This document shows, piece by piece, positions 1-64,000 of a stretch of DNA of 64,000 nucleotides. The notes beneath the pieces were generated by a model, which was not told the origin of the DNA, did not search any database, and saw only the letters and a program-made list of their open reading frames with translations. How positions within the stretch are numbered: the stretch's first letter is position 1; every line of letters begins with the position of its first letter. The position numbers were made by a program, and so were the translations under genes. The stretch is from Pontederia crassipes. Its lineage: Eukaryota; Streptophyta; Magnoliopsida; Commelinales; Pontederiaceae. The stretch is from assembly GCA_030549335.1 (NCBI GenBank), contig CM060186.1, positions 25,411,189-25,475,188 on the forward strand, read 5' to 3'.

Positions 1-1598
1 GTGCTAAGAGAGCTTTTCACCCAAGTAGAGTCTCTTAGGAAGGAGAACAAGGCTCTGGTATCTGAATCTCACTATGTAAGTTCTTCAAATCAAACAGTAA
101 CACTTAGTGTCCAGTGATAGCTGTTCATTTCTGGTTTTTTTGTAAAAGATTAATATTGTGTACTTGATCCTGGGAAATCTAGATCAGTTGATACTAAAAT
201 TTTCTCTTGAATAGATAGTTCCTGTTGTTGATCACTTGATTTATGAAGACAAAATAAAATGTATATGCATCAATGAGAACTAAAGGCTCCATTCTGAAAA
301 GCTTTTATCTGTTATTTTGTAACGTCTTGTGTTATTGGCAATGATATGATTTCTGAATGCATCAACATGAGTTGCTTCTGCTCTTGTGTCTCTGACTATC
401 ATGTTTTATGGAAGTTATAAACATTTTCTTTCTAAGAATCTTGTTTGGCTACTTTTAGGAAATTTACTGAACAGATGCACTTCCAGAAACTGAAACTCAC
501 TTCCATCAATTTTACTTTTTATCAATATATTTGCACCAATTTTACTTGTCACTTTGCATAGAATACGACATACTTCAGACCACAATTTTTGACACAATGC
601 ATAGATTAGAAAGATCTTACATAGAAAAACCTAATGAAAATTCCTCGTCTGCGTCCCATCTTGTTATTCAATCATAATATTCATATTTTGTGCATAGTCA
701 CTAATTCTCATGTGATTATTGGTTTCAGTTTCTGTTGTTTAGAAGTGCTTACTGCATTTTTTTTAATAGAAAAAGTGCTTGCTATATTTCTTGTCCTTAC
801 ACAAATTCCAGTTCTTCCCTGATGCCAGACAGTATAATATTAGTCATTTCTTGTTTTTTGCGTAAATGATTTAGATGGAGTAAACCAATATCTGTTATTA
901 ATCCCTGCACCTTGGTCGTCTTCATACTAGATTTATGAATGATTTTTTTTTATTTTACTGATAGGAAGGATTTATAAAATTATTGAAATCGGCTCTCTAC
1001 TTTTTTGTGAACTACAATGTTTCATTTTCTTACTCAAACTTGTATTATTGCTCCGCATATAATTTGTCTTCCTCTCTTTTATCTCCTCTTGGATTTTGTC
1101 ATCCCCAGCCTTATTGATGTGTCTCTTTTCTACATTCCTTACCCTTCCCATTGTTGACAGATTACACTTGAGAGAAATGAACTGAAAGATGAGAACAGTT
1201 CTCTGCAGGCTGAAATATCCAGTCTTCATAACACTCTACAAGGGAGAATGAGATCCGATCCTCTTTGGAGCAGTAACACAGATGCAACTTCTCACCTACT
1301 GACACAGCCAAATGCCACAGTATTCCCAATGCAGAATCAGCCTTTGGTTCTTGAACACATTAACGTTAATTCCATTCTTGAACCCACTAATGTCAATCCC
1401 ATCAAAGTCCTTCAACTTTTTCCAGAATCCAAAACATCAACATCTCCAACATCCCCAAGGCAAGCATCCAGTGTAAGGAGACCACATGCTAGATACCCAA
1501 CTCATTCAGACTTGTGGCCTGATAATCTCCTTACTATGCGACCGGGAGAAGACCCAAGTAGCAGCAATAGCGTAAGCACAACTGATAGCAGGGAATAA
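1..1598 (+). CDS. bHLH47-like: POPEYE/bHLH47-like transcription factor, 3' part
   Basis: Partial gene; the 5' part lies outside the window. The first exon piece (1-75, frame 1) encodes the end of helix 2 and the start of the zipper (LRELFTQVESLRKEN). The donor GTAAGT follows at 76, a 1085-base intron ends at TTGACAG (1160), and the last exon 1161-1598 continues in phase 0 with TLERNELKDENSSLQAEI, then a Ser/Pro/Asn-rich tail with RRPHARYP and a stop at 1596-1598. The zipper wording and the tail motif resemble Arabidopsis POPEYE (bHLH47). That family is known as a nuclear repressor of iron-homeostasis genes in the root, acting with ILR3-type bHLH partners. The DNA-binding basic region is not in the window, so its integrity cannot be judged. 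An ordinary bHLH zipper protein of another subgroup is the alternative, but the RPHARYP tail argues for the POPEYE group. Confidence 0.82.
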
Positions 1599-2479
1599 AG
1601 TTCAAGCAAAGTATGACCTAGTAGACTCCTAGATTTGGCGATGTACAATACAAATTCAGCATTCTCTGTTAGGGGAAGCTTGTACTGAGGCATCGGACAA
1701 AGTTTTACATCAATTATGGTCCACCAGGGGCAAAGGACTAGGATGCAGGAGAAGAAGAGCTGCGTCCCTCTTTCCAAAGTTTAAAGGTACAGTCTGCCTT
1801 CGTGAAGAAATTAGGAGTTTTCATCTCTCCTCTGAAATGCCCCCTTCCATTTGTAACTATAATATGTTGTCCATGCTTTCTTGGTAGGCCAACTCGTGTT
1901 GTTATAGTTGTCTAAACATCTTATGGCATGTGTTCACTTTAGAAAGATGATAAGCTGGTTCCTAGTCACCACTTGCAAGTATCACTCAACTGAATGCTAA
2001 ACCCTTGATGTTCATAAGTCCACATGAATCAACTTTATTCTTTGGGAGTAACAATTCTTTTAAACCAAAGAAATCATGCCCATAATAAGTGCAATAATTG
2101 TATGGGCATACATATTCAAGACAGGAAAAATACATAAATTTCATGTACCCAGAAAATTAATGTAAATTGTTTTTGGTGTGCTAGTTAAGGTTGTGAGTGA
2201 GGCCTCTTTGCTCTCTTATAATGGTAGGTTTGCAGCATGCCCGGACTCAATAAACTGAGCCTCATATGGTCATTTGATTCTTGTGAATTATGCCTGTAAA
2301 CATCCACAGCTCCCACCACGAACCTTGTCAACGAACTGCCAATGTTGTAGAGTCCGATGGACGATCAGAACATTAGCCATCCAAGGCAATTGAGCTGAAA
2401 CCAGCTTCCTTCTTTCTCATCACCTTGTTATCAACTTGCTTACCGGTCATCGACCTGTCTGCAATGGCGTAGGCTGTGG
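1599..2479. other. 3' flank of bHLH47-like gene, no gene seen
   Basis: This stretch follows the stop codon and presumably starts with the 3' untranslated region; an AATAAA occurs near 2247. No coding similarity was recognised until the PPR remnant, which may extend weakly down to about 2200 on the minus strand. Confidence 0.5.
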
Positions 2480-2794
2480 TTAGAAGGATGGAGTCACTTG
2501 AGTGGCGGCCGTCCAACGAAGCCTACAAGCCGTGAGTAACGCTCTCCGTGCAGTTGCATCACCTTTCAACGGCAAGCTCTTCACGAGCACATGTGCTTCT
2601 TCCAGTACTCCTGCTCTTCTCTGCCAAGAAGATCTATCAAACACCCACATATAGTGTTGCATTTTTGGTGAGAGTCCATACTTCCACGCTATTCTCTCGA
2701 AGCACTCCTTGGCCGAAGATACCAACCCTCCATGGCTACAAGCACTCAATAGTTGTAACACTAGGGGAAAAAAATAGATCGACCGAAAATGCAT
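2480..2794 (-). pseudogene. Pentatricopeptide-repeat (PPR) gene fragment, E-type C-terminal part
   Basis: The minus-strand reading contains LLSACSHGGLV, then a KYGLSPKMQHY stretch, RAGVLEEAHVLVKSLPLK and ALLTACRL. This is the usual order at the junction of the last PPR motif and the E domain of plant organelle RNA-editing PPR proteins. Such proteins bind organellar RNA and normally have 400-900 residues; only about 100 codons remain. The conserved CVVDLLGRAG block is disturbed (it reads WVFDRSSWQRRAG), suggesting a local frameshift. There is no start context or upstream PPR array. It lies tail-to-tail with the bHLH47-like gene. I regard it as a host-gene relic; it could also be the last exon of a rearranged gene. 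Confidence 0.6.
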
Positions 2795-2814
2795 TCGCTA
2801 AAAGATTGAGATAA

Positions 2815-3683
2815 ATCAAAATTTATTTTTTTCTTCCTCTTTCCAATTACTAGTCATGGAAACTAGTGAAATCCTTTACATTCATAACTGAATTAAAGAA
2901 ACAAAAAATTCACTTTACTTTTTTTATTTCTTTCTTTCTTTTAACATCTCACATTTCATCTCCACTTGGTGATTATGCTCTCCCTTGTGAGTGGGACATA
3001 GGCATAAGGACATGGTCAAGGAGGTGAGCTGAGTGGGATTTCGAAATGTTAGAGACAAGATTGTTCTTCTCCCTTCTAAAGTTAAGATCATAAGGCCTGC
3101 GTTTCACAATGGAATCATAAATTTTTTTGAATAGTTGAACAAATAGTTTAGTTCGAAGTATGTTTTCATGTGGTGAAATGTAATAATGAGAAATCAGTAA
3201 GATAATGTGATTGAAAAAAAAATATGATGGATTAATTTTTAGTGTGTGATTGAATTAAAAATAATTATTATAAATATAAAGTATAGTTATATTAAATAAT
3301 AAAAAAAATAAAAAGTATAAATTTAGAATTTTTTATGAAAAATATTTGTTAAAAATATATTATTTAAATATAAAAAATTATTTTTTTAATAAATTATATT
3401 TAATGAAATATTTTAAATTTTTATATAAAATAATGAGTAATAAATAATATTATATTAATATGTTATTATAAATATTTTATGGATTAATAAATAAATTATT
3501 TTATATAAGAAAGCGAAAAAGAGAAAATGGTAAAAGAAAAAATATTGAAAAGAAAAGAAATCAGCAACGACAAATAAAAAAAAGACACCTTCTGGTTCCA
3601 CAAAAACCCTAGTTTCAACTTATTAGAAATGGTCTATTTCCATCTCGGGAACTAGGCCACCTTCTTGTGTTTGGATGAATAAT
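2815..3683. other. AT-rich spacer
   Basis: Strongly AT-rich DNA, especially 3200-3560, with many short A and T runs. No coding region or clear repeat ends were recognised. It ends at the left border of the gypsy element. Confidence 0.5.
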
Positions 3684-4380
3684 TGTAACACCTAAAGATT
3701 CACAAAAATTTAGAACTTTTTATAATGCTAATGTTGGAGTCCTAAACCAAAATGGGCTCCCCTTGTTGGATTGATCGGCGATGTCAACCAACGTTCTACT
3801 AGACGATCGAATACTTTCGGGTGTCCGAAAGAGCATCGATAGAAATAGATCTCAATTTTGATCTCTTCTCTCTCTCTCTCCATTACACCACCATGGGGAT
3901 TTGTAACTCCTCCAACATGATCTTTGAACTTTAATGGACACGAAACCCCCTTTGCTTTAAAGCCCACTTTCCTCTCTCCCTTCATCTTCTTCTTCCTACT
4001 CATCTCCTACATTCCATGTGTTCTTCTTTCGTTGGTCTCGGCCAGAGGATGGATGGGACAACTCCGACAGGTTTGTTGGATGCATGCAACATGGGAGCAT
4101 GAAGGAGGAATGACTAAAGCTTCATCCCTTGAAGATTCAAATCAAAAAGTGTAAAAAGGTGTGCCTTCGGGATCTAGATCATAGGGATGTTTCAGATGGG
4201 ATATGCATGTTTGATGGCTGTTTTGGGGTTAGATTTGCATGCTATAATGGGTAGACATCATGCCATATCCTCTAATAGTTAATCCAAATGCATATTGATT
4301 ATGAAAGATTTATTTCGAAAGTCTTTTGGACGAGTGATATAGATCTGATTTCCATGCTATGTTCATCATGTGATTGATAT

Positions 4381-7053
4381 TGTGACGACCTTCTACTCAT
4401 TTTGGCGCCACAAGGGTGAAACCGAAAAATCAATCGTTTAAATTTGAATTCAAAACTTCAACGGAAATCAACGTTTCAAAATAAACTAACTCTGAAAATT
4501 CGTTCATGCGTCAAATACAATATTTATCCATAATTATTCACATCACAGGCAATTTATAAAGTTTAATATGTACATCACTTGCAGTTTATAATTACCAAAT
4601 AATATGGGACTCAAGCCCAAAATTTTTAAACTATAACAACATACGAGTTTCGTCATAAAACTTTCACACAAACAAAACATATCGAATGTCTGTCAAATCC
4701 ATTAAGAGACTCAAGCCCTCATCCAATTCCATAATAGGGACTCGCTCATATCGTCTCATTTATAAACCATGGAGCCTCCGCTTCCATCGACCAATTTAAA
4801 TCCACAAGAAATCATGGGTCACAACCCAAAATCAGGCGGCGTCAAGATAAATAAAATAATAATAATCAGTTTAAAAGAATAATAAGTATCAAAGAACAAT
4901 ATTTCCAGATACGCTCTTTGCGGAATCTCACACACTATCCCTTTTGAATCAATACCTATTTCCAAACAACCATATGCAGTATATGCATTTCTTTCCTGTA
5001 AACATTAAAAGAGAAAGGGGTGAGCATGGATTAAGCTCAGTGAGTTAAAACGACTATCTCAAGTATGAAAACTGTTGCGAAAATCAACATTCAATTTTCA
5101 GAAAATATTTAAAATCCACTATTCTTCAAAAGGAACTCATTCACATAATGATCATGCAAAATGAATTGTCATGTATGCACATGCATGGTGAAATCATACA
5201 TATATGATATATAAGTTGGGGAATCATTATCAAATATGAATATCCAATCTCCTCAATAGAGTACTCAATCACACCCCTCGTATTTTATTGACACAGAATG
5301 GTTGCTCTAATTCCGTCCCTCGTATCCTATTGACATAGGACGTTGAACCGCTCCTCGTATCCCATTGACACAGAGCTTATTATATTTTTTTTCATTCTAT
5401 CCCTCGTATCCCATTGACACAGGATGGTTATTCTAATTTTACCCTTCGTGTCACTGTATTGACACAGGATGTTGAACTTGCTCCTCGTGTCACTATATCA
5501 ACACAGAGTAAACCAAACCCCAATCGGTCTACCCGAAGTTGGCCAATCCTCCAAGGTGAAAATACTCCGCCTTATGCAGGTTTTTACATGAAGTGCACAT
5601 GATGCATGAATGCATATTCAAGGCGAAGGTTTGGAGTTGAAGTCATCACGTTAAAACATTTCATTTCAAAACCAAATATTTTATTCAGAAAAATAATAAA
5701 AACTTTTATCAAAATTGATAGGCTTCCAAAATTCATAATTAAACATTACAATTCATATGATGGCACACATATGAAGCACACAAATAAGTATGATTATGCA
5801 TGAATAAAAACGATCTCGAAATTTCGCCCCTCATCGAATGGGACAATGTTACCACTCCGAAGAGTTAAGTAATTTATATCATTTGAGATAAGTTCCCTCA
5901 CCTTAGATTCGTCGAGTTCCAAATTATCTCCTCGTCCGAATCCAATCAAAAGTAAACACAACCTATCACATTCGCTGCTTGATTAATTAATATTATAAAA
6001 TAAATTTGGTAATTCACTATTCACAACTACTCAGCGTCCTTATATAAATCAAGTCCTATTATGGATTTGTTATAATACTTACCAAAAAGGAAAAGAAGGC
6101 CTCGTCGTCTAGTAACATTCTAATCGAATCACAATAACCCACGAACTATCGCTTTCCGATTAGGAGCCTCCTATAAACGAGATTCAATCAAACTTTAAAT
6201 AAAACATAATTAGAACCTTATCTACATTATAATAATTATTTTCAGTTGTCCGACATTCATACCACAACTACTATAGCCGTCGCTCTCAGAACCACAACCG
6301 CACTCGCCAAAGTGTCGGAAAGCCGTCGAACACCTTAATCATCCATAATAAAATAAGTTACTTTAAATTGTTCACATCACTAAAATCTAATCAAATGCAC
6401 ATTCTTATTCGCTTACCAACCATGATACGAGAACGAGTTCGCCGGTAAGGTCGCCAAAGAACGATCGGACTTCAAAACCTACCAGGATGTCGAGATGAGC
6501 TCGATCGGAGTTCCCCGTCTGTTCGCCGAAAAGTTCGTCGAAAAGTTCACCGAAAAGCCCTAAATCTCGGCCTCCTAGGTGATTTGGACAAAAACATGAT
6601 TAAAACCCCTTTAAATGAACCTAATCAACATGAGAATGGTGTACAATTCACCAGGAGAAGGATCGGTGCGAATCGGAGCCGAAATCATCGCCGGAATCAT
6701 CACTGACAGATTTTTTACCCTCCTCGCACTTTTTCCTCAATGCGTCGTGCACTGTGGACCGATCATCTCATACTATATGTCAAAATGTTCATCTCGTCAT
6801 CCTCTTTCCATCGGTATCTCTCGTGCAAAAAATGAAGGTCGGATGGCGGAGATCTGGTGGCCGGAAGTGGGCAGCGGCTAGGCTCGTGCGTGAGCACTAT
6901 AGCACGTCGAATAGTGGAGGTGGAGAGAGAAGATGTTCCACTTTTCCACGTATATACTTTTTATTTTTATTGTTTTTTCTTGCCAAAAGACCCAATTGCC
7001 CTCTTCTTTTAAAAGTTTTTACACATTTTTTTTAAATTTGACGGGATGTTACA
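4381..7053. mobile_element. Solo LTR, probably Ty3/gypsy type, inserted in the gypsy left LTR
   Basis: It starts TGTGACGACC and ends GGGATGTTACA, giving TG...CA ends with an inverted TGT(A/G)ACA-like terminus. The flanks GATAT and TATAT agree at four of five positions, and the right LTR of the host element has the uninterrupted sequence at the corresponding point (about 17320). No coding domains were recognised in its 2673 bases. It carries a minisatellite at 5270-5510 and a GTGAGC...GCTCAGTGAG segment near 5020-5045. Confidence 0.7.
5270..5515 (+). repeat. Minisatellite, about six copies of CTCGTATCCCATTGACACAG
   Basis: The core CTCGT(A/G)TC-CATTGACACAGGA recurs at irregular 45-65-base spacing (near 5277, 5320, 5356, 5402, 5444 and 5482), separated by TTCTAATT-type linkers. 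It lies inside the solo LTR and is therefore part of the element's regulatory region rather than a host repeat. Confidence 0.75.
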
Positions 7054-8269
7054 TATATGATCTTGATGCATATTGGAGCAGTTAAGGAAGAAATCACTTC
7101 ATGCTTTAGATCTAATAATCTTTCTGCAATAAGCTATGATATAGATGTTAAAAGTTTGATTATATTCCGATATGTGGAGAAATGTATGATTTGCACATGA
7201 TTATTATAAAATGATTTGTTAATGACATGTCATAACTTATGGATCGAGTATGTTAATAGAAGTAATGTTAGTATATGTTAGATCAATGATTGTATGAAAA
7301 AGTTGTTTGAAAACTTAAGGATTTCTGCAATGACCTGTGATTTTGTCGAACTAAAATGGGCGACCGGAACCTCTTTCGGACGTCCGAATAGCTTCGACTG
7401 AGGTCTGAAATTGGATTGGATGATCGATTTGGACCAGAAAGGAAGTCCAAAATTCCTTCATACGATCGAAATGAAAAAAAAATATCGAGACTAAAAAATG
7501 ACGACAATAACTAGTTAATCGACCGAAACCATTTCGGGCGACCGATCTGGATTATCATACTAGAAAAGCTTCTGACGGTGGATGAAGAAAACAATCTCCA
7601 ATTGATCGAGGAAGATAACTATTTCCAATAGACGATCGGTCCAATTTTAGCCAATTGAAACTCTTGACTGAAAGTCCGTGAACCACCTTATGTCAAAATG
7701 GACAACCAGACACCTTGAGGTCAATCAATTTATACATGGCCTTTGAAACAATCGAAAGATGAACTTAGAACAGATGACCAAACCATTTTCGGTCAACCGA
7801 TGACCACCAACAAAATGGGCGTCCGAACATCTTTCATACGACCGCTGAATGCTCACCAAAACGGACGATCGTTCAACTTTTTGGGGATCTGACTTGTAGA
7901 CAGAGGGAATATGATCCTAATTTACTGATTTGACAAGTGAACAAAAAGATGATCTGGAACCACATTTTCTCTTCACAACCTTGATTATCTAAGTGATCAA
8001 AAGATAGGTTCATGATTAATAATATAAAAGATGTGGGTTACCACTGTCTACCTAGATGGGAGTTTCTCCCGGTGGACATTCTCCACCTACAGATATTTTT
8101 GCCTTGAGCGACTATGACATAAACTATGATTACAAATACAAAAATGAAATGAATTATGTATGGGACCTATGGAGTTGTACTTATGGCATGGACTTGTATA
8201 TGCCAAGTATTAATGTTGAACTTTGAGTTATACTATGATATTTTATTCTATCTTTCACATTTTCATATT

Positions 8270-8788
8270 AGGTTATTTCCATAAACCACACCTAAACTAT
8301 CGCGATTTTTCGCATCTAACTCCAAACTACGAACTTATTTTTTTGTATCCCTAAACTATCACAATTTTTCACTTTAGTCCTTCCGTCTACTTCTATTAAG
8401 TTTTCCGTTACTTTTTATTTTTCTCATTTATAAAAAGACTAAATTACCCCTCCCTCCATAACGCATCAAATAATAAATATAAAAATGAAAAAAATTTGAG
8501 GGAGGGTAATTTAGACTTTTCATAGATGACAATTTTTTTTGTTTACCACTTTAATCCTTCCAATGATTTTTAAATTTTTTATATTTTTATATTATTTTTT
8601 TATAGAGGGATGGGTAATTTAGTTTTTTCATAAATGAAAAAGAGTAAAAGTAACGAAAAACATAACAGAAGTAGATGGAAGGACTAAAGTGAAAATCGTG
8701 ATAGTATAGGGATAAAAAAATAAGTTCGTAGTTTGATGTTAGATGCAAAAAATTGCGATAGTTTAGGAGAGGTTTATGGAAATAATCC
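8270..8788. mobile_element. Mutator-type MITE in gypsy left LTR
   Basis: A 519-base element with inverted ends (AGGTTATTTCCATAAACC at the left, GGTTTATGGAAATAATCC at the right). The inverted arms extend more than 130 bases and share the phrases CTAAACTATCGCGATTTTT and CTTTAGTCCTTCC. A perfect 9-bp target duplication TTTCATATT flanks it (8261-8269 and 8789-8797). The right LTR of the host gypsy element has the empty site near 18290. The 9-bp duplication is diagnostic of Mutator-like elements. No transposase is present, so it is non-autonomous. Confidence 0.88.
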
Positions 8789-9764
8789 TTTCATATTCAA
8801 GTATTGTAATATTTTATTTTGAAAGTCTCCTGCTTACGTGTCATTTTTTTAATCATTTGGGTAAATGAAAGAGTCAAAGTAGTACAGAAGGAAATAACAC
8901 ACGATAGGAGATTTCGCCATGTGATAGGGTCGAATTATGGGGTGTTACATTTATAATATCAAAGCCTAACATCAGGACTCTCTTGATGTCTTAGCTATAC
9001 AGTCTAGATATCTGAATGGTCCATGTGCACCCACTAGAGCAACCACCACATTCAATCGTCGCAAAAATTTAGGGACCCGAAGGTGGTACCTTGGAATGGC
9101 TTCAGGGAGCTGTTCGAGACAAAGCATACATGATGCGTAAAATTTGTAACAAATAAATTTGCTAGCAAGTACACTAATCGTATCAAGTAACAAAGTGTGG
9201 AGTAGAGTTGTCGATCCCGCGATGAATTAGTTAAATCTAATCTATCTCCTAATCTACTTGGAGAAGAAAATGGTGTTGTGATATAAAAGTAGAAAATAAA
9301 TGTGCAAAAAATTAAATAACAGAAAATAAAATAAACGAGTGTTGATCCTTGAGAATTATGGATTATTAATGTAAAGATAAATGTGTATGATCCTTTATAA
9401 TGGTTGAGTCATAATAATAAATAATAATTTTGATGGGAATAATGGGTGTCCCCCCAACTTAAATGGGGGGACACTCCCCCATTTAGTGTCCCATCGAATT
9501 CACATCCGACGGTTGGAGCAGATTTTACGAATTTTAAGAATTCACATCCGACGATGGTTCTAACCAGTTGAACGAGCGGTTTAGAATTCGATTTGCACAG
9601 ACCGGTGTCAAGTGGTATAAAAACTCCTCGGATTCACTCATTTTCTTCTCTCCTCTCTCTCCTCTTCGTTTTTCCTCTCCGTGCCGCCACCTCTCTCTCT
9701 CATCTCCGTGCGGCTGTCCGACGCCGCCGAGCCTCCAACTCCTCTCTCTTCCTCTTCAGTGTTT

Positions 9765-10012
9765 CACCTCTGTGCGACGACTTCCTCTGACGCCCCTCGC
9801 CGCAGATATGCTCGCCATCGACCCCCGCATGACGGTGTCCGAGCTCTTCAGCGCTTCACCTCTGTGCGACAACCTCCTTTGACGCGTGTTGCCGCAAATC
9901 TGCCCGCCGCAGACCCCCACATGATGGCATCTGAGGTCCTCAGCGCTTCACCTCCGCGCGGCGACCCCATCCGACACCTGTCGCGGCAGATCTGCCTGCT
10001 ACCGACCCCGCG
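9765..10012 (+). repeat. Tandem repeat, about 95-base unit, about 2.6 copies
   Basis: The unit starts near CACCTCTGTGCGACGAC and runs through GACCCCCGCATGA to TTCAGCGCTT; copies begin near 9765, 9858 and 9948. It lies in the left GC-rich block of the MULE. Copies differ at many positions, so the duplication is not recent. Confidence 0.7.
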
Positions 10013-11689
10013 CGAACAATAGCGGATCTCCAAGCCCATCCGCCACAGATCTGCCCCGCCACTGACCCCTCGAGGTCGAAGATGCTCAGATCCATGACAC
10101 CTCGGCCAGATCCGTCGGTCAGATCTATTTTCGCGCACTGCCACCATTGATCGAGCAATCAATGATCTACCATGCACCCCACCGATCAGATCTGCTCTTG
10201 CGCACTGCCACCGACCAGATCGAAAGCTCGCTCTGCCTCTCGTGCATGACAGCCGACGAGCCCGCCCCACCACCGCTGAGCTCGTGCGCTGCCATCGTCG
10301 AGGTAGTGCACCGCTGCTGTAGATCTCGTTCGCCCCGCCGTCGCCGCCGAGCTCGCCTGCCCGCCCTACCGCCGCCGATCTCGCGCACCGCCATCGCCGA
10401 GCACACGTACTTAATCCATGTCAATCCACGTTAATTTGTCATGCTGTAATTTTTTTGTTGTGTTAGTCCATGTTGCGGTAAACTTTTGTTAATCCATGCT
10501 TGGATTAGTTAAACTTTTGTTAAACCATGCTTGAATTAGTTAAACTTTTGTTAATCCATACTTTGATTAGTTACGCTTTTGTTAATCCATATTGTAAAAT
10601 TCTTTTTCTTGCTTGTATGACATTGAAACAACGGTGTAAAACGTTGTGTAAGGCTCTTTTCTCGTCAATATTTGTACAATGCCTATCTTTCTGACATACT
10701 ACACAATCTCTATCTCACTTTTCATCGAGCTCCGCCAACATGTGGAGCGAACCGCATTATAATCCTCTCCATGTTAACATAATCATCTCCATGTACACAA
10801 TTCGAGTTGAACATATCAATTCCGACATATTGAAAATAAGCTATCCGAAAGGTCAATCTCGTTCAGAACATGAACAAATGTTTTCAGAAAACAGCCTTGA
10901 TGATAAGAACATTTTGAAGTTTTGAAGTTCTGGAGGCATCACACAAATCTGTGCTTTACACGATAAGAACATTTTGATAACAACAAAGAAAGTTTGACTA
11001 ATTTACAACATGAATTATCAATAAAAAAATTACAAAAGTGTAACTAATAATGGATTAATTGAGTTTAAATAGTTTACAACAAAATTTACACCATGAAGGA
11101 TTAACGGATTAACATCGATTAACAGTGAGCTCGACGGCTGCAGTGGCAAGTGCGCGAGCTCGGCAGCGGCGGCGCAGGCAGGCTCGACGGCGACGGTGGT
11201 GGTGCACGAACACAACGACAGCGGGAGCTCGGGGTGAGGGGGCGGCGGCGTGCCGCGGGGTCACGACGTGTGGGGTCGGCGGTGTGGTGGTGCACGAACA
11301 CTGCGGCAACGGGAGCTTTGGGTGAGGGGGTGGCGGCGTGCGGCGGGGTCACAATGTGTGGGGTCGACGGTGGGGCAGTCGAACTCGGCGGTGATGGGGC
11401 GGCGCTCAGTGTGCATTGTGCGGCGGCTCTCGGTGTGAGAGGGTGGCGACGTGCGGCGGCGCTCAGTGTGCGGGGTCAGCGGTGGTGCGGGGTCGTGGGA
11501 GGTCATCACGGAGGTCGACAGCACCACGGCGGGGGTGAGGTCGGCGGTGCTCGGTGAGATCGAGGCGGGGAGCTCGATGTCAGGACCGCGCAGATCTACT
11601 CGTTGATAGTAGGATCGGGCCCTCTTCACGCGCAGATTTGGTCGGCGGTAGGCGAAGGGCGAGATCTGGTGCTCGAGGTCACAGGCTGT

Positions 11690-11890
11690 CGTCAAGGCGC
11701 AAATCTCATCGGTGGTAGGCAGATCTAGATGGACACGTTCACTGAGGCACATATCTCATCGGTGGTGGGCGTATCTCTTCGGACGCGGTCGTCAAGGTGC
11801 ATATTTCATCGGTGGCAGGAAGATCTAGACGGACGAGGTCATCGAGGTGCAGATCTCGTCGATGGTGGGTAGATGTGGACGGACAAGGTT
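11690..11890 (+). repeat. Tandem repeat, about 50-60-base unit, four copies
   Basis: The units share CAGATCTCATCGGTGGT, a GGCAGATCTAGA-like part and GGACGAGGTCATCGAGGTG. They lie in the right GC-rich block of the MULE. Confidence 0.65.
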
Positions 11891-13405
11891 GGAGAGTTTG
11901 CCGCCATCGAGGAGAGGGGCAGACGTCGGCTGAGGTCTCCGGTGGTGAAGTCACGCGCGAGAGAGTAAGTGGCAATTTTTTTTACCCCGCACAATTTTGT
12001 ACTTCGAGATCAGACTGGACTGCCACCGAATTTTTTTCTCCTCGAACCGCGATCGACCGCTTCATTTTGAAGATAAATCGGGCTTTTATCCTGCACTCGT
12101 CCGCTGCGCATCGAACGGGCGCCGTTTAATGGGGGGAGTGTCCACTCATTTAAGTTGGGGGGGGCACCCATTATTCCCAATTTTGATTCTTATGACGGAT
12201 TAGGAGTACCTAAAGTATTGACTACCTTAACTTCTAATAAAACTAATAATCACAAATGACAAGTCAGTTATTAATTTTACAGAGAATTAAGATGCATGAG
12301 TACGTATCTCCTACACTATTATTCACCCATAAATCTGGACAGAATAATAGATTGCACGAAATTCGGCACAAACATTGAGTTACCGAACATGCGTTATATA
12401 TGCTTCAACTTAAAAGTAAAAGATCAATTATCAAGGTAATTATAATTCCTAAAACTAATCACTCATCGTTCAAGTTTGTAATATAATCTTATACATAAAA
12501 TTACTTATCAAAAGACAATGAACTCAGCATGCATAATCAAAAGAAACTGAAAAGTTTAACTAACTCAACTGATAACAAGGTTAAAATAGTTTTCTTCTTA
12601 AAAAGAATATAAAATCTTCGGTTAATCTTCACGCTTTGAAATTCGTCCTCTGCCATATGACACGGCTCCTAGGTCTCAAGCACACATTTTTCTATCTCGT
12701 AGGGCCTCTTTTTATAGCCTCCAGGGGTCCCAAGGATTTTCATAGAGTTTTGATTTGATTCAAAATATTTTCATATCGAAACAAATAAATTCGGAATAGA
12801 CCTTCATAGTTGTTTAAAACCATCTAAAACTCCTTCAAATATGAGTAAATATGCTTCCTAATCATCCCTGAGACTTAGGGTTTGGGTTCGATGTGGATTT
12901 GAAATTCTCAAGAAAAGTCAAAGAAATCTCTAAAACAGCCTTCGTAATGGCTTGTAAATGCTCTATAACGGTCTGAATATGACTTTTCATGGCCCGTAAT
13001 AGTGATTTCAAGGCTCTTACAATGTCTAAATCAGAGTAAGTATGATTTTAATGTCTCGTAACTTGGATTTCATGGCCCGTAACTCGGGCAAGTTTAGCGA
13101 AACTGAGTATTTAATGGGTCATTACAGACATCTCACGGCCCGTTATATTTAATTTTCATCGCTGACAGTCTTTCCTAATTTTCTCTTTCTTGCTCCGTTT
13201 GAACTCTGATTTGAGCGTGATTTTCTCCGTTGACTTCCTAAATCTACTTTCTTACTTTTTCTACAATAAAACATATAATTTGGGTAGATTTCCATTATTA
13301 TAAAATTAAAACAAATAAGGCCATAAATTGATGCATGCTATATGAAAAGGAATCGAAATGTGATTAAATGCATGACTAATTATATGTTGTATTTTGCATG
13401 CATCA

Positions 13406-16400
13406 ATACACTAACCTATAAAAGGAAGGAGAAGAAGGATCTATAAAAGGAAAGAGAAGAAGGAATTTAGAGACCTGCGACAGGGCAGCATGTCAGTAGC
13501 TGATACCACGCGCACTTCATCTAGCTGGAGTGCTACATCACAGACTCTATGGACGAGTCTGACCGGGCAAAGCAGTTCCTCGACAGTTTCCATCATACCA
13601 CCCGAGAGAGGGCTGTCTTGGGCACTGAGCTGGATTTGCATGAAGCTTTTCGCATGATGAACATGTACGAACAGAAGATTCAGATGCGATGGGAGGAGAC
13701 GAAGAAAGAGCTAGTGCAACTAGTCGAGCCGGCTAAATCGAGATGGAAGAATCGCCATCTAGTGTGAGGCCCCTAGACAGCCTCAGGTGAAGTAAAGAAA
13801 TGGGTAGAATGACGTAGAAATAAGTATAGAATGACACTAACTAGTGATGGACATGAATTGTAGCCACATTCTCAGAGGCATGCCCTGCCCCACAGCAACC
13901 ACATCAGCCTCCAACACCTAGAAGTACGGAGTATTGAATTGCACCTATTGCAATAGGCCACACGAAGGAGTGTTCCACATGAAGAACGACACATGTATCG
14001 GATGTGGCATGGCCTGCCACTTCGTCTGAGATTGTCTGATGAAGAACCAAAGGGGAGCAGGTGGAGTACCAAGACGTCTCTACAACGTCCAAGCAGACAA
14101 GACTCGGCAGGGTAATGAGATTATCCGAGATACACCCTCCATAGCATGACTCCCTATTATTGTATTATTTGATTTGGATGCATCACACTCTTTCATTTTA
14201 GAGGCATGTGCATCTACATTTAATGTACCTATGAGGGGAATGAGACATGAGATGAATGTAATGATACCTATGGGAACTCTTCACATGGTGAAGTACCTTC
14301 CCGAGGTACTAGTTGCGGAAAGAACTTTTTTGCTGATCTTATTGTAATCCTTATGGTGGAGTATGATATGATCTTGGGTATGGACTAACTGTCATACCAT
14401 GATGCGTCAATCATATGTAAACAAAAGAAAATTATCATCGACAATCATAACAGCAAGAAGATCATGATTAAAGGGACGACGACACCGGGCAACAAGATCA
14501 CCGTGTCCGCCATGAAGGCCCACAAGTTGCTATGGAAGGGTTGCAAAGAATACCTGGCCAACATGACGATAGCCGATGCTCAGGCACTAGTATTGCATTA
14601 GATCGATGTGGTTTGAGACTTTCCGGATGTCTTTTCAAAAGACATCTTTGGATAACTACCACGAGGAAGATCAACTTCAAGATCGACTTAGTACCAAGTA
14701 CCGATCTCCAATGCTCCCTACTGCATGGCCTTGAAGAAATGCAAGAGTTGAAGAAATAGATCTAAGAGTTACTCGACAAGGGGTTCATCCGACCTAGCGT
14801 TTCCCTTTGGGGCGCTTCCGTTTTGTTTGTAAACGACGTCCTTTGACTACCGGATGCTGAACAAGCTCACAATCAAGAACAAGTACCCACCGCCTAGGAT
14901 CGATGACCTCTTCGACCAACTGCTGAAGGCATTAGTTTACTCGAAGATCGATTTGAGGAGCCACTATCACTATTTGAGAGTCGCATAAGAGGATGTGCCG
15001 AAGACTGCATTCTAATCACGCTATAGCCATTATGAGTTCATGGTCATGCCTTTTCGCATTGACGAATGTCCCAATAGCTTTCATGGATCTGATGAACATC
15101 AAGCAACATTTAGATTAATTTGTGATCGTCTTCGTAGATGACATCCTAATCTACTCCTTCAGCCCGGAGCAAGCACCGAGAGCATCTACAGATCGTCTTA
15201 GAGATTTTGCATCAACACTGACTCTTCATGAAGTTTTTAAGATGATATTGTTGGGACATATCGTGTCTAGACACAATATAGTGGTGGACCCAATGAAGGT
15301 TGAGGTAGTGACCAATTGGGCCATACCAAAGAATGCGACGGAGATTCATAGCTTCGTCAGTCTAGTGGGCTACTACAAGCATTTCATTCAAGATTTCTTG
15401 ATGATTGTATTCTCGCTCACCCATTTGACGTAAAGGAATGAGAAGTTCGTTTGGATAGACAAGTACAAGAGCAGTTTTGAAGAACTAAAGAACAAGTTGA
15501 CCTCCTCTCCGATCCTCACCCTTCTATTGGAGAGCGGAGGGTACACGATATGCAAGGATGCTTGTGGCACTGATCTTGGAGGTGTCCTCATGCAGCATAG
15601 GAAGATAGTGTCTTATGCCTCAAGACAGTTGAAGAAGCACGATGTGAATTATCCGACACATGATCTGAAGCTGACATCAATCATGCTCGCACTGAAGATC
15701 TAGAGGCACTGTTTGTACAGTGAAGAATTTCAGGTGTTCACCGACCATAATAGCTTAAAGTACATCTTCACCCAGAAGAACTTGAACATGCGATAGAGAA
15801 GATGGATGAAGTTCTTCAAGGATTACGAGTTCGCGATCAACTATCACCTTGAGAAGGCGAACTCGGTAGCTGATGCACTCAATCGAAAATGGGAGGTTTC
15901 TCTGCTTTTCCTATAGGTATGAAATGATTGAGTTACTTAACTAGTGAAATCCTCGAGCTATAGGGTACAAGGCCATTCTGATGATGCACAGGTCATCACC
16001 GTGCAAATGGCAGACACCGAGTACACAAAGATATTTAAGAGGTTCCAAAATGAACCAGAGAACTTCTAGATTGGCAATGACGGAGGGATAAGATGTTGGA
16101 ATTATCTTTGGGTGCCGAACGATGCTACAGTAAGAAGAGATGCGCTCAATGAAAGCCACAAGTCGGAGTTCATGATACATCCGAGTAGTACAAAGATGTA
16201 CAGTCAGACGTAGCTTCTGATGGCACGACATGAAAATAAAGAAATTGTTGACTATGTCTCCAAATGTCTTGTCTGTCAGCAAGTCAAGGAGCACCGACGA
16301 GCGTATGAACTGATGAAGCTGTTAGGGTACGAGAATGAAAGTGGGATAATATCAGACTACATGTACGATTTGCCTAGGACACAAAAGGGTCACAATGCCA

Positions 16401-17151
16401 TCTGAATCGGTTGACGAAGATGACTCATTTCATTCCTATCAAGTGAAAATAGTCAGTTGAGAGTTTGCTGGAGGTGTATGTACGAGAGATCATCCGACTT
16501 GATGGGATTCCGATTTTGATCATGTCGGACCGTGATCCTCGATTTACATCGAGATTTTAAAAGAGTCTGCAGAAGGCTTTCGACACCAGACTGAACTACG
16601 GTGCCATCTTCCACCCGTAGACAGACGGATAGTCAGAGTGGATGATCATAACTTTGGAGGACATACTCCGAGCTTGTGCCTTGGATTGGCATGGTGGTTG
16701 GGACACACATCTGTCGTTGATCGAGTTCTCGTACAATAATAGTTTCCACTCCAATATTGGCATGATGCTTTTTGAGATGATATACGAAGACCTTGTCGAT
16801 CGCCTGCACACTGGGGCGAGATCGGCAAGCGAGTAGGGATGATCGAGGAACTGTCAGTCCAATCATAGGAATATGCAGATAACGTGATCAGAAAGAGGAT
16901 GAAGGTTGCACAATCTTGACAGAAGATCTACGCCGATAAGAAACGATGAGAGCGAATTTTCAGAGCTGGAGATCAGGTACCGTTGAAGGTGTCTCTGATG
17001 AAGAGCATGATGTGGTTTAGCAAAGGAGGGAAGCTCAGTGCTCGGTTTGTTGGTTCTTCGAGACACTCGAGTTAGTCAGCGATGGAGCTTGCAGATTGGT
17101 CCTACCTCTTTCCTATGGACGAGTGCACAACGTCTTCCATGTTTCATAGGG
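13406..17151 (+). mobile_element. Gypsy gag-pol region, decayed fossil
   Basis: Domains in order, judged from scattered matches. A gag core lies at about 13410-13770. A zinc-knuckle block follows at about 13930-14035. A protease-like block with an LDASHSFI-like stretch is near 14170. Reverse transcriptase covers about 14780-15420 ([13 protein letters not shown], then FVDDIL). RNase H lies at about 15490-15890 (ending in a VADAL-like motif). Integrase lies at about 16200-16830 (KCLVCQQVKEHRR and a YDLPRTQKG stretch). A VHNVFHVS block near 17125 closes it. The order and wording place it among Ty3/gypsy chromoviruses of the Tekay/Del group. It is an old copy with many breaks and is not functional. 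Confidence 0.85.
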
Positions 17152-18432
17152 ATTATGCATGTTTGAGGGCTGTTTTGGGGTTAGATTTGCATGCTATAAT
17201 GTGTAGACATCATGCCATATCCTATGATAGTTAATCCAAATGCATATTGATTATGAAAGCCTTTTAGACGAGTGATATAGATCTGATTTCCATGCTATGT
17301 TCCTCATGTGATTGATATGACCATGATGCATATTGGAGTAGTTAGGGAAGGAATCACTTCATGCTTTAGATATGATAATCTTTCGGCAATAAGCTATGAT
17401 ATAAAATGTTAGAGTTTGATTATGTTCCGATATGTGGATAAATGTATGATTTGTCACATGATTATTAGAAAATTTGTTAATGACATTCATAACTTCTGGA
17501 TCAAGTATGTTAGTAAGATAAAAGATTTGACATGAACAAAAAAAAAATGATCTAGAGTCACCTTTGCTCCTTACACCTTAACTGTGATTGAAAGATAGGT
17601 CCATGATTAATAAGATAAAAGATATGGGTTATCATTGCCTACTTAGATGGAAGTTTCTCCTAGTGGACATTTTCCGCCTACAGATATTTCCACATTGAGC
17701 GAGGTAATCTTGTCCGATGAGACACTTATCGTAGCATCCTCGATGGTCTAGGTAACTACACACTTGTGTATTTGTAATAGTATTTCTCAAAAGTGGAGAT
17801 CTCTTCCAAGTCATCGATAAGATGAAAGATTATGAATGGTTAAAGATGAATGGAATGTCTTTGTCCTTATGAACATTAACATGAACTATGAACCATGAAT
17901 ATGAATTATGATTACGAATACAAAATGAAAGGACCTGAAACAATGATGCATTTTTTTATTTACTATCATATTTTCATCTATATATTCTAATGGAATTTTC
18001 TTATGACATATACGAATTCACACTTAGCTTTATGCTAGCGGTTGAGCTTGCTCCATAATTTCCACAGGTACATGAGATGATTTGCAAGCCTGATTGATGT
18101 ATGTGCGACAACTACAATTTAGTGGCGTGTGCACATAATTATTATAAAGTTTAGATGGAGTCTATTTCCTTCGTAATATCAAGTTGTATTTGAATTATGT
18201 ATGAGACCTATAGAGTTGTACTTATGGCATGGACTTGTATATGCCAAGTATTGAACATTGAGTTGTACTATTATGTTTATTCTAACTTTCACATTTTGAT
18301 ATTCAAGTGTTGTAATATTTTATTTTAAAAGTTTTCTGCTTATGTGTCACTTTTCTTAATCATTTGCATGAAGGAAGTGACACGCGAGAGGAGATTTCAC
18401 CACGTGGTAGGGTTAAATTTTGGAGTGTTAGA
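17152..18432 (+). repeat. Right LTR of the gypsy element (partial)
   Basis: It resembles the left LTR over about 1.28 kb, including GGGTTAGATTTGCATGC and the terminal GTGGTAGGGTT...GTGTTA block. It lacks the two insertions present in the left LTR, and so dates them to after the insertion of the gypsy element. Confidence 0.82.
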
Positions 18433-20975
18433 ATAAAAATGTTATATGTTTTTAATAAAAATATTTCTAATATAAAATGCATAAAAATAATATATCTATT
18501 GACAAATATTATATATATATATTAAATCTTCGTATTTCAACAACTTTTCAAATATAATATACATGTGAACTGCAATGTAATATTTTAAATAAATATCATT
18601 AAAATAATTAAAATATAAATTTTAGTTTGTGTGCACAAATAAAACTTAATTTTAATGAAGGACAATAAGAATTATTTGATGATATTTGAATTCATATAAT
18701 TGAGATCGATGTATACAAGATAAAAAAATAGTCAAATCAAATTTAGACAAGTTTTTTTTTATATTGGTTTATAATTCTTGTATTATGGTAGGGTTCCGAT
18801 GTTATTGACCCAAAAGGAGATCCAGATCTGAATATGATATCTTTTCGGAGGATCGTACTAGTGGAATAGTACTTTAGTCATTTTCTTTGGCCAAATGTCA
18901 ACACAGTGTTTCTAAACCATTATATATGACATGTTGGGCATAAATATGAATATGCCTGCTTATGGCACGAAGCACATATAAAGCAAAGCAATATATTGAC
19001 CCCCCGGAGGAAACATTATAGATGTGAAGAAGGATGTTGATGTTTCTTTTTCCCATCTATGATATCTATTATTCTTTTATTTATGTATACAATAAATAAG
19101 GAATAAAGATTGACAAAAAGTGATCTATATGTATAGATCAAATAGATCATCATTGGATCATGATTTGATTATTCACAAATATTATTATCAAAATATATTT
19201 AAACAAAAATATATTTGTGAATTATCACATCACGACCCAATTGATCATTTTTTTCACACAATCTTTAAATAATATTGATTAGGTATACGTGTAAATCAAG
19301 AGACCTCAAATGCATCTATGATATTCAATAGTTTATTTAAAGGTTACTCGAAGAACGAAAGCAAGTCAACATTTTATTTTATTTTGTTTTTTTATAAACA
19401 AGCAAGTCGGAAGTCATGTTTAATTTTACTTGCACTTTTTACGCTAGGTACCTTTTTTTTGCCAGCCTATCGAATCTTAGAAGTGGAGTGACTCAATTTG
19501 CCTGAAGTAAACGATTATGTGCATTGTCGACAGATTAAAGATCGATCTATTATTGAATTTAACTAATTCGGTTGATCGTCTCACATGCGTATCTAACAAT
19601 GACAAATAATTTTAATAATATTTTTATATTTATAATATTTCGACCTTACTTAAACTAAAAAAAATCGTTTACCACTCCACCAATGTCAACACGTCCCCTT
19701 AACCACCTGCAGCATATTTCTCAATTTTCATTCAAGCTAGACATCCATTTTACTTCTTAAATTTCATTTGAAAAATAATCATTATAAAGGCTAGGATTAA
19801 TTTCTTTTAACATAGCTTCAATTATAAATTTCCTCAACATCTGTTCCTAGATTTCAAATTTACAAATTTTACTTCTTAAATTTGTCCAAATTTGACACTT
19901 GGGATCTTTTTATTAAATTTAATCCAAATTCTATTAAGTTTTTTCCTAAAATTATGAAATAACATTGTTGCCCTTATTTTTTTATATGAAAAAATATATA
20001 TAAAAAATAGAATACTCATATGAGCATAATATTGCAAAATATACAATTTCCAAATAATATTTTTACCTTATTGATCTCTTCTTATTTTTAAAACATTAAT
20101 ATTACAATAATAAAGTAGAGGGAAAATGACATCTCTAAGTATAGGAGAAAAATAGATTAAATTAGAGATAGGATACAAGAATCATATTTGAATAAGTTTA
20201 TCGATTAAAATTTATAATTTAACATTAAATATGTAAAAAAGTTATAGTTGGAAATACTGGGTAGTCCAGTTATGAAAAGAAAAAAAAAAGTGCTGATGAT
20301 CGACACTTCCGCAGTTCCACCCCTCTCTTCCAAAAGTGAGAATGAAGAAAGGCAACGACAAGAAAAGGGTAACACCATTTTTCTTTCCAAGAGGCACGAC
20401 CTATATATTATTTTAACATTAGATTATTTTGTCTTGCCTCACTGGTACTATATCAAATTTCGAATCTACTACTACATTAAAAATGTATAAATTACCCCTG
20501 CTATTTTCTTTTTTTTTTGTATTTTTGAGACATACCTCTTGTGGACATAATTGCAAAAAGATACTTTTATCCTTCATCTGTTCATCGTTAATTGATCAAA
20601 AAGAAAAAAAGAAAAAAGCCACAATGAGATTAAATTATGAAAGGCGTATATTCGATGGTGTGGGTGTGAACTGTGAAGACTGGAAGATGCATGTTTTTGT
20701 ATTTGAAGTAGGAATTAATATTCCGGGGCTTCAATGCTGATATTGCCAACAGTCACAAGAACAAAAGTTAACTAAAAATGATAATGGATTAGCTAAAAGT
20801 GCTGCAACATAGTGGGCTGGTGGTCCTGGTACAATAATCGGTTAATTACCCTCGGCTTCTTCTCATCAGCTACGTACAGTTAATTAACAAAGAGCTAACT
20901 ATTAATGACATATATTTATGATCAAATTAAGCATATATAAATATATATCATGATATATATAAATATATGATCAAA
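18433..20975. other. AT-rich intergenic DNA
   Basis: No coding region was recognised. The DNA is AT-rich with short homopolymer runs. A stretch at about 19740-19990 has the wording of one arm of a MITE (repeated CTTCTTAAATTT blocks), but no matching second end was found. Confidence 0.45.
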
Positions 20976-21350
20976 TCAAGCATTAAGCAGGCTGCGGATG
21001 ATCTCGGCCTGGGGGCTGTTGCCGTCCATGGTGGCCATGAGGCCGGAGAGGCGCTCGCTGAGGTCGCCCAGCTCCCGGTGCAAGCTTCTGATGTAGCTGC
21101 ACGTCTCCTTCAGCACCTTCGACGCAGACGCCTGTACCATGGACGTGTGTCTCCGTGTTCAGATAGCTACATATATAAATTTATATGCATATACGTAACT
21201 TGATTGCTTTACCCTGCTGGTTGCTGATCTCCTGCGGCGTGACTCCGGAAGCAAGGACTGTAGCTTCGAGATGAGCTCCATGATCTCCTCGTCCGTGATC
21301 CTCTGTGCCGCCACAGTCACCGTCGTCGTCCTCCTCCTCCGGCTCGACAT
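20976..21350 (-). CDS. PRE/ILI-type atypical helix-loop-helix protein A
   Basis: Two exons on the minus strand: 21350-21213 (46 codons, start MSSRRRRTT) and 21131-20976 (51 codons plus stop), split by an 81-base intron with GTAAAG donor and TACAG acceptor. The 97-residue product fits the usual 90-100 residues of the PRE/ILI/KIDARI family. Helix 1 is [16 protein letters not shown], helix 2 [16 protein letters not shown], followed by the typical [10 protein letters not shown] and the C-terminal QAEIIRSLL. There is no DNA-binding basic region. Family members act by titrating other bHLH proteins and promote cell elongation in brassinosteroid, gibberellin and light signalling. Third codon positions are GC-rich, unlike paralogue B. 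The start is set by the family N-terminus MSSRR. Both exons are intact. Confidence 0.93.
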
Positions 21351-21385
21351 GTCGGCAGCTGAACTTTCTTCTAAGAAAATAAATG

Positions 21386-21388
<3 letters not shown>

Positions 21389-21440
<52 letters not shown>
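21389..21440. repeat. (GA)26 microsatellite just upstream of PRE-like gene A
   Basis: A perfect 52-base GA run, read as CT on the gene strand, 39-90 bases before the start codon, so probably in the 5' leader. GA/CT tracts here are known targets of plant BBR/BPC GAGA-binding proteins; the role at this gene is inferred. Confidence 0.9.
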
Positions 21441-21445
<5 letters not shown>

Positions 21446-21502
21446 TATGCACCGGATGCTGGATGCAGTAGGAAGATGGAGAAAGGAGAAGAAAAAGAGG
21501 AG

Positions 21503-21594
21503 GAATTATTTAGCGCGAGAAGATGGGCCCACTTTGTTGTCCATTGTACTGCAGAAAGGGCCCACACTTGGCTAATTATGGCCCATGGGCCCCG
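21503..21594 (-). promoter_or_regulatory. Putative promoter of PRE-like gene A with TCP-type sites
   Basis: On the gene strand, a TATA-like CTAAATAATT corresponds to about 21503-21512, about 155 bases before the start codon. Just upstream are two perfect GTGGGCCC motifs (21525-21532 and 21558-21565), which match the TCP-factor consensus GTGGGNCC, and a GGCCCATGGGCC palindrome near 21580. The function is inferred from motif identity only. Confidence 0.5.
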
Positions 21595-21829
21595 TATACG
21601 TCCCCTTCCACCTCCGCGTCAAGATCTCGAATCGAACGTATTAATGGCCCTTTTAATGTTGGGCATAGAAAAATAACGGATGTTACTGAGAGCACATAAA
21701 TTAATAATCATCTTCTACGGTGATGATTTAATTCGATTACTATCTCAGTCAGCAAATTTTTGTTATATTTATAATATTGTTAAAGATACATTACAACAAT
21801 CTCTCTCTCTCTCTCTAAAAGATAACGTA

Positions 21830-24800
21830 CAAATATGCCAAATATGATTAAAATAAATAATAATTTCTTTCTAAAACATAATGTACAAATAAAAATCTTT
21901 TAATTTATTTTTCTTCAGAATTAAAAATCATTTAAAATAAAAAAGTAATTTGAGTCAAGTTAAGATTAATCTTTCCTTTTTATCAATTTGGTATGATTAA
22001 AATAAATAATAATTTATTATTTTTAGAATTAAAATGCAATAATTAAATTTGAGTCAAATTAAGATCAATCTTTTTCTTTTCATCAATTTGAGTATGATTC
22101 AAAGAAAAAAAATTACAATAGTGTGTTATGTAATGTAACAAAAATAAAAGAAGATTAAAATTATGAGCATATTTTGATTAAAAGTAGATTTTTTTTACTA
22201 TGATTAAAATAAATAACATTTTCTTTCTAAAAGATAATGTACAAGTAAAAAATCTTTTTAAAATATTATTTGTTATTTTCAGAATAAAAAATAATTTAAA
22301 ATAAATAATTCAAATTGAGTCAAATTAGGTTAATCTTTTCATTTTTTTTGTCAAGTTGAGTAAGATTAAACTAAATAGCATTTTATATCCAAAATATAAT
22401 ATGAAAGTAAATAATAGTTCATATTAAAAGATATATTATTATTTTATAAATTAATAATAATTTTTTAAAAAAAATAATTTGAGTCAAATTAATATTAATC
22501 TTTCCTTTTTATCAATTTGAGTATGGTAAAATAAAATAATATTTCTTTCTAAAAGATAATATGAAAATAAATAATAATTCCTATTTAAGAAATTATTTGT
22601 TAATTTCGGGATTAATGATAATTTAAATAAAGAATCCAATTTGAGTCCAATGAAGATTAATCTTTCCTTTTTTATCAATTTGAGTATGAATAAAATAAAG
22701 GATATTTTCTTTTCAAAAGCTAACACGCAAGCAAAGAATAATTCCTATTAAAAAAAAATTTAAAATAAATAATTCAATTTATGTAAGATTAAGATTAATC
22801 TTTTATTTTTATGAATCTCAATATAATTACAAAAAAAATTTCAAAAGATAAGTTGTTACCTTCAGAATTAAAAATTAATAATTTAATTTGAGTCAAACTA
22901 ATATTAATCGTTTCTTTTTTATCAATTTGAGTATGATTAAAATAAATAATATATTTTTTTGAAAAAGATAATATGCAAGTAAATAATAATATGACTTTTA
23001 AGAGATGATTTAATATTTAAGAAATTATTTCTTATTTTCGGTATTAAAAATAATTCGAAATAAAAAATTAAATTTGAGTCAAATTAAGATTAATCTTTCA
23101 TTTTAATCAATTTGGTTATAAAAATTATCTTATCACGATTTGTATAAGGTAACGAAAATAAAACAACATTAAATAGCATAATTTAATTATCTTTTAAGTA
23201 GGAATTATTATTTACTTGCATATTACCCTTTGGAAAAAAATATTATTTATTTTAATCATGCTCAAATTTATAAAAAGGAAATATTTTAAACTTTATTTGA
23301 CTCAAGTTAAATTTTTTTAATTTATTTTTTTATTCCAAAGTTAACAAGTTATCTTTTACGATCCATCTTTCTTTGCTTTTTTATGAATTTGAGTATGATG
23401 AAAATAATAATGTTTTCTTTCTTAAAGATAATGTGACACTAAATAATAATTCTTTTTTAAAAGATAATTTCTTATTTCTGGAATTTAAAATACTTTTAAA
23501 ATAATATTTCTTTTTATGAATTTGCGTATGATTAAAAGAAATAATCTTCCCTTTTTAAAAGATAATGCACAAAATATATAATATGTCCTTTATAGAAAAT
23601 AATGTATTGTATTTAGGATTAAACAAGTAATATTTCCTTTCTAAAAGTCACCATATAAATATAATAAAAAAAAATTTCATCTTTAAAGGATAGATGTATT
23701 ATTTTTAAATTTTTAAAAAATAAATAATGAATTTAATATGTCCAATTAAGATTAATCTTTCTTTATATTTTTTTAATTAAAGATAAGGTTGTCAAGATTT
23801 TGATATAGACGATCTTCGATCTTATAACCCTCATCTGATCTTTTGTAAGATCTCGATCTTAATAATCATGATTAAAGATAATGAATAAGTAAATAATTTT
23901 GAAAATAAATATTATCTTATAATGGTTTGTTGTATAAGGTAACAAAAATAAAAGAAGATTAAATGGAATAATTCAATTAGAAGGATATTTTTTAGTATGA
24001 TTAAAATAAATAAAATTTTCTTTCTAAAAGATAATGTGCAAGTAAATAATATTTCCTTTCTAAAAGATAATTATGATTTTTAGTTAAAAAATAATTTAAA
24101 ATAAAGAATTTAGTTTGAGTTCAATTAAGATAAAATCTTTTCATTAAGGGGTTAATTCGTTAGACCTCACATAAACTATAGCGATTTTTCGCGTCTATCA
24201 TTTTCACGTTAGTCCATTTATCATATTCTGTTAACTTTCATTATTTTTTATTTTTTCAATTTATGAAATAACTAAACTGCTCTCCTCTAACTTGAAATAA
24301 ATGTGAACTTTTTTCTTCGTTGAGGAGTAATTTAGTCATTTAATAAATTTAAAAGTAGAAGATAATAGAAAAGTTAAGAGAATATGACCGACCGTCTAAA
24401 GTAAATCATGGTATAGTTTAGAGGGGTCGCTACGGTAAGTTCATATATAAGAGGCGGACGCGAAAAATTGAAATAATTTTATTTATTATTTTGCTTTTAA
24501 AAATGTATTATTCCGAAAATGTTAAAATTAACGATTCAATTTGATTATGATCAAAATAAATAATCTTTCATTTCCCAAAGGTGTTGTCGGAGTATAATGA
24601 GATAAATAATATTTTCTTTTTAAATGATAATGAGTTATGTTTTTGCATTAAAAATAATTTAAATTTAATAAATTGAGACCAAATTAAGATCAAATGTTCC
24701 TTTTTAAAAGATAATGGACAAGAATAATAAAGAAAAGTAATATTTCCTTCTTAATTTGAGTATGATTAAACTAAATAATCTTTTCTTTCTAAAAGGTAAT

Positions 24801-24900
24801 GTACAAATATAATAAAACAGTATACTATTTGATTTTTATAATATATTGCTTTTTCCAAAATTAAAAAAATTTAAAACAAAGAATTCAATTTGAATCCAAT
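21830..24900. repeat. Diverged AT-rich tandem repeat array upstream of PRE-like gene A
   Basis: A degenerate unit of roughly 130-190 bases recurs about a dozen times. Its landmarks are GATTAATCTTTCC, ATCAATTTGAGTATG, ATTAAAATAAATAA and TTTCTAAAAGATAATG, followed by AAGTAAATAATAATTCC. Clear unit starts lie near 21968, 22062, 22330, 22490, 22652, 22790, 22895, 23084, 23365, 23755, 24125 and 24750. Around 23185-23320 the unit is in the opposite orientation. A MULE-type MITE interrupts it at 24146-24485. It has no coding potential. Confidence 0.75.
24146..24485. mobile_element. Mutator-type MITE, same family as 8270-8788
   Basis: The left end GGGGTTAATTC...ATAAACTATAGCGATTTTT and the right end ...GTATAGTTTAGAGG...GACGCGAAAAATTG are inverted relative to each other and share the CTAAACTATCGCGATTTTTCGC phrasing of the 8270 element. 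It is more decayed, and the borders are approximate by about 10 bases. No target duplication was found. Confidence 0.65.
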
Positions 24901-27900
24901 GAAAATTGATATATCCTTATAAAAGAAATAAAAAATTATAAATAAAAATATTTTTTTTGTAAAATAATTAATTATTTAAGATACAAATTAATTTAAGTAG
25001 AATTTGGGGTCTTGATAGATTTAAATTGAGTTTTAAACTTTTCAATATAGACTAATCTATTTATCACATTTAAATGCCAATGAACTAATTTTGATAATTA
25101 TTATAAATTATGATATTTCAATTATGTGCTATATTTTTTGTTGTATCCATGAATTAGCTCTAGCATATATTAATTAACCCTGGTAGATTTAGTTTTGTGT
25201 TGGAATTTTCATAACACCAAATTTTCTGAGTATTAGGAAAGGGTAAACAAGTTTATAACCCGAGTGTAAGACACATCACATGTGGCGTAGAGTCTAGTCC
25301 CTTTATATTGCATTATATACAAGCAAAAATTATCAAAGATCCATCACTTAAGTACAACTGAATTATTTCTATATTGTCATAGTCCATCTCTTACTAATTT
25401 TAGTGGTACGATTGGGTTGTCCATTTACACTATTATTTGCCTACCAAATCCAAATTTGTAGGTCTCTGTGGTCTGCTGCCAGATCGTTCATTCTAATTTG
25501 AACGCCAATAAGCATCCCAGATTGGGGATGCGTGGTCCTTGGAGATCTTTAAAAAAGGGAGGCAGTAAAAAAAGAGGTATAAAATATTAATATGGAAAGT
25601 ACAATGGTTGGCACAATGGAAAATTAGGTTGTGTCATGAGATTGGGTGTTAGTAATCACATGAGGTTCGAGTTTCGTTAGAATTTATTCATATCGCTTCC
25701 GTTCGGACATCGGATTAGTCGAGTACTAGTAGTTCTGGATATCGATTAATTTTTCGTCGTATTTGAAGTTGTGATGTGTCAATTTTCCAATTATGATAGT
25801 TAATTTGTTTTGTTATAAATTAAACATATAGGAAAAATATTTTCTTAAAAAGACCTGATTTTTGTTGTCTTATTTGAAAATAATTTCAAATAATTTGAAA
25901 AACATTATGCCAATGTTTTTTTTGGATCAGAGATCGAACTAGATTGTCAATTAGGTCGCGATTAGACCAGTCCAATTGGATTAAATCAAATTAAAATTAT
26001 GTTATTTATAAAATTTTAATATTATAACACAAATTAATATTATATAATTTATACAAATGTAATAATAACCTAGTAATAATAATATAATAGCATAAGTATT
26101 TTACTTAAAAAATAATACTCATAATTGACTCTCAATTTATTAATATTAACATATTAATAATAATTTTATTTATTCTGTTAATTCTGATCTCCTTAACACT
26201 TTATTATTTCCATTAACTAATACCCTGTTAATTCTCTAATGTCATTTTCCCTCTTAATTCTTTTACCTTAAATTACTCATATTCTATTTTTTTACACTTT
26301 CTTTTTTTTTGTTTCCATTAATTTCTCTTTTCCCATAAATTTTGCCATATCTATTTCCTTTTACTACCTTTTAAATTTTAATTCTTATCATTCTTCATTT
26401 AAATTTGTTTCCATTCTTTTACTTACATTTTTTCTTTCTTTTTTGGCTTTATTTCAATATTTTTTTTGGCTTTCTTAATTTTTGAAGTTGAACCAATTTT
26501 TTAATTAGTTTGTTGGTTCATTGATTTTTTCGGTTTAATAGATTTTTGGCTGGTTCAAAGTCAATTTTGATTTTGATATTGAATCAAATCAGACCAACCT
26601 TGATTCTCAGTTGAATATGTTAAACCGATTGATGTGGTCCGATTTTAATAATATTTAGAAAAAATATTGGATATATTTATTTAGTTTTGCGTGGCAATAA
26701 AGTTTTGGACTTTCGTGCAAAAATATGAAAATGTACTTCAATGATTTAATTACAAACTGTCGTTATTCTAGGAAAAAAGATTTGTTTGTCGACAAAATCG
26801 CCTACGTACGTTCGTGGACGATACAATCTTATAAGTCATATAGATCGAATTATTAACTCTTTTTATGTATAATTTAATATTGAAACATAATACATATATA
26901 TATATATATATAGAAAAAAAAGAAATATGTGATATGGACTCATTCTTAATTGATAAATTAATAATAATTCTTGATAAATATTTTTTTAAATAAATTTAAA
27001 ATGAATTTAAATTCACCATTCAATGGTAGTCCCATGTGGATTCATCTTGGATCCACACACTCCTCCATTATATATATATATATATATATATACTATGAAG
27101 AAAGTAATTGTCTTGCTTCGTTTGTCTTTTAGCTTCTCCGCTGCATCCCCAAAGAAAAATTTGAAGCTTCCGAGTAGAATAAATATCAGATCACCAGAGG
27201 ACCTTCATGTTAAGCTCCATACTTTTAAATTCTCAGGCGAATTAGAAAGTTACAAAGTGGCGCCTCTTGGCATCGTCTTTGCTTTCATGGGCACTTCATG
27301 AACTCCGAACAGGATGATTCTCCTACATGAAGAAGACGGCCATTTCAAAGACGGATGGACGGCCCTTCGGTGCGACGGCTTCCTGAAGTCAGAGAAGAGC
27401 AGATCTAGGGATCACAGGTCCCAGAAGAAGAGGGCGGTGTGCATGCATGGCATCATTAGCGGCCTGCCCCATGTCATGTGAGCTGGAAGGAAGATGACGA
27501 GGGATGGACTGGGGACATGACGGTGGCTTGTGATGTTAACTGAGAAGAGAGCGATTAATAGATGGGCTGCCTTCCGTCCACCACCCCCACCCAGCTCCAC
27601 CTTTTTGCAGCGTGCTGCCTGCCACTTGCGCCATGCATCCTCCGAGGATCACGTGCTGCATGCTAGTCAGTCAGAGAGAGTCTTCGTGCCCCAAAAATAA
27701 AGATGTCCATGGTGCATGAGCATTACTCGGGAACATGTACTTGACTTTGACAGACAATTCCAAACTAGATCCATTTTATTAGCGTAGTATAATAGTATGC
27801 TAAGTGGTGGCCATGGTTCCCCAGGTAGATGAACGATACGTAAATATATGGTGGAAGAAATGAAACAACATTGAAGGAATTATATGATATAATACAAATT

Positions 27901-28248
27901 AGGTATTGTCATAATGTTTCACAGTAGAAGAAAGTATCGTTGTAACTTTTCTATATTGTATCATTTATATAAAAGATACGCCAATACATTCAAGTCTGAC
28001 TTGCGCCACCTGTAGAAGATGCATACTTAACTACATGAAAATGTAGATAGCGGTACAGGACAGAGAGGTAAGCGGTTCCTTTTTATTTAAGCAAGGTCTC
28101 GAATTTTTATGAATATAAAAATATTTCTATTGAAAACTTCACATATACCACTACGATACGGGATGAATCTTATGTTACATATATGTATTATAGATAAATT
28201 ATTTTTATATTCTTAATAATGAAATTTATGAGAGTTGAATTAAGTGAC
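24900..28248. other. Intergenic DNA, no gene recognised
   Basis: AT-rich apart from a more balanced stretch at 27100-27750. Short TA microsatellites lie at about 26893-26912 and 27070-27091. A SINE-like block is at 25600-25790. Open frames at 27023-27301 (plus) and 27412-27600 (minus) have no recognisable similarity and no support. Confidence 0.45.
25600..25790 (+). mobile_element. Possible tRNA-derived SINE remnant
   Basis: An A-box-like TGGCACAATGGA (25609-25620) and a B-box-like GGTTCGAGTTTC (25664-25675) lie about 45 bases apart, as in tRNA-derived SINEs of the Au type. The rest of the body and both ends are uncertain, and no target duplication was found. Confidence 0.35.
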
Positions 28249-28499
28249 ATGATTTTGCGATATCATGTACCAATAGCGTCGAAATAGTGTCACATTCGTG
28301 AGCAATTGATGTCGCTAATTTAGAGCCACAATCACGTTGACTTATCGTCACGCTCCGTCAATGTTACTTTGGCGTCTCAGCACGGCAACATCGAGTCGAT
28401 GCTAATTAGTTGCTAAACATTTTTTAACATGACATAACGCCGAAATAGCAACGCCGCTAGTTAGAGTTCCTTTGTTTGTTCCTTTGGTGTATAAACTAC
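28249..28499. mobile_element. Subterminal-repeat DNA of an outer CACTA element
   Basis: Repeated GCGTC/GTCGCTAA-like motifs (for example TAGCGTCGAAATAG, ATGTCGCTAATTTAG) of the same type as inside the neighbouring CACTA foldback lie outside its terminus. Similar motifs continue on the other side (35423-35480), so the foldback probably sits in the end of another CACTA. The outer end was not found. Confidence 0.5.
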
Positions 28500-28626
28500 C
28501 ACTACAAGAAAGTGATCATTAGAGACACAATAACATAGACGCTAATGCGTCGCTAACTAGGCGCTGATCAAAGTAGCGACACATTAGCGTCGAATTGGCG
28601 CCACAGACGTGGCGACGCAAAAGTTA

Positions 28627-30228
28627 CACTACAAGAAAACTGAGGATTACAGGCGGTTTGTCTGTAATTTCTCCAAAAACCGTCGGAAACGATGATTTTT
28701 TCGACGGAATCAGGGATGTCTGAAAAATGGTGGTCGCAAATCAATTTTCGACGGTTGAGAAAGAACCGTCGGAAATTTTGACGGTCGTGACTGTCGATAT
28801 TTGTGGCGGTTGACGAAATGGTAAAAAATTCGGCGGTCACGACCCCCGATATTTCTGGCGGTTGACAAAACCGTCAAAAACTTCGGAAGTCGTGACCGTC
28901 GAAGTTTTCGACGGTGTCGTCGACCGTCGGAAATATTGGCGGTTGCTACCGCCAAAAATTTCGGCGGTCATCGGGCGACTGCCGAAGTTTCGATGGTCAA
29001 AATCGTCGCAAAGAATTTTTATAAGATAAAAAAATTAGACGGCCGACGGTGAGATTCGGCCGCCAGGCGGCCGATCCGAACGCTGGGGCCCGGATACGGC
29101 CGCAGGGGGTCGGATCCGAACGCTCGGCCGGCGGCCGATCCGGCCGCTGGGGGTCGGATTCGAATGGCGACCGGATCCGGTCGCGATCCGACCGCTGGGG
29201 GCCGGATCCGGCCGCGATCCGACCGCTGGGGGTCGGATCCGGCCGCCAGCGACGAGATCCGGCCACCTGGCGGTTCGAACTGGAGAGAGACGCCGGCGGG
29301 AGAGGTCACCGACGGTCGATGCTGACGTCCAATCGGAGGCTCGCCGGCCGGGAGAGGGAGCTCGCCGGGCGGGAGAGGGAGAGGGAGAGGGGGGAGAGAG
29401 AGAGAGAGGATGGAGGGGTATTATATATATATGTGGAAAGTTGAGAAAGCGGGAAAACGAAAAAAAAGTGGGATAATGAAATTTTAATTACCGACGATTT
29501 CGAGCGTCAAAAAAGTAAATATTAATTATTTTTAAAATTACCGATGACTGTGACCGTTGAAAATTATTTAATTGTAAAAATAAAATACTATAATTAGTTA
29601 TAATATTTATTTTTTATTTTATTGACGATTTGAACAGTCGCTAATTATTACCGACAGTCGAAACCGTAAAAAATTACGATGGTTTGGACTGTCGCAAATT
29701 ATATTAATAATATACTCCTCATATTATATTATTATAAATTTACCGATGGTTACAATCATCATAAATTGCAACGGATGGATATCCGTCGAAAATATCGACA
29801 TCCTAATCGTCGAAAAATAAAATAATAATATTATATAATTTATTATTTATATTTTTGACGGTCATAGCCGTCGGAAAATCCATCGAAAATTATGACAGAT
29901 GGATATCCGTTGGAAATATCGACGTTCTTAATCGTCGAAAAATAAAATAATAACATAACAAATTACATAATTTATATTTTCATTTTCGATGGTCGTAACC
30001 GTCGAAAAATCCGTCGAAAATTGTGACGGATGGATATCCGAAGAAAATATCGACGTTCCTAAACGTCGAAAAATAAAATAATAATATAACAAATTACATA
30101 ATCTATTATTTTTATTTTCAACAGTTGTAACCGTCGGAAATAATTCCGTCGCAAAATTCGTCGCAAATTGCGACGGATTTCTATCCATCGGAAATTGCCC
30201 ATCGAAAAATGGTAATTTTCTTGTAGTG
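28627..30228. mobile_element. Non-autonomous CACTA element inside the foldback's left arm
   Basis: The ends CACTACAAGAAAAC and AATTTTCTTGTAGTG are inverted, with a perfect 3-bp duplication TTA (28624-28626 and 30229-30231). Skipping it restores the arm, which pairs with the right arm around 35290. Subterminal regions are full of the motif CCGTCGGAAAT and variants in both orientations, as expected for CACTA transposase-binding arrays. No transposase is present. Confidence 0.9.
29040..29275 (+). repeat. GC-rich tandem repeat GGATCCGGCCGCTGGGGGTC
   Basis: About eight imperfect units of roughly 20-28 bases built from GGATCCG, GGCCGC and TGGGGG in the middle of the CACTA element. It is extremely CpG-rich compared with its surroundings. 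Open frames here exist on both strands because stop codons are rare in GC-rich DNA. Confidence 0.7.
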
Positions 30229-31616
30229 TTATGACGCTATTAGCATCGCAATCACGCCCACAAGTTTGTGATGCTATTACCGTCAACACGCGGCACTACA
30301 ACCACAGAAAGGTGACACTATTTGCAGGATGGGGAATCACTTTTAGCATCTCAGAAGTCGACGCTGACATGATGCTATTGCGGGTGACGCCATGGTGACA
30401 CTATTCCAGCGCGAAGCAATCTTCCATCACGATGCTAACGACGTTGTTTGTCGATGATAAATAATATTTTATACAGTACTGTAAACCACCACAATCACAA
30501 TATTCACGTCGGAGACATCTTAAGATTTCGATTGATTTTACATTCAATTCACATAATCTAGAATCAAAAGAGAAATCAATATTAGATATCAAAATTACAT
30601 TCAATTCACATCATTCATCAAAATTGTAAATTCATTAAAATTTTACAGCTCAATATAATCAAAATCAAAATACAGTAGCTCCCCCGATTCTCAGTGTCCT
30701 CGCGCTCCTTCTCCTCCGGCGGCGATAGCAACAACAGACGGCCACGTCAGGTAGAGGAGAGGAGAAGGGGTCGGAGGGAGAGATCTTGGGCGGGGTGTGG
30801 ACGAAGTGGCGGCGGCGGAGTCGTCGGGCCAGAGGGCGAAGCAATGGCAGAGTCATTGGGGCAAAGGGCGAAGAGGTGGCAGCAGAGTCGTTGGTGGAGT
30901 CCTAATGGTCGGAGCACGTGGAGGCCAAGGGCTCACGTCGTCGGCTGTCAAATCGGAGTTGTGGGGAGGCGGGGCAAAGACACAGCGCAATGCAAGGACA
31001 CCATCGGTTGGAGCTTGATCCATAGGGTTTCTCTCTCGGGTTGTCGGAAGGCCACAACGAAGGAAGATGGTGGATGCTGTCGACGACGAACGCTGGCGGC
31101 AACGAAAATTTTGACAGAGAAGATGGAGGTCGACGAGGAGTGAAGCCATGATGAGGAGCAGAAGATGAAGGGACAGACATGAAAAAGATGAATATGAAGG
31201 AGAAGACGAAGTGGGCATAGAAGATGGCGAACGCGCGGGGAGCATCGGATAAAAGAAAATGGATGGTTAGGATTCGTTCTTTGATAGACACACGGATTGC
31301 CAATTAGCGATGTACTTTATTGCGACGCTACGATGACGCTACCGTGGCACCATTTTAATTCAATTCTTATAGATAATTATTTATAAGGTATGCCTCATAG
31401 CGCCTCACTTTGGCGCCTCCAATGTTGCGATGCTAAAGTAGAACAACGAGTCGAATCAGCGTCGTAATGCTTAGACGTTAAATTAGCATCGCAAACAGGC
31501 GACGTTATCATGACGTTATTAAGAGTGGCATTGCAAATAGGCGACGCGATTGGGATGCTACTGTGACGCTAGGATGAGAGAGTCGCTATTATGACATTGT
31601 AATGGCGCCAAAATAA

Positions 31617-31647
31617 TTGATTGAATGTATATGTGTATGCATATGTG

Positions 31648-31710
<63 letters not shown>

Positions 31711-31842
31711 GTATATGTATATGCATATGTGTATGTATATGTGAATGTATACATATATCAACATTGATGTATGTATGTATGTATATTTATATATGTGTAA
31801 TATGTATATATGTATGCATATGTATATGTATATGTGTATGTG

Positions 31843-31874
<32 letters not shown>

Positions 31875-31890
31875 TGTATGTATGTATGCA
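31617..31890 (+). repeat. Microsatellite (GTATAT / GTAT)n
   Basis: TATGTG/TATATG hexamers followed by GTAT tetramers at 31840-31888. It lies in the centre of the CACTA foldback. The open frames over it are repeat artefacts. Confidence 0.85.
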
Positions 31891-32594
31891 ATTTGTAATA
31901 TTTTTTTAAGCGCACAAAGCAAAATAGATAATTTTGAATACTTTTTAAATTTGGATAATTTTTTTAAAGAAAATTAGCATTTCTCAGAAAATTTTAAAAA
32001 CTCTATGTCAACTAAATGAAATAGTTCTGAGCGCTCCAAAAGGTCCAATTTTGTAGAACATGCATTTTTAGATTTCTTAGGGGGGATGGAAGTCTTGAGG
32101 AATTTTTATAATTATGAAAAATAGGTATTTTGAGAATCGGAGGAAATGAAAAAACACGTGAAACATGAAAGGTTTCCCACCCCACCTTCTCGAGCCCTTC
32201 GAAACGCCTATTTTTTCGTAGCAATTTGATGACCGTGGAGAACCGATCGTTCTACTCTGAAAATTTGTTCATTTTATTGAATTTCTTACGACCTTCGATC
32301 ACCGTGATTCTTGTGCGGGTTAACAGCTCGTATCGATCTCTATGAGTCGTAATTTTTGTTTCGACCAATTCCCGCCGGACTCACGTCAGAGATCGTCAAA
32401 AGACTTTTTTTCCTAAGTTCTTAACTCTGTCGTACAACCTCTTAAAATCGTCAAAACAAATACTGAAAATTCTATTTTACCATGATCTATGGGAGGTACA
32501 AATTCCGTGATGATCCAATAGTCGGATCTCCGGCAATCGCATTTGAATTCCATTAAAAATTGAAGAAGCATTATTCCTCCGGTTTTGGAATTTG

Positions 32595-32765
32595 GGGATT
32601 AGAGTATAATGTATGTATAGCATGGTATATTAACTTTTGTATATTATATAATAGAATAATATAGTATAGTATGGTGTATAATATAGTATAATGTATAGTA
32701 TAATATATAGTCTTATATATTATAGTATAGTATAGTATAGTATAGTGTAGTGTAGTTAGTATTAT
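32595..32765 (+). repeat. Low-complexity TATAG-rich repeat
   Basis: Runs of TATAGTATAG and variants, in the centre of the foldback. No gene content. Confidence 0.75.
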
Positions 32766-33278
32766 ATAGACTACACTAAAAAGTGCGTAAAAGACAACGT
32801 CGACTATACTATATAATACATTATATGATCTTAGCATCCACTTTGCGTCAACTTAGCATCGCGGTCACCGTGACACTAATGTAGTGTCGCATGCATGCGA
32901 CGCCAATGCAATGCAAGAAGCCAGCGCTAATATCGACTCTTACATTCGCGTCGATTTAGCGTCACTTCGCTTGTGACGCTAATTTAGCGTCGCAGCCCTG
33001 CGACGCCAGTATAGAGCTACCATCTACTGCATGTTTATTAGTTTTCGCGTATGATAATAGCGCTGAAATATTGCCGCTTTGACACCTCACATAGCATCTA
33101 CATTTTGTGACGCTAATGCAACGTTATATGGATGCTATAGAGAGGCACTTAGTGTCTCTTATTGTCGACCCAATGTCGACGCTATTGTGATGCTATTAGC
33201 ATCACTCTGACACTAATATAAATAGTATAATACGTATAGTTACACACACACACACACATATATATATATATCAATGTT

Positions 33279-33424
33279 GGTGTAGATCTACATGTGTAAA
33301 TCAACTTTTTTAGGCAAGTTGCAAGTACAAATTGACAACTTTTTTATTTTTGGTATATACACTTTATTTATAAAAAGTAACAACTTACCTAAAAAGACTG
33401 ATTTACACCATGTAGATCTACACC
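33279..33424. mobile_element. Short MITE with GGTGTAGATCTAC ends
   Basis: A 146-base inverted-repeat unit: GGTGTAGATCTACATG at the left matches CATGTAGATCTACACC at the right, and the arms go on with TAAATCA...TTTTTAGGCAAGTTG against CAACTTACCTAAAAAG...TGATTTA. The superfamily is not assigned and no clear target duplication was found. It is inserted in the foldback core just after a CA/TA microsatellite (33243-33270). Confidence 0.7.
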
Positions 33425-35422
33425 TCCATTAAATCTTATACATATATAGACATACATATATGTGTATATATAGATATATTAATATAATTAGGTAATATAA
33501 ACTTATAGATGCATTTGTTAATATAAATATATGTATAAAATAGTTCATCTAATATGAATACCTACACATGCACATACATATACACATACATACATCATAT
33601 ATCATATCATATATTAATTATATATCTATAAAATTAATCAAAATATTTTAAAATTAACTATTTATAAACAATATTTTTTTTATCTCCTTAGTTATACAAT
33701 TATACATATACATATATGTTGATATAGATATACATATATATTTATTTGTGTACATTCAATCAATTTATAACAACACATTAGTGTCACAATAGCGTCACCA
33801 GTTGTCGACGCCACTCTTGCACCGTGCATAATGGTGTCACAATAGCTTCGTCATCTGGTGACGTTGATTTAGCCTCCCAAGCAATCGACACCAATGAGAT
33901 GTGAATGTAAACCTTGGCGTCGCAATTGTGGAGTCGCTAATATGTGGTGCTATTTGGCATATTTTATAATTAATTATCTATTAACATGGCGCCACATTAG
34001 CAATGCAAAGCATCAGAACATATGCGCCGCTAATTTGACAATCCGTGTGCTCGTCGGAGAATGAATCCTAACCCTCCTTTCTTTTAATCCAACGCTTCGT
34101 AGCGCGCATTATGCTGTCACTTGCCATGGTCGCCACCAACATACTCTCTTTCTACCCATCCTCTTCTACTCCTTCCAGTAACGATCTGTGCCCGATTCCT
34201 CCACCTCCACCTTTGGCGTCCACCAACTCTACACCATTCGCGCCACCATCACCACCTCCGCTCGGACGACGGCGATCGCCACCACCACCACCGCCCCACC
34301 GCGGTTGCCCCTCCCCCAGAGCTCCTGCTCTACTCTTGCATCGGTCCAATCACCTCCGCGTGCTTGGACCATCGGGACTCCATCGATGACTCCGCTGCTG
34401 CTTTGCCCTCTGCCCCGATTCCTCCGCCGTTGCTTCGCCACCACACCGCCCAAGATCCCTCCCTCTTTTCCCATCTCCTCCAACCCATTCTCCTCCCATC
34501 TGCCCGACGCGGCCATCCGCTGCCACCGCCGCCTGCCTCCCTACCGACCTTGGCTTCGCCCAAAAGGCCAAGTCCGAACGTTTCCTCTCTGCCAAGTCCA
34601 CCCTCGGCCTTACCCTCCTGCAACTCAACCTCTCCAGATCCGCCTAGGCCTCAACGTCGATGGCTGCGTGGGGACGCTCACCGCACTACTTTGGTGACTG
34701 TTCAACACCACCGTCGTGGCTGAGGTGCAATGGGGGCACGAGAGGCAGCCGGAAGCCGAGTGTAGAGAGCGGGCCAGAGTCCGCCGCCGGAGGAGGAGGA
34801 TCATGAGGACACTGAGCAGCAGGGGAGCCGCTGAATTTTGATTTTGATTGTATTGAGCTATAAAATTTTGATTGTAAAATTTTCATGAATTTACAATTTT
34901 GATGAACTATAAAATTCCTTAATATCTTAATGCAATGGTGTCTAATTTTGATTTCCCTTTTGATTCTAGACGATGTGAATTAAATGTAAAATCATTTGAA
35001 GTCTTAAGATGTCTCGTACATGAATATTGTGATCGTGGAGATTTACAATATTATATAAAATACTATTTAGCGTCATTAGCGTCGGAAAAAAATAATTTTA
35101 ATGTCACAATAGTGCCCTCAATAACATCACCATGGCGTCGCTCGCAATAGCGCCATGTTAGCGTTGACTTCCGAGATGCTACAAGTGATTTCCCGATCCA
35201 GTAAATAGTGTCATCGTTGTGTCAGTGTAGCACCACGTGTCGACGACAATAGCGTTGCACACTTGTGGGCGCGGCTGCGATGCTAATAGCGCCATAACTT
35301 TTGCGTCGCCACGTTTGTGGCGCCAAGTCAATGCTAATGTGTCACTACTTTGATCAATGCCTAGTTAGCGACACATTAGCGACTATATAGGTGTGTCGTT
35401 AATTGATCAATTTTTTGTAGTG

Positions 35423-36050
35423 CTAATTGTGATATAGGATGATGCTAATTAGTCACTAATGTGATGCTAACATTGATATATTTCTTACCATATATCCCCA
35501 TATTCTTCCCTTTCCTCATCATACAATTTACAATGCATATATATTATATGCTTTCTATACATTCATAACAATATAAGCTAAAGTACCATGCTTCAAAGTA
35601 AACTAACAACATAATCACAAAATTAATAACATAAAATAAGTATTATCATCATCTGGACTTATAAAATCAATAATTATGTTCAGAGTTACAATAATTTCTA
35701 CCGTCCTACATCATTATCATCATCCATGTCATCCTTGACATTACCTAAATCCTAAACCCTAAACCCTAAGCTCATAGTGTCTGGGCTGCAAGATGGCTTG
35801 TAGCGACTGCAAGACTGGCGCTAGCTGCTCAACTATTAGTCCTCTAATGCTGTCCAATGTCACCTCAGGCGTCGCCGATGAACTAGGAATAAACGAGCCA
35901 CCAATGTATCCTCCCGTCTTCTTAGGAACTTGAGCGATTTTTCCTAAGTCCCTCAGGTATACCCCTCATGCCGTGCCATCCACCTGCTTGCAAATAGCAA
36001 CGTCCCCTACAAAGTAAAATAAATTTTATAACCATATAAAGCATTAAAAT
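35423..36050 (-). pseudogene. Remnant of outer CACTA element with transposase-like C-terminal exon
   Basis: After subterminal-type motifs (35423-35480), the minus strand has an acceptor-like TTTACTTTGTAG at about 36007-36018 followed by an exon to about 35765 reading GDVAICKQVDGTA, a TGA, then GVYLRDLGKIAQVPKK and later VTLDSIRGLIVEQLAPVLQS, ending in LRV and a stop. The wording suggests the end of a plant En/Spm-type accessory transposase (Ptta/En-Spm group), but I am not certain. The in-frame TGA (GCATGAGGG, minus strand) indicates decay. Three telomere-like CCCTAAA units lie at its end (35748-35768). Confidence 0.45.
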
Positions 36051-36826
36051 ATTAATAATTTTTGAGCAAACTTTACTTGCAGGTGACGACTGAGTACAAG
36101 GATCATTTCTATGTCATTCTTTTATTATACGCATCCTGAAAGATTTAAACAATGGAATTTTGATAAAATCATTTGACCAATTAGTACTTAAAGATTCACA
36201 GTCTAATAATAACTATAAGATATTTGCCAAGTCTTAAGATCAACTTAACATATCAAGTATATAACCAAATACTACAATGGAAACTCTTACTAAAAGAGCA
36301 CATGTTTAATTGAAATCGTTACACTGCATAAATTAAGTACATTCATCAATCACTAGCATCTAAATCGAATCCTCTCACTAGTTGCTCAACTCTAATTTCA
36401 TGAGGTCATACATATGGGTTCTTTTATCGCTTCCGTGATGCAAAATTAGGGCAAAATCAATAATACAATCATCATCCCCTCCCATTGAAAATGCAATCAT
36501 AATCCCACTTACAACGCCACCACCAAGAGAGAAGGGAAATCTGTCTATTGTGGAAGTTATTGCTACAGTGTAATAACTTTTTTTGCCTAGGCATGGCAAG
36601 GAAATATCAAGAAAGGAATATAATGGAATGGAAATATTTTTGAGAGAGAAAAATTATGCGAGGGAAGCATCAAGAAAATAAAATAAAATGAAGGAAATAT
36701 TCCCAAGAGAGGAAAATAATGGGAGGGTGATATCAAGAAAGGAAAGTGACACATGTATGGCTACAATGGAGACATTAAAGAGGTCTGGTGGCCACATGTA
36801 ACAATGTAAGGGAGGATGATTTTGAC
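36051..36826. other. Spacer, no gene recognised
   Basis: AT-rich DNA with no coding similarity seen. Around 36590-36760 there are repeated GGAAATAT and AAGAAAGGAA motifs. It leads into the 360-base tandem duplication. Confidence 0.4.
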
Positions 36827-37545
36827 AATGTACTTGGGGTTAAGGGGACCCAAAACAAAAGACTGAAGTGAGAGAAATTTGCTTCTTGGTGATCGGGCCA
36901 ACACCTAACTTTAACAATGCAACCAATGGCCATAATTCACCTATGTCAGATTGTGACACATCTGTTTAGAAAAAGAAGATAAGATAGTCCTAGAGTCACA
37001 TTTCTCCAACAAAGCCCGCAACACCTAATGACAACAACAATAGCCACAATTGAGGAGTCTGTTGGCATGTCTATCGAGGTTGAAGAAGAATTCAAACTAG
37101 AAAAGTCTACAAGGAACCAGGAGAAGGAACTTGTAGTTGTAGCTATGCCAAATGATGAAAATGAGACAATCATAGTCATATTTCTCAATGTACTTGGGGT
37201 TAAGGGGACCCAAAACAAAAGACTAAAGTGAGAGAAATTTGCTTCTTGGTGATCGGGCCAACACCTAACTTTAACAATGCAACCAATGGCATAATTCACC
37301 TATGTCAGATTGTGACACATCCGTTTGGAAAAAGAAGATAAGATAGTCCTAGAGTCACATTTCTCCAACAAAGCCCGCAACACCTAATAACAACAACAAT
37401 AGCCACAACTGAGGAGTCTATTGGCATGTCTATCGAGGTTGAAGAAGAATTCAAACTAGAAAAGTCTACAAGGAACCAGGAAAGGAACTTATAGTTGTAG
37501 CTATGCCAAATGATGAAAATGAGACAATCATAGTCATATTTCTCC
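36827..37545 (+). repeat. Tandem duplication, two copies of about 360 bases
   Basis: The block beginning AATGTACTTGGGGTTAAGG at 36827 recurs at 37187 and runs to about 37545 with only a few differences. It includes a frame reading GMSIEVEEEFKLEKSTRNQE in both copies. It lies directly upstream of the LINE ORF2 start and could be part of the LINE's ORF1/spacer region, but no ORF1 domain was recognised. Confidence 0.85.
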
Positions 37546-37787
37546 AACATAGCTCCATTGGAGTACTCATTGATAACAACAACAACCACAACTAAGGAGT
37601 CTGTTGACACGTTTGTTAAGGTTGAAGAAGACTGCAGTTTAGAGAAGTTTGCATCGAACTAGGAGAAGAAACTTGTAGTTGCGGCTATATAGGCAAGGAG
37701 AAGATGTGGCACGCCAACATCGAAAACACATGGATCTCTAGGTGTGATTACAAGATCCATGAGTTCAGGCCCCCAATCAGTATCCGA

Positions 37788-40250
37788 ATGAAAGTGGTAG
37801 TTTGGAATGTTGGTTTGAGTCATAAGGATGATCGTTCTACATCGAAGAAATATTTGATTTAGTGGAGAAGATATAGCACTGCTTCAAGAAACCAAGTTGG
37901 AGAAGTGAGATGAATAGAATTGGCATCAAATTGGGGAAAATACACTTCCATCTTTTGTAGCACTAGAATCCAAGGCAGATTTGGGGGGTGCATCATTGGC
38001 TGGAAGGAGGAGGCATTACAATTAATTGATGAACTCAAGAGTGTATTTCCATCACTATCCTGCTAGTTAGAAGATTATATGGAGCATGCTTCCTCTTCAC
38101 ATGCACCTATATATGGGGCACAAGCCGACACCCATAGGAGGGAGCTATGGGAAGAGGACTGACAAACACAAGAGTCATTTTCATAATATCCTTGGCTTAT
38201 TGGAGGGGATTTAAGCGTGACCATGGAAAGTGAGGACAGTCCCATCCAACGAAGAGGCCGAGATAATGGAGCTAAAGGTTTATGGGATTTTATTGATGAA
38301 TTATTTTTTTATTTCTTTGTACCAAATTGCAAATACACTTGGAGGAGCACTACATTGCCGCAAGCTAGGTCCAAACTTGGCAAATTCTTGGGATCGATTG
38401 AACTTTTTGGGGCCTTTCCTCTAGCCTCTATTGAATAGGACATTCTCTGATCACACGCTGCTCCTCTAGTAGACTAACAAGGGAAGAGCATTTGGGACTT
38501 CAAGTTTGAAAAAGCATAGCTCATGGAAGAGGATATCTAGGAGATGATAAATGAGAAATGGAGAAACGTCCCTAAGTCCACATCGGCTTATCAAGTCTTC
38601 GAGCTTCTCTTCAAGGTACAAGAGGCAAATCAAGGAGGATTGCTCAAGAAAAAGAGCTGATGCTTTTAGCTATCGTATCTCAACTTGATTGAATAGATGC
38701 TAATAGTGAACTATTAGCAAAAGAGAGGATTGACAGGAAGAGACGCTAGGAGGTTGTAGCTGAGGAGTACAAGATAGAAATTTAGTGGCACCAAAGATCT
38801 TGTCAGCTATGGCTATGAGAAGGTGATGCAAATACTCATTATTTTATATGTGCGCTAGTAGTCGACATCGATCCAACCATTTGAACTAACTACTAGTCAG
38901 TGATAAGGAGATTATAGGAAGAATCACAATTGGAGAAGTGAATGCTCAACACTTTAAGGACTTCACAAGACACCTTCCACTTGGAGAATGGCTATCGAAT
39001 GATCGAGATATGCAACAACTATCTAAAACTCGAACTAGAGCTTATGTAGGAGTTTTGTGAGGAAGAATCCCTTCGGGCACTTTGACACTTAAAGGTGAGG
39101 GCGTGCCAGGGCTAGATGGTTTTCTTGTTTTTTTTTCTTCTGTGAATTATGGAGTGATATTGGCAAGGATGCCATGACTGCGATCAAAGAGTTTGTTGCG
39201 GCAATTATGGGTTTGAGAGACTGAATAAATTCTTCCTGATTCTAATTCCAAAGAAGACATCAGAGGAAAAAATCGAGGAATTAAGACCAATTGCATTTTC
39301 AAATGCCATTTATCTTATTTTGTAAAGAACTCTTGCAAACAATTTGTGGGTGCTTCTGGACTCCCTTATACCTTTGGTCTAATCAGCATTCATCTTGGGT
39401 CATTCTATAATGAAGAATTTTTCAACAATATCCCAAGTATTTATTTTTGGAGACGTACAAGCAAATATGAGTTTCTCTAGGAAGTTGGCCTCTCCAAGGA
39501 TATGATTCCTTAGATTGGTTATTCATATGGATCTCCCTTCATCGACGTGGCTTCCCAAAATGATTGGATCTTTTGGATGAAATGGTGTGAATGCACTTTT
39601 TCTTTCTCTCCTCTTATTAATGGTGGTCATGGTGGTGGGTGAGTTCAACCCCAATGTGGTGTTAGACAGGAGTGCCCGCTGGCCTCTATGCTGTTTGTTC
39701 TTGATATTAATGCTCTATCTAAATGCACATTCTTAGCCTATAGTGAGGCCATTATTTTTGTTTTTTTCAATATCGAACCAAGGTAGTCTTGTCCCTTTGT
39801 TACAAAATGCTTCGAAACCTTCTTCTTTATAGAAAGCTCAGAGGTGGCAGCAAGGGGGATTGCTTTACTAATTGTCCTTTTTTGCAAATTTTCAAGTATT
39901 TTGATTAATCATTTCGAGTCACAATTCATACCATTTGGCATGGACACAAAAGAAAAAGTTGATGTTCTTTGGTGCTCCAAACAACTATTTGCACTCTTCC
40001 TCTACCCTACTCCGGTTTACAACTCGCGGATAACAAGGATACTATACAAAGATTGAACTCCAATTATTGAGCGGGTGGAGAGATAACTAGAAGGGTTGAG
40101 TTCGAGACTTTTGTCGCGTCGTGACAGATAGCACAAGTCGCAGCCTCCATCTAATTGCATTGTTAGAAGTTTGTGGGTTGGGTGTCCTAGAGCTTCGAAA
40201 GGTGAATGTTGTACTCCTATCAAAATGGACATACCGAGTATTGAGCAAAT
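37788..40250 (+). mobile_element. L1-type LINE, ORF2 5' part (endonuclease and reverse transcriptase)
   Basis: The ORF2 start MKVVVWNVGL (37788) is the usual first motif of the AP-endonuclease. It continues with a GGDLSV motif near 38203 (family GGDFN), YTWRS near 38337 and FSDHTLL near 38440. The reverse transcriptase has PGLDGF near 39105, LILIPKK...LRPIAF near 39238-39300 and QCGVRQECPLASMLFV near 39650 (family GLRQGDPLSP). The catalytic YADD motif was not found where expected. Many in-frame stops and shifts show long decay, such as the TAG breaking the stretch before SAFILGHS near 39378. The element continues at 54416 after a 14.2-kb insertion. Confidence 0.85.
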
Positions 40251-40517
40251 TGATGCATGCATTTTACAACATATAATTAGGCTTGCATTTAGACTTATTT
40301 TGTGTAATTTCTCATAGCATGCATCTATTTTTATAGTTATTTCTTTAAATTCTTGGAAGTAGCAATCTACCTCGAGTTGTTGTAATTTGCAGGAATTATT
40401 GATGAAAAATAAAGGAAGAAAGGAATAAAAGAAGAAGCACGCAAAATGGACATAATTGAGCTACCAAAAATTAATTCTTAAATTTCGCGGGTTGTTACAT
40501 TCACTTCATGGGCCATG

Positions 40518-41757
40518 TGTAGGATCCCAAAGGGCACCAAAAGGGGGGGGGGGGGGGGGGGGGTGAATTGGTGTTCAATTGAAAATATCAATTTCACAAA
40601 AACCATCGCGGAAGCACAAAACCGATTCTTAAATTCTTTATAATTCAGATCATAAATTCAATATGAATGGGAGAGAGAGAGAGAGAAAATCAAACTCAAA
40701 TGGACACGGTGATTTGTTGACGAGGTTCGGCCACACCTTGACCTACGTCCCCGCTCTAACTTCTCGACCTCGAGACCGTCGGAGATTCCACTAGCACTCC
40801 CTTTGTTCCAAATGGGGCAAGGAAGAAAGCCATTTACACCACCTCATTTTTCACCGCTTCGAGAGGCAAGGCAACCTCTCCTCCTAGGAAGCTAATCTAT
40901 TTATCTCGCTCAAGAGGTAAGATTTTGAACCTCTTTTACACAGAGCTCTCTCTAATTTTTCTGAACAAAAGTGTTTCTCTCTTTTACAAAGTTAAGCTCA
41001 CAAGAGAAAAAGAGAGAAAGAATGAGAAAGCTATAAAATGAAAATTTCAAGAAATGGTCTCTCTTTGACAACTTGAAGCTTTTCTTCAATGAGTGAAAGG
41101 GTGCTTTTGCCTCTGGCTTTGGCACTCCTTTTATAGCCTTCAATGTGTGAAAAATTCGTCCAAAAATCATTCCACAAATTTCTCCTTCAAATTTGACCAT
41201 TACTGTTCATTTGACTCAGAGGCCGGTCGACCGCACTTTTGGACCGGTCGACCGGTCTATATGACTATTGCATTGATTTTTCAGTTACCGTAGCTGGTCG
41301 GTCGATCGGACCATCGACCGATGTCTCGACCGGTACAGTCTCAGTTTTGATTTATAGCCGTTGATCGGTCGACCGGTCTGTCGACCGGTATAGTCTTGAC
41401 GTCGTCCGGAGCAGGCTAAGTAGTTATCGGTCGACCGACATCTTCTATTCGGTCGACTAGTACATCTCGACCGGCCTTCTCTTTGCGTCAATACAGGTTG
41501 ACCGACCTGCACTCTTTTGATCATAACTTTCTGCACGGTTATCTAAATTTGATAATCTTAGAGTCTATGGAAATCTATCAGAATTCTCTACAATTTTGAT
41601 GTTCCACTTTTCTCCAAATCTAATTAGATCAGTGATAATTATCTAATCAAAGCGTAGTGTGCATAAAGTTATAAATTTTTCTTTAAACTTTTTTAACATT
41701 TCAACTTTAATCTTTTGAGGTTTGCTTCATCAAAATATAATTTTATATGTCATTAAT
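40518..41757 (-). repeat. TR-GAG array LTR A (leftmost)
   Basis: About 1240 bases, beginning TGTAGGATCCC after the CCATG duplication. It contains a run of 21 G (40543-40563) and a cluster of GGTCGACCG motifs (41220-41510). It differs more from the inner LTRs than those differ from each other. Confidence 0.85.
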
Positions 41758-43929
41758 TTGACGAAAAAGTTGTAAAATCTTGTTAAAACAATTTTACTCA
41801 CCTTAACACTTAACTTTTCGTATAAAATATATTCAGATCATATTTCTCCTATACTTCTCCCCCTTTTGTTTCATCAAAAAGTCATTTGTAAATGAAATAT
41901 ATAAGAAACCATATGTAATCCCCCCTTAATCAATTTTTCAAAAAATCTATTCTTCTCCCCTTTTGTCATATAATAGATATGAAGAGTTTGCAACATAAGG
42001 TTTTGAAAGATAACTCCCCCTAAGTTTATGGCTATTTTATAATGAAAACCAATCTATGAAAGTCGAAACAAAAATATATTAAGAATCAAAATATGGCATA
42101 AAACTTTGATTCAACAATGATATCCACGATAAAGTTTAATCATGCTCCCCCTGTCACTATTGCCAATTTTCATTTATATGTTCCTCTTTTAGGAAATTGT
42201 ACTTTGAATTTTTCAGTGACATAAAAAATAGACGATACGATTACCATAACCTTTGTGCCTTCACATCTCCTACTCCATATGTCCTTTGCATGTGAGGCAC
42301 ACCTGAAAAGAAATCAAGTAATTTTTGGTACCCAAACTTTCTTGGGTCCGATTTTGTTAGATGATGTTCCTTTCGGAACCAAAATCATGCCATGTCGTAA
42401 TGATTTTCTTATTTTACATTGATGTGCATAATGGCCATGAAACCCGCTTGTAAAACATTTGAGATGTAATTTTCTATGTTTGGATTTCCAATAAGAATTT
42501 TCATGTCCAAAATGATTCCTAAGATTATTTGCCATTACATGAGAAATAGTCTTATTTTGTGAGTTCTTCAAAAGGTCATTTTCCTTCTTTACATTGTCTA
42601 AAGAACATGCTAGTTTTACAATTTCGCATGCATGTGTAATTTCCAAAGTTTCAATTTTATTTTTGAAATTTTCATTTTCCATAAGACATATATCATTTTC
42701 TTCTTTTAATTTTTCAATCTCATGTGTTAACTTGTCATTTTCTTCTTTAAGTGAGAAATATCTTTTTATAAGAGATGAGAGTTCTTTATTCACATCTAAA
42801 GAAAGAGCTTCTTCGGAAGAGTTCGATGAGTCATAATTTGAATTTGAAGGGTTAGAAAGTACCTCATCGTCGTGTGCCATCAAGCATGTGTATGCTTCAT
42901 CACTAGAAGAGCTTGATGAATTACTTGTTTCACTAGACTCTTCATATTTTTTCTTTTTACCTTTTCGGAATTTTTCTTCTTTGTGGTGCTTGTATGATTT
43001 TCTTGTTGGCTTCTCGTTCTTGTCTTTCTTCTTTAACCAACTTGAGATATTTATCCAATTTTCTAGTGTAGAGTGCGAGTTTCTTTTCATCCACTTCCTC
43101 TTCGCTTGAGTCTTCTTCTATTGTATTTGTCTTCAATGCCAATGTTTTTTTTCTTGGGGGATTTTTCTTCATGATCTTCTTGGATTGAGATCTCATAGTT
43201 TAAAAGTGAACCAATAAGATCATCAAAATTCAATTTGTTCAAATCCTTTTCTTCGATTACAGTCCTCTTTGTATGCCATTTTGAGGAGAGAGACCTGATA
43301 ATCTTTTTCACTTTTTGGGGGTTAGATCTTGACTCGCCCAAAGAGGCTAAGCCATTCAAAATATCATTAAACCGAGCTACCATATCATTTATGGATTCAT
43401 TTTCATGAATTTTGAAAGAATCATATTGATGGTTTAAAATATTCAATCTAGATTCTTTAACCTTGTCGGTTCCTTCATAAGTGGTGATGAGCTTCTCCCA
43501 AATCTTGGTTGAAGATTCACGACTTGAAATCCGATTAAACTCCGTCGAATCCAAAGCACAATAAAATATATTTTTCGCTTTCCAATCACGTTTGAAAAAA
43601 TCTTTTCTTTTTCTTTAGAACCAGTAGGTAACTTTTCATGAACATAAAAACATTTTTCAACTATTTCCCACATGTCGATATCAATAGAACAAATATATGC
43701 TTGAAATCTAATTTTTCAATATGCAAAATTTGATGCATTTAAAAGAGGAGGACGACTAATAGATTGTCCTTCGGCAAAACCAAATCCGCTTGATGCCATG
43801 GCTCTTGAATATTGTTAAATCTTAAAACAAGATGATTGAATCTTAAAAATATTAAGATCTAAAATGATTAGATCTGAAAACGAGAAGATTCAAAAGATCA
43901 AAACAAGAACAACCTGCTCTGATACCAAT
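41758..43929 (-). mobile_element. TR-GAG internal region 1 (gag-only)
   Basis: A minus-strand primer-binding site TGGTATCAGAGC (plus 43916-43927) lies two bases from LTR B. It is followed by UBN2/gag-type coding sequence (blocks such as MWEIVEKCFYV, FNDILNGLASLGE, LNKLNFDDLIGSLL) and a lysine/serine-rich part with a coiled-coil-like stretch and a zinc-knuckle-like motif near 42440. This is a Copia-type gag. It is broken at a few places. The about 550 bases left of gag (41758-42313) are non-coding. Confidence 0.85.
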
Positions 43930-45173
43930 TGTAGGATCTCAAAAGGCACCAAAAGGGGGGGGGGGGGTGAATTGGTGTTCAATTGAATATATCAATTTCA
44001 CAAAAACCGTCGCGGAAGCACAAAACCGATTCTTAAATCCTTTATAATTCAGATCATAAATTCAATATGAATGGGGAGAGAGAGAGAGAAAATCAAACTC
44101 AAATGGACACGGTGGTTTGTTGACGAGGTTCGGCCACACCTTAGTCTACGTCCCCGCTCCGATTTCTCGACCTCGAGATCGTCGAAGATTCCACTAGTAC
44201 TCCCTTTGTTCCAAATGGGGCAAGGAAGAAAGCCCTTTACACCACCGCATTTTTCTTCGTTTCGAGAGGCAAGGCAACCTCTCCTCCTAGGAAGCTAATC
44301 TATTTCTCTCGCTCAAGAGGTAAGATTTGGAACTTCTTTTACACATGAGCTCTCTCTAATTTTTCTGAACAAAAGTGTTTCTCTCTTTACAAAGCTAAGC
44401 TCACAAGAGAAGAAGAGAGAAAGAATGAGAAAGCTATAAAATGAAAACTTCAACAAATAATCTCTCTTTGACAACTTGAAGCTTTTCTTCAATGAGTGAA
44501 TGGGTGCTTATGCCTCTGGCTTTGGCACTCCTTTTATAGCCTTTAATGTGTGGAAAATTCGTCCAGAAATCATTCCACAAATTTCTCCTTCAAATTTGAC
44601 CTTATTGTTCATTTGACTCACAGGCCGGTCGACCGCACTTCTGGACCGGTCGACCGGTCTATATGACCGTTGCGTTGATTTTTCAGTTACCACAGCTGGT
44701 CGGTCGACCGGACTATCGACCGGTGTCTCGCCCGGTACAGTCTCACAGTTTTAATTTATAACCGTTGATCGGTAGGCCGCTGCATCGACCTGTCTGTCGA
44801 CTAGTATAGTCTCGACGTCGTCTGGAGCAGCCTCAGTAGTTATCGGTCGACCGACATCTTCTATTCGGTCGACAGGTACATCTCGACCGGCCTTCTTTGC
44901 GTCGACCGGCAGGTTGACCGACCTGCACTCTTTTGATCATAACTTTCTGCACGATTATTCAAATTAGATGATATTAGAGTCTATGGAAATCTATCACAAT
45001 TCTCTACAACTTTGCTCCAAAACTAATTAGATCAGTGATAATTACCTAATCAAAGCGTAGTGTGCATAAAGTTATTCATTTTTTTAAAACTTTTTTAACA
45101 TTTCAACTTTAATCTTTCGATGTTTGCTTCATCAAAATATAATTTTATATGTCATTAAAACTTTGACCCAACA
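43930..45173 (-). repeat. TR-GAG array LTR B (inner)
   Basis: 1244 bases from TGTAGGATC to CCCAACA. It shares diagnostic variants with LTR C that are absent from the outer LTRs A and D. It contains a G run (43955-43967) and the GGTCGACCG cluster (44622-44915). Confidence 0.9.
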
Positions 45174-47398
45174 ATCTCTCCCTTTCTTATGAAGACAAAT
45201 CGAGAAATATGAAAAAAAAATATAATTTGACGAAAAAGTTGTAAAATCTTGTTAAAATAATTTTACTCACCTTAACACTTAACTTTTCGTATAAAATATA
45301 TTCAGGACATATTTCTCCTATACTTCTCCCCCTTTTGTTTCATCAAAAAGTCATTTGTAAATGAAATATATAAGAAACCATATGTAATTCCCCCTTAATC
45401 AATTTTTCAAAAAATCTATTCTTCTCCCCTTTTGTCATATAATAGATATGAAGAGTTTGCAACATAAGGTTTTGAAAGATAACTCCCCCTAAGTTTATGG
45501 CTATTTTATAATGAAAACCAATCTATGAAAGTCGAAACAAAAATATATTAAGAATCAAAATATGGCATAAAACTTTGATTCAACAATGATATCCACGATA
45601 AAGTTTAATCATGCTCCCCCTGTCACTATTGCCAATTTTCATTTATATGTTCCTCTTTTAGGAAATTGTACTTTGAATTTTTTAGTGACATAAAAAATAG
45701 ACGATACGATTACCATAACCTTTGTGCCTTCACATCTCCTACTCCATATGTCCTTTGCATGCGAGGCACACCTGAAAAGAAATCAAGTAATTTTTGGTAC
45801 CCAAACTTTCTTGGGTCCGATTTTGTTAGATGATGTTCCTTTCGGAACCCAAATCATGCCATGTCGTAATGATTTTCTTATTTTACATTGATGTGCATAA
45901 TGGCCATGAAACCCGCTTGTAAAACATTTGAGATGTGATTTTCTATGTTTGGATTTCCAATAAGAATTTTCATGTCCAAAATGATTCCTAAGATTACTTA
46001 TCGTTACATGAGAAATAGTCTTATTTTGTGAGTTCTTCAAAAGGTCATTTTCCTTCTTTACATTGTCTAAAGAACATGCTAGTTTTACAATTTCGCATGC
46101 ATGTGTAATTTTCAAAGTTTCAATTTCATTTTTGAAATTTTCATTTTCCATAAGACATATATCATTTTCTTCTTTTAATTTTTCAATCTCATGTGTTAAC
46201 TTGTCATTTTCTTCTTTAAGTGAGAAATATCTTTTTATAAGAGATGAGAGTTCTTTATTCACATCTAAAGAAAGAGCTTCTTCGGAACAGTTCGATGAGT
46301 CATAATTTGAATTTGAAGGGTTAGAAAGTACCTCATCGTCGTGTGCCATCAAGCATGTGTATGCTTCATCACTAGAAGAGCTTGATGAATTACTTGTTTC
46401 ACTAGACTCTTCATATTTTTTCTTTTTACCTTTTCGGAATTTTTCTTCTTTGTGGTGCTTGTATGATTTTCTTGTTGGCTTCTCGTTCTTGTCTTTCTTC
46501 TTTAACCAACTTGAGATATTTATCCAATTTTCTAGTGTAGAGTGCGAGTTTCTTTTCATCCACTTCCTCTTCGCTTGAGTCTTCTTCTATTGTATTTGTC
46601 TTCAATGCCAATGTTTTTTTTCTTGGGGGATTTTTCTTCATGATCTTCTTGGATTGAGATCTCATAGTTTAAAAGTGAACCAATAAGATCATCAAAATTC
46701 AATTTGTTCAAATCCTTTTCTTCGATTACAGTCCTCTTTGTATGCCATTTTGAGGAGAGAGACCTGATAATCTTTTTCACTTTTTGGGGGTTAGATCTTG
46801 ACTCGCCCAAAGAGGCTAAGCCATTCAAAATATCATTAAACCGAGCTACCATATCATTTATGGATTCATTTTCATGAATTTTGAAAGAATCATATTGATG
46901 GTTTAAAATATTCAATCTAGATTCTTTAACCTTGTCGGTTCCTTCATAAGTGGTGATGAGCTTCTCCCAAATCTTGGTTGAAGATTCACGACTTGAAATC
47001 CGATTAAACTCCGTCGAATCCAAAGTACAATAAAATATATTTTTCGCTTTCCAATCACGTTTGAAAAAATCTTTTCTTTTTCTTTAGAACCAGTAGGTAA
47101 CTTTTCATGAACATAAAAACATTTTTCAACTATTTCCCACATGTCGATATCAATAGAACAAATATATGCTTGAAATCTAATTTTTCAATATGCAAAATTT
47201 GATGCATTTAAAAGAGGAGGACGACTAATAGATTGTCCTTCGGCAAAACCAAATCCGCTTGATGCCATGGCTCTTGAATATTGTTAAATCTTAAAACAAG
47301 ATGATTGAATCTTAAAAATATTAAGATCTAAAATGATTAGATCTGAAAATGAGAAGATTCAAAAGATCAAAACAAGAGCAACTTGCTCTGATACCAAT
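45174..47398 (-). mobile_element. TR-GAG internal region 2 (gag-only)
   Basis: Same structure as region 1: a purine-rich tract next to LTR B (minus-strand AAGAAAGGGAGAGAT, a polypurine tract), about 600 non-coding bases, gag at 45783-47270, and a primer site TGGTATCAGAGC (plus 47385-47396) next to LTR C. Gag residues differ from region 1 at only a few positions over 250 codons. Broken copy. Confidence 0.87.
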
Positions 47399-48645
47399 TG
47401 TAGGATCTCAAAAGGCACCAAAAGAGGGGGGGGGGGTGAATTGGTGTTCAATTGAAAATATCAATTTCACAAAAACCGTCGCGGAAGCACAAAACCGATT
47501 CTTAAATCCTTTATAATTCAAATCATAAATTCAATATGAATGGGGGGAGAGAGAGAGAGAAAATCAAACTCAAATGGACACGGTGGTTTGTTGATGAGGT
47601 TCGGCCACACCTTAGCCTACGTCCCCGCTCCGACTTCTCGACCTCGAGACCGTCGGAGATTCCATTAGCACTCCCTTTGTTCCAAATGGGGCAAGGAAGA
47701 AAGCCCTTTACACCACCGCCTTTTTCTCCGTTTCGAGAGGCAAGGCAAACTCTCCTCCTAGGAAGCTAATCTATTTCTCTCGCTCAAGAGGTAAGATTTG
47801 GAACCTCTTTTACACATGAGCTCTCTCTAATTTTTCTGAACAAAAGTGTTTCTCTCTTTACAAAGCTAAGCTCACAAGAGAAGAAGAGAGAAAGAATGAG
47901 AAAGCTATAAAATGAAAACTTCAACAAATAATCTCTCTTTGACAACTTGAAGCTTTTCTTCAATGAGTCAATGGGTGCTTATGCCTCTGGCTTTGGCACT
48001 CCTTTTATAGCCTTCAATGTGTGGAAAATTCGTCCAGAAATCATTCCACAAATTCCTCCTTCAAATTTGACCGTTATTGTTCATTTGACTCACAGGCCGG
48101 TCGACCGCACTTCTGGACCGGTCGACCGGTCTATATGACCGTTGCGTTGATTTTTCAGTTACCGCAGCTAGTCGGTCGACCGGACTATCGACCGGTGTCT
48201 CGACCGGTACAGTCTCACAGTTTTAATTTATAACCGTTGATCGGTAGGCCGCTGCATCGACCTGTCTGTCGACTAGTATAGTCTCGACGTCGTCTGGAGC
48301 AGCCTCAGTAGTTATCGGTCGACCGACATCTTCTATTCGGTCGACAGGTACATCTCGACCGGCCTTCTTTGCGTCGACCGGCAGGTTGACCGACCTGCAC
48401 TCTTTTGATCATAACTTTCTGCACGATTATTCAAATTAGATGATATTAGAGTCTATGGAAATCTATCACAATTCTCTACAACTTTGCTCCAAAACTAATT
48501 AGATCAGTGATAATTACCTAATCAAAGCGTAGTGTGCATAAAGTTATTCATTTTTTTAAAACTTTTTTAACATTTCAACTTTAATCTTTCGATGTTTGCT
48601 TCATCAAAATATAATTTTATATGTCATTAAAACTTTGACCCAACA
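47399..48645 (-). repeat. TR-GAG array LTR C (inner)
   Basis: 1247 bases, TGTAGGATC to CCCAACA. It is the closest relative of LTR B. GGTCGACCG cluster at 48093-48390. Confidence 0.9.
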
Positions 48646-50872
48646 ATCTCTCCCTTTCTTATGAAGACAAATCGAGAAATATGAAAAAAAAATATAATTT
48701 GACGAAAAACTTGTAAAATCTTGTTAAAATAATTTTACTCACCTTAACACTTAATTTTTCGTATAAAATATATTCAGGACATATTTCTCCTATACTTATC
48801 TCCCTTTTGTTTCATCAAAAAGTCATTTGTAAATGAAATATATAAGAAACCATATGTAATTCCCCCTTAATCAATTTTTCAAAAAATCTATTCTTCTCCC
48901 CTTTTGTCATATAATAGATATGAAGAGTTTGCAACATAAGGTTTTGAAAGATAACTCCCCCTAAGTTTATGGCTATTTTATAATGAAAATCAATCTATGA
49001 AAGTCGAAACAAAAATATATTAAGAATTAAAATATGGCATAATACTTTGATTCAACAATGATATCCACGATAAAGTTTAATCATGCTCCCCCTGTCACTA
49101 TTGCCAATTTTCATTTATATGTTTCTCTTTTAGAAAATTGTAGTTTGAATTTTTTAGTGACATAAAAAATAGACGATACTATCACCATAACCTTTGTGCC
49201 TTCACATCTCCTACTCCATACGTCCTTTGCATGTGAGGCACACCTAAAAAGAAATCAAGTAATTTTTGGTACCCAAACTTTCTTGGGTCCGATTTTGTTA
49301 GATGATGTTCTTTTCGGAACCCAAATCTTGCCATGTCGTAATGATTTTCTTATTTTACATTGATATGCATAATGGCCATGAAACCCGCTTGTAAAACCTT
49401 TGAGATGTGATTTTCTATGTTTGGATTTCCAATAAGAATTTTCATGTCCAAAATGATTCCTAAGATTATTTGTTGTTACATGAGAAATAGTCTTATTTTG
49501 TGAGTTCTTCAAAAGGTCATTTTCCTTCTTTACATTGTCTAAAGAACATGCTAGTTTTACAATTTCGCATGCATGTGTAATTTCCAAAGTTTCAATTTCA
49601 TTTTTGAAATTTTCATTTTCCATAAGACATATATCCTTTTCTTCTTTTAATTTTTCAATCTCATGTGTTAACTTGTCATTTTCTTCTTTAAGTGAGAAAT
49701 ATCTTTTTATAAGAGATGAGAGTTCTTTATTCACATCTAAAGAAAGATCTTCTTCGGAAGAGTTTGATGAGTCATAATTTGAATTTGAAGGGTTAGAAAG
49801 TACTTCATCGTCGTGTGCCATCAAGCATGTGTATGCTTCATCACTAGAAGAGCTTGATGAATTACTTGTTTCACTAGACTCTTCATATTTTTTCTTTTTA
49901 CCTTTTCGGAATTTTTCTTCTTTGTGGTGCTTGTATGATTTTCTTGTTGGCTTCTCGTTCTTGTCTTTCTTCTTTAACCAACTTGAGATATTTATCCAAT
50001 TTTCTAGTGTAGAGTGCGAGTTTCTTTTCATCCACTTCCTCTTCGCTTGAGTCTTCTTCTATTGTATTTGTCTTCAATGCCAATGTTTTTTTTTCTTGGG
50101 GGATTTTTCTTCATGATCTTCTTGGATTGAGATCTCATAGTTTAAAAGTGAACCAATAAGATCATCAAAATTCAATTTGTTCAAATCCTTTTCTTCGATT
50201 ACAGTCCTCTTTGTATGCCATTTTGAGGAGAGAGACCTGAGAATCTTTTTCACTTTTTGGGGGTTAGATCTTGGCTCGCCCAAAGAGGCTAAGCCATTCA
50301 AAATATCATTAAACCGAGCTACCATATCATTTATGGATTCATTTTCATGCATTTTGAAAGAATCATATTGATGGTTTAAAATATTCAATTTAGATTCTTT
50401 AACCTTGTCGGTTCCTTCATAAGTGGTGATGAGCTTCTCCCAAATCTTGGTTGAAGATTCACAACTTGAAATCCGATTAAACTTCGTCGAATCCAAAGCA
50501 CAATAAAATATATTTTTCGCTTTCCAATCAAGTTTTGAAAAAATCTTTTGTTTTTCTTTAGAATCAGTAGGTAACTTTTCATGAACATAAAAACATTTTT
50601 CAACTATTTCCCACATGTCGATATCAATAGAACAAATATATGCTTGAAATCTAATTTTTCAATATGCAAAATTTGATGCATTTAAAAGAGGAGGACGACT
50701 AATAGATTGTCCTTCGGTAAAACCAAATCCTCTTGATGCCATGGCTCTTGAATATTGTTAAATCTTAAAACAAGATGATTGAATCTTAAAAATATTAAGA
50801 TCTAAAATGATTAGATCTGAAAATGAGAAGATTCAAAAGATCAAAACAAGAGCAACTTGCTCTGATACCAAT
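48646..50872 (-). mobile_element. TR-GAG internal region 3 (gag-only)
   Basis: Polypurine tract next to LTR C, non-coding part, gag at 49255-50740, and a primer site TGGTATCAGAGC (plus 50859-50870) next to LTR D. It contains the longest uninterrupted UBN2-type segment of the three (50074-50616, 180 codons), yet the copy as a whole is broken. Confidence 0.87.
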
Positions 50873-52119
50873 TGTAGGATCTCAAAAGGCACCAAAAGGG
50901 GGGGGGGGTGAATTGGTGTTCAATTGAAAATATCAATTTCACAAAAACCGTCGCGGAAGCACAAAACCGATTCTAAAATCCTTTATAATTCAGATCATAA
51001 ATTCAATATGAATGGGGGGAGAGAGAGAGAGAAAATCAAACTCAAATGGACACGGTGGTTTGTTGACGAGGTTCGGCCACACCTTAGCCTACGTCCCCGC
51101 TCCGACTTCTCGACCTCGAGGCCGTCGGAGATTCCACTAGCACTCCCTTTGTTCCAAATGGGGCAAGGAAGAAAGTCCTTTACACCACCGCCTTTTTCTC
51201 CGTTTTGAGAGGCAAGGCAACCTCTCCTCCTAGGAAGCTAATCTATTTCTCTCGCTCAAGAGGTAAGATTTCGAACCTCTTTTACACTTGAGCTCTCTCT
51301 AATTTTTCTGAACAAAAGTGTTTCTCTCTTTACAAAGCTAAGCTCACAAAAGAAGAAGAGAGAAAGAATGAGAAAGCTATAAAATGAAAACTTCAAGAAA
51401 TGGTCTCTCTTTGACAACTTGAAGCTTTTCTTCAATGAGTGAATGTGTGCTTATGCCTCTGGCTTTGGCACTCCTTTTATAGCCTTCAATGTGTGGAAAA
51501 TTCGTCCAGAAATCATTCCACAAATTCCTCCTTCAAATTTGACCGTTACTGTTCATTTGACTCGCAGGCCGGTCGATCGCACTTCTGGACCGGTCGACCG
51601 GTCTATATGACCGTTGCGTTGATTTTTCAGTTACCGCAGCTGGTCGGTCGACCGGTGTCTCGACCGGTACAGTCTCGCAGTTTTGATTTATAGCCGTTGA
51701 TCGGTCGACCGCTGCATCGACCTGTCTGTCGACTGGTATAGTCTCGACGTCGTCTGGAGCAGCCTCAGTAGTTATCGGTCGACCGGCATCTTCTATTCGG
51801 TCAACAGGTACATCTCGACCGGCCTTCTTTGCGTCGACCGACAGGTTGACCGACTTGCATTCTTTTGATCATAACTTTCTGCACGGTTATCCAAATTAGA
51901 TGATATTGGAATCTATGGAAAGCTATTAGAATTCTCTACAACTTTGATGTTCCACTTTTCTCCAAAACTAATTAGGTCAGTGATAATTATCTAATCAAAG
52001 CGTAGTGTGCATAAAGTTATTCATTTTTCTTTAAACTTTTTTAGCATTTCAACTTTAATCTTTCGAACTTTGCTTCATCAAAATATAATTTTATATGTCA
52101 TTAAAACTTTGACTCAACA
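50873..52119 (-). repeat. TR-GAG array LTR D (rightmost)
   Basis: 1247 bases ending CTCAACA, directly followed by the right CCATG duplication. It shares with LTR A a TGATGTTCCACTTTTC segment not present in LTRs B and C. Confidence 0.9.
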
Positions 52120-53374
52120 CCATGAAATATGGTTTAACTCCAAACTATTGCTTTCTCGACTTTGAGAGAAGCGCACAATGAAGAAACTATGATTTCACGG
52201 GCCGTAAAAGAATTATCACGGTCGTGAAGACACAATTTCACGATCCTATTACCGTAGTTCACGGATCGAGCATCGCTTATTTTTGGAAAAAGAGAACTTA
52301 CGGGCCGTGACACATTTCGCACGACTGTTAAAACATAAGTTCACGGATCCCGCAAGTTTCACGGCTTCTCCATTGATTGGAAAAGATGTCATCACAAGTC
52401 GTGATGATGAGCTAATGGGCCATTACGAGATGAAGTGTTATGAAGACAAGAATGTAACGAGCCGTAACGAAGCCTTTACGGGTCTCACAAAAATGTTGGA
52501 GGAAGTTCATATCGCATAGCGTGCCATGAAACAATAGTCACGAATCTCACAAAAGTTACGCACTACATAAGTTGAGTTTCACGGGCCATTAGTGTTATGT
52601 CACGGGTCGTGAAGTTACTAAGTCATACGTTATAATTAGAAAAGCCTGATTCACGATTGTGAATGATTGAGCCATTAAATCATATTCAAGGGGCATGACA
52701 GACATTGTTTTCGACATGGAAATTTATTTTTGGAAGAATTCTCAACACACAAGGACTTCAACTCTTACCATATGTCTCAGGGATCGATTGGAAACAAATT
52801 AGACCAAAATTTTAGAGTCTTGCAAGACAAAAATTTCAAAATTAATAGAACTCCAAATTTACCTTATCTTACAAGGAAAATGTTTCTGTTTCTTCTCAAA
52901 TTGCATGGAAATTTGAGCCTTTATAAAAAGGGATGCCTGACAGTCAAGAACAATCATTCTAGGGCTTGCTACCAAAGCTTTCAAGCCAAGAATAGAGGAG
53001 CACTTTTGAAGGACGAAGGAGAAGACTTCTACGTAGCACACTCAAGAGATGATTGTGTAGCAGTTCATCATCGTTTCTAAAAGAGTACTCTTCGTTCTAC
53101 ATATTGTTGGGATGATATTTTAGATTTTCATGTTTTATCCATCATTTTATCATTTAGTTTTAGTTGCAAGAGTTTTAGTGAATGAACAAATTTTGATTTT
53201 GGTTAATCAAATAATAAATTATTTAGTTTTTATGAACATGATTGCTGTATTTAATGCTTTCTTCAGATTTTAATGACTTTGGATTAATAATTAATTGATT
53301 ACTATAATCAAATATTTAGTTGATAATTTTCAACCATAATTTATTCTAAACTTTATGTTGAAACAATACATGTC

Positions 53375-53900
53375 CAGGGGTTTTCACGGGACGGGTTGGT
53401 CCCGACCCGTGAATAAACCCGACCCGACCCGATCAAATATAGTCGGGTCAGGTTGGGTCGTGTCAAGCTGTCCATGGGGGCAAAATCCGACCCAACCCGA
53501 TCCGGTTCGGGTCGGGTCGGGTGGTCGTGTTAACCGACCACCCAATTTTCCTTTTTTTCAATTTTTTCTTACTAATTTTATATTTTTTTAATATAAAAAT
53601 ATTATTTAATATTTATTTTAAAGCAAAAAATAAGTTTTGTAATTATTTAAATATTATTTCAGTATTTAAAACATTTTATTTTATTTCTAAATTCTTTTAA
53701 AGCAAATATAGGCCTAGATTTAAATAAAAATAGAATAAAATTAAAAAAATAATGGGTCATCGGGTCGGGTCAAGTCGACTCGGGTTGGATTTTTCCAACC
53801 CGTACTCGACCCGACCACCAACCTGACCCGACCCAAACTAAATTGGGTCGGGTCGGATTGTCGGGTTCACCGGGTCGACCCAACCCGATGAAAACCCTTA
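53375..53900. mobile_element. Non-autonomous hAT element rich in GGGTCGGGT
   Basis: The ends CAGGGGTTTTCACGGG and CCCGATGAAAACCCTTA are imperfect inverted repeats of hAT type. A perfect 8-bp target duplication TACATGTC is found at 53367-53374 and 53901-53908. Both arms are packed with GGGTCGGGT/ACCCGACCC repeats. A 200-base AT-rich centre has no coding capacity. Confidence 0.9.
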
Positions 53901-54415
53901 TACATGTCACAATCTAATAGAACTGTGTGGATTATTGGATTGTGTGGTCTGCGTAATTGACACATGTGGGTGATTAAATAGTTTAACGATTACAACTTAT
54001 TGCATCTTGATTTTAATATGACCGAGGGTAGATCCAGGCGAAGTACTTTCAAATTATTATTGTCTTAAGATAGTTTATTTACTTGGTTAGGGAGATCATA
54101 TCTTCAATGTCCTTAATCCATCTAAGAACTAAATTTGAACTTCACGTGTATACTTGATTTTACAAAAATTATAGATTGTTCTAATTATTATAGATCATCC
54201 TAAGGACCTATGCATCGTTAGCTTTAGACTTTTATCTTTCTGTAATTTTATTTTCTGCACACTTTTATCCCAAAATGTACGTCGTCTCCTATTACCCTAT
54301 GGAATTTGATAAATAAGTAAAATACTTCATCGTGGGTTCGACACTCTACTCTTACACTTTATTACTTGAGCGACTAATGTACTTGCTAGCTATACTGTTA
54401 TCAATTTTTGCATCA

Positions 54416-55123
54416 CCAACAACAGTATTTTTGACTAGTTATCATATATGCTTGCCATGTTACTTCCATAGTTGACAACATGACAACCTCATCCCGGCCC
54501 ATTCGTCATGCTAGAAGGCTATACTATTGATTCCCGAAAAGCTTTGTCAATTATTCTCCCCATCCTTAGGCTCTATCGCTTTTGGGAGGATGCTTGGGTC
54601 TCTTTCACTCCCCTTTCTCTATCTTTTCCACGACTAGCTACCTTAACACAAAATCGACTAGCTACTATTGTGGGCTATTGGTAAGAATCCTTGTTCTCTA
54701 ATGGTATTTGGACACCTCTTTGGCTGAAACTCTATCATATCAACAAGTGGACAACCTCCTATGCTTATTAGAGAGGTTGGATGGGCTAGCACTAGACAAT
54801 TCCAAATGAGATATTTGATATGGATCGCGGGTCAGTTCTCAGGTAATGTTATATTTAAATTGTTGGATGAAGATAATGGGACAAATGATGGTGAACAACG
54901 GATGGATTGTAACCTTATTTGGAAATTGAAAATTTCTCTTCATATTAAAATCTTTGCATGGATCTTCAATGACTTCTAACTAAAAACTTCATATCACAAT
55001 GGTATCCTATAAGCATCACGAGCCCATTGTGTGAGTACAGCGATGAGAATCTGGATAATCTCTATTGGTTCCTTTATGAAAAGGGTTGTATGGAAGGATG
55101 CAGGTTGTCACTGGTTAGAATAA
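54416..55123 (+). mobile_element. L1-type LINE, ORF2 3' part (zf-RVT region)
   Basis: This continues the LINE interrupted at 40250. FWEDAWVSFTPLSLSFPRLA near 54572 is the typical block before the zinc-binding domain of plant L1 ORF2. LIWKLKISLHIKIFAWIFND near 54912 is the start of the reverse-transcriptase zinc-binding domain (zf-RVT). The normal Cys/His residues after it are poorly preserved. It is decayed by stops and shifts. The LINE is again interrupted at about 55124 by a foldback element and resumes at 56312. Confidence 0.75.
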
Positions 55124-56311
55124 ATTACACGAATGATCCCTCAACTTTAAGTCAATTTTCAACTGGTCCCTCAACTTTAATTTGTAATCAGAATGTCCCT
55201 CGTCTTTTATTTTCTTGCACGATTAGTCCTCTTGATCGGTGATAGTGAGTTTCTCGATTGCCTTGCATACGTGGCTGACACATAAGTTGTTTCTCTCTCA
55301 TCCATGTCATTTAAGTAATCCACGTCATTTAACGCTTCAATCCAAGTAAATTACATGGATCGTCCCCCAACTTTGAGTCGATTTCTAAATAGTCTCCCAA
55401 CTTTGATATTATTGCATGATTCATCCACTTGACTGGTAAGAAATAGTCTCCCGATTATCTTGCGATGTGATATTAATAAAATATTTTAACAAGCTGACAT
55501 CACATAATAAAAAAATATTAAAAAAATTTAAGGACGTGGACGAGCTGACAGAGGGGGGGTGCGGTCCCCCCTCTCCAAGCTCGCCCTTTGGCGAGTTGGC
55601 ATAGGGGACGCCAACCCCCCTCTCCAAGCTCGCCCACTGGCGAGCTTCGCACAAGGGGAGCCAACACCCCCTCGCGAGCTCGTCGACGATCCTAAATGAC
55701 TCTCAGTTGAGAGATTATAAAAAATAAAAATAATAGGAGCACCGACGAACTCGCGAGGGGGCGTTAGCGTCCCATGTGCGAAGCTCGCCAGTGGGCGAGC
55801 TTGGAGAGGGGGGCCGACGCCTCCTATGCCAACTCGCCAAAGGGCGAGCTTGGAGAGGGGCCGACACCCCTCCTCTGCCAGCTCGTCTGTGTCCTAAAAT
55901 TTTTATAATATTTTTTATTGTGTGATGTCAACTAGTTAAAATTTTTTATTATATTTTATTATGCAATATCGCAAGATAATCGGGAGATTATTTCTTACCA
56001 GTCAAGTGGATGAATCGTGTAATAATATTAAAGTTGGGGGGACTGTTTAAAAATCGACTCAAGGTTGGGGGATGATCCGTGTAATTTACTTGGTTTGGAG
56101 CGTTAAATGACGTGGATGATTTAAATGATGTGGATGAGAGAGAAATGACTCACGTGTCGGCCACGTATGCAAGGTAATCGAGAAACCCACTATCACCGAT
56201 CAAGAGAACTAATCGTGTAAGAAAATAAAAGATGAGGGACGTTTTTGTTATAAATTAAAATTAGGGGACCAATTGGAAATCGACTCGAAGTTGGGGGACC
56301 ATTCGTGTAAT
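55124..56311. mobile_element. Mutator-type foldback element, nearly all inverted repeat
   Basis: The ends ATTACACGAATGATCC and GG-ACCATTCGTGTAAT are inverted, and the two arms of about 560-580 bases correspond almost to the centre near 55715. Shared blocks include TTGCATACGTGGC, CATCCACTTGACTGGTAAG and GGACGTGGACGAGCTG-like parts. The putative 9-bp flanks TTAGAATAA and TTTGAACAA agree at seven of nine positions, consistent with a Mutator-like element. Each arm holds smaller palindromes, such as AAGCTCGCC-CACT-GGCGAGCTT at 55626-55647. No coding region; the open frame near 55421-55654 is an artefact of the GC-rich arm. Confidence 0.82.
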
Positions 56312-56545
56312 TTTGAACAAAACTTCGGAATGTGATATTTGGAGAACATATTGATTTGGAGGTTATCGATGAGATATTATCATCAATACAATGAAGCAGC
56401 AACGAGCAATCCCAATTGCATTCTTGTGGTTCATAGACATGGTCTCAATGCAATGAAGTCATATTTAGAGGCGAACACATCTACATAAAAAATGTGGTAA
56501 CATATGCTAAATATATGTGGACAATTGGATGGTGTAATGTAGCAT
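56312..56545 (+). mobile_element. L1-type LINE, C-terminal end
   Basis: After the foldback the coding wording resumes. A frame near 56450 reads CNEVIFRGEHIYIKNVVTYA, which has the form of the usual plant L1 ORF2 end (W..RN..IF). This identifies the foldback as an insertion in the LINE. No poly-A tail was identified, and the 3' border is approximate. Confidence 0.6.
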
Positions 56546-58320
56546 ATTTTTTAACTATTTGATCTAATGTAAATGACTTTTGCATCAATACATCTAACAC
56601 AACCATCGTTCTCGCTCTAAAATAAACTCTTATAAATACTGCAAGACAATCAATATCAAACTTAAAATTAGCATCTCTATGTCACAATGAAATTATTTTT
56701 TTACAATCTTATAAATGTCTTTGATAAATATTTTGTAGAAACCCACATTTCCTAAGAAGATTCTCACACACGAGTGGTTGCAGTCGATAGCTTCAGATTT
56801 GGCTCTGTTCATTTGAATGCATTTGCTATTCATGGCATTGCCAACCACAACTCCTCTATTGACCATAAAATAATTTTTTTTTTCAGTTTAATACTAGATT
56901 CACCTATTCACATCTATTTGTCCCATTTTGATTGAAAATAAGATATTTGCTAGGACATCAAGTTTGGATAGTTTGATCGAGTTTGGAAAATTAATTTTTC
57001 AAGTTGTTCCTTATTCATTGGGATCTAATTTTGGTTGGTTGATATGTGCTTCACCTGTCTAAGGACCCAAATTGACCCAATGACTTTGGATCACCTTTGG
57101 ACGTTGTTCATAGGGTCAATTGACTTGGTGAAGACCCTTAGAAGAATATGAATTGTACAAAAGATTTCATGGACTACTAATGATGAAAAATAAGATATTT
57201 ATGGATGTATTAGCTAAAAATGGTCATTTTGAGGTCCTAAAATTTTTCATCCTAATTTTAGTTGATTGAGTTAGCTTCGTTGAAAATATATCTTAAATGT
57301 AATAGACTTCAGTTATCTTGAAATTTTTTTCATTTTTTGGGTTAGTTCATCCCTATTTACTAATCAATTAAGCTTCACATGCTGAATTGAGTTCTTAAAA
57401 ACCACTAGGTTTTGTTAAGTTATTTGAATTAACAAAAAAAAAACAAGAAAGGAAGGAAGCACAACGTGTGAAAGAACATTACAGTAAAATGAATTGAACA
57501 CGATGGTTTGAGCATTCACTATGGAATCATAATGAAGTTTACCAATTAAGAAAAACAAATCAAATTATTAAGCCTCTATAATTTAATATGTTTTGACAAA
57601 ATATGTAAAATGATTCACATCATCTATTGATCATATAGTTTGAGAACATTAATCAATTCGCATGAGTTAAACTTGCCAATTGAGAAAAATGCTTCCAATG
57701 TTTTGCACCTTAAGCGATGAGTTCAATGCAAAGCCAAGAGTGTAAAGTTCTAAGTTTTCAAAGTCATTAGTTGTCTTGTGACAAATATGGAGTTACTATT
57801 TGATAACAAGGCAAAGAGAGAGACACATATGATCAATCTGACATTTGATACGTATATTATCTTGTACTAACTTGGATAAGTTAGAATTAAACTGGTTAAC
57901 CTAATAGTCCGGAGAACTTGCTTGGTCAAATGTGAAGCACTCTAAGGGCCTATTTGATTCAAATTTCATTATGGGCAAGGGAAGTAAATAAATGGGAAGG
58001 AAACTTATGGGAAGAGAAAGAAAGAGAATGAGAGTGATGTATTTAAAGAGAACGGAGAGAATAAATGTTTAGTAATATTTTTTATAAAACAATTATATCC
58101 TTCATATTTCTAATTATATTTAAATTAGGTATGATCATAATAGAATAAATGCATTATCCTCCTTTTCTCTTCCCATTCTTTACTATCCTTTCACCTCCAA
58201 GGTTGAAGGGAAGTTGTCTTTACTACTTATTGGCAAAAAATGGATCACTTGGCTAGTGTTCGATCATGGATTGAATACAATATATTAAATTAGTAGAACC
58301 ATGGGATGCGGATGCACTAT
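56546..58320. other. Intergenic DNA, no gene recognised
   Basis: AT-rich and unremarkable. At about 57950-58220 a segment starting GGGCCTATTTGATTC and ending near CACCTCCAAGG looks like a worn hAT-type MITE, with a purine-rich left part (GGGAAGGAAA) opposed to a pyrimidine-rich right part (CCTTTTCTCTTCCC), but the borders are unclear. Confidence 0.4.
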
Positions 58321-58329
58321 GTGAAATAA

Positions 58330-58785
58330 GGGGTAATTTGCACATATATATGATCCTCCAACTTTGCCAAATACTTCTCGTCATCGAACTTTTGTTTGTT
58401 TGTTTTTTTTGCATGACTAATCCTCCAACTTTAATTATTTTGTATTATTCATCCCTTTAACAGAATTTTTTTTAAAATTATCAATTATTATGTCAACCAA
58501 ATTGTTTCTCCTCCAAATCATTTAATTCTTGTAAATAAATAAGGATAACATATTCATGTCATTTGCGTCCAACTTGATATTTATAAGTATAATAATAATA
58601 TATAATATCTGGATAGAGATATGTAAGCAATAATTTGTAGGAAAAATCTATTAGAATTAATATGACGATTTGATCTTGCAAAATAATTAAAGTTGAAGGG
58701 TTAGTTGTGTAAAAGAAAAAGTTCAAAGACAAGAAAGATAGACCCAAAGTTTGAGAACTACAAGTGCAAATCACTTTTGAATATG
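58330..58785. mobile_element. MITE with GGGGTAATTTGCAC ends
   Basis: The left arm (GGGGTAATTTGCAC...CCTCCAACTTTAATTATTTTG) and right arm (CAAAATAATTAAAGTTGAAGG...AAGTGCAAATCACTTTT) are inverted repeats of about 130 bases around an AT-rich core. The wording resembles the Mutator-type elements above. No convincing target duplication was found. Confidence 0.7.
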
Positions 58786-60422
58786 ATATCTTACACTTGT
58801 TGGTCTTATTTAGCCAAGAGAAATGATGTAAAACAAACACCACGATGAATAATTAAGTTGCCCATTAAATCAAACCAAATCTAATTTCCAGTATCATAAG
58901 ATCAATACCAAGTTTGCATTTTTTGTTAACTTCTTTTTGGACTATGATTAGCTTGGTGCCAACTTGGTATCTATATTTTTGTTACAAAAAAAGGGATCTA
59001 AACTCATTACTACCAAACAATTCTGAGGTCTTACACAGCAAAACTAAATTCCTCCGTGCATTAAGATCGATGTTCCGTGATTTGTTCCATGTCATTGGTA
59101 AGTTTTTCAATGATATTGCTTTCCAATCCACTTTTAAATCCCAGATAGTCGTTTAAGATCTCATCAATACAGTACACAGGAAGTAAGAAATTAAGCTGAA
59201 TTTCTTGGAGTATAATAACTGTTCTCCACTGGCTGGACAAATGTTCTGTACCATTATTTTCATGGACAAGAAAGTACCAAAGATATTACCACCATTGAAT
59301 AATCTTAATGATAGTCAAAATGATTTAGCCATGGATGCTTCTTGTATAATTACCTTGGCCTCCATGCCAGTCTGCAAATTGTATCTTTAGATTTCTCAAG
59401 TAATTATTAGAAAATCCCAGTACTCAGAAAGATCCATGCATGACGATTAATTAACATTAGATCTTTAAGGTATATTCTACTAAATATTCTTATTGATGAA
59501 AGGCTTTGGATGGATACATGCCAAAGTTGATCTCAATTCCCAGGACTCCAGAATGCATGAACCGCAAGTAGGTGTTCATATTTAAGGCTCTCCAACGGTG
59601 GTTAACAGAAACTATATATATACATATTACGAATGCAATGAGCACAGGAAGTCAATGGTCAAAGGAAGCGCAAATTTATATAGTCGGAAAACAGTAATCC
59701 ATTTATTTACTTGCTACTTGTTAGTGCATGCCATCTTATCTTTCTTAAACAGTGTTACGGTGGCTAATGGTTTGTTTAGTAGTCTTTGGATCATGGCACC
59801 ATCATTGCTGTCAATTAGTCTAACTGTTGGTACAGTAATGCTATTTATGGCAGCTAATGCTGAACTTTGGGCCAGTGCCTGCACGTTTCAACAGTGTAAA
59901 CTATTCCGAGATGCATTTGATTCCTTTGTTTTAACAAGATCGAAGGAAAATATATGGTCATGAGAGGAGTAACCAAGTGGGAAAAAAGGCAAAGAACTGC
60001 TCTCACTATATCAAATTAATTTATATCCCTCCATTAAGTTGCTTTCAATAATTGCACCAGTGCCTGCGTCCATTAGATCCGCGTTATATGAAATGGCACT
60101 TCCGCGTGGGCCCGTCGCTATCTGCAAGGGCCTCGCTGTCGCTTGGATTGCGCTCATGTGTCCCATAGCTAATATATATGGTCCTTTTGTTCTAGTTGTA
60201 AAGTAATATAATTTTATTTTTGACAAGTGTTTGAGAAGGATCCCATAGACTTGCTATTATATTTGTAGAATTTTACAGGTTCTGACTGATCATATATAAT
60301 CACTTTATATGAGTTGTAATATTTGCATGTATAAGCTTCTGAACTGTCTGAATATCTGAAATTTTCTGAATATCTGAAATTTTTATCAAAGGCAACGTTC
60401 AGCTGGAATTTTCTTTATCAAT
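58786..60422. other. Intergenic DNA, unrecognised open frames
   Basis: A 121-codon frame (59598-59963, plus) has a hydrophobic middle (LSISLTVGTVMLFMAANAE). A GC-richer patch lies at 60045-60185. Neither resembles a family I know, and no splice structure links them convincingly. A decayed gene is possible. Confidence 0.3.
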
Positions 60423-60740
60423 CACTACATCAAAAAAGATTTTTAGAAATCAAACAGATTAGTTCCTAAAATCTTAATTTTACTCTTTAATTACTTTTTG
60501 AAATAAAAATTTCTTGATCCCTCGTAATCTCTACAAGCTGATCATTAAAAATTTTTAATGACCAAAATTTTTCATTAGTCTTTAAAAAGTAATTTATTAA
60601 TGACCACAAATTAAATTTTGGTTTCAAATGAATAAGAATTTAGGACTAATATCACATTAGTTTCTAATATTTATATTTTTAAGAATCAAATATAATTGGT
60701 CTTTAAAAATTAATCAATAAATCATAATTTTGTTGTAGTG
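60423..60740. mobile_element. Small CACTA-type MITE
   Basis: 318 bases beginning CACTACATCAAAA and ending TTTTGTTGTAGTG, with a perfect 3-bp duplication AAT (60420-60422 and 60741-60743). The interior holds repeated CTTTAAAAA(G/T)TAAT and AATGACCA motifs in both orientations. Confidence 0.82.
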
Positions 60741-62725
60741 AATGTTTGAGAGGGATCTTTATCAACACTAGGTATACGTTTCGTAGTAAGTTTGAACCTG
60801 CTTTAACTCACATTGTCATCTCCTGGTGAACTAAAATAATCGAGCTTTCATTAAATTAGATGTTTTTTGGACTAGGCTCACCGGTATCTCGGGTACAACC
60901 AGTTAATTAATCCAGAGTTGGACGGACGCGGATGATTAGTCCTTAATTAATGAGCATTGGTGTTCTTTTGTAATACTAGTATTCTGTGCATGAAATTTTT
61001 ACTTGTATTCTGTTTTAAAAGATTATTTAAGTCTTTCACCCTGCAGCTTGATTCCGATTGGCCATTTAATTGGTATTCTTTACTTATGTGAGAACAGCAT
61101 CACAAGAAAAAAAAACTGTTTTTTGATAATTCTATGTATATCTATATACATATAGATTTCAAAAAGACAGATAGCCCTTGGAGCTCTATCAAGTGGGTAC
61201 ATTTTGCAAATCTAATATATATTCTGTAAAGGTTAACTCGGATTTTCTTATGTCTTCATATTTATACATGCATAATTGAAGTGCCACCACGATTTTTTCA
61301 TCTGCCATGCATCGCTTCTCCCTCTTTGTATATACATTGCATGTATTAAGATTCTCTCTCTGTCCCAACAATGTCCAAATATGAAGATTCTTTATATATA
61401 CACACATATATATATATATATATATTCGTACATTGCATTAAGATTCTCTCTCTCTGGTTTTCTCTCACCAGCAATTTCCAAATAGGAAGATTCTTGATCT
61501 TAGATCTACAGTTTGAGTGCTAGCTTGTTGCACCTTACTATATGTAATTATATACCATCATCAATCATCATCATATATATAATGAAAGGAGATCGATATT
61601 GCAGAAGGATGGGCGTAGCTGCATAATGCCTGGCAACACAAGGTATTTTGTTGTTTCATTGGCTAGGCTGTTAGCAGCAATAAGATGCTAGGATTTGGAG
61701 GTGTCGCATCGTCATCTGCATTCTGCAACCTGTCTAACTTGTCGATTTGATAATAAGAGAACGCCGACTCCAATAGGTATATATATCGACATGTATTCAA
61801 TAGATATGATACATAATTAAATATTCAAAATCATTTTATACATGCATAAGGATTTAGCACCTTGGTTAGAAAAATGTAAGTATAGTTAGATTGGATTTTT
61901 AAGGTCTAATCCCCTTCAACCTGTTGAATGTACGAGAATGCTTCTAGAGACAAGGTTCATCTCATACATTTATCTAATCAACGGTAAATTTTATGTGTGT
62001 GTACGTGTGTGGATGTATTGATAGACAATTATGAGAATGACTTATGCATGTGTGCGTGTATGTGCACACTCACTTTCCCTATTTAAATTCTTTTTTCCGA
62101 TGTAAATATTTGAATAAAAGAGATCTCATTTGAATAGAATCAACTCGAACTCTCGTAAAGCACTAGTCATGCGCAGTAATTAGCTGTTTATATACCTTTT
62201 CCCATGGCCACCATTTAGTATTAGCAAATTAACATTTATTTATATATACATTAGGATTGAGATCATGTTGTAAATATCGTCTTCGGATATGAAATCTTTT
62301 TATTAAAAAAAACTTATCCGTTCAGTGTACGCTCCAAAATACTAAAAACTATTTGGAATAACTATAATTTGAACTTATATCAAACCGTGGTAGACCAAAT
62401 ATTTTATTTTGTATACCACACTGCAACTCTTCCGTTTTTGAAGTTAAAAAAGCCCTTGCTGCAATTTATACTTGCATAATTTCGTCAAGGATGACGACAT
62501 GCATGCTACATTTACTGCGTTGAAGCTTTTATACATAATGTTGTCCTATGGGGCAAATTTTTTTAAGCTGCAGCGTAACGTGGCCTCGGTGGTTTCCCCG
62601 CGTTGTTGGCTCTCCCAGTCCAGTCCAAGCCAAAAGCCAAGTCAAGCCAAGCGAGCATTTCGTCTCCACGATTCCCCAGTTGCACGCTCGCATCCCTAAA
62701 AATAAAGAGCATTCCTGCCGATCGC
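60741..62725. other. Intergenic DNA upstream of PRE-like gene B
   Basis: No gene recognised. There is a TA microsatellite (about 61404-61426) and, at 61860-62170, AAGGTTCATCTC-like and GAACTCTCGTAAAG segments of unknown nature. Confidence 0.4.
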
Positions 62726-63067
62726 TGTGCGCTCTCTCTCTCTCCCCCACTCTCTCTCTCTTCCCCCCTCCCTCTGGATCATCACTTTAAAAGGGAACAC
62801 TTGCCCAGATCTTTCTCCCTGCATGCACATCATTCTTTCTTATTACCATTATCACCATCATCTCTCTCTCTCTCTCAAGACATCTGAAATAAACTCTATC
62901 TTGACTTCCTTCTCCAGAAACCCTTCAGAGGTTGTCCCTTATTCCATTCCTCCGCCCATTGCATCTCTCCCCATCCCCCTCACACCCACCCCACTCCGCC
63001 ATATATTTATAGGTTTCTTCCTCGTGACTCCAAACCAACAGAGGCACCAAGTTGCCACATTGTCAAG
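62726..63067 (+). promoter_or_regulatory. Putative promoter and leader of PRE-like gene B
   Basis: A TATA-box-like ATATATTTATAGG (about 63001-63013) lies 55-67 bases before the start codon. Upstream are CT-rich tracts at 62731-62766 and 62861-62876. The CT tracts recall the (GA/CT) tract at the other PRE-like gene. Promoter use is inferred. Confidence 0.5.
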
Positions 63068-63545
63068 ATGTCCAGTAGAAGGTCCCGGTCGAGACAGTCG
63101 AGTTCGCCGAGGATTAATGAGGAGCAGATCAATGATCTTGTTTCTAAGCTGCAGGCAGTTCTCCCGGAGGTTCGTCTTGGAAGGAATGATAGGGTACGTA
63201 TATATTTTCGTCCGTCCTTTTTTTATATAATGCAAACAGCACATAACAATTGATTCCATGATTATAATGTATAATTAAGAACAATATATACGATGAGATC
63301 AGAGTATACGTACACAGCATTATATCATACATATATCTGAAGGCAACTTTGATTCACATATCTCATCAGCGTGTTGGATGTTACTGTTGCAGGTCTCGGC
63401 AACGAAGGTGTTACAGGAGACCTGCAACTACATCAGAAGTTTACATCAAGAAGCGGATGACTTGAGCGAGAGGCTATCGGAGTTGCTTGCCAACACAGAA
63501 ATCAGCAGTGCTCAAGCTGCAATTATTAGAAGCTTGCTTATGTGA
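63068..63545 (+). CDS. PRE/ILI-type atypical helix-loop-helix protein B
   Basis: Two exons: 63068-63193 (42 codons, [15 protein letters not shown]) and 63393-63545 (50 codons plus stop). The 199-base intron has GTACGT donor and TTGCAG acceptor, at the same position as in gene A. The product has 92 residues, the classic PRE length. Helix 1 is [17 protein letters not shown], helix 2 [16 protein letters not shown], then [11 protein letters not shown] and [10 protein letters not shown]. It lacks a basic region, so it should act by pairing with other bHLH proteins, not by binding DNA. Family members promote elongation growth downstream of brassinosteroid, gibberellin and auxin. It is intact. Third positions are less GC-rich than in gene A, so the two paralogues have diverged in composition. 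Confidence 0.94.
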
Positions 63546-63754
63546 TAGATAGATAGATAGGTCTAGGACCAGTTTTAAGAGTAAGATGGAAGACCATGAT
63601 ATGGTTTCTGGTGACATTCCATGTACTAAGCTATTTTCCTTTTTTACTAATAAGAAAAATCTTTACACTTGTTTCTAGATGAATAACAATTCAAACTTTA
63701 ACCTGTTTGGATGAACTGAAATTTTCCGTTGTTCATCCAATTACTAGTTATTTT
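63546..63754. other. 3' flank of PRE-like gene B
   Basis: A short GATA microsatellite (63544-63559) directly overlaps the stop codon region. The rest is plain AT-rich DNA up to the CACTA end. Confidence 0.6.
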
Positions 63755-64000
63755 CACTACAAGAAAAAGTCAGATTTCTGACGGTTTATTTCCGACGATC
63801 CGATATCCGTCTGAAATACCGATGATTTTTTCGGCGGATCATGTAAACCGTCAAAATTTTCATCGGGTACTTTTCGATGGTTCTAGCCGTCTAAACTTTT
63901 GATGATTCAGAATTCGTTGAAAGCTTTCGTCGAAATTCTTGGTTTTTCGACGGTTTACCTATTCGTCGAAACTTCCGGCGGTCTTAGCTGTCTAAACATT
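63755..64000 (+). mobile_element. Left end of a third CACTA element (runs off the window)
   Basis: It begins CACTACAAGAAAAAGTC and continues with repeated motifs TTTCGACGGTTT, CCGTCTGAAAT and CGTCGAAA in both orientations, the same subterminal vocabulary as the element at 28627-30228. It starts 210 bases after the stop of PRE-like gene B. Confidence 0.82.

Follow-up and report, generated by a model that had tools for sequence, protein, structure and literature searches.

Analysis of a 64,000-nucleotide stretch of Pontederia crassipes DNA, referred to here as the window (C4:25411189-25475188 of a 1.13-Gb genome in 43 contigs), revealed a tandem array of LTR retroelements that probably arose from a single insertion of a copia-type, gag-only element, followed by two or more steps of expansion on site, most simply through recombination between its LTRs. 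An earlier note on this DNA had proposed one integration with later expansion by unequal recombination as one possible origin, and this option is supported by a single target-site duplication and by divergence dating.

The order LTR-gag-LTR-gag-LTR-gag-LTR that had been read from the sequence was recovered by self-BLAST, which yielded four LTR and three internal copies at 40518-52119 on the minus strand (Table 1). The direct repeats are spaced 3403, 3471 and 3472 bp apart, the unit length of the element is ~3.47 kb, and the internal regions (INT) A, B and C measure 2,173, 2,225 and 2,227 bp, respectively. The CCATG reported against the outermost LTR ends is indeed present at 40513-40517 and 52120-52124; exact agreement of 5 bases at two fixed places has a chance of about 1/1024 if even base use is assumed. 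At the internal junctions, the LTR ends adjoin the primer binding site (PBS) or the polypurine tract (PPT), and a second target-site duplication was looked for there and not seen. Likewise, the left and right 2-kb flanks of the array showed no match to each other. The array thus has the makeup of a tandem LTR-retrotransposon, with alternating LTRs and internal regions, an LTR at each end and a single duplication around the whole. The perfect register that had been claimed does not hold, since the 3'-most unit is short by about 67 bp. This loss spans the PPT-LTR junction of INT A and LTR1, affecting the last 52 aligned columns of the former and the first 15 of the latter, and the PPT of unit A is gone because INT A lacks these columns. 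Furthermore, both substitutions and indels distinguish the copies, which are therefore not a single sequence pasted three times. The term macrosatellite-like was an overstatement, given that a satellite has many units and three are present here, as in arrays C3 and C10 described below. CpG-bearing repeats of the GGTCGACC type are abundant in the middle of the LTRs (for example, 44630-44910), and close to the LTR end there is a run of C whose length varies.

Table 1. Features of the tandem array, in positions of the window
Feature	Position	Strand	Remark
Target-site duplication CCATG, left copy	40513..40517	.	adjoins LTR1 outer end
LTR1 (array 3' LTR), U3 without first 15 aligned columns	40518..41756	-	
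Internal region A, gag broken; last 52 aligned columns and PPT absent	41757..43929	-	
Broken gag 3' part, unit A, 258 aa open piece	42314..43090	-	
PBS of unit A, minus-strand reading TGGTATCAGAGC	43916..43927	-	
LTR2, common to units A and B	43930..45173	-	
Internal region B, gag broken	45174..47398	-	
PPT of unit B	45175..45188	-	exact match
Broken gag 3' part, unit B, 258 aa open piece	45783..46559	-	
PBS of unit B	47385..47396	-	
LTR3, common to units B and C	47399..48645	-	
Internal region C, gag broken	48646..50872	-	
PPT of unit C	48647..48660	-	exact match
Broken gag 3' part, unit C, 258 aa open piece	49255..50031	-	
Broken gag 5' part, unit C, PF14223 Retrotran_gag_2 (copia type), E 3.5e-30	50074..50616	-	
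PBS of unit C	50859..50870	-	
LTR4 (array 5' LTR), TATA-like box at 51474-51482	50873..52119	-	
Target-site duplication CCATG, right copy	52120..52124	.	adjoins LTR4 outer end

The unit had been described as containing gag, a primer site and a polypurine tract but no pol. In agreement, the PBS (TGGTATCAGAGC), which we take to be a match to the initiator-Met tRNA, is present in all three units and unit C contains no pol domain; the description fails in that the PPT is found in two of the three units and gag is broken in each of them. The gag domain PF14223 was detected in a 180-aa piece of unit C (E 3.5e-30, and 2e-31 in a second scan). In all three units, gag is a pseudogene with gag-like segments in more than one frame, and one early stop is common to units A, B and C, so that gag had probably been disabled before the array grew. 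The Pfam scan of INT C covered all 21 stop-to-stop pieces of at least 40 aa on both strands and detected no pol domains, gag alone being above cut-off; INT A and B are 98-99% alike to C. Matches to OST-HTH and leucine-zipper domains were weak and under their cut-offs, and were taken as chance. With two LTRs, PBS and PPT, a gag domain and no pol, the element fits the TR-GAG class, of which Chaparro et al. 2015 is said to be the defining paper, and the simple LTR-INT-LTR family copies L018 and L028, which have perfect duplications, support this layout. Going by its gag type only, the element would be placed in the Ty1/copia superfamily.

Searches of the genome extended these observations to the family. 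Gag frames of at least 450 aa with no stop inside the match were present in 9 of the best 150 of 11,572 gag candidates, and none of these 150 had a frame of more than 518 aa; therefore, no gag-pol polyprotein was seen in the family among the scored matches. Because there is no pol, the family would have had to borrow reverse transcriptase and integrase from a copia element. Other copia elements of the same genome produced many RVT_2 matches in frames near 1,400 aa (best 150 of 16,717 candidates). At C13:61286633-61296531, three such matches, each in a 1,431-aa frame, have a spacing of exactly 4,582 bp and may represent a complete copia element arrayed in tandem. Another pair, at C9:24087607-24092908, is 4,567 bp apart. 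Seven stretches in viral contigs fit the gag pattern, none of which was confirmed as gag, and the window contained no tRNA or Rfam matches at the gathering score. As for the array in the window, it is very probably no longer active.

The family is present in hundreds of copies. A 24-base string spanning the junction of LTR end and PBS has 446 exact occurrences in the genome, as compared to 0 for the reversed control. The LTR search, in which the best 40 of 10,195 candidates were scored, listed 45 matches, including the window's own 4. The remaining 41 correspond to 33 loci, of which 20, picked from the list and not at random, were fetched. The search for solo copies that the earlier note had advised was successful, as 9 of these 20 loci (L009, L010, L013, L016, L020, L021, L022, L023, and L025) are solo LTRs with perfect 5-bp duplications. 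The abundance of solo LTRs is a sign of frequent LTR-LTR recombination. Another two loci have the simple LTR-INT-LTR structure with perfect duplications, and the other nine either lack a perfect duplication or are truncated or complex. At L026, a fragment of internal region lies upstream of the first LTR, and this locus is perhaps an array remnant.

Other arrays had also been suggested as a target for searches, and four were found and sequence-checked in the same family and genome. They were located through same-strand gag matches 3.2-3.5 kb apart, in searches that scored the best 150 of 11,572 and the best 147 of 9,935 candidates, and all four places fetched, picked by score and spacing rather than sampled, turned out to be arrays. 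Two of them contain four LTRs and three internal regions, namely, C3 near 18.90 Mb, with ACAAG at each end, and C10 near 17.21 Mb, with ACCAG at each end and one internal region shortened. Three LTRs and two internal regions are present in C9, near 54.93 Mb, and in C6, near 61.09 Mb, the latter with the end of a further internal region. A perfect duplication is not claimed for C9, as its outer 5-mers agree in 4 of 5 bases with the ends as placed in this analysis. Spacing only points to further candidates at C8 (~20.28 Mb), C19 (~1.33 Mb), C5 (~19.88 Mb), and C10 (~10.36 Mb), and wider-spaced pairs of gag matches were observed on C14, C13, C16, and C15. The view that a gag-only array is unusual is not borne out by these four further arrays, nor by reports that tandem elements are common in plants (PMC11899658, PMC4717578).

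The divergence of the outer LTRs marks the insertion because both should be identical at that time. In the window, LTR1 and LTR4 differ at 82 of 1212 sites (6.77%), and the remaining pairs reported are LTR3-LTR4 with 3.81%, LTR2-LTR4 with 4.31% and LTR2-LTR3 with 1.61%. The internal regions differ by 0.87% (A-B), 1.80% (B-C) and 2.16% (A-C), resulting in an INT/outer-LTR ratio of 0.13-0.32 (0.12-0.33 without CG/TG/CA sites, 0.06-0.30 for transversions only). The INT/LTR ratio between different arrays, which served as a crude rate gauge, was 0.74-1.11 in 10 pairs (0.68-1.00 without CG/TG/CA sites, 0.65-1.41 for transversions). The window ratios are far below this gauge, and the window array therefore grew after insertion. 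Internal copies as old as the insertion would be expected to show ~109 differences at a ratio of 0.74, whereas 19 were seen for A-B (P 2.8e-26) and 47 for A-C (P 2e-11). When the expectation was instead set at 0.47, the lowest ratio found in another array (C10), P was 9.8e-13 for A-B, 5e-5 for B-C and 0.0031 for A-C. Two considerations speak against the growth reading: gene conversion between units could make an array born as a tandem look younger than its insertion, and the rate of evolution may be lower in internal regions than in LTRs. The dating rests on one genome assembly from one individual. As judged by LTR divergence, the first doubling would date to about 0.6 of the insertion age and the second to about a quarter of it. 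With a substitution rate of 1.3e-8 per site per year, a rough estimate would place the insertion near 2.7 million years ago.

A tree of 38 LTRs, comprising 4 from the window, 14 from the other arrays and 20 from 17 other loci, grouped the window LTRs in one clade (support 100) apart from the 34 others. Within this clade, LTR1 is located outside LTR2-4 (support 100), and LTR2 is sister to LTR3 (support 100). Each of the other arrays also formed its own clade (C3 96, C9 99, C6 100, C10 99), with C3 and C9 as sisters (support 99) and weak inner nodes in C3 (55-56). Since each array forms its own clade, the arrays arose locally instead of descending from an array lineage that transposed. Uninterrupted identity extends over 442 bp between LTR2 and LTR3 (permutation P 0.003) and over 737 bp between INT A and INT B (permutation P 0.007), and a 435-bp run free of differences is common to all three INTs (B-C P 0.006, A-C P 0.001). 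These long identity runs suggest patchwise exchange between units. We do not claim that the middle LTRs are chimeras of LTR1 and LTR4, for which the best split was at column 334 (Fisher P 0.027, permutation P 0.22).

The most probable course of events starts with the single insertion of a copia-type TR-GAG-like element, shown by the matching ends with their CCATG duplication. The first growth step generated LTR-INT-LTR-INT-LTR and the third unit was added later, an order shown by the divergence values. Most simply, both steps would have involved exchange between LTRs at non-corresponding positions on sister chromatids or homologues, and gene conversion or further exchange would have affected patches of the array since then. 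The reciprocal product of such unequal exchange would be a solo LTR, a form abundant in the same family.

An array that was already tandem at insertion, made from the cDNA of a transcript reading through a one-LTR circle or an existing array and with units homogenised later, is an unlikely source of the window array. PMC11899658 mentions this route as a possibility, and C3 looks like a product of it, with outer LTRs differing by 5.69%, internal regions by 3.89-4.75% (ratio 0.68-0.83) and LTR pairs at near-equal distances (5.3-7.1%). This near-star pattern is compatible with a tandem at or soon after insertion and is no proof of it, because early recombination after insertion would look alike. 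The ratio of C9 is similar (0.82; outer LTRs 5.29%, INT 4.36%), but its pairing of LTR1 with LTR2 (support 100, 3.16%) departs from a clean star and implies conversion or later exchange. C10 is intermediate between the window and C3 (outer LTRs 8.97%, INT 4.24-5.89%, ratio 0.47-0.66), and the ratio of C6 (0.60) was left unused because the 5' end is truncated and the first LTR is not the true outer one. Birth as a tandem predicts equal unit divergence or outer LTRs that are mutually closest, yet the outer LTRs of the window are among its most different (6.77%) and the internal copies are far too similar. Integration of a multimer, the other origin considered in the earlier note, is accordingly disfavoured by dating for the window array and possible for C3 and perhaps C9. 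The family may even make arrays by two routes, C3 (perhaps C9) having been tandem at or soon after integration and the window array having formed later by LTR-LTR exchange, a proposal that we regard as rather unlikely. If it were true, the occurrence of exactly four LTRs and three gags at three loci might reflect a limit on transcribed or packaged multimers and not chance.

Growth in place also has to be weighed against an assembly artefact, in which one or two units would be haplotype copies or repeat mis-joins. The divergence of INT A-B (0.87%) and LTR2-LTR3 (1.61%) is at a level possible between two haplotypes. However, divergence from the A and B copies is 1.8-4.3% for LTR4 and INT C, the layout of four LTRs and three INTs recurs with its own duplication at two other loci, and an assembly of this size in so few contigs suggests long reads, making an artefact very unlikely. 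At least two neighbouring independent insertions that recombined via their LTRs, an origin for which the Wukong authors found some support in multi-LTR elements (PMC4528315), should leave unlike 5-bp ends; the ends of the window array match and its LTRs form one clade apart from the others, and we consider this origin highly improbable.

Array formation by LTR retrotransposons is already known in plants, and the window array is a further case. A 2025 plant study that did not decide between possible routes of origin reported tandem LTR-retrotransposons with one duplication to be common in plants, among them TLI1, TLI2 and the IDENTAM set from rice, Arabidopsis, almond and cotton (PMC11899658). 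Like these, the window array has alternating shared LTRs and internal regions, LTR termini and one short duplication overall. In contrast, the two rice loci detailed there consist of two units and most of the rice set is gypsy, whereas the window array has three units, is gag-only and copia-type, belongs to a family with several arrays and has a growth order readable from divergence. Tandemly arrayed TRIMs were reported in 35 of 43 plant genomes (PMC4717578), and Wukong has multi-LTR copies, attributed in the abstract to unequal crossing over, as well as solo LTRs (PMC4528315), which the window family also has. Both form non-autonomous LTR arrays bounded by one duplication, L3I2 and L5I4 being examples, but TRIMs are devoid of coding capacity and Wukong has a length of 532 bp and an internal domain of 72 bp, as opposed to a unit of ~3.47 kb with gag. 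The named class TR-GAG shares the LTRs, the gag domain and the absence of pol, and its descriptions in PMC5818461 and PMC6022998, as far as consulted, do not mention tandem arrays; none were described for TR-GAG elements in the literature found, judged mostly by titles and abstract openings. Comparing the age of internal copies with that of outer LTRs can separate growth after insertion from tandem insertion, locus by locus. At least five arrays of a single family are available in this genome for such dating, and the window and C3 seem to answer differently.

Elsewhere in the window, positions 62888-63542 on the plus strand contain two pieces that resemble exons of an ILI-type bHLH gene (PF23174, E 2.6e-7 and 5.7e-25), a type of growth regulator in plants. 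Tandem repeats are present at 22199-22757 (162-bp unit, 3.4 copies) and at 29763-30158 (131-bp unit, 3.0 copies).
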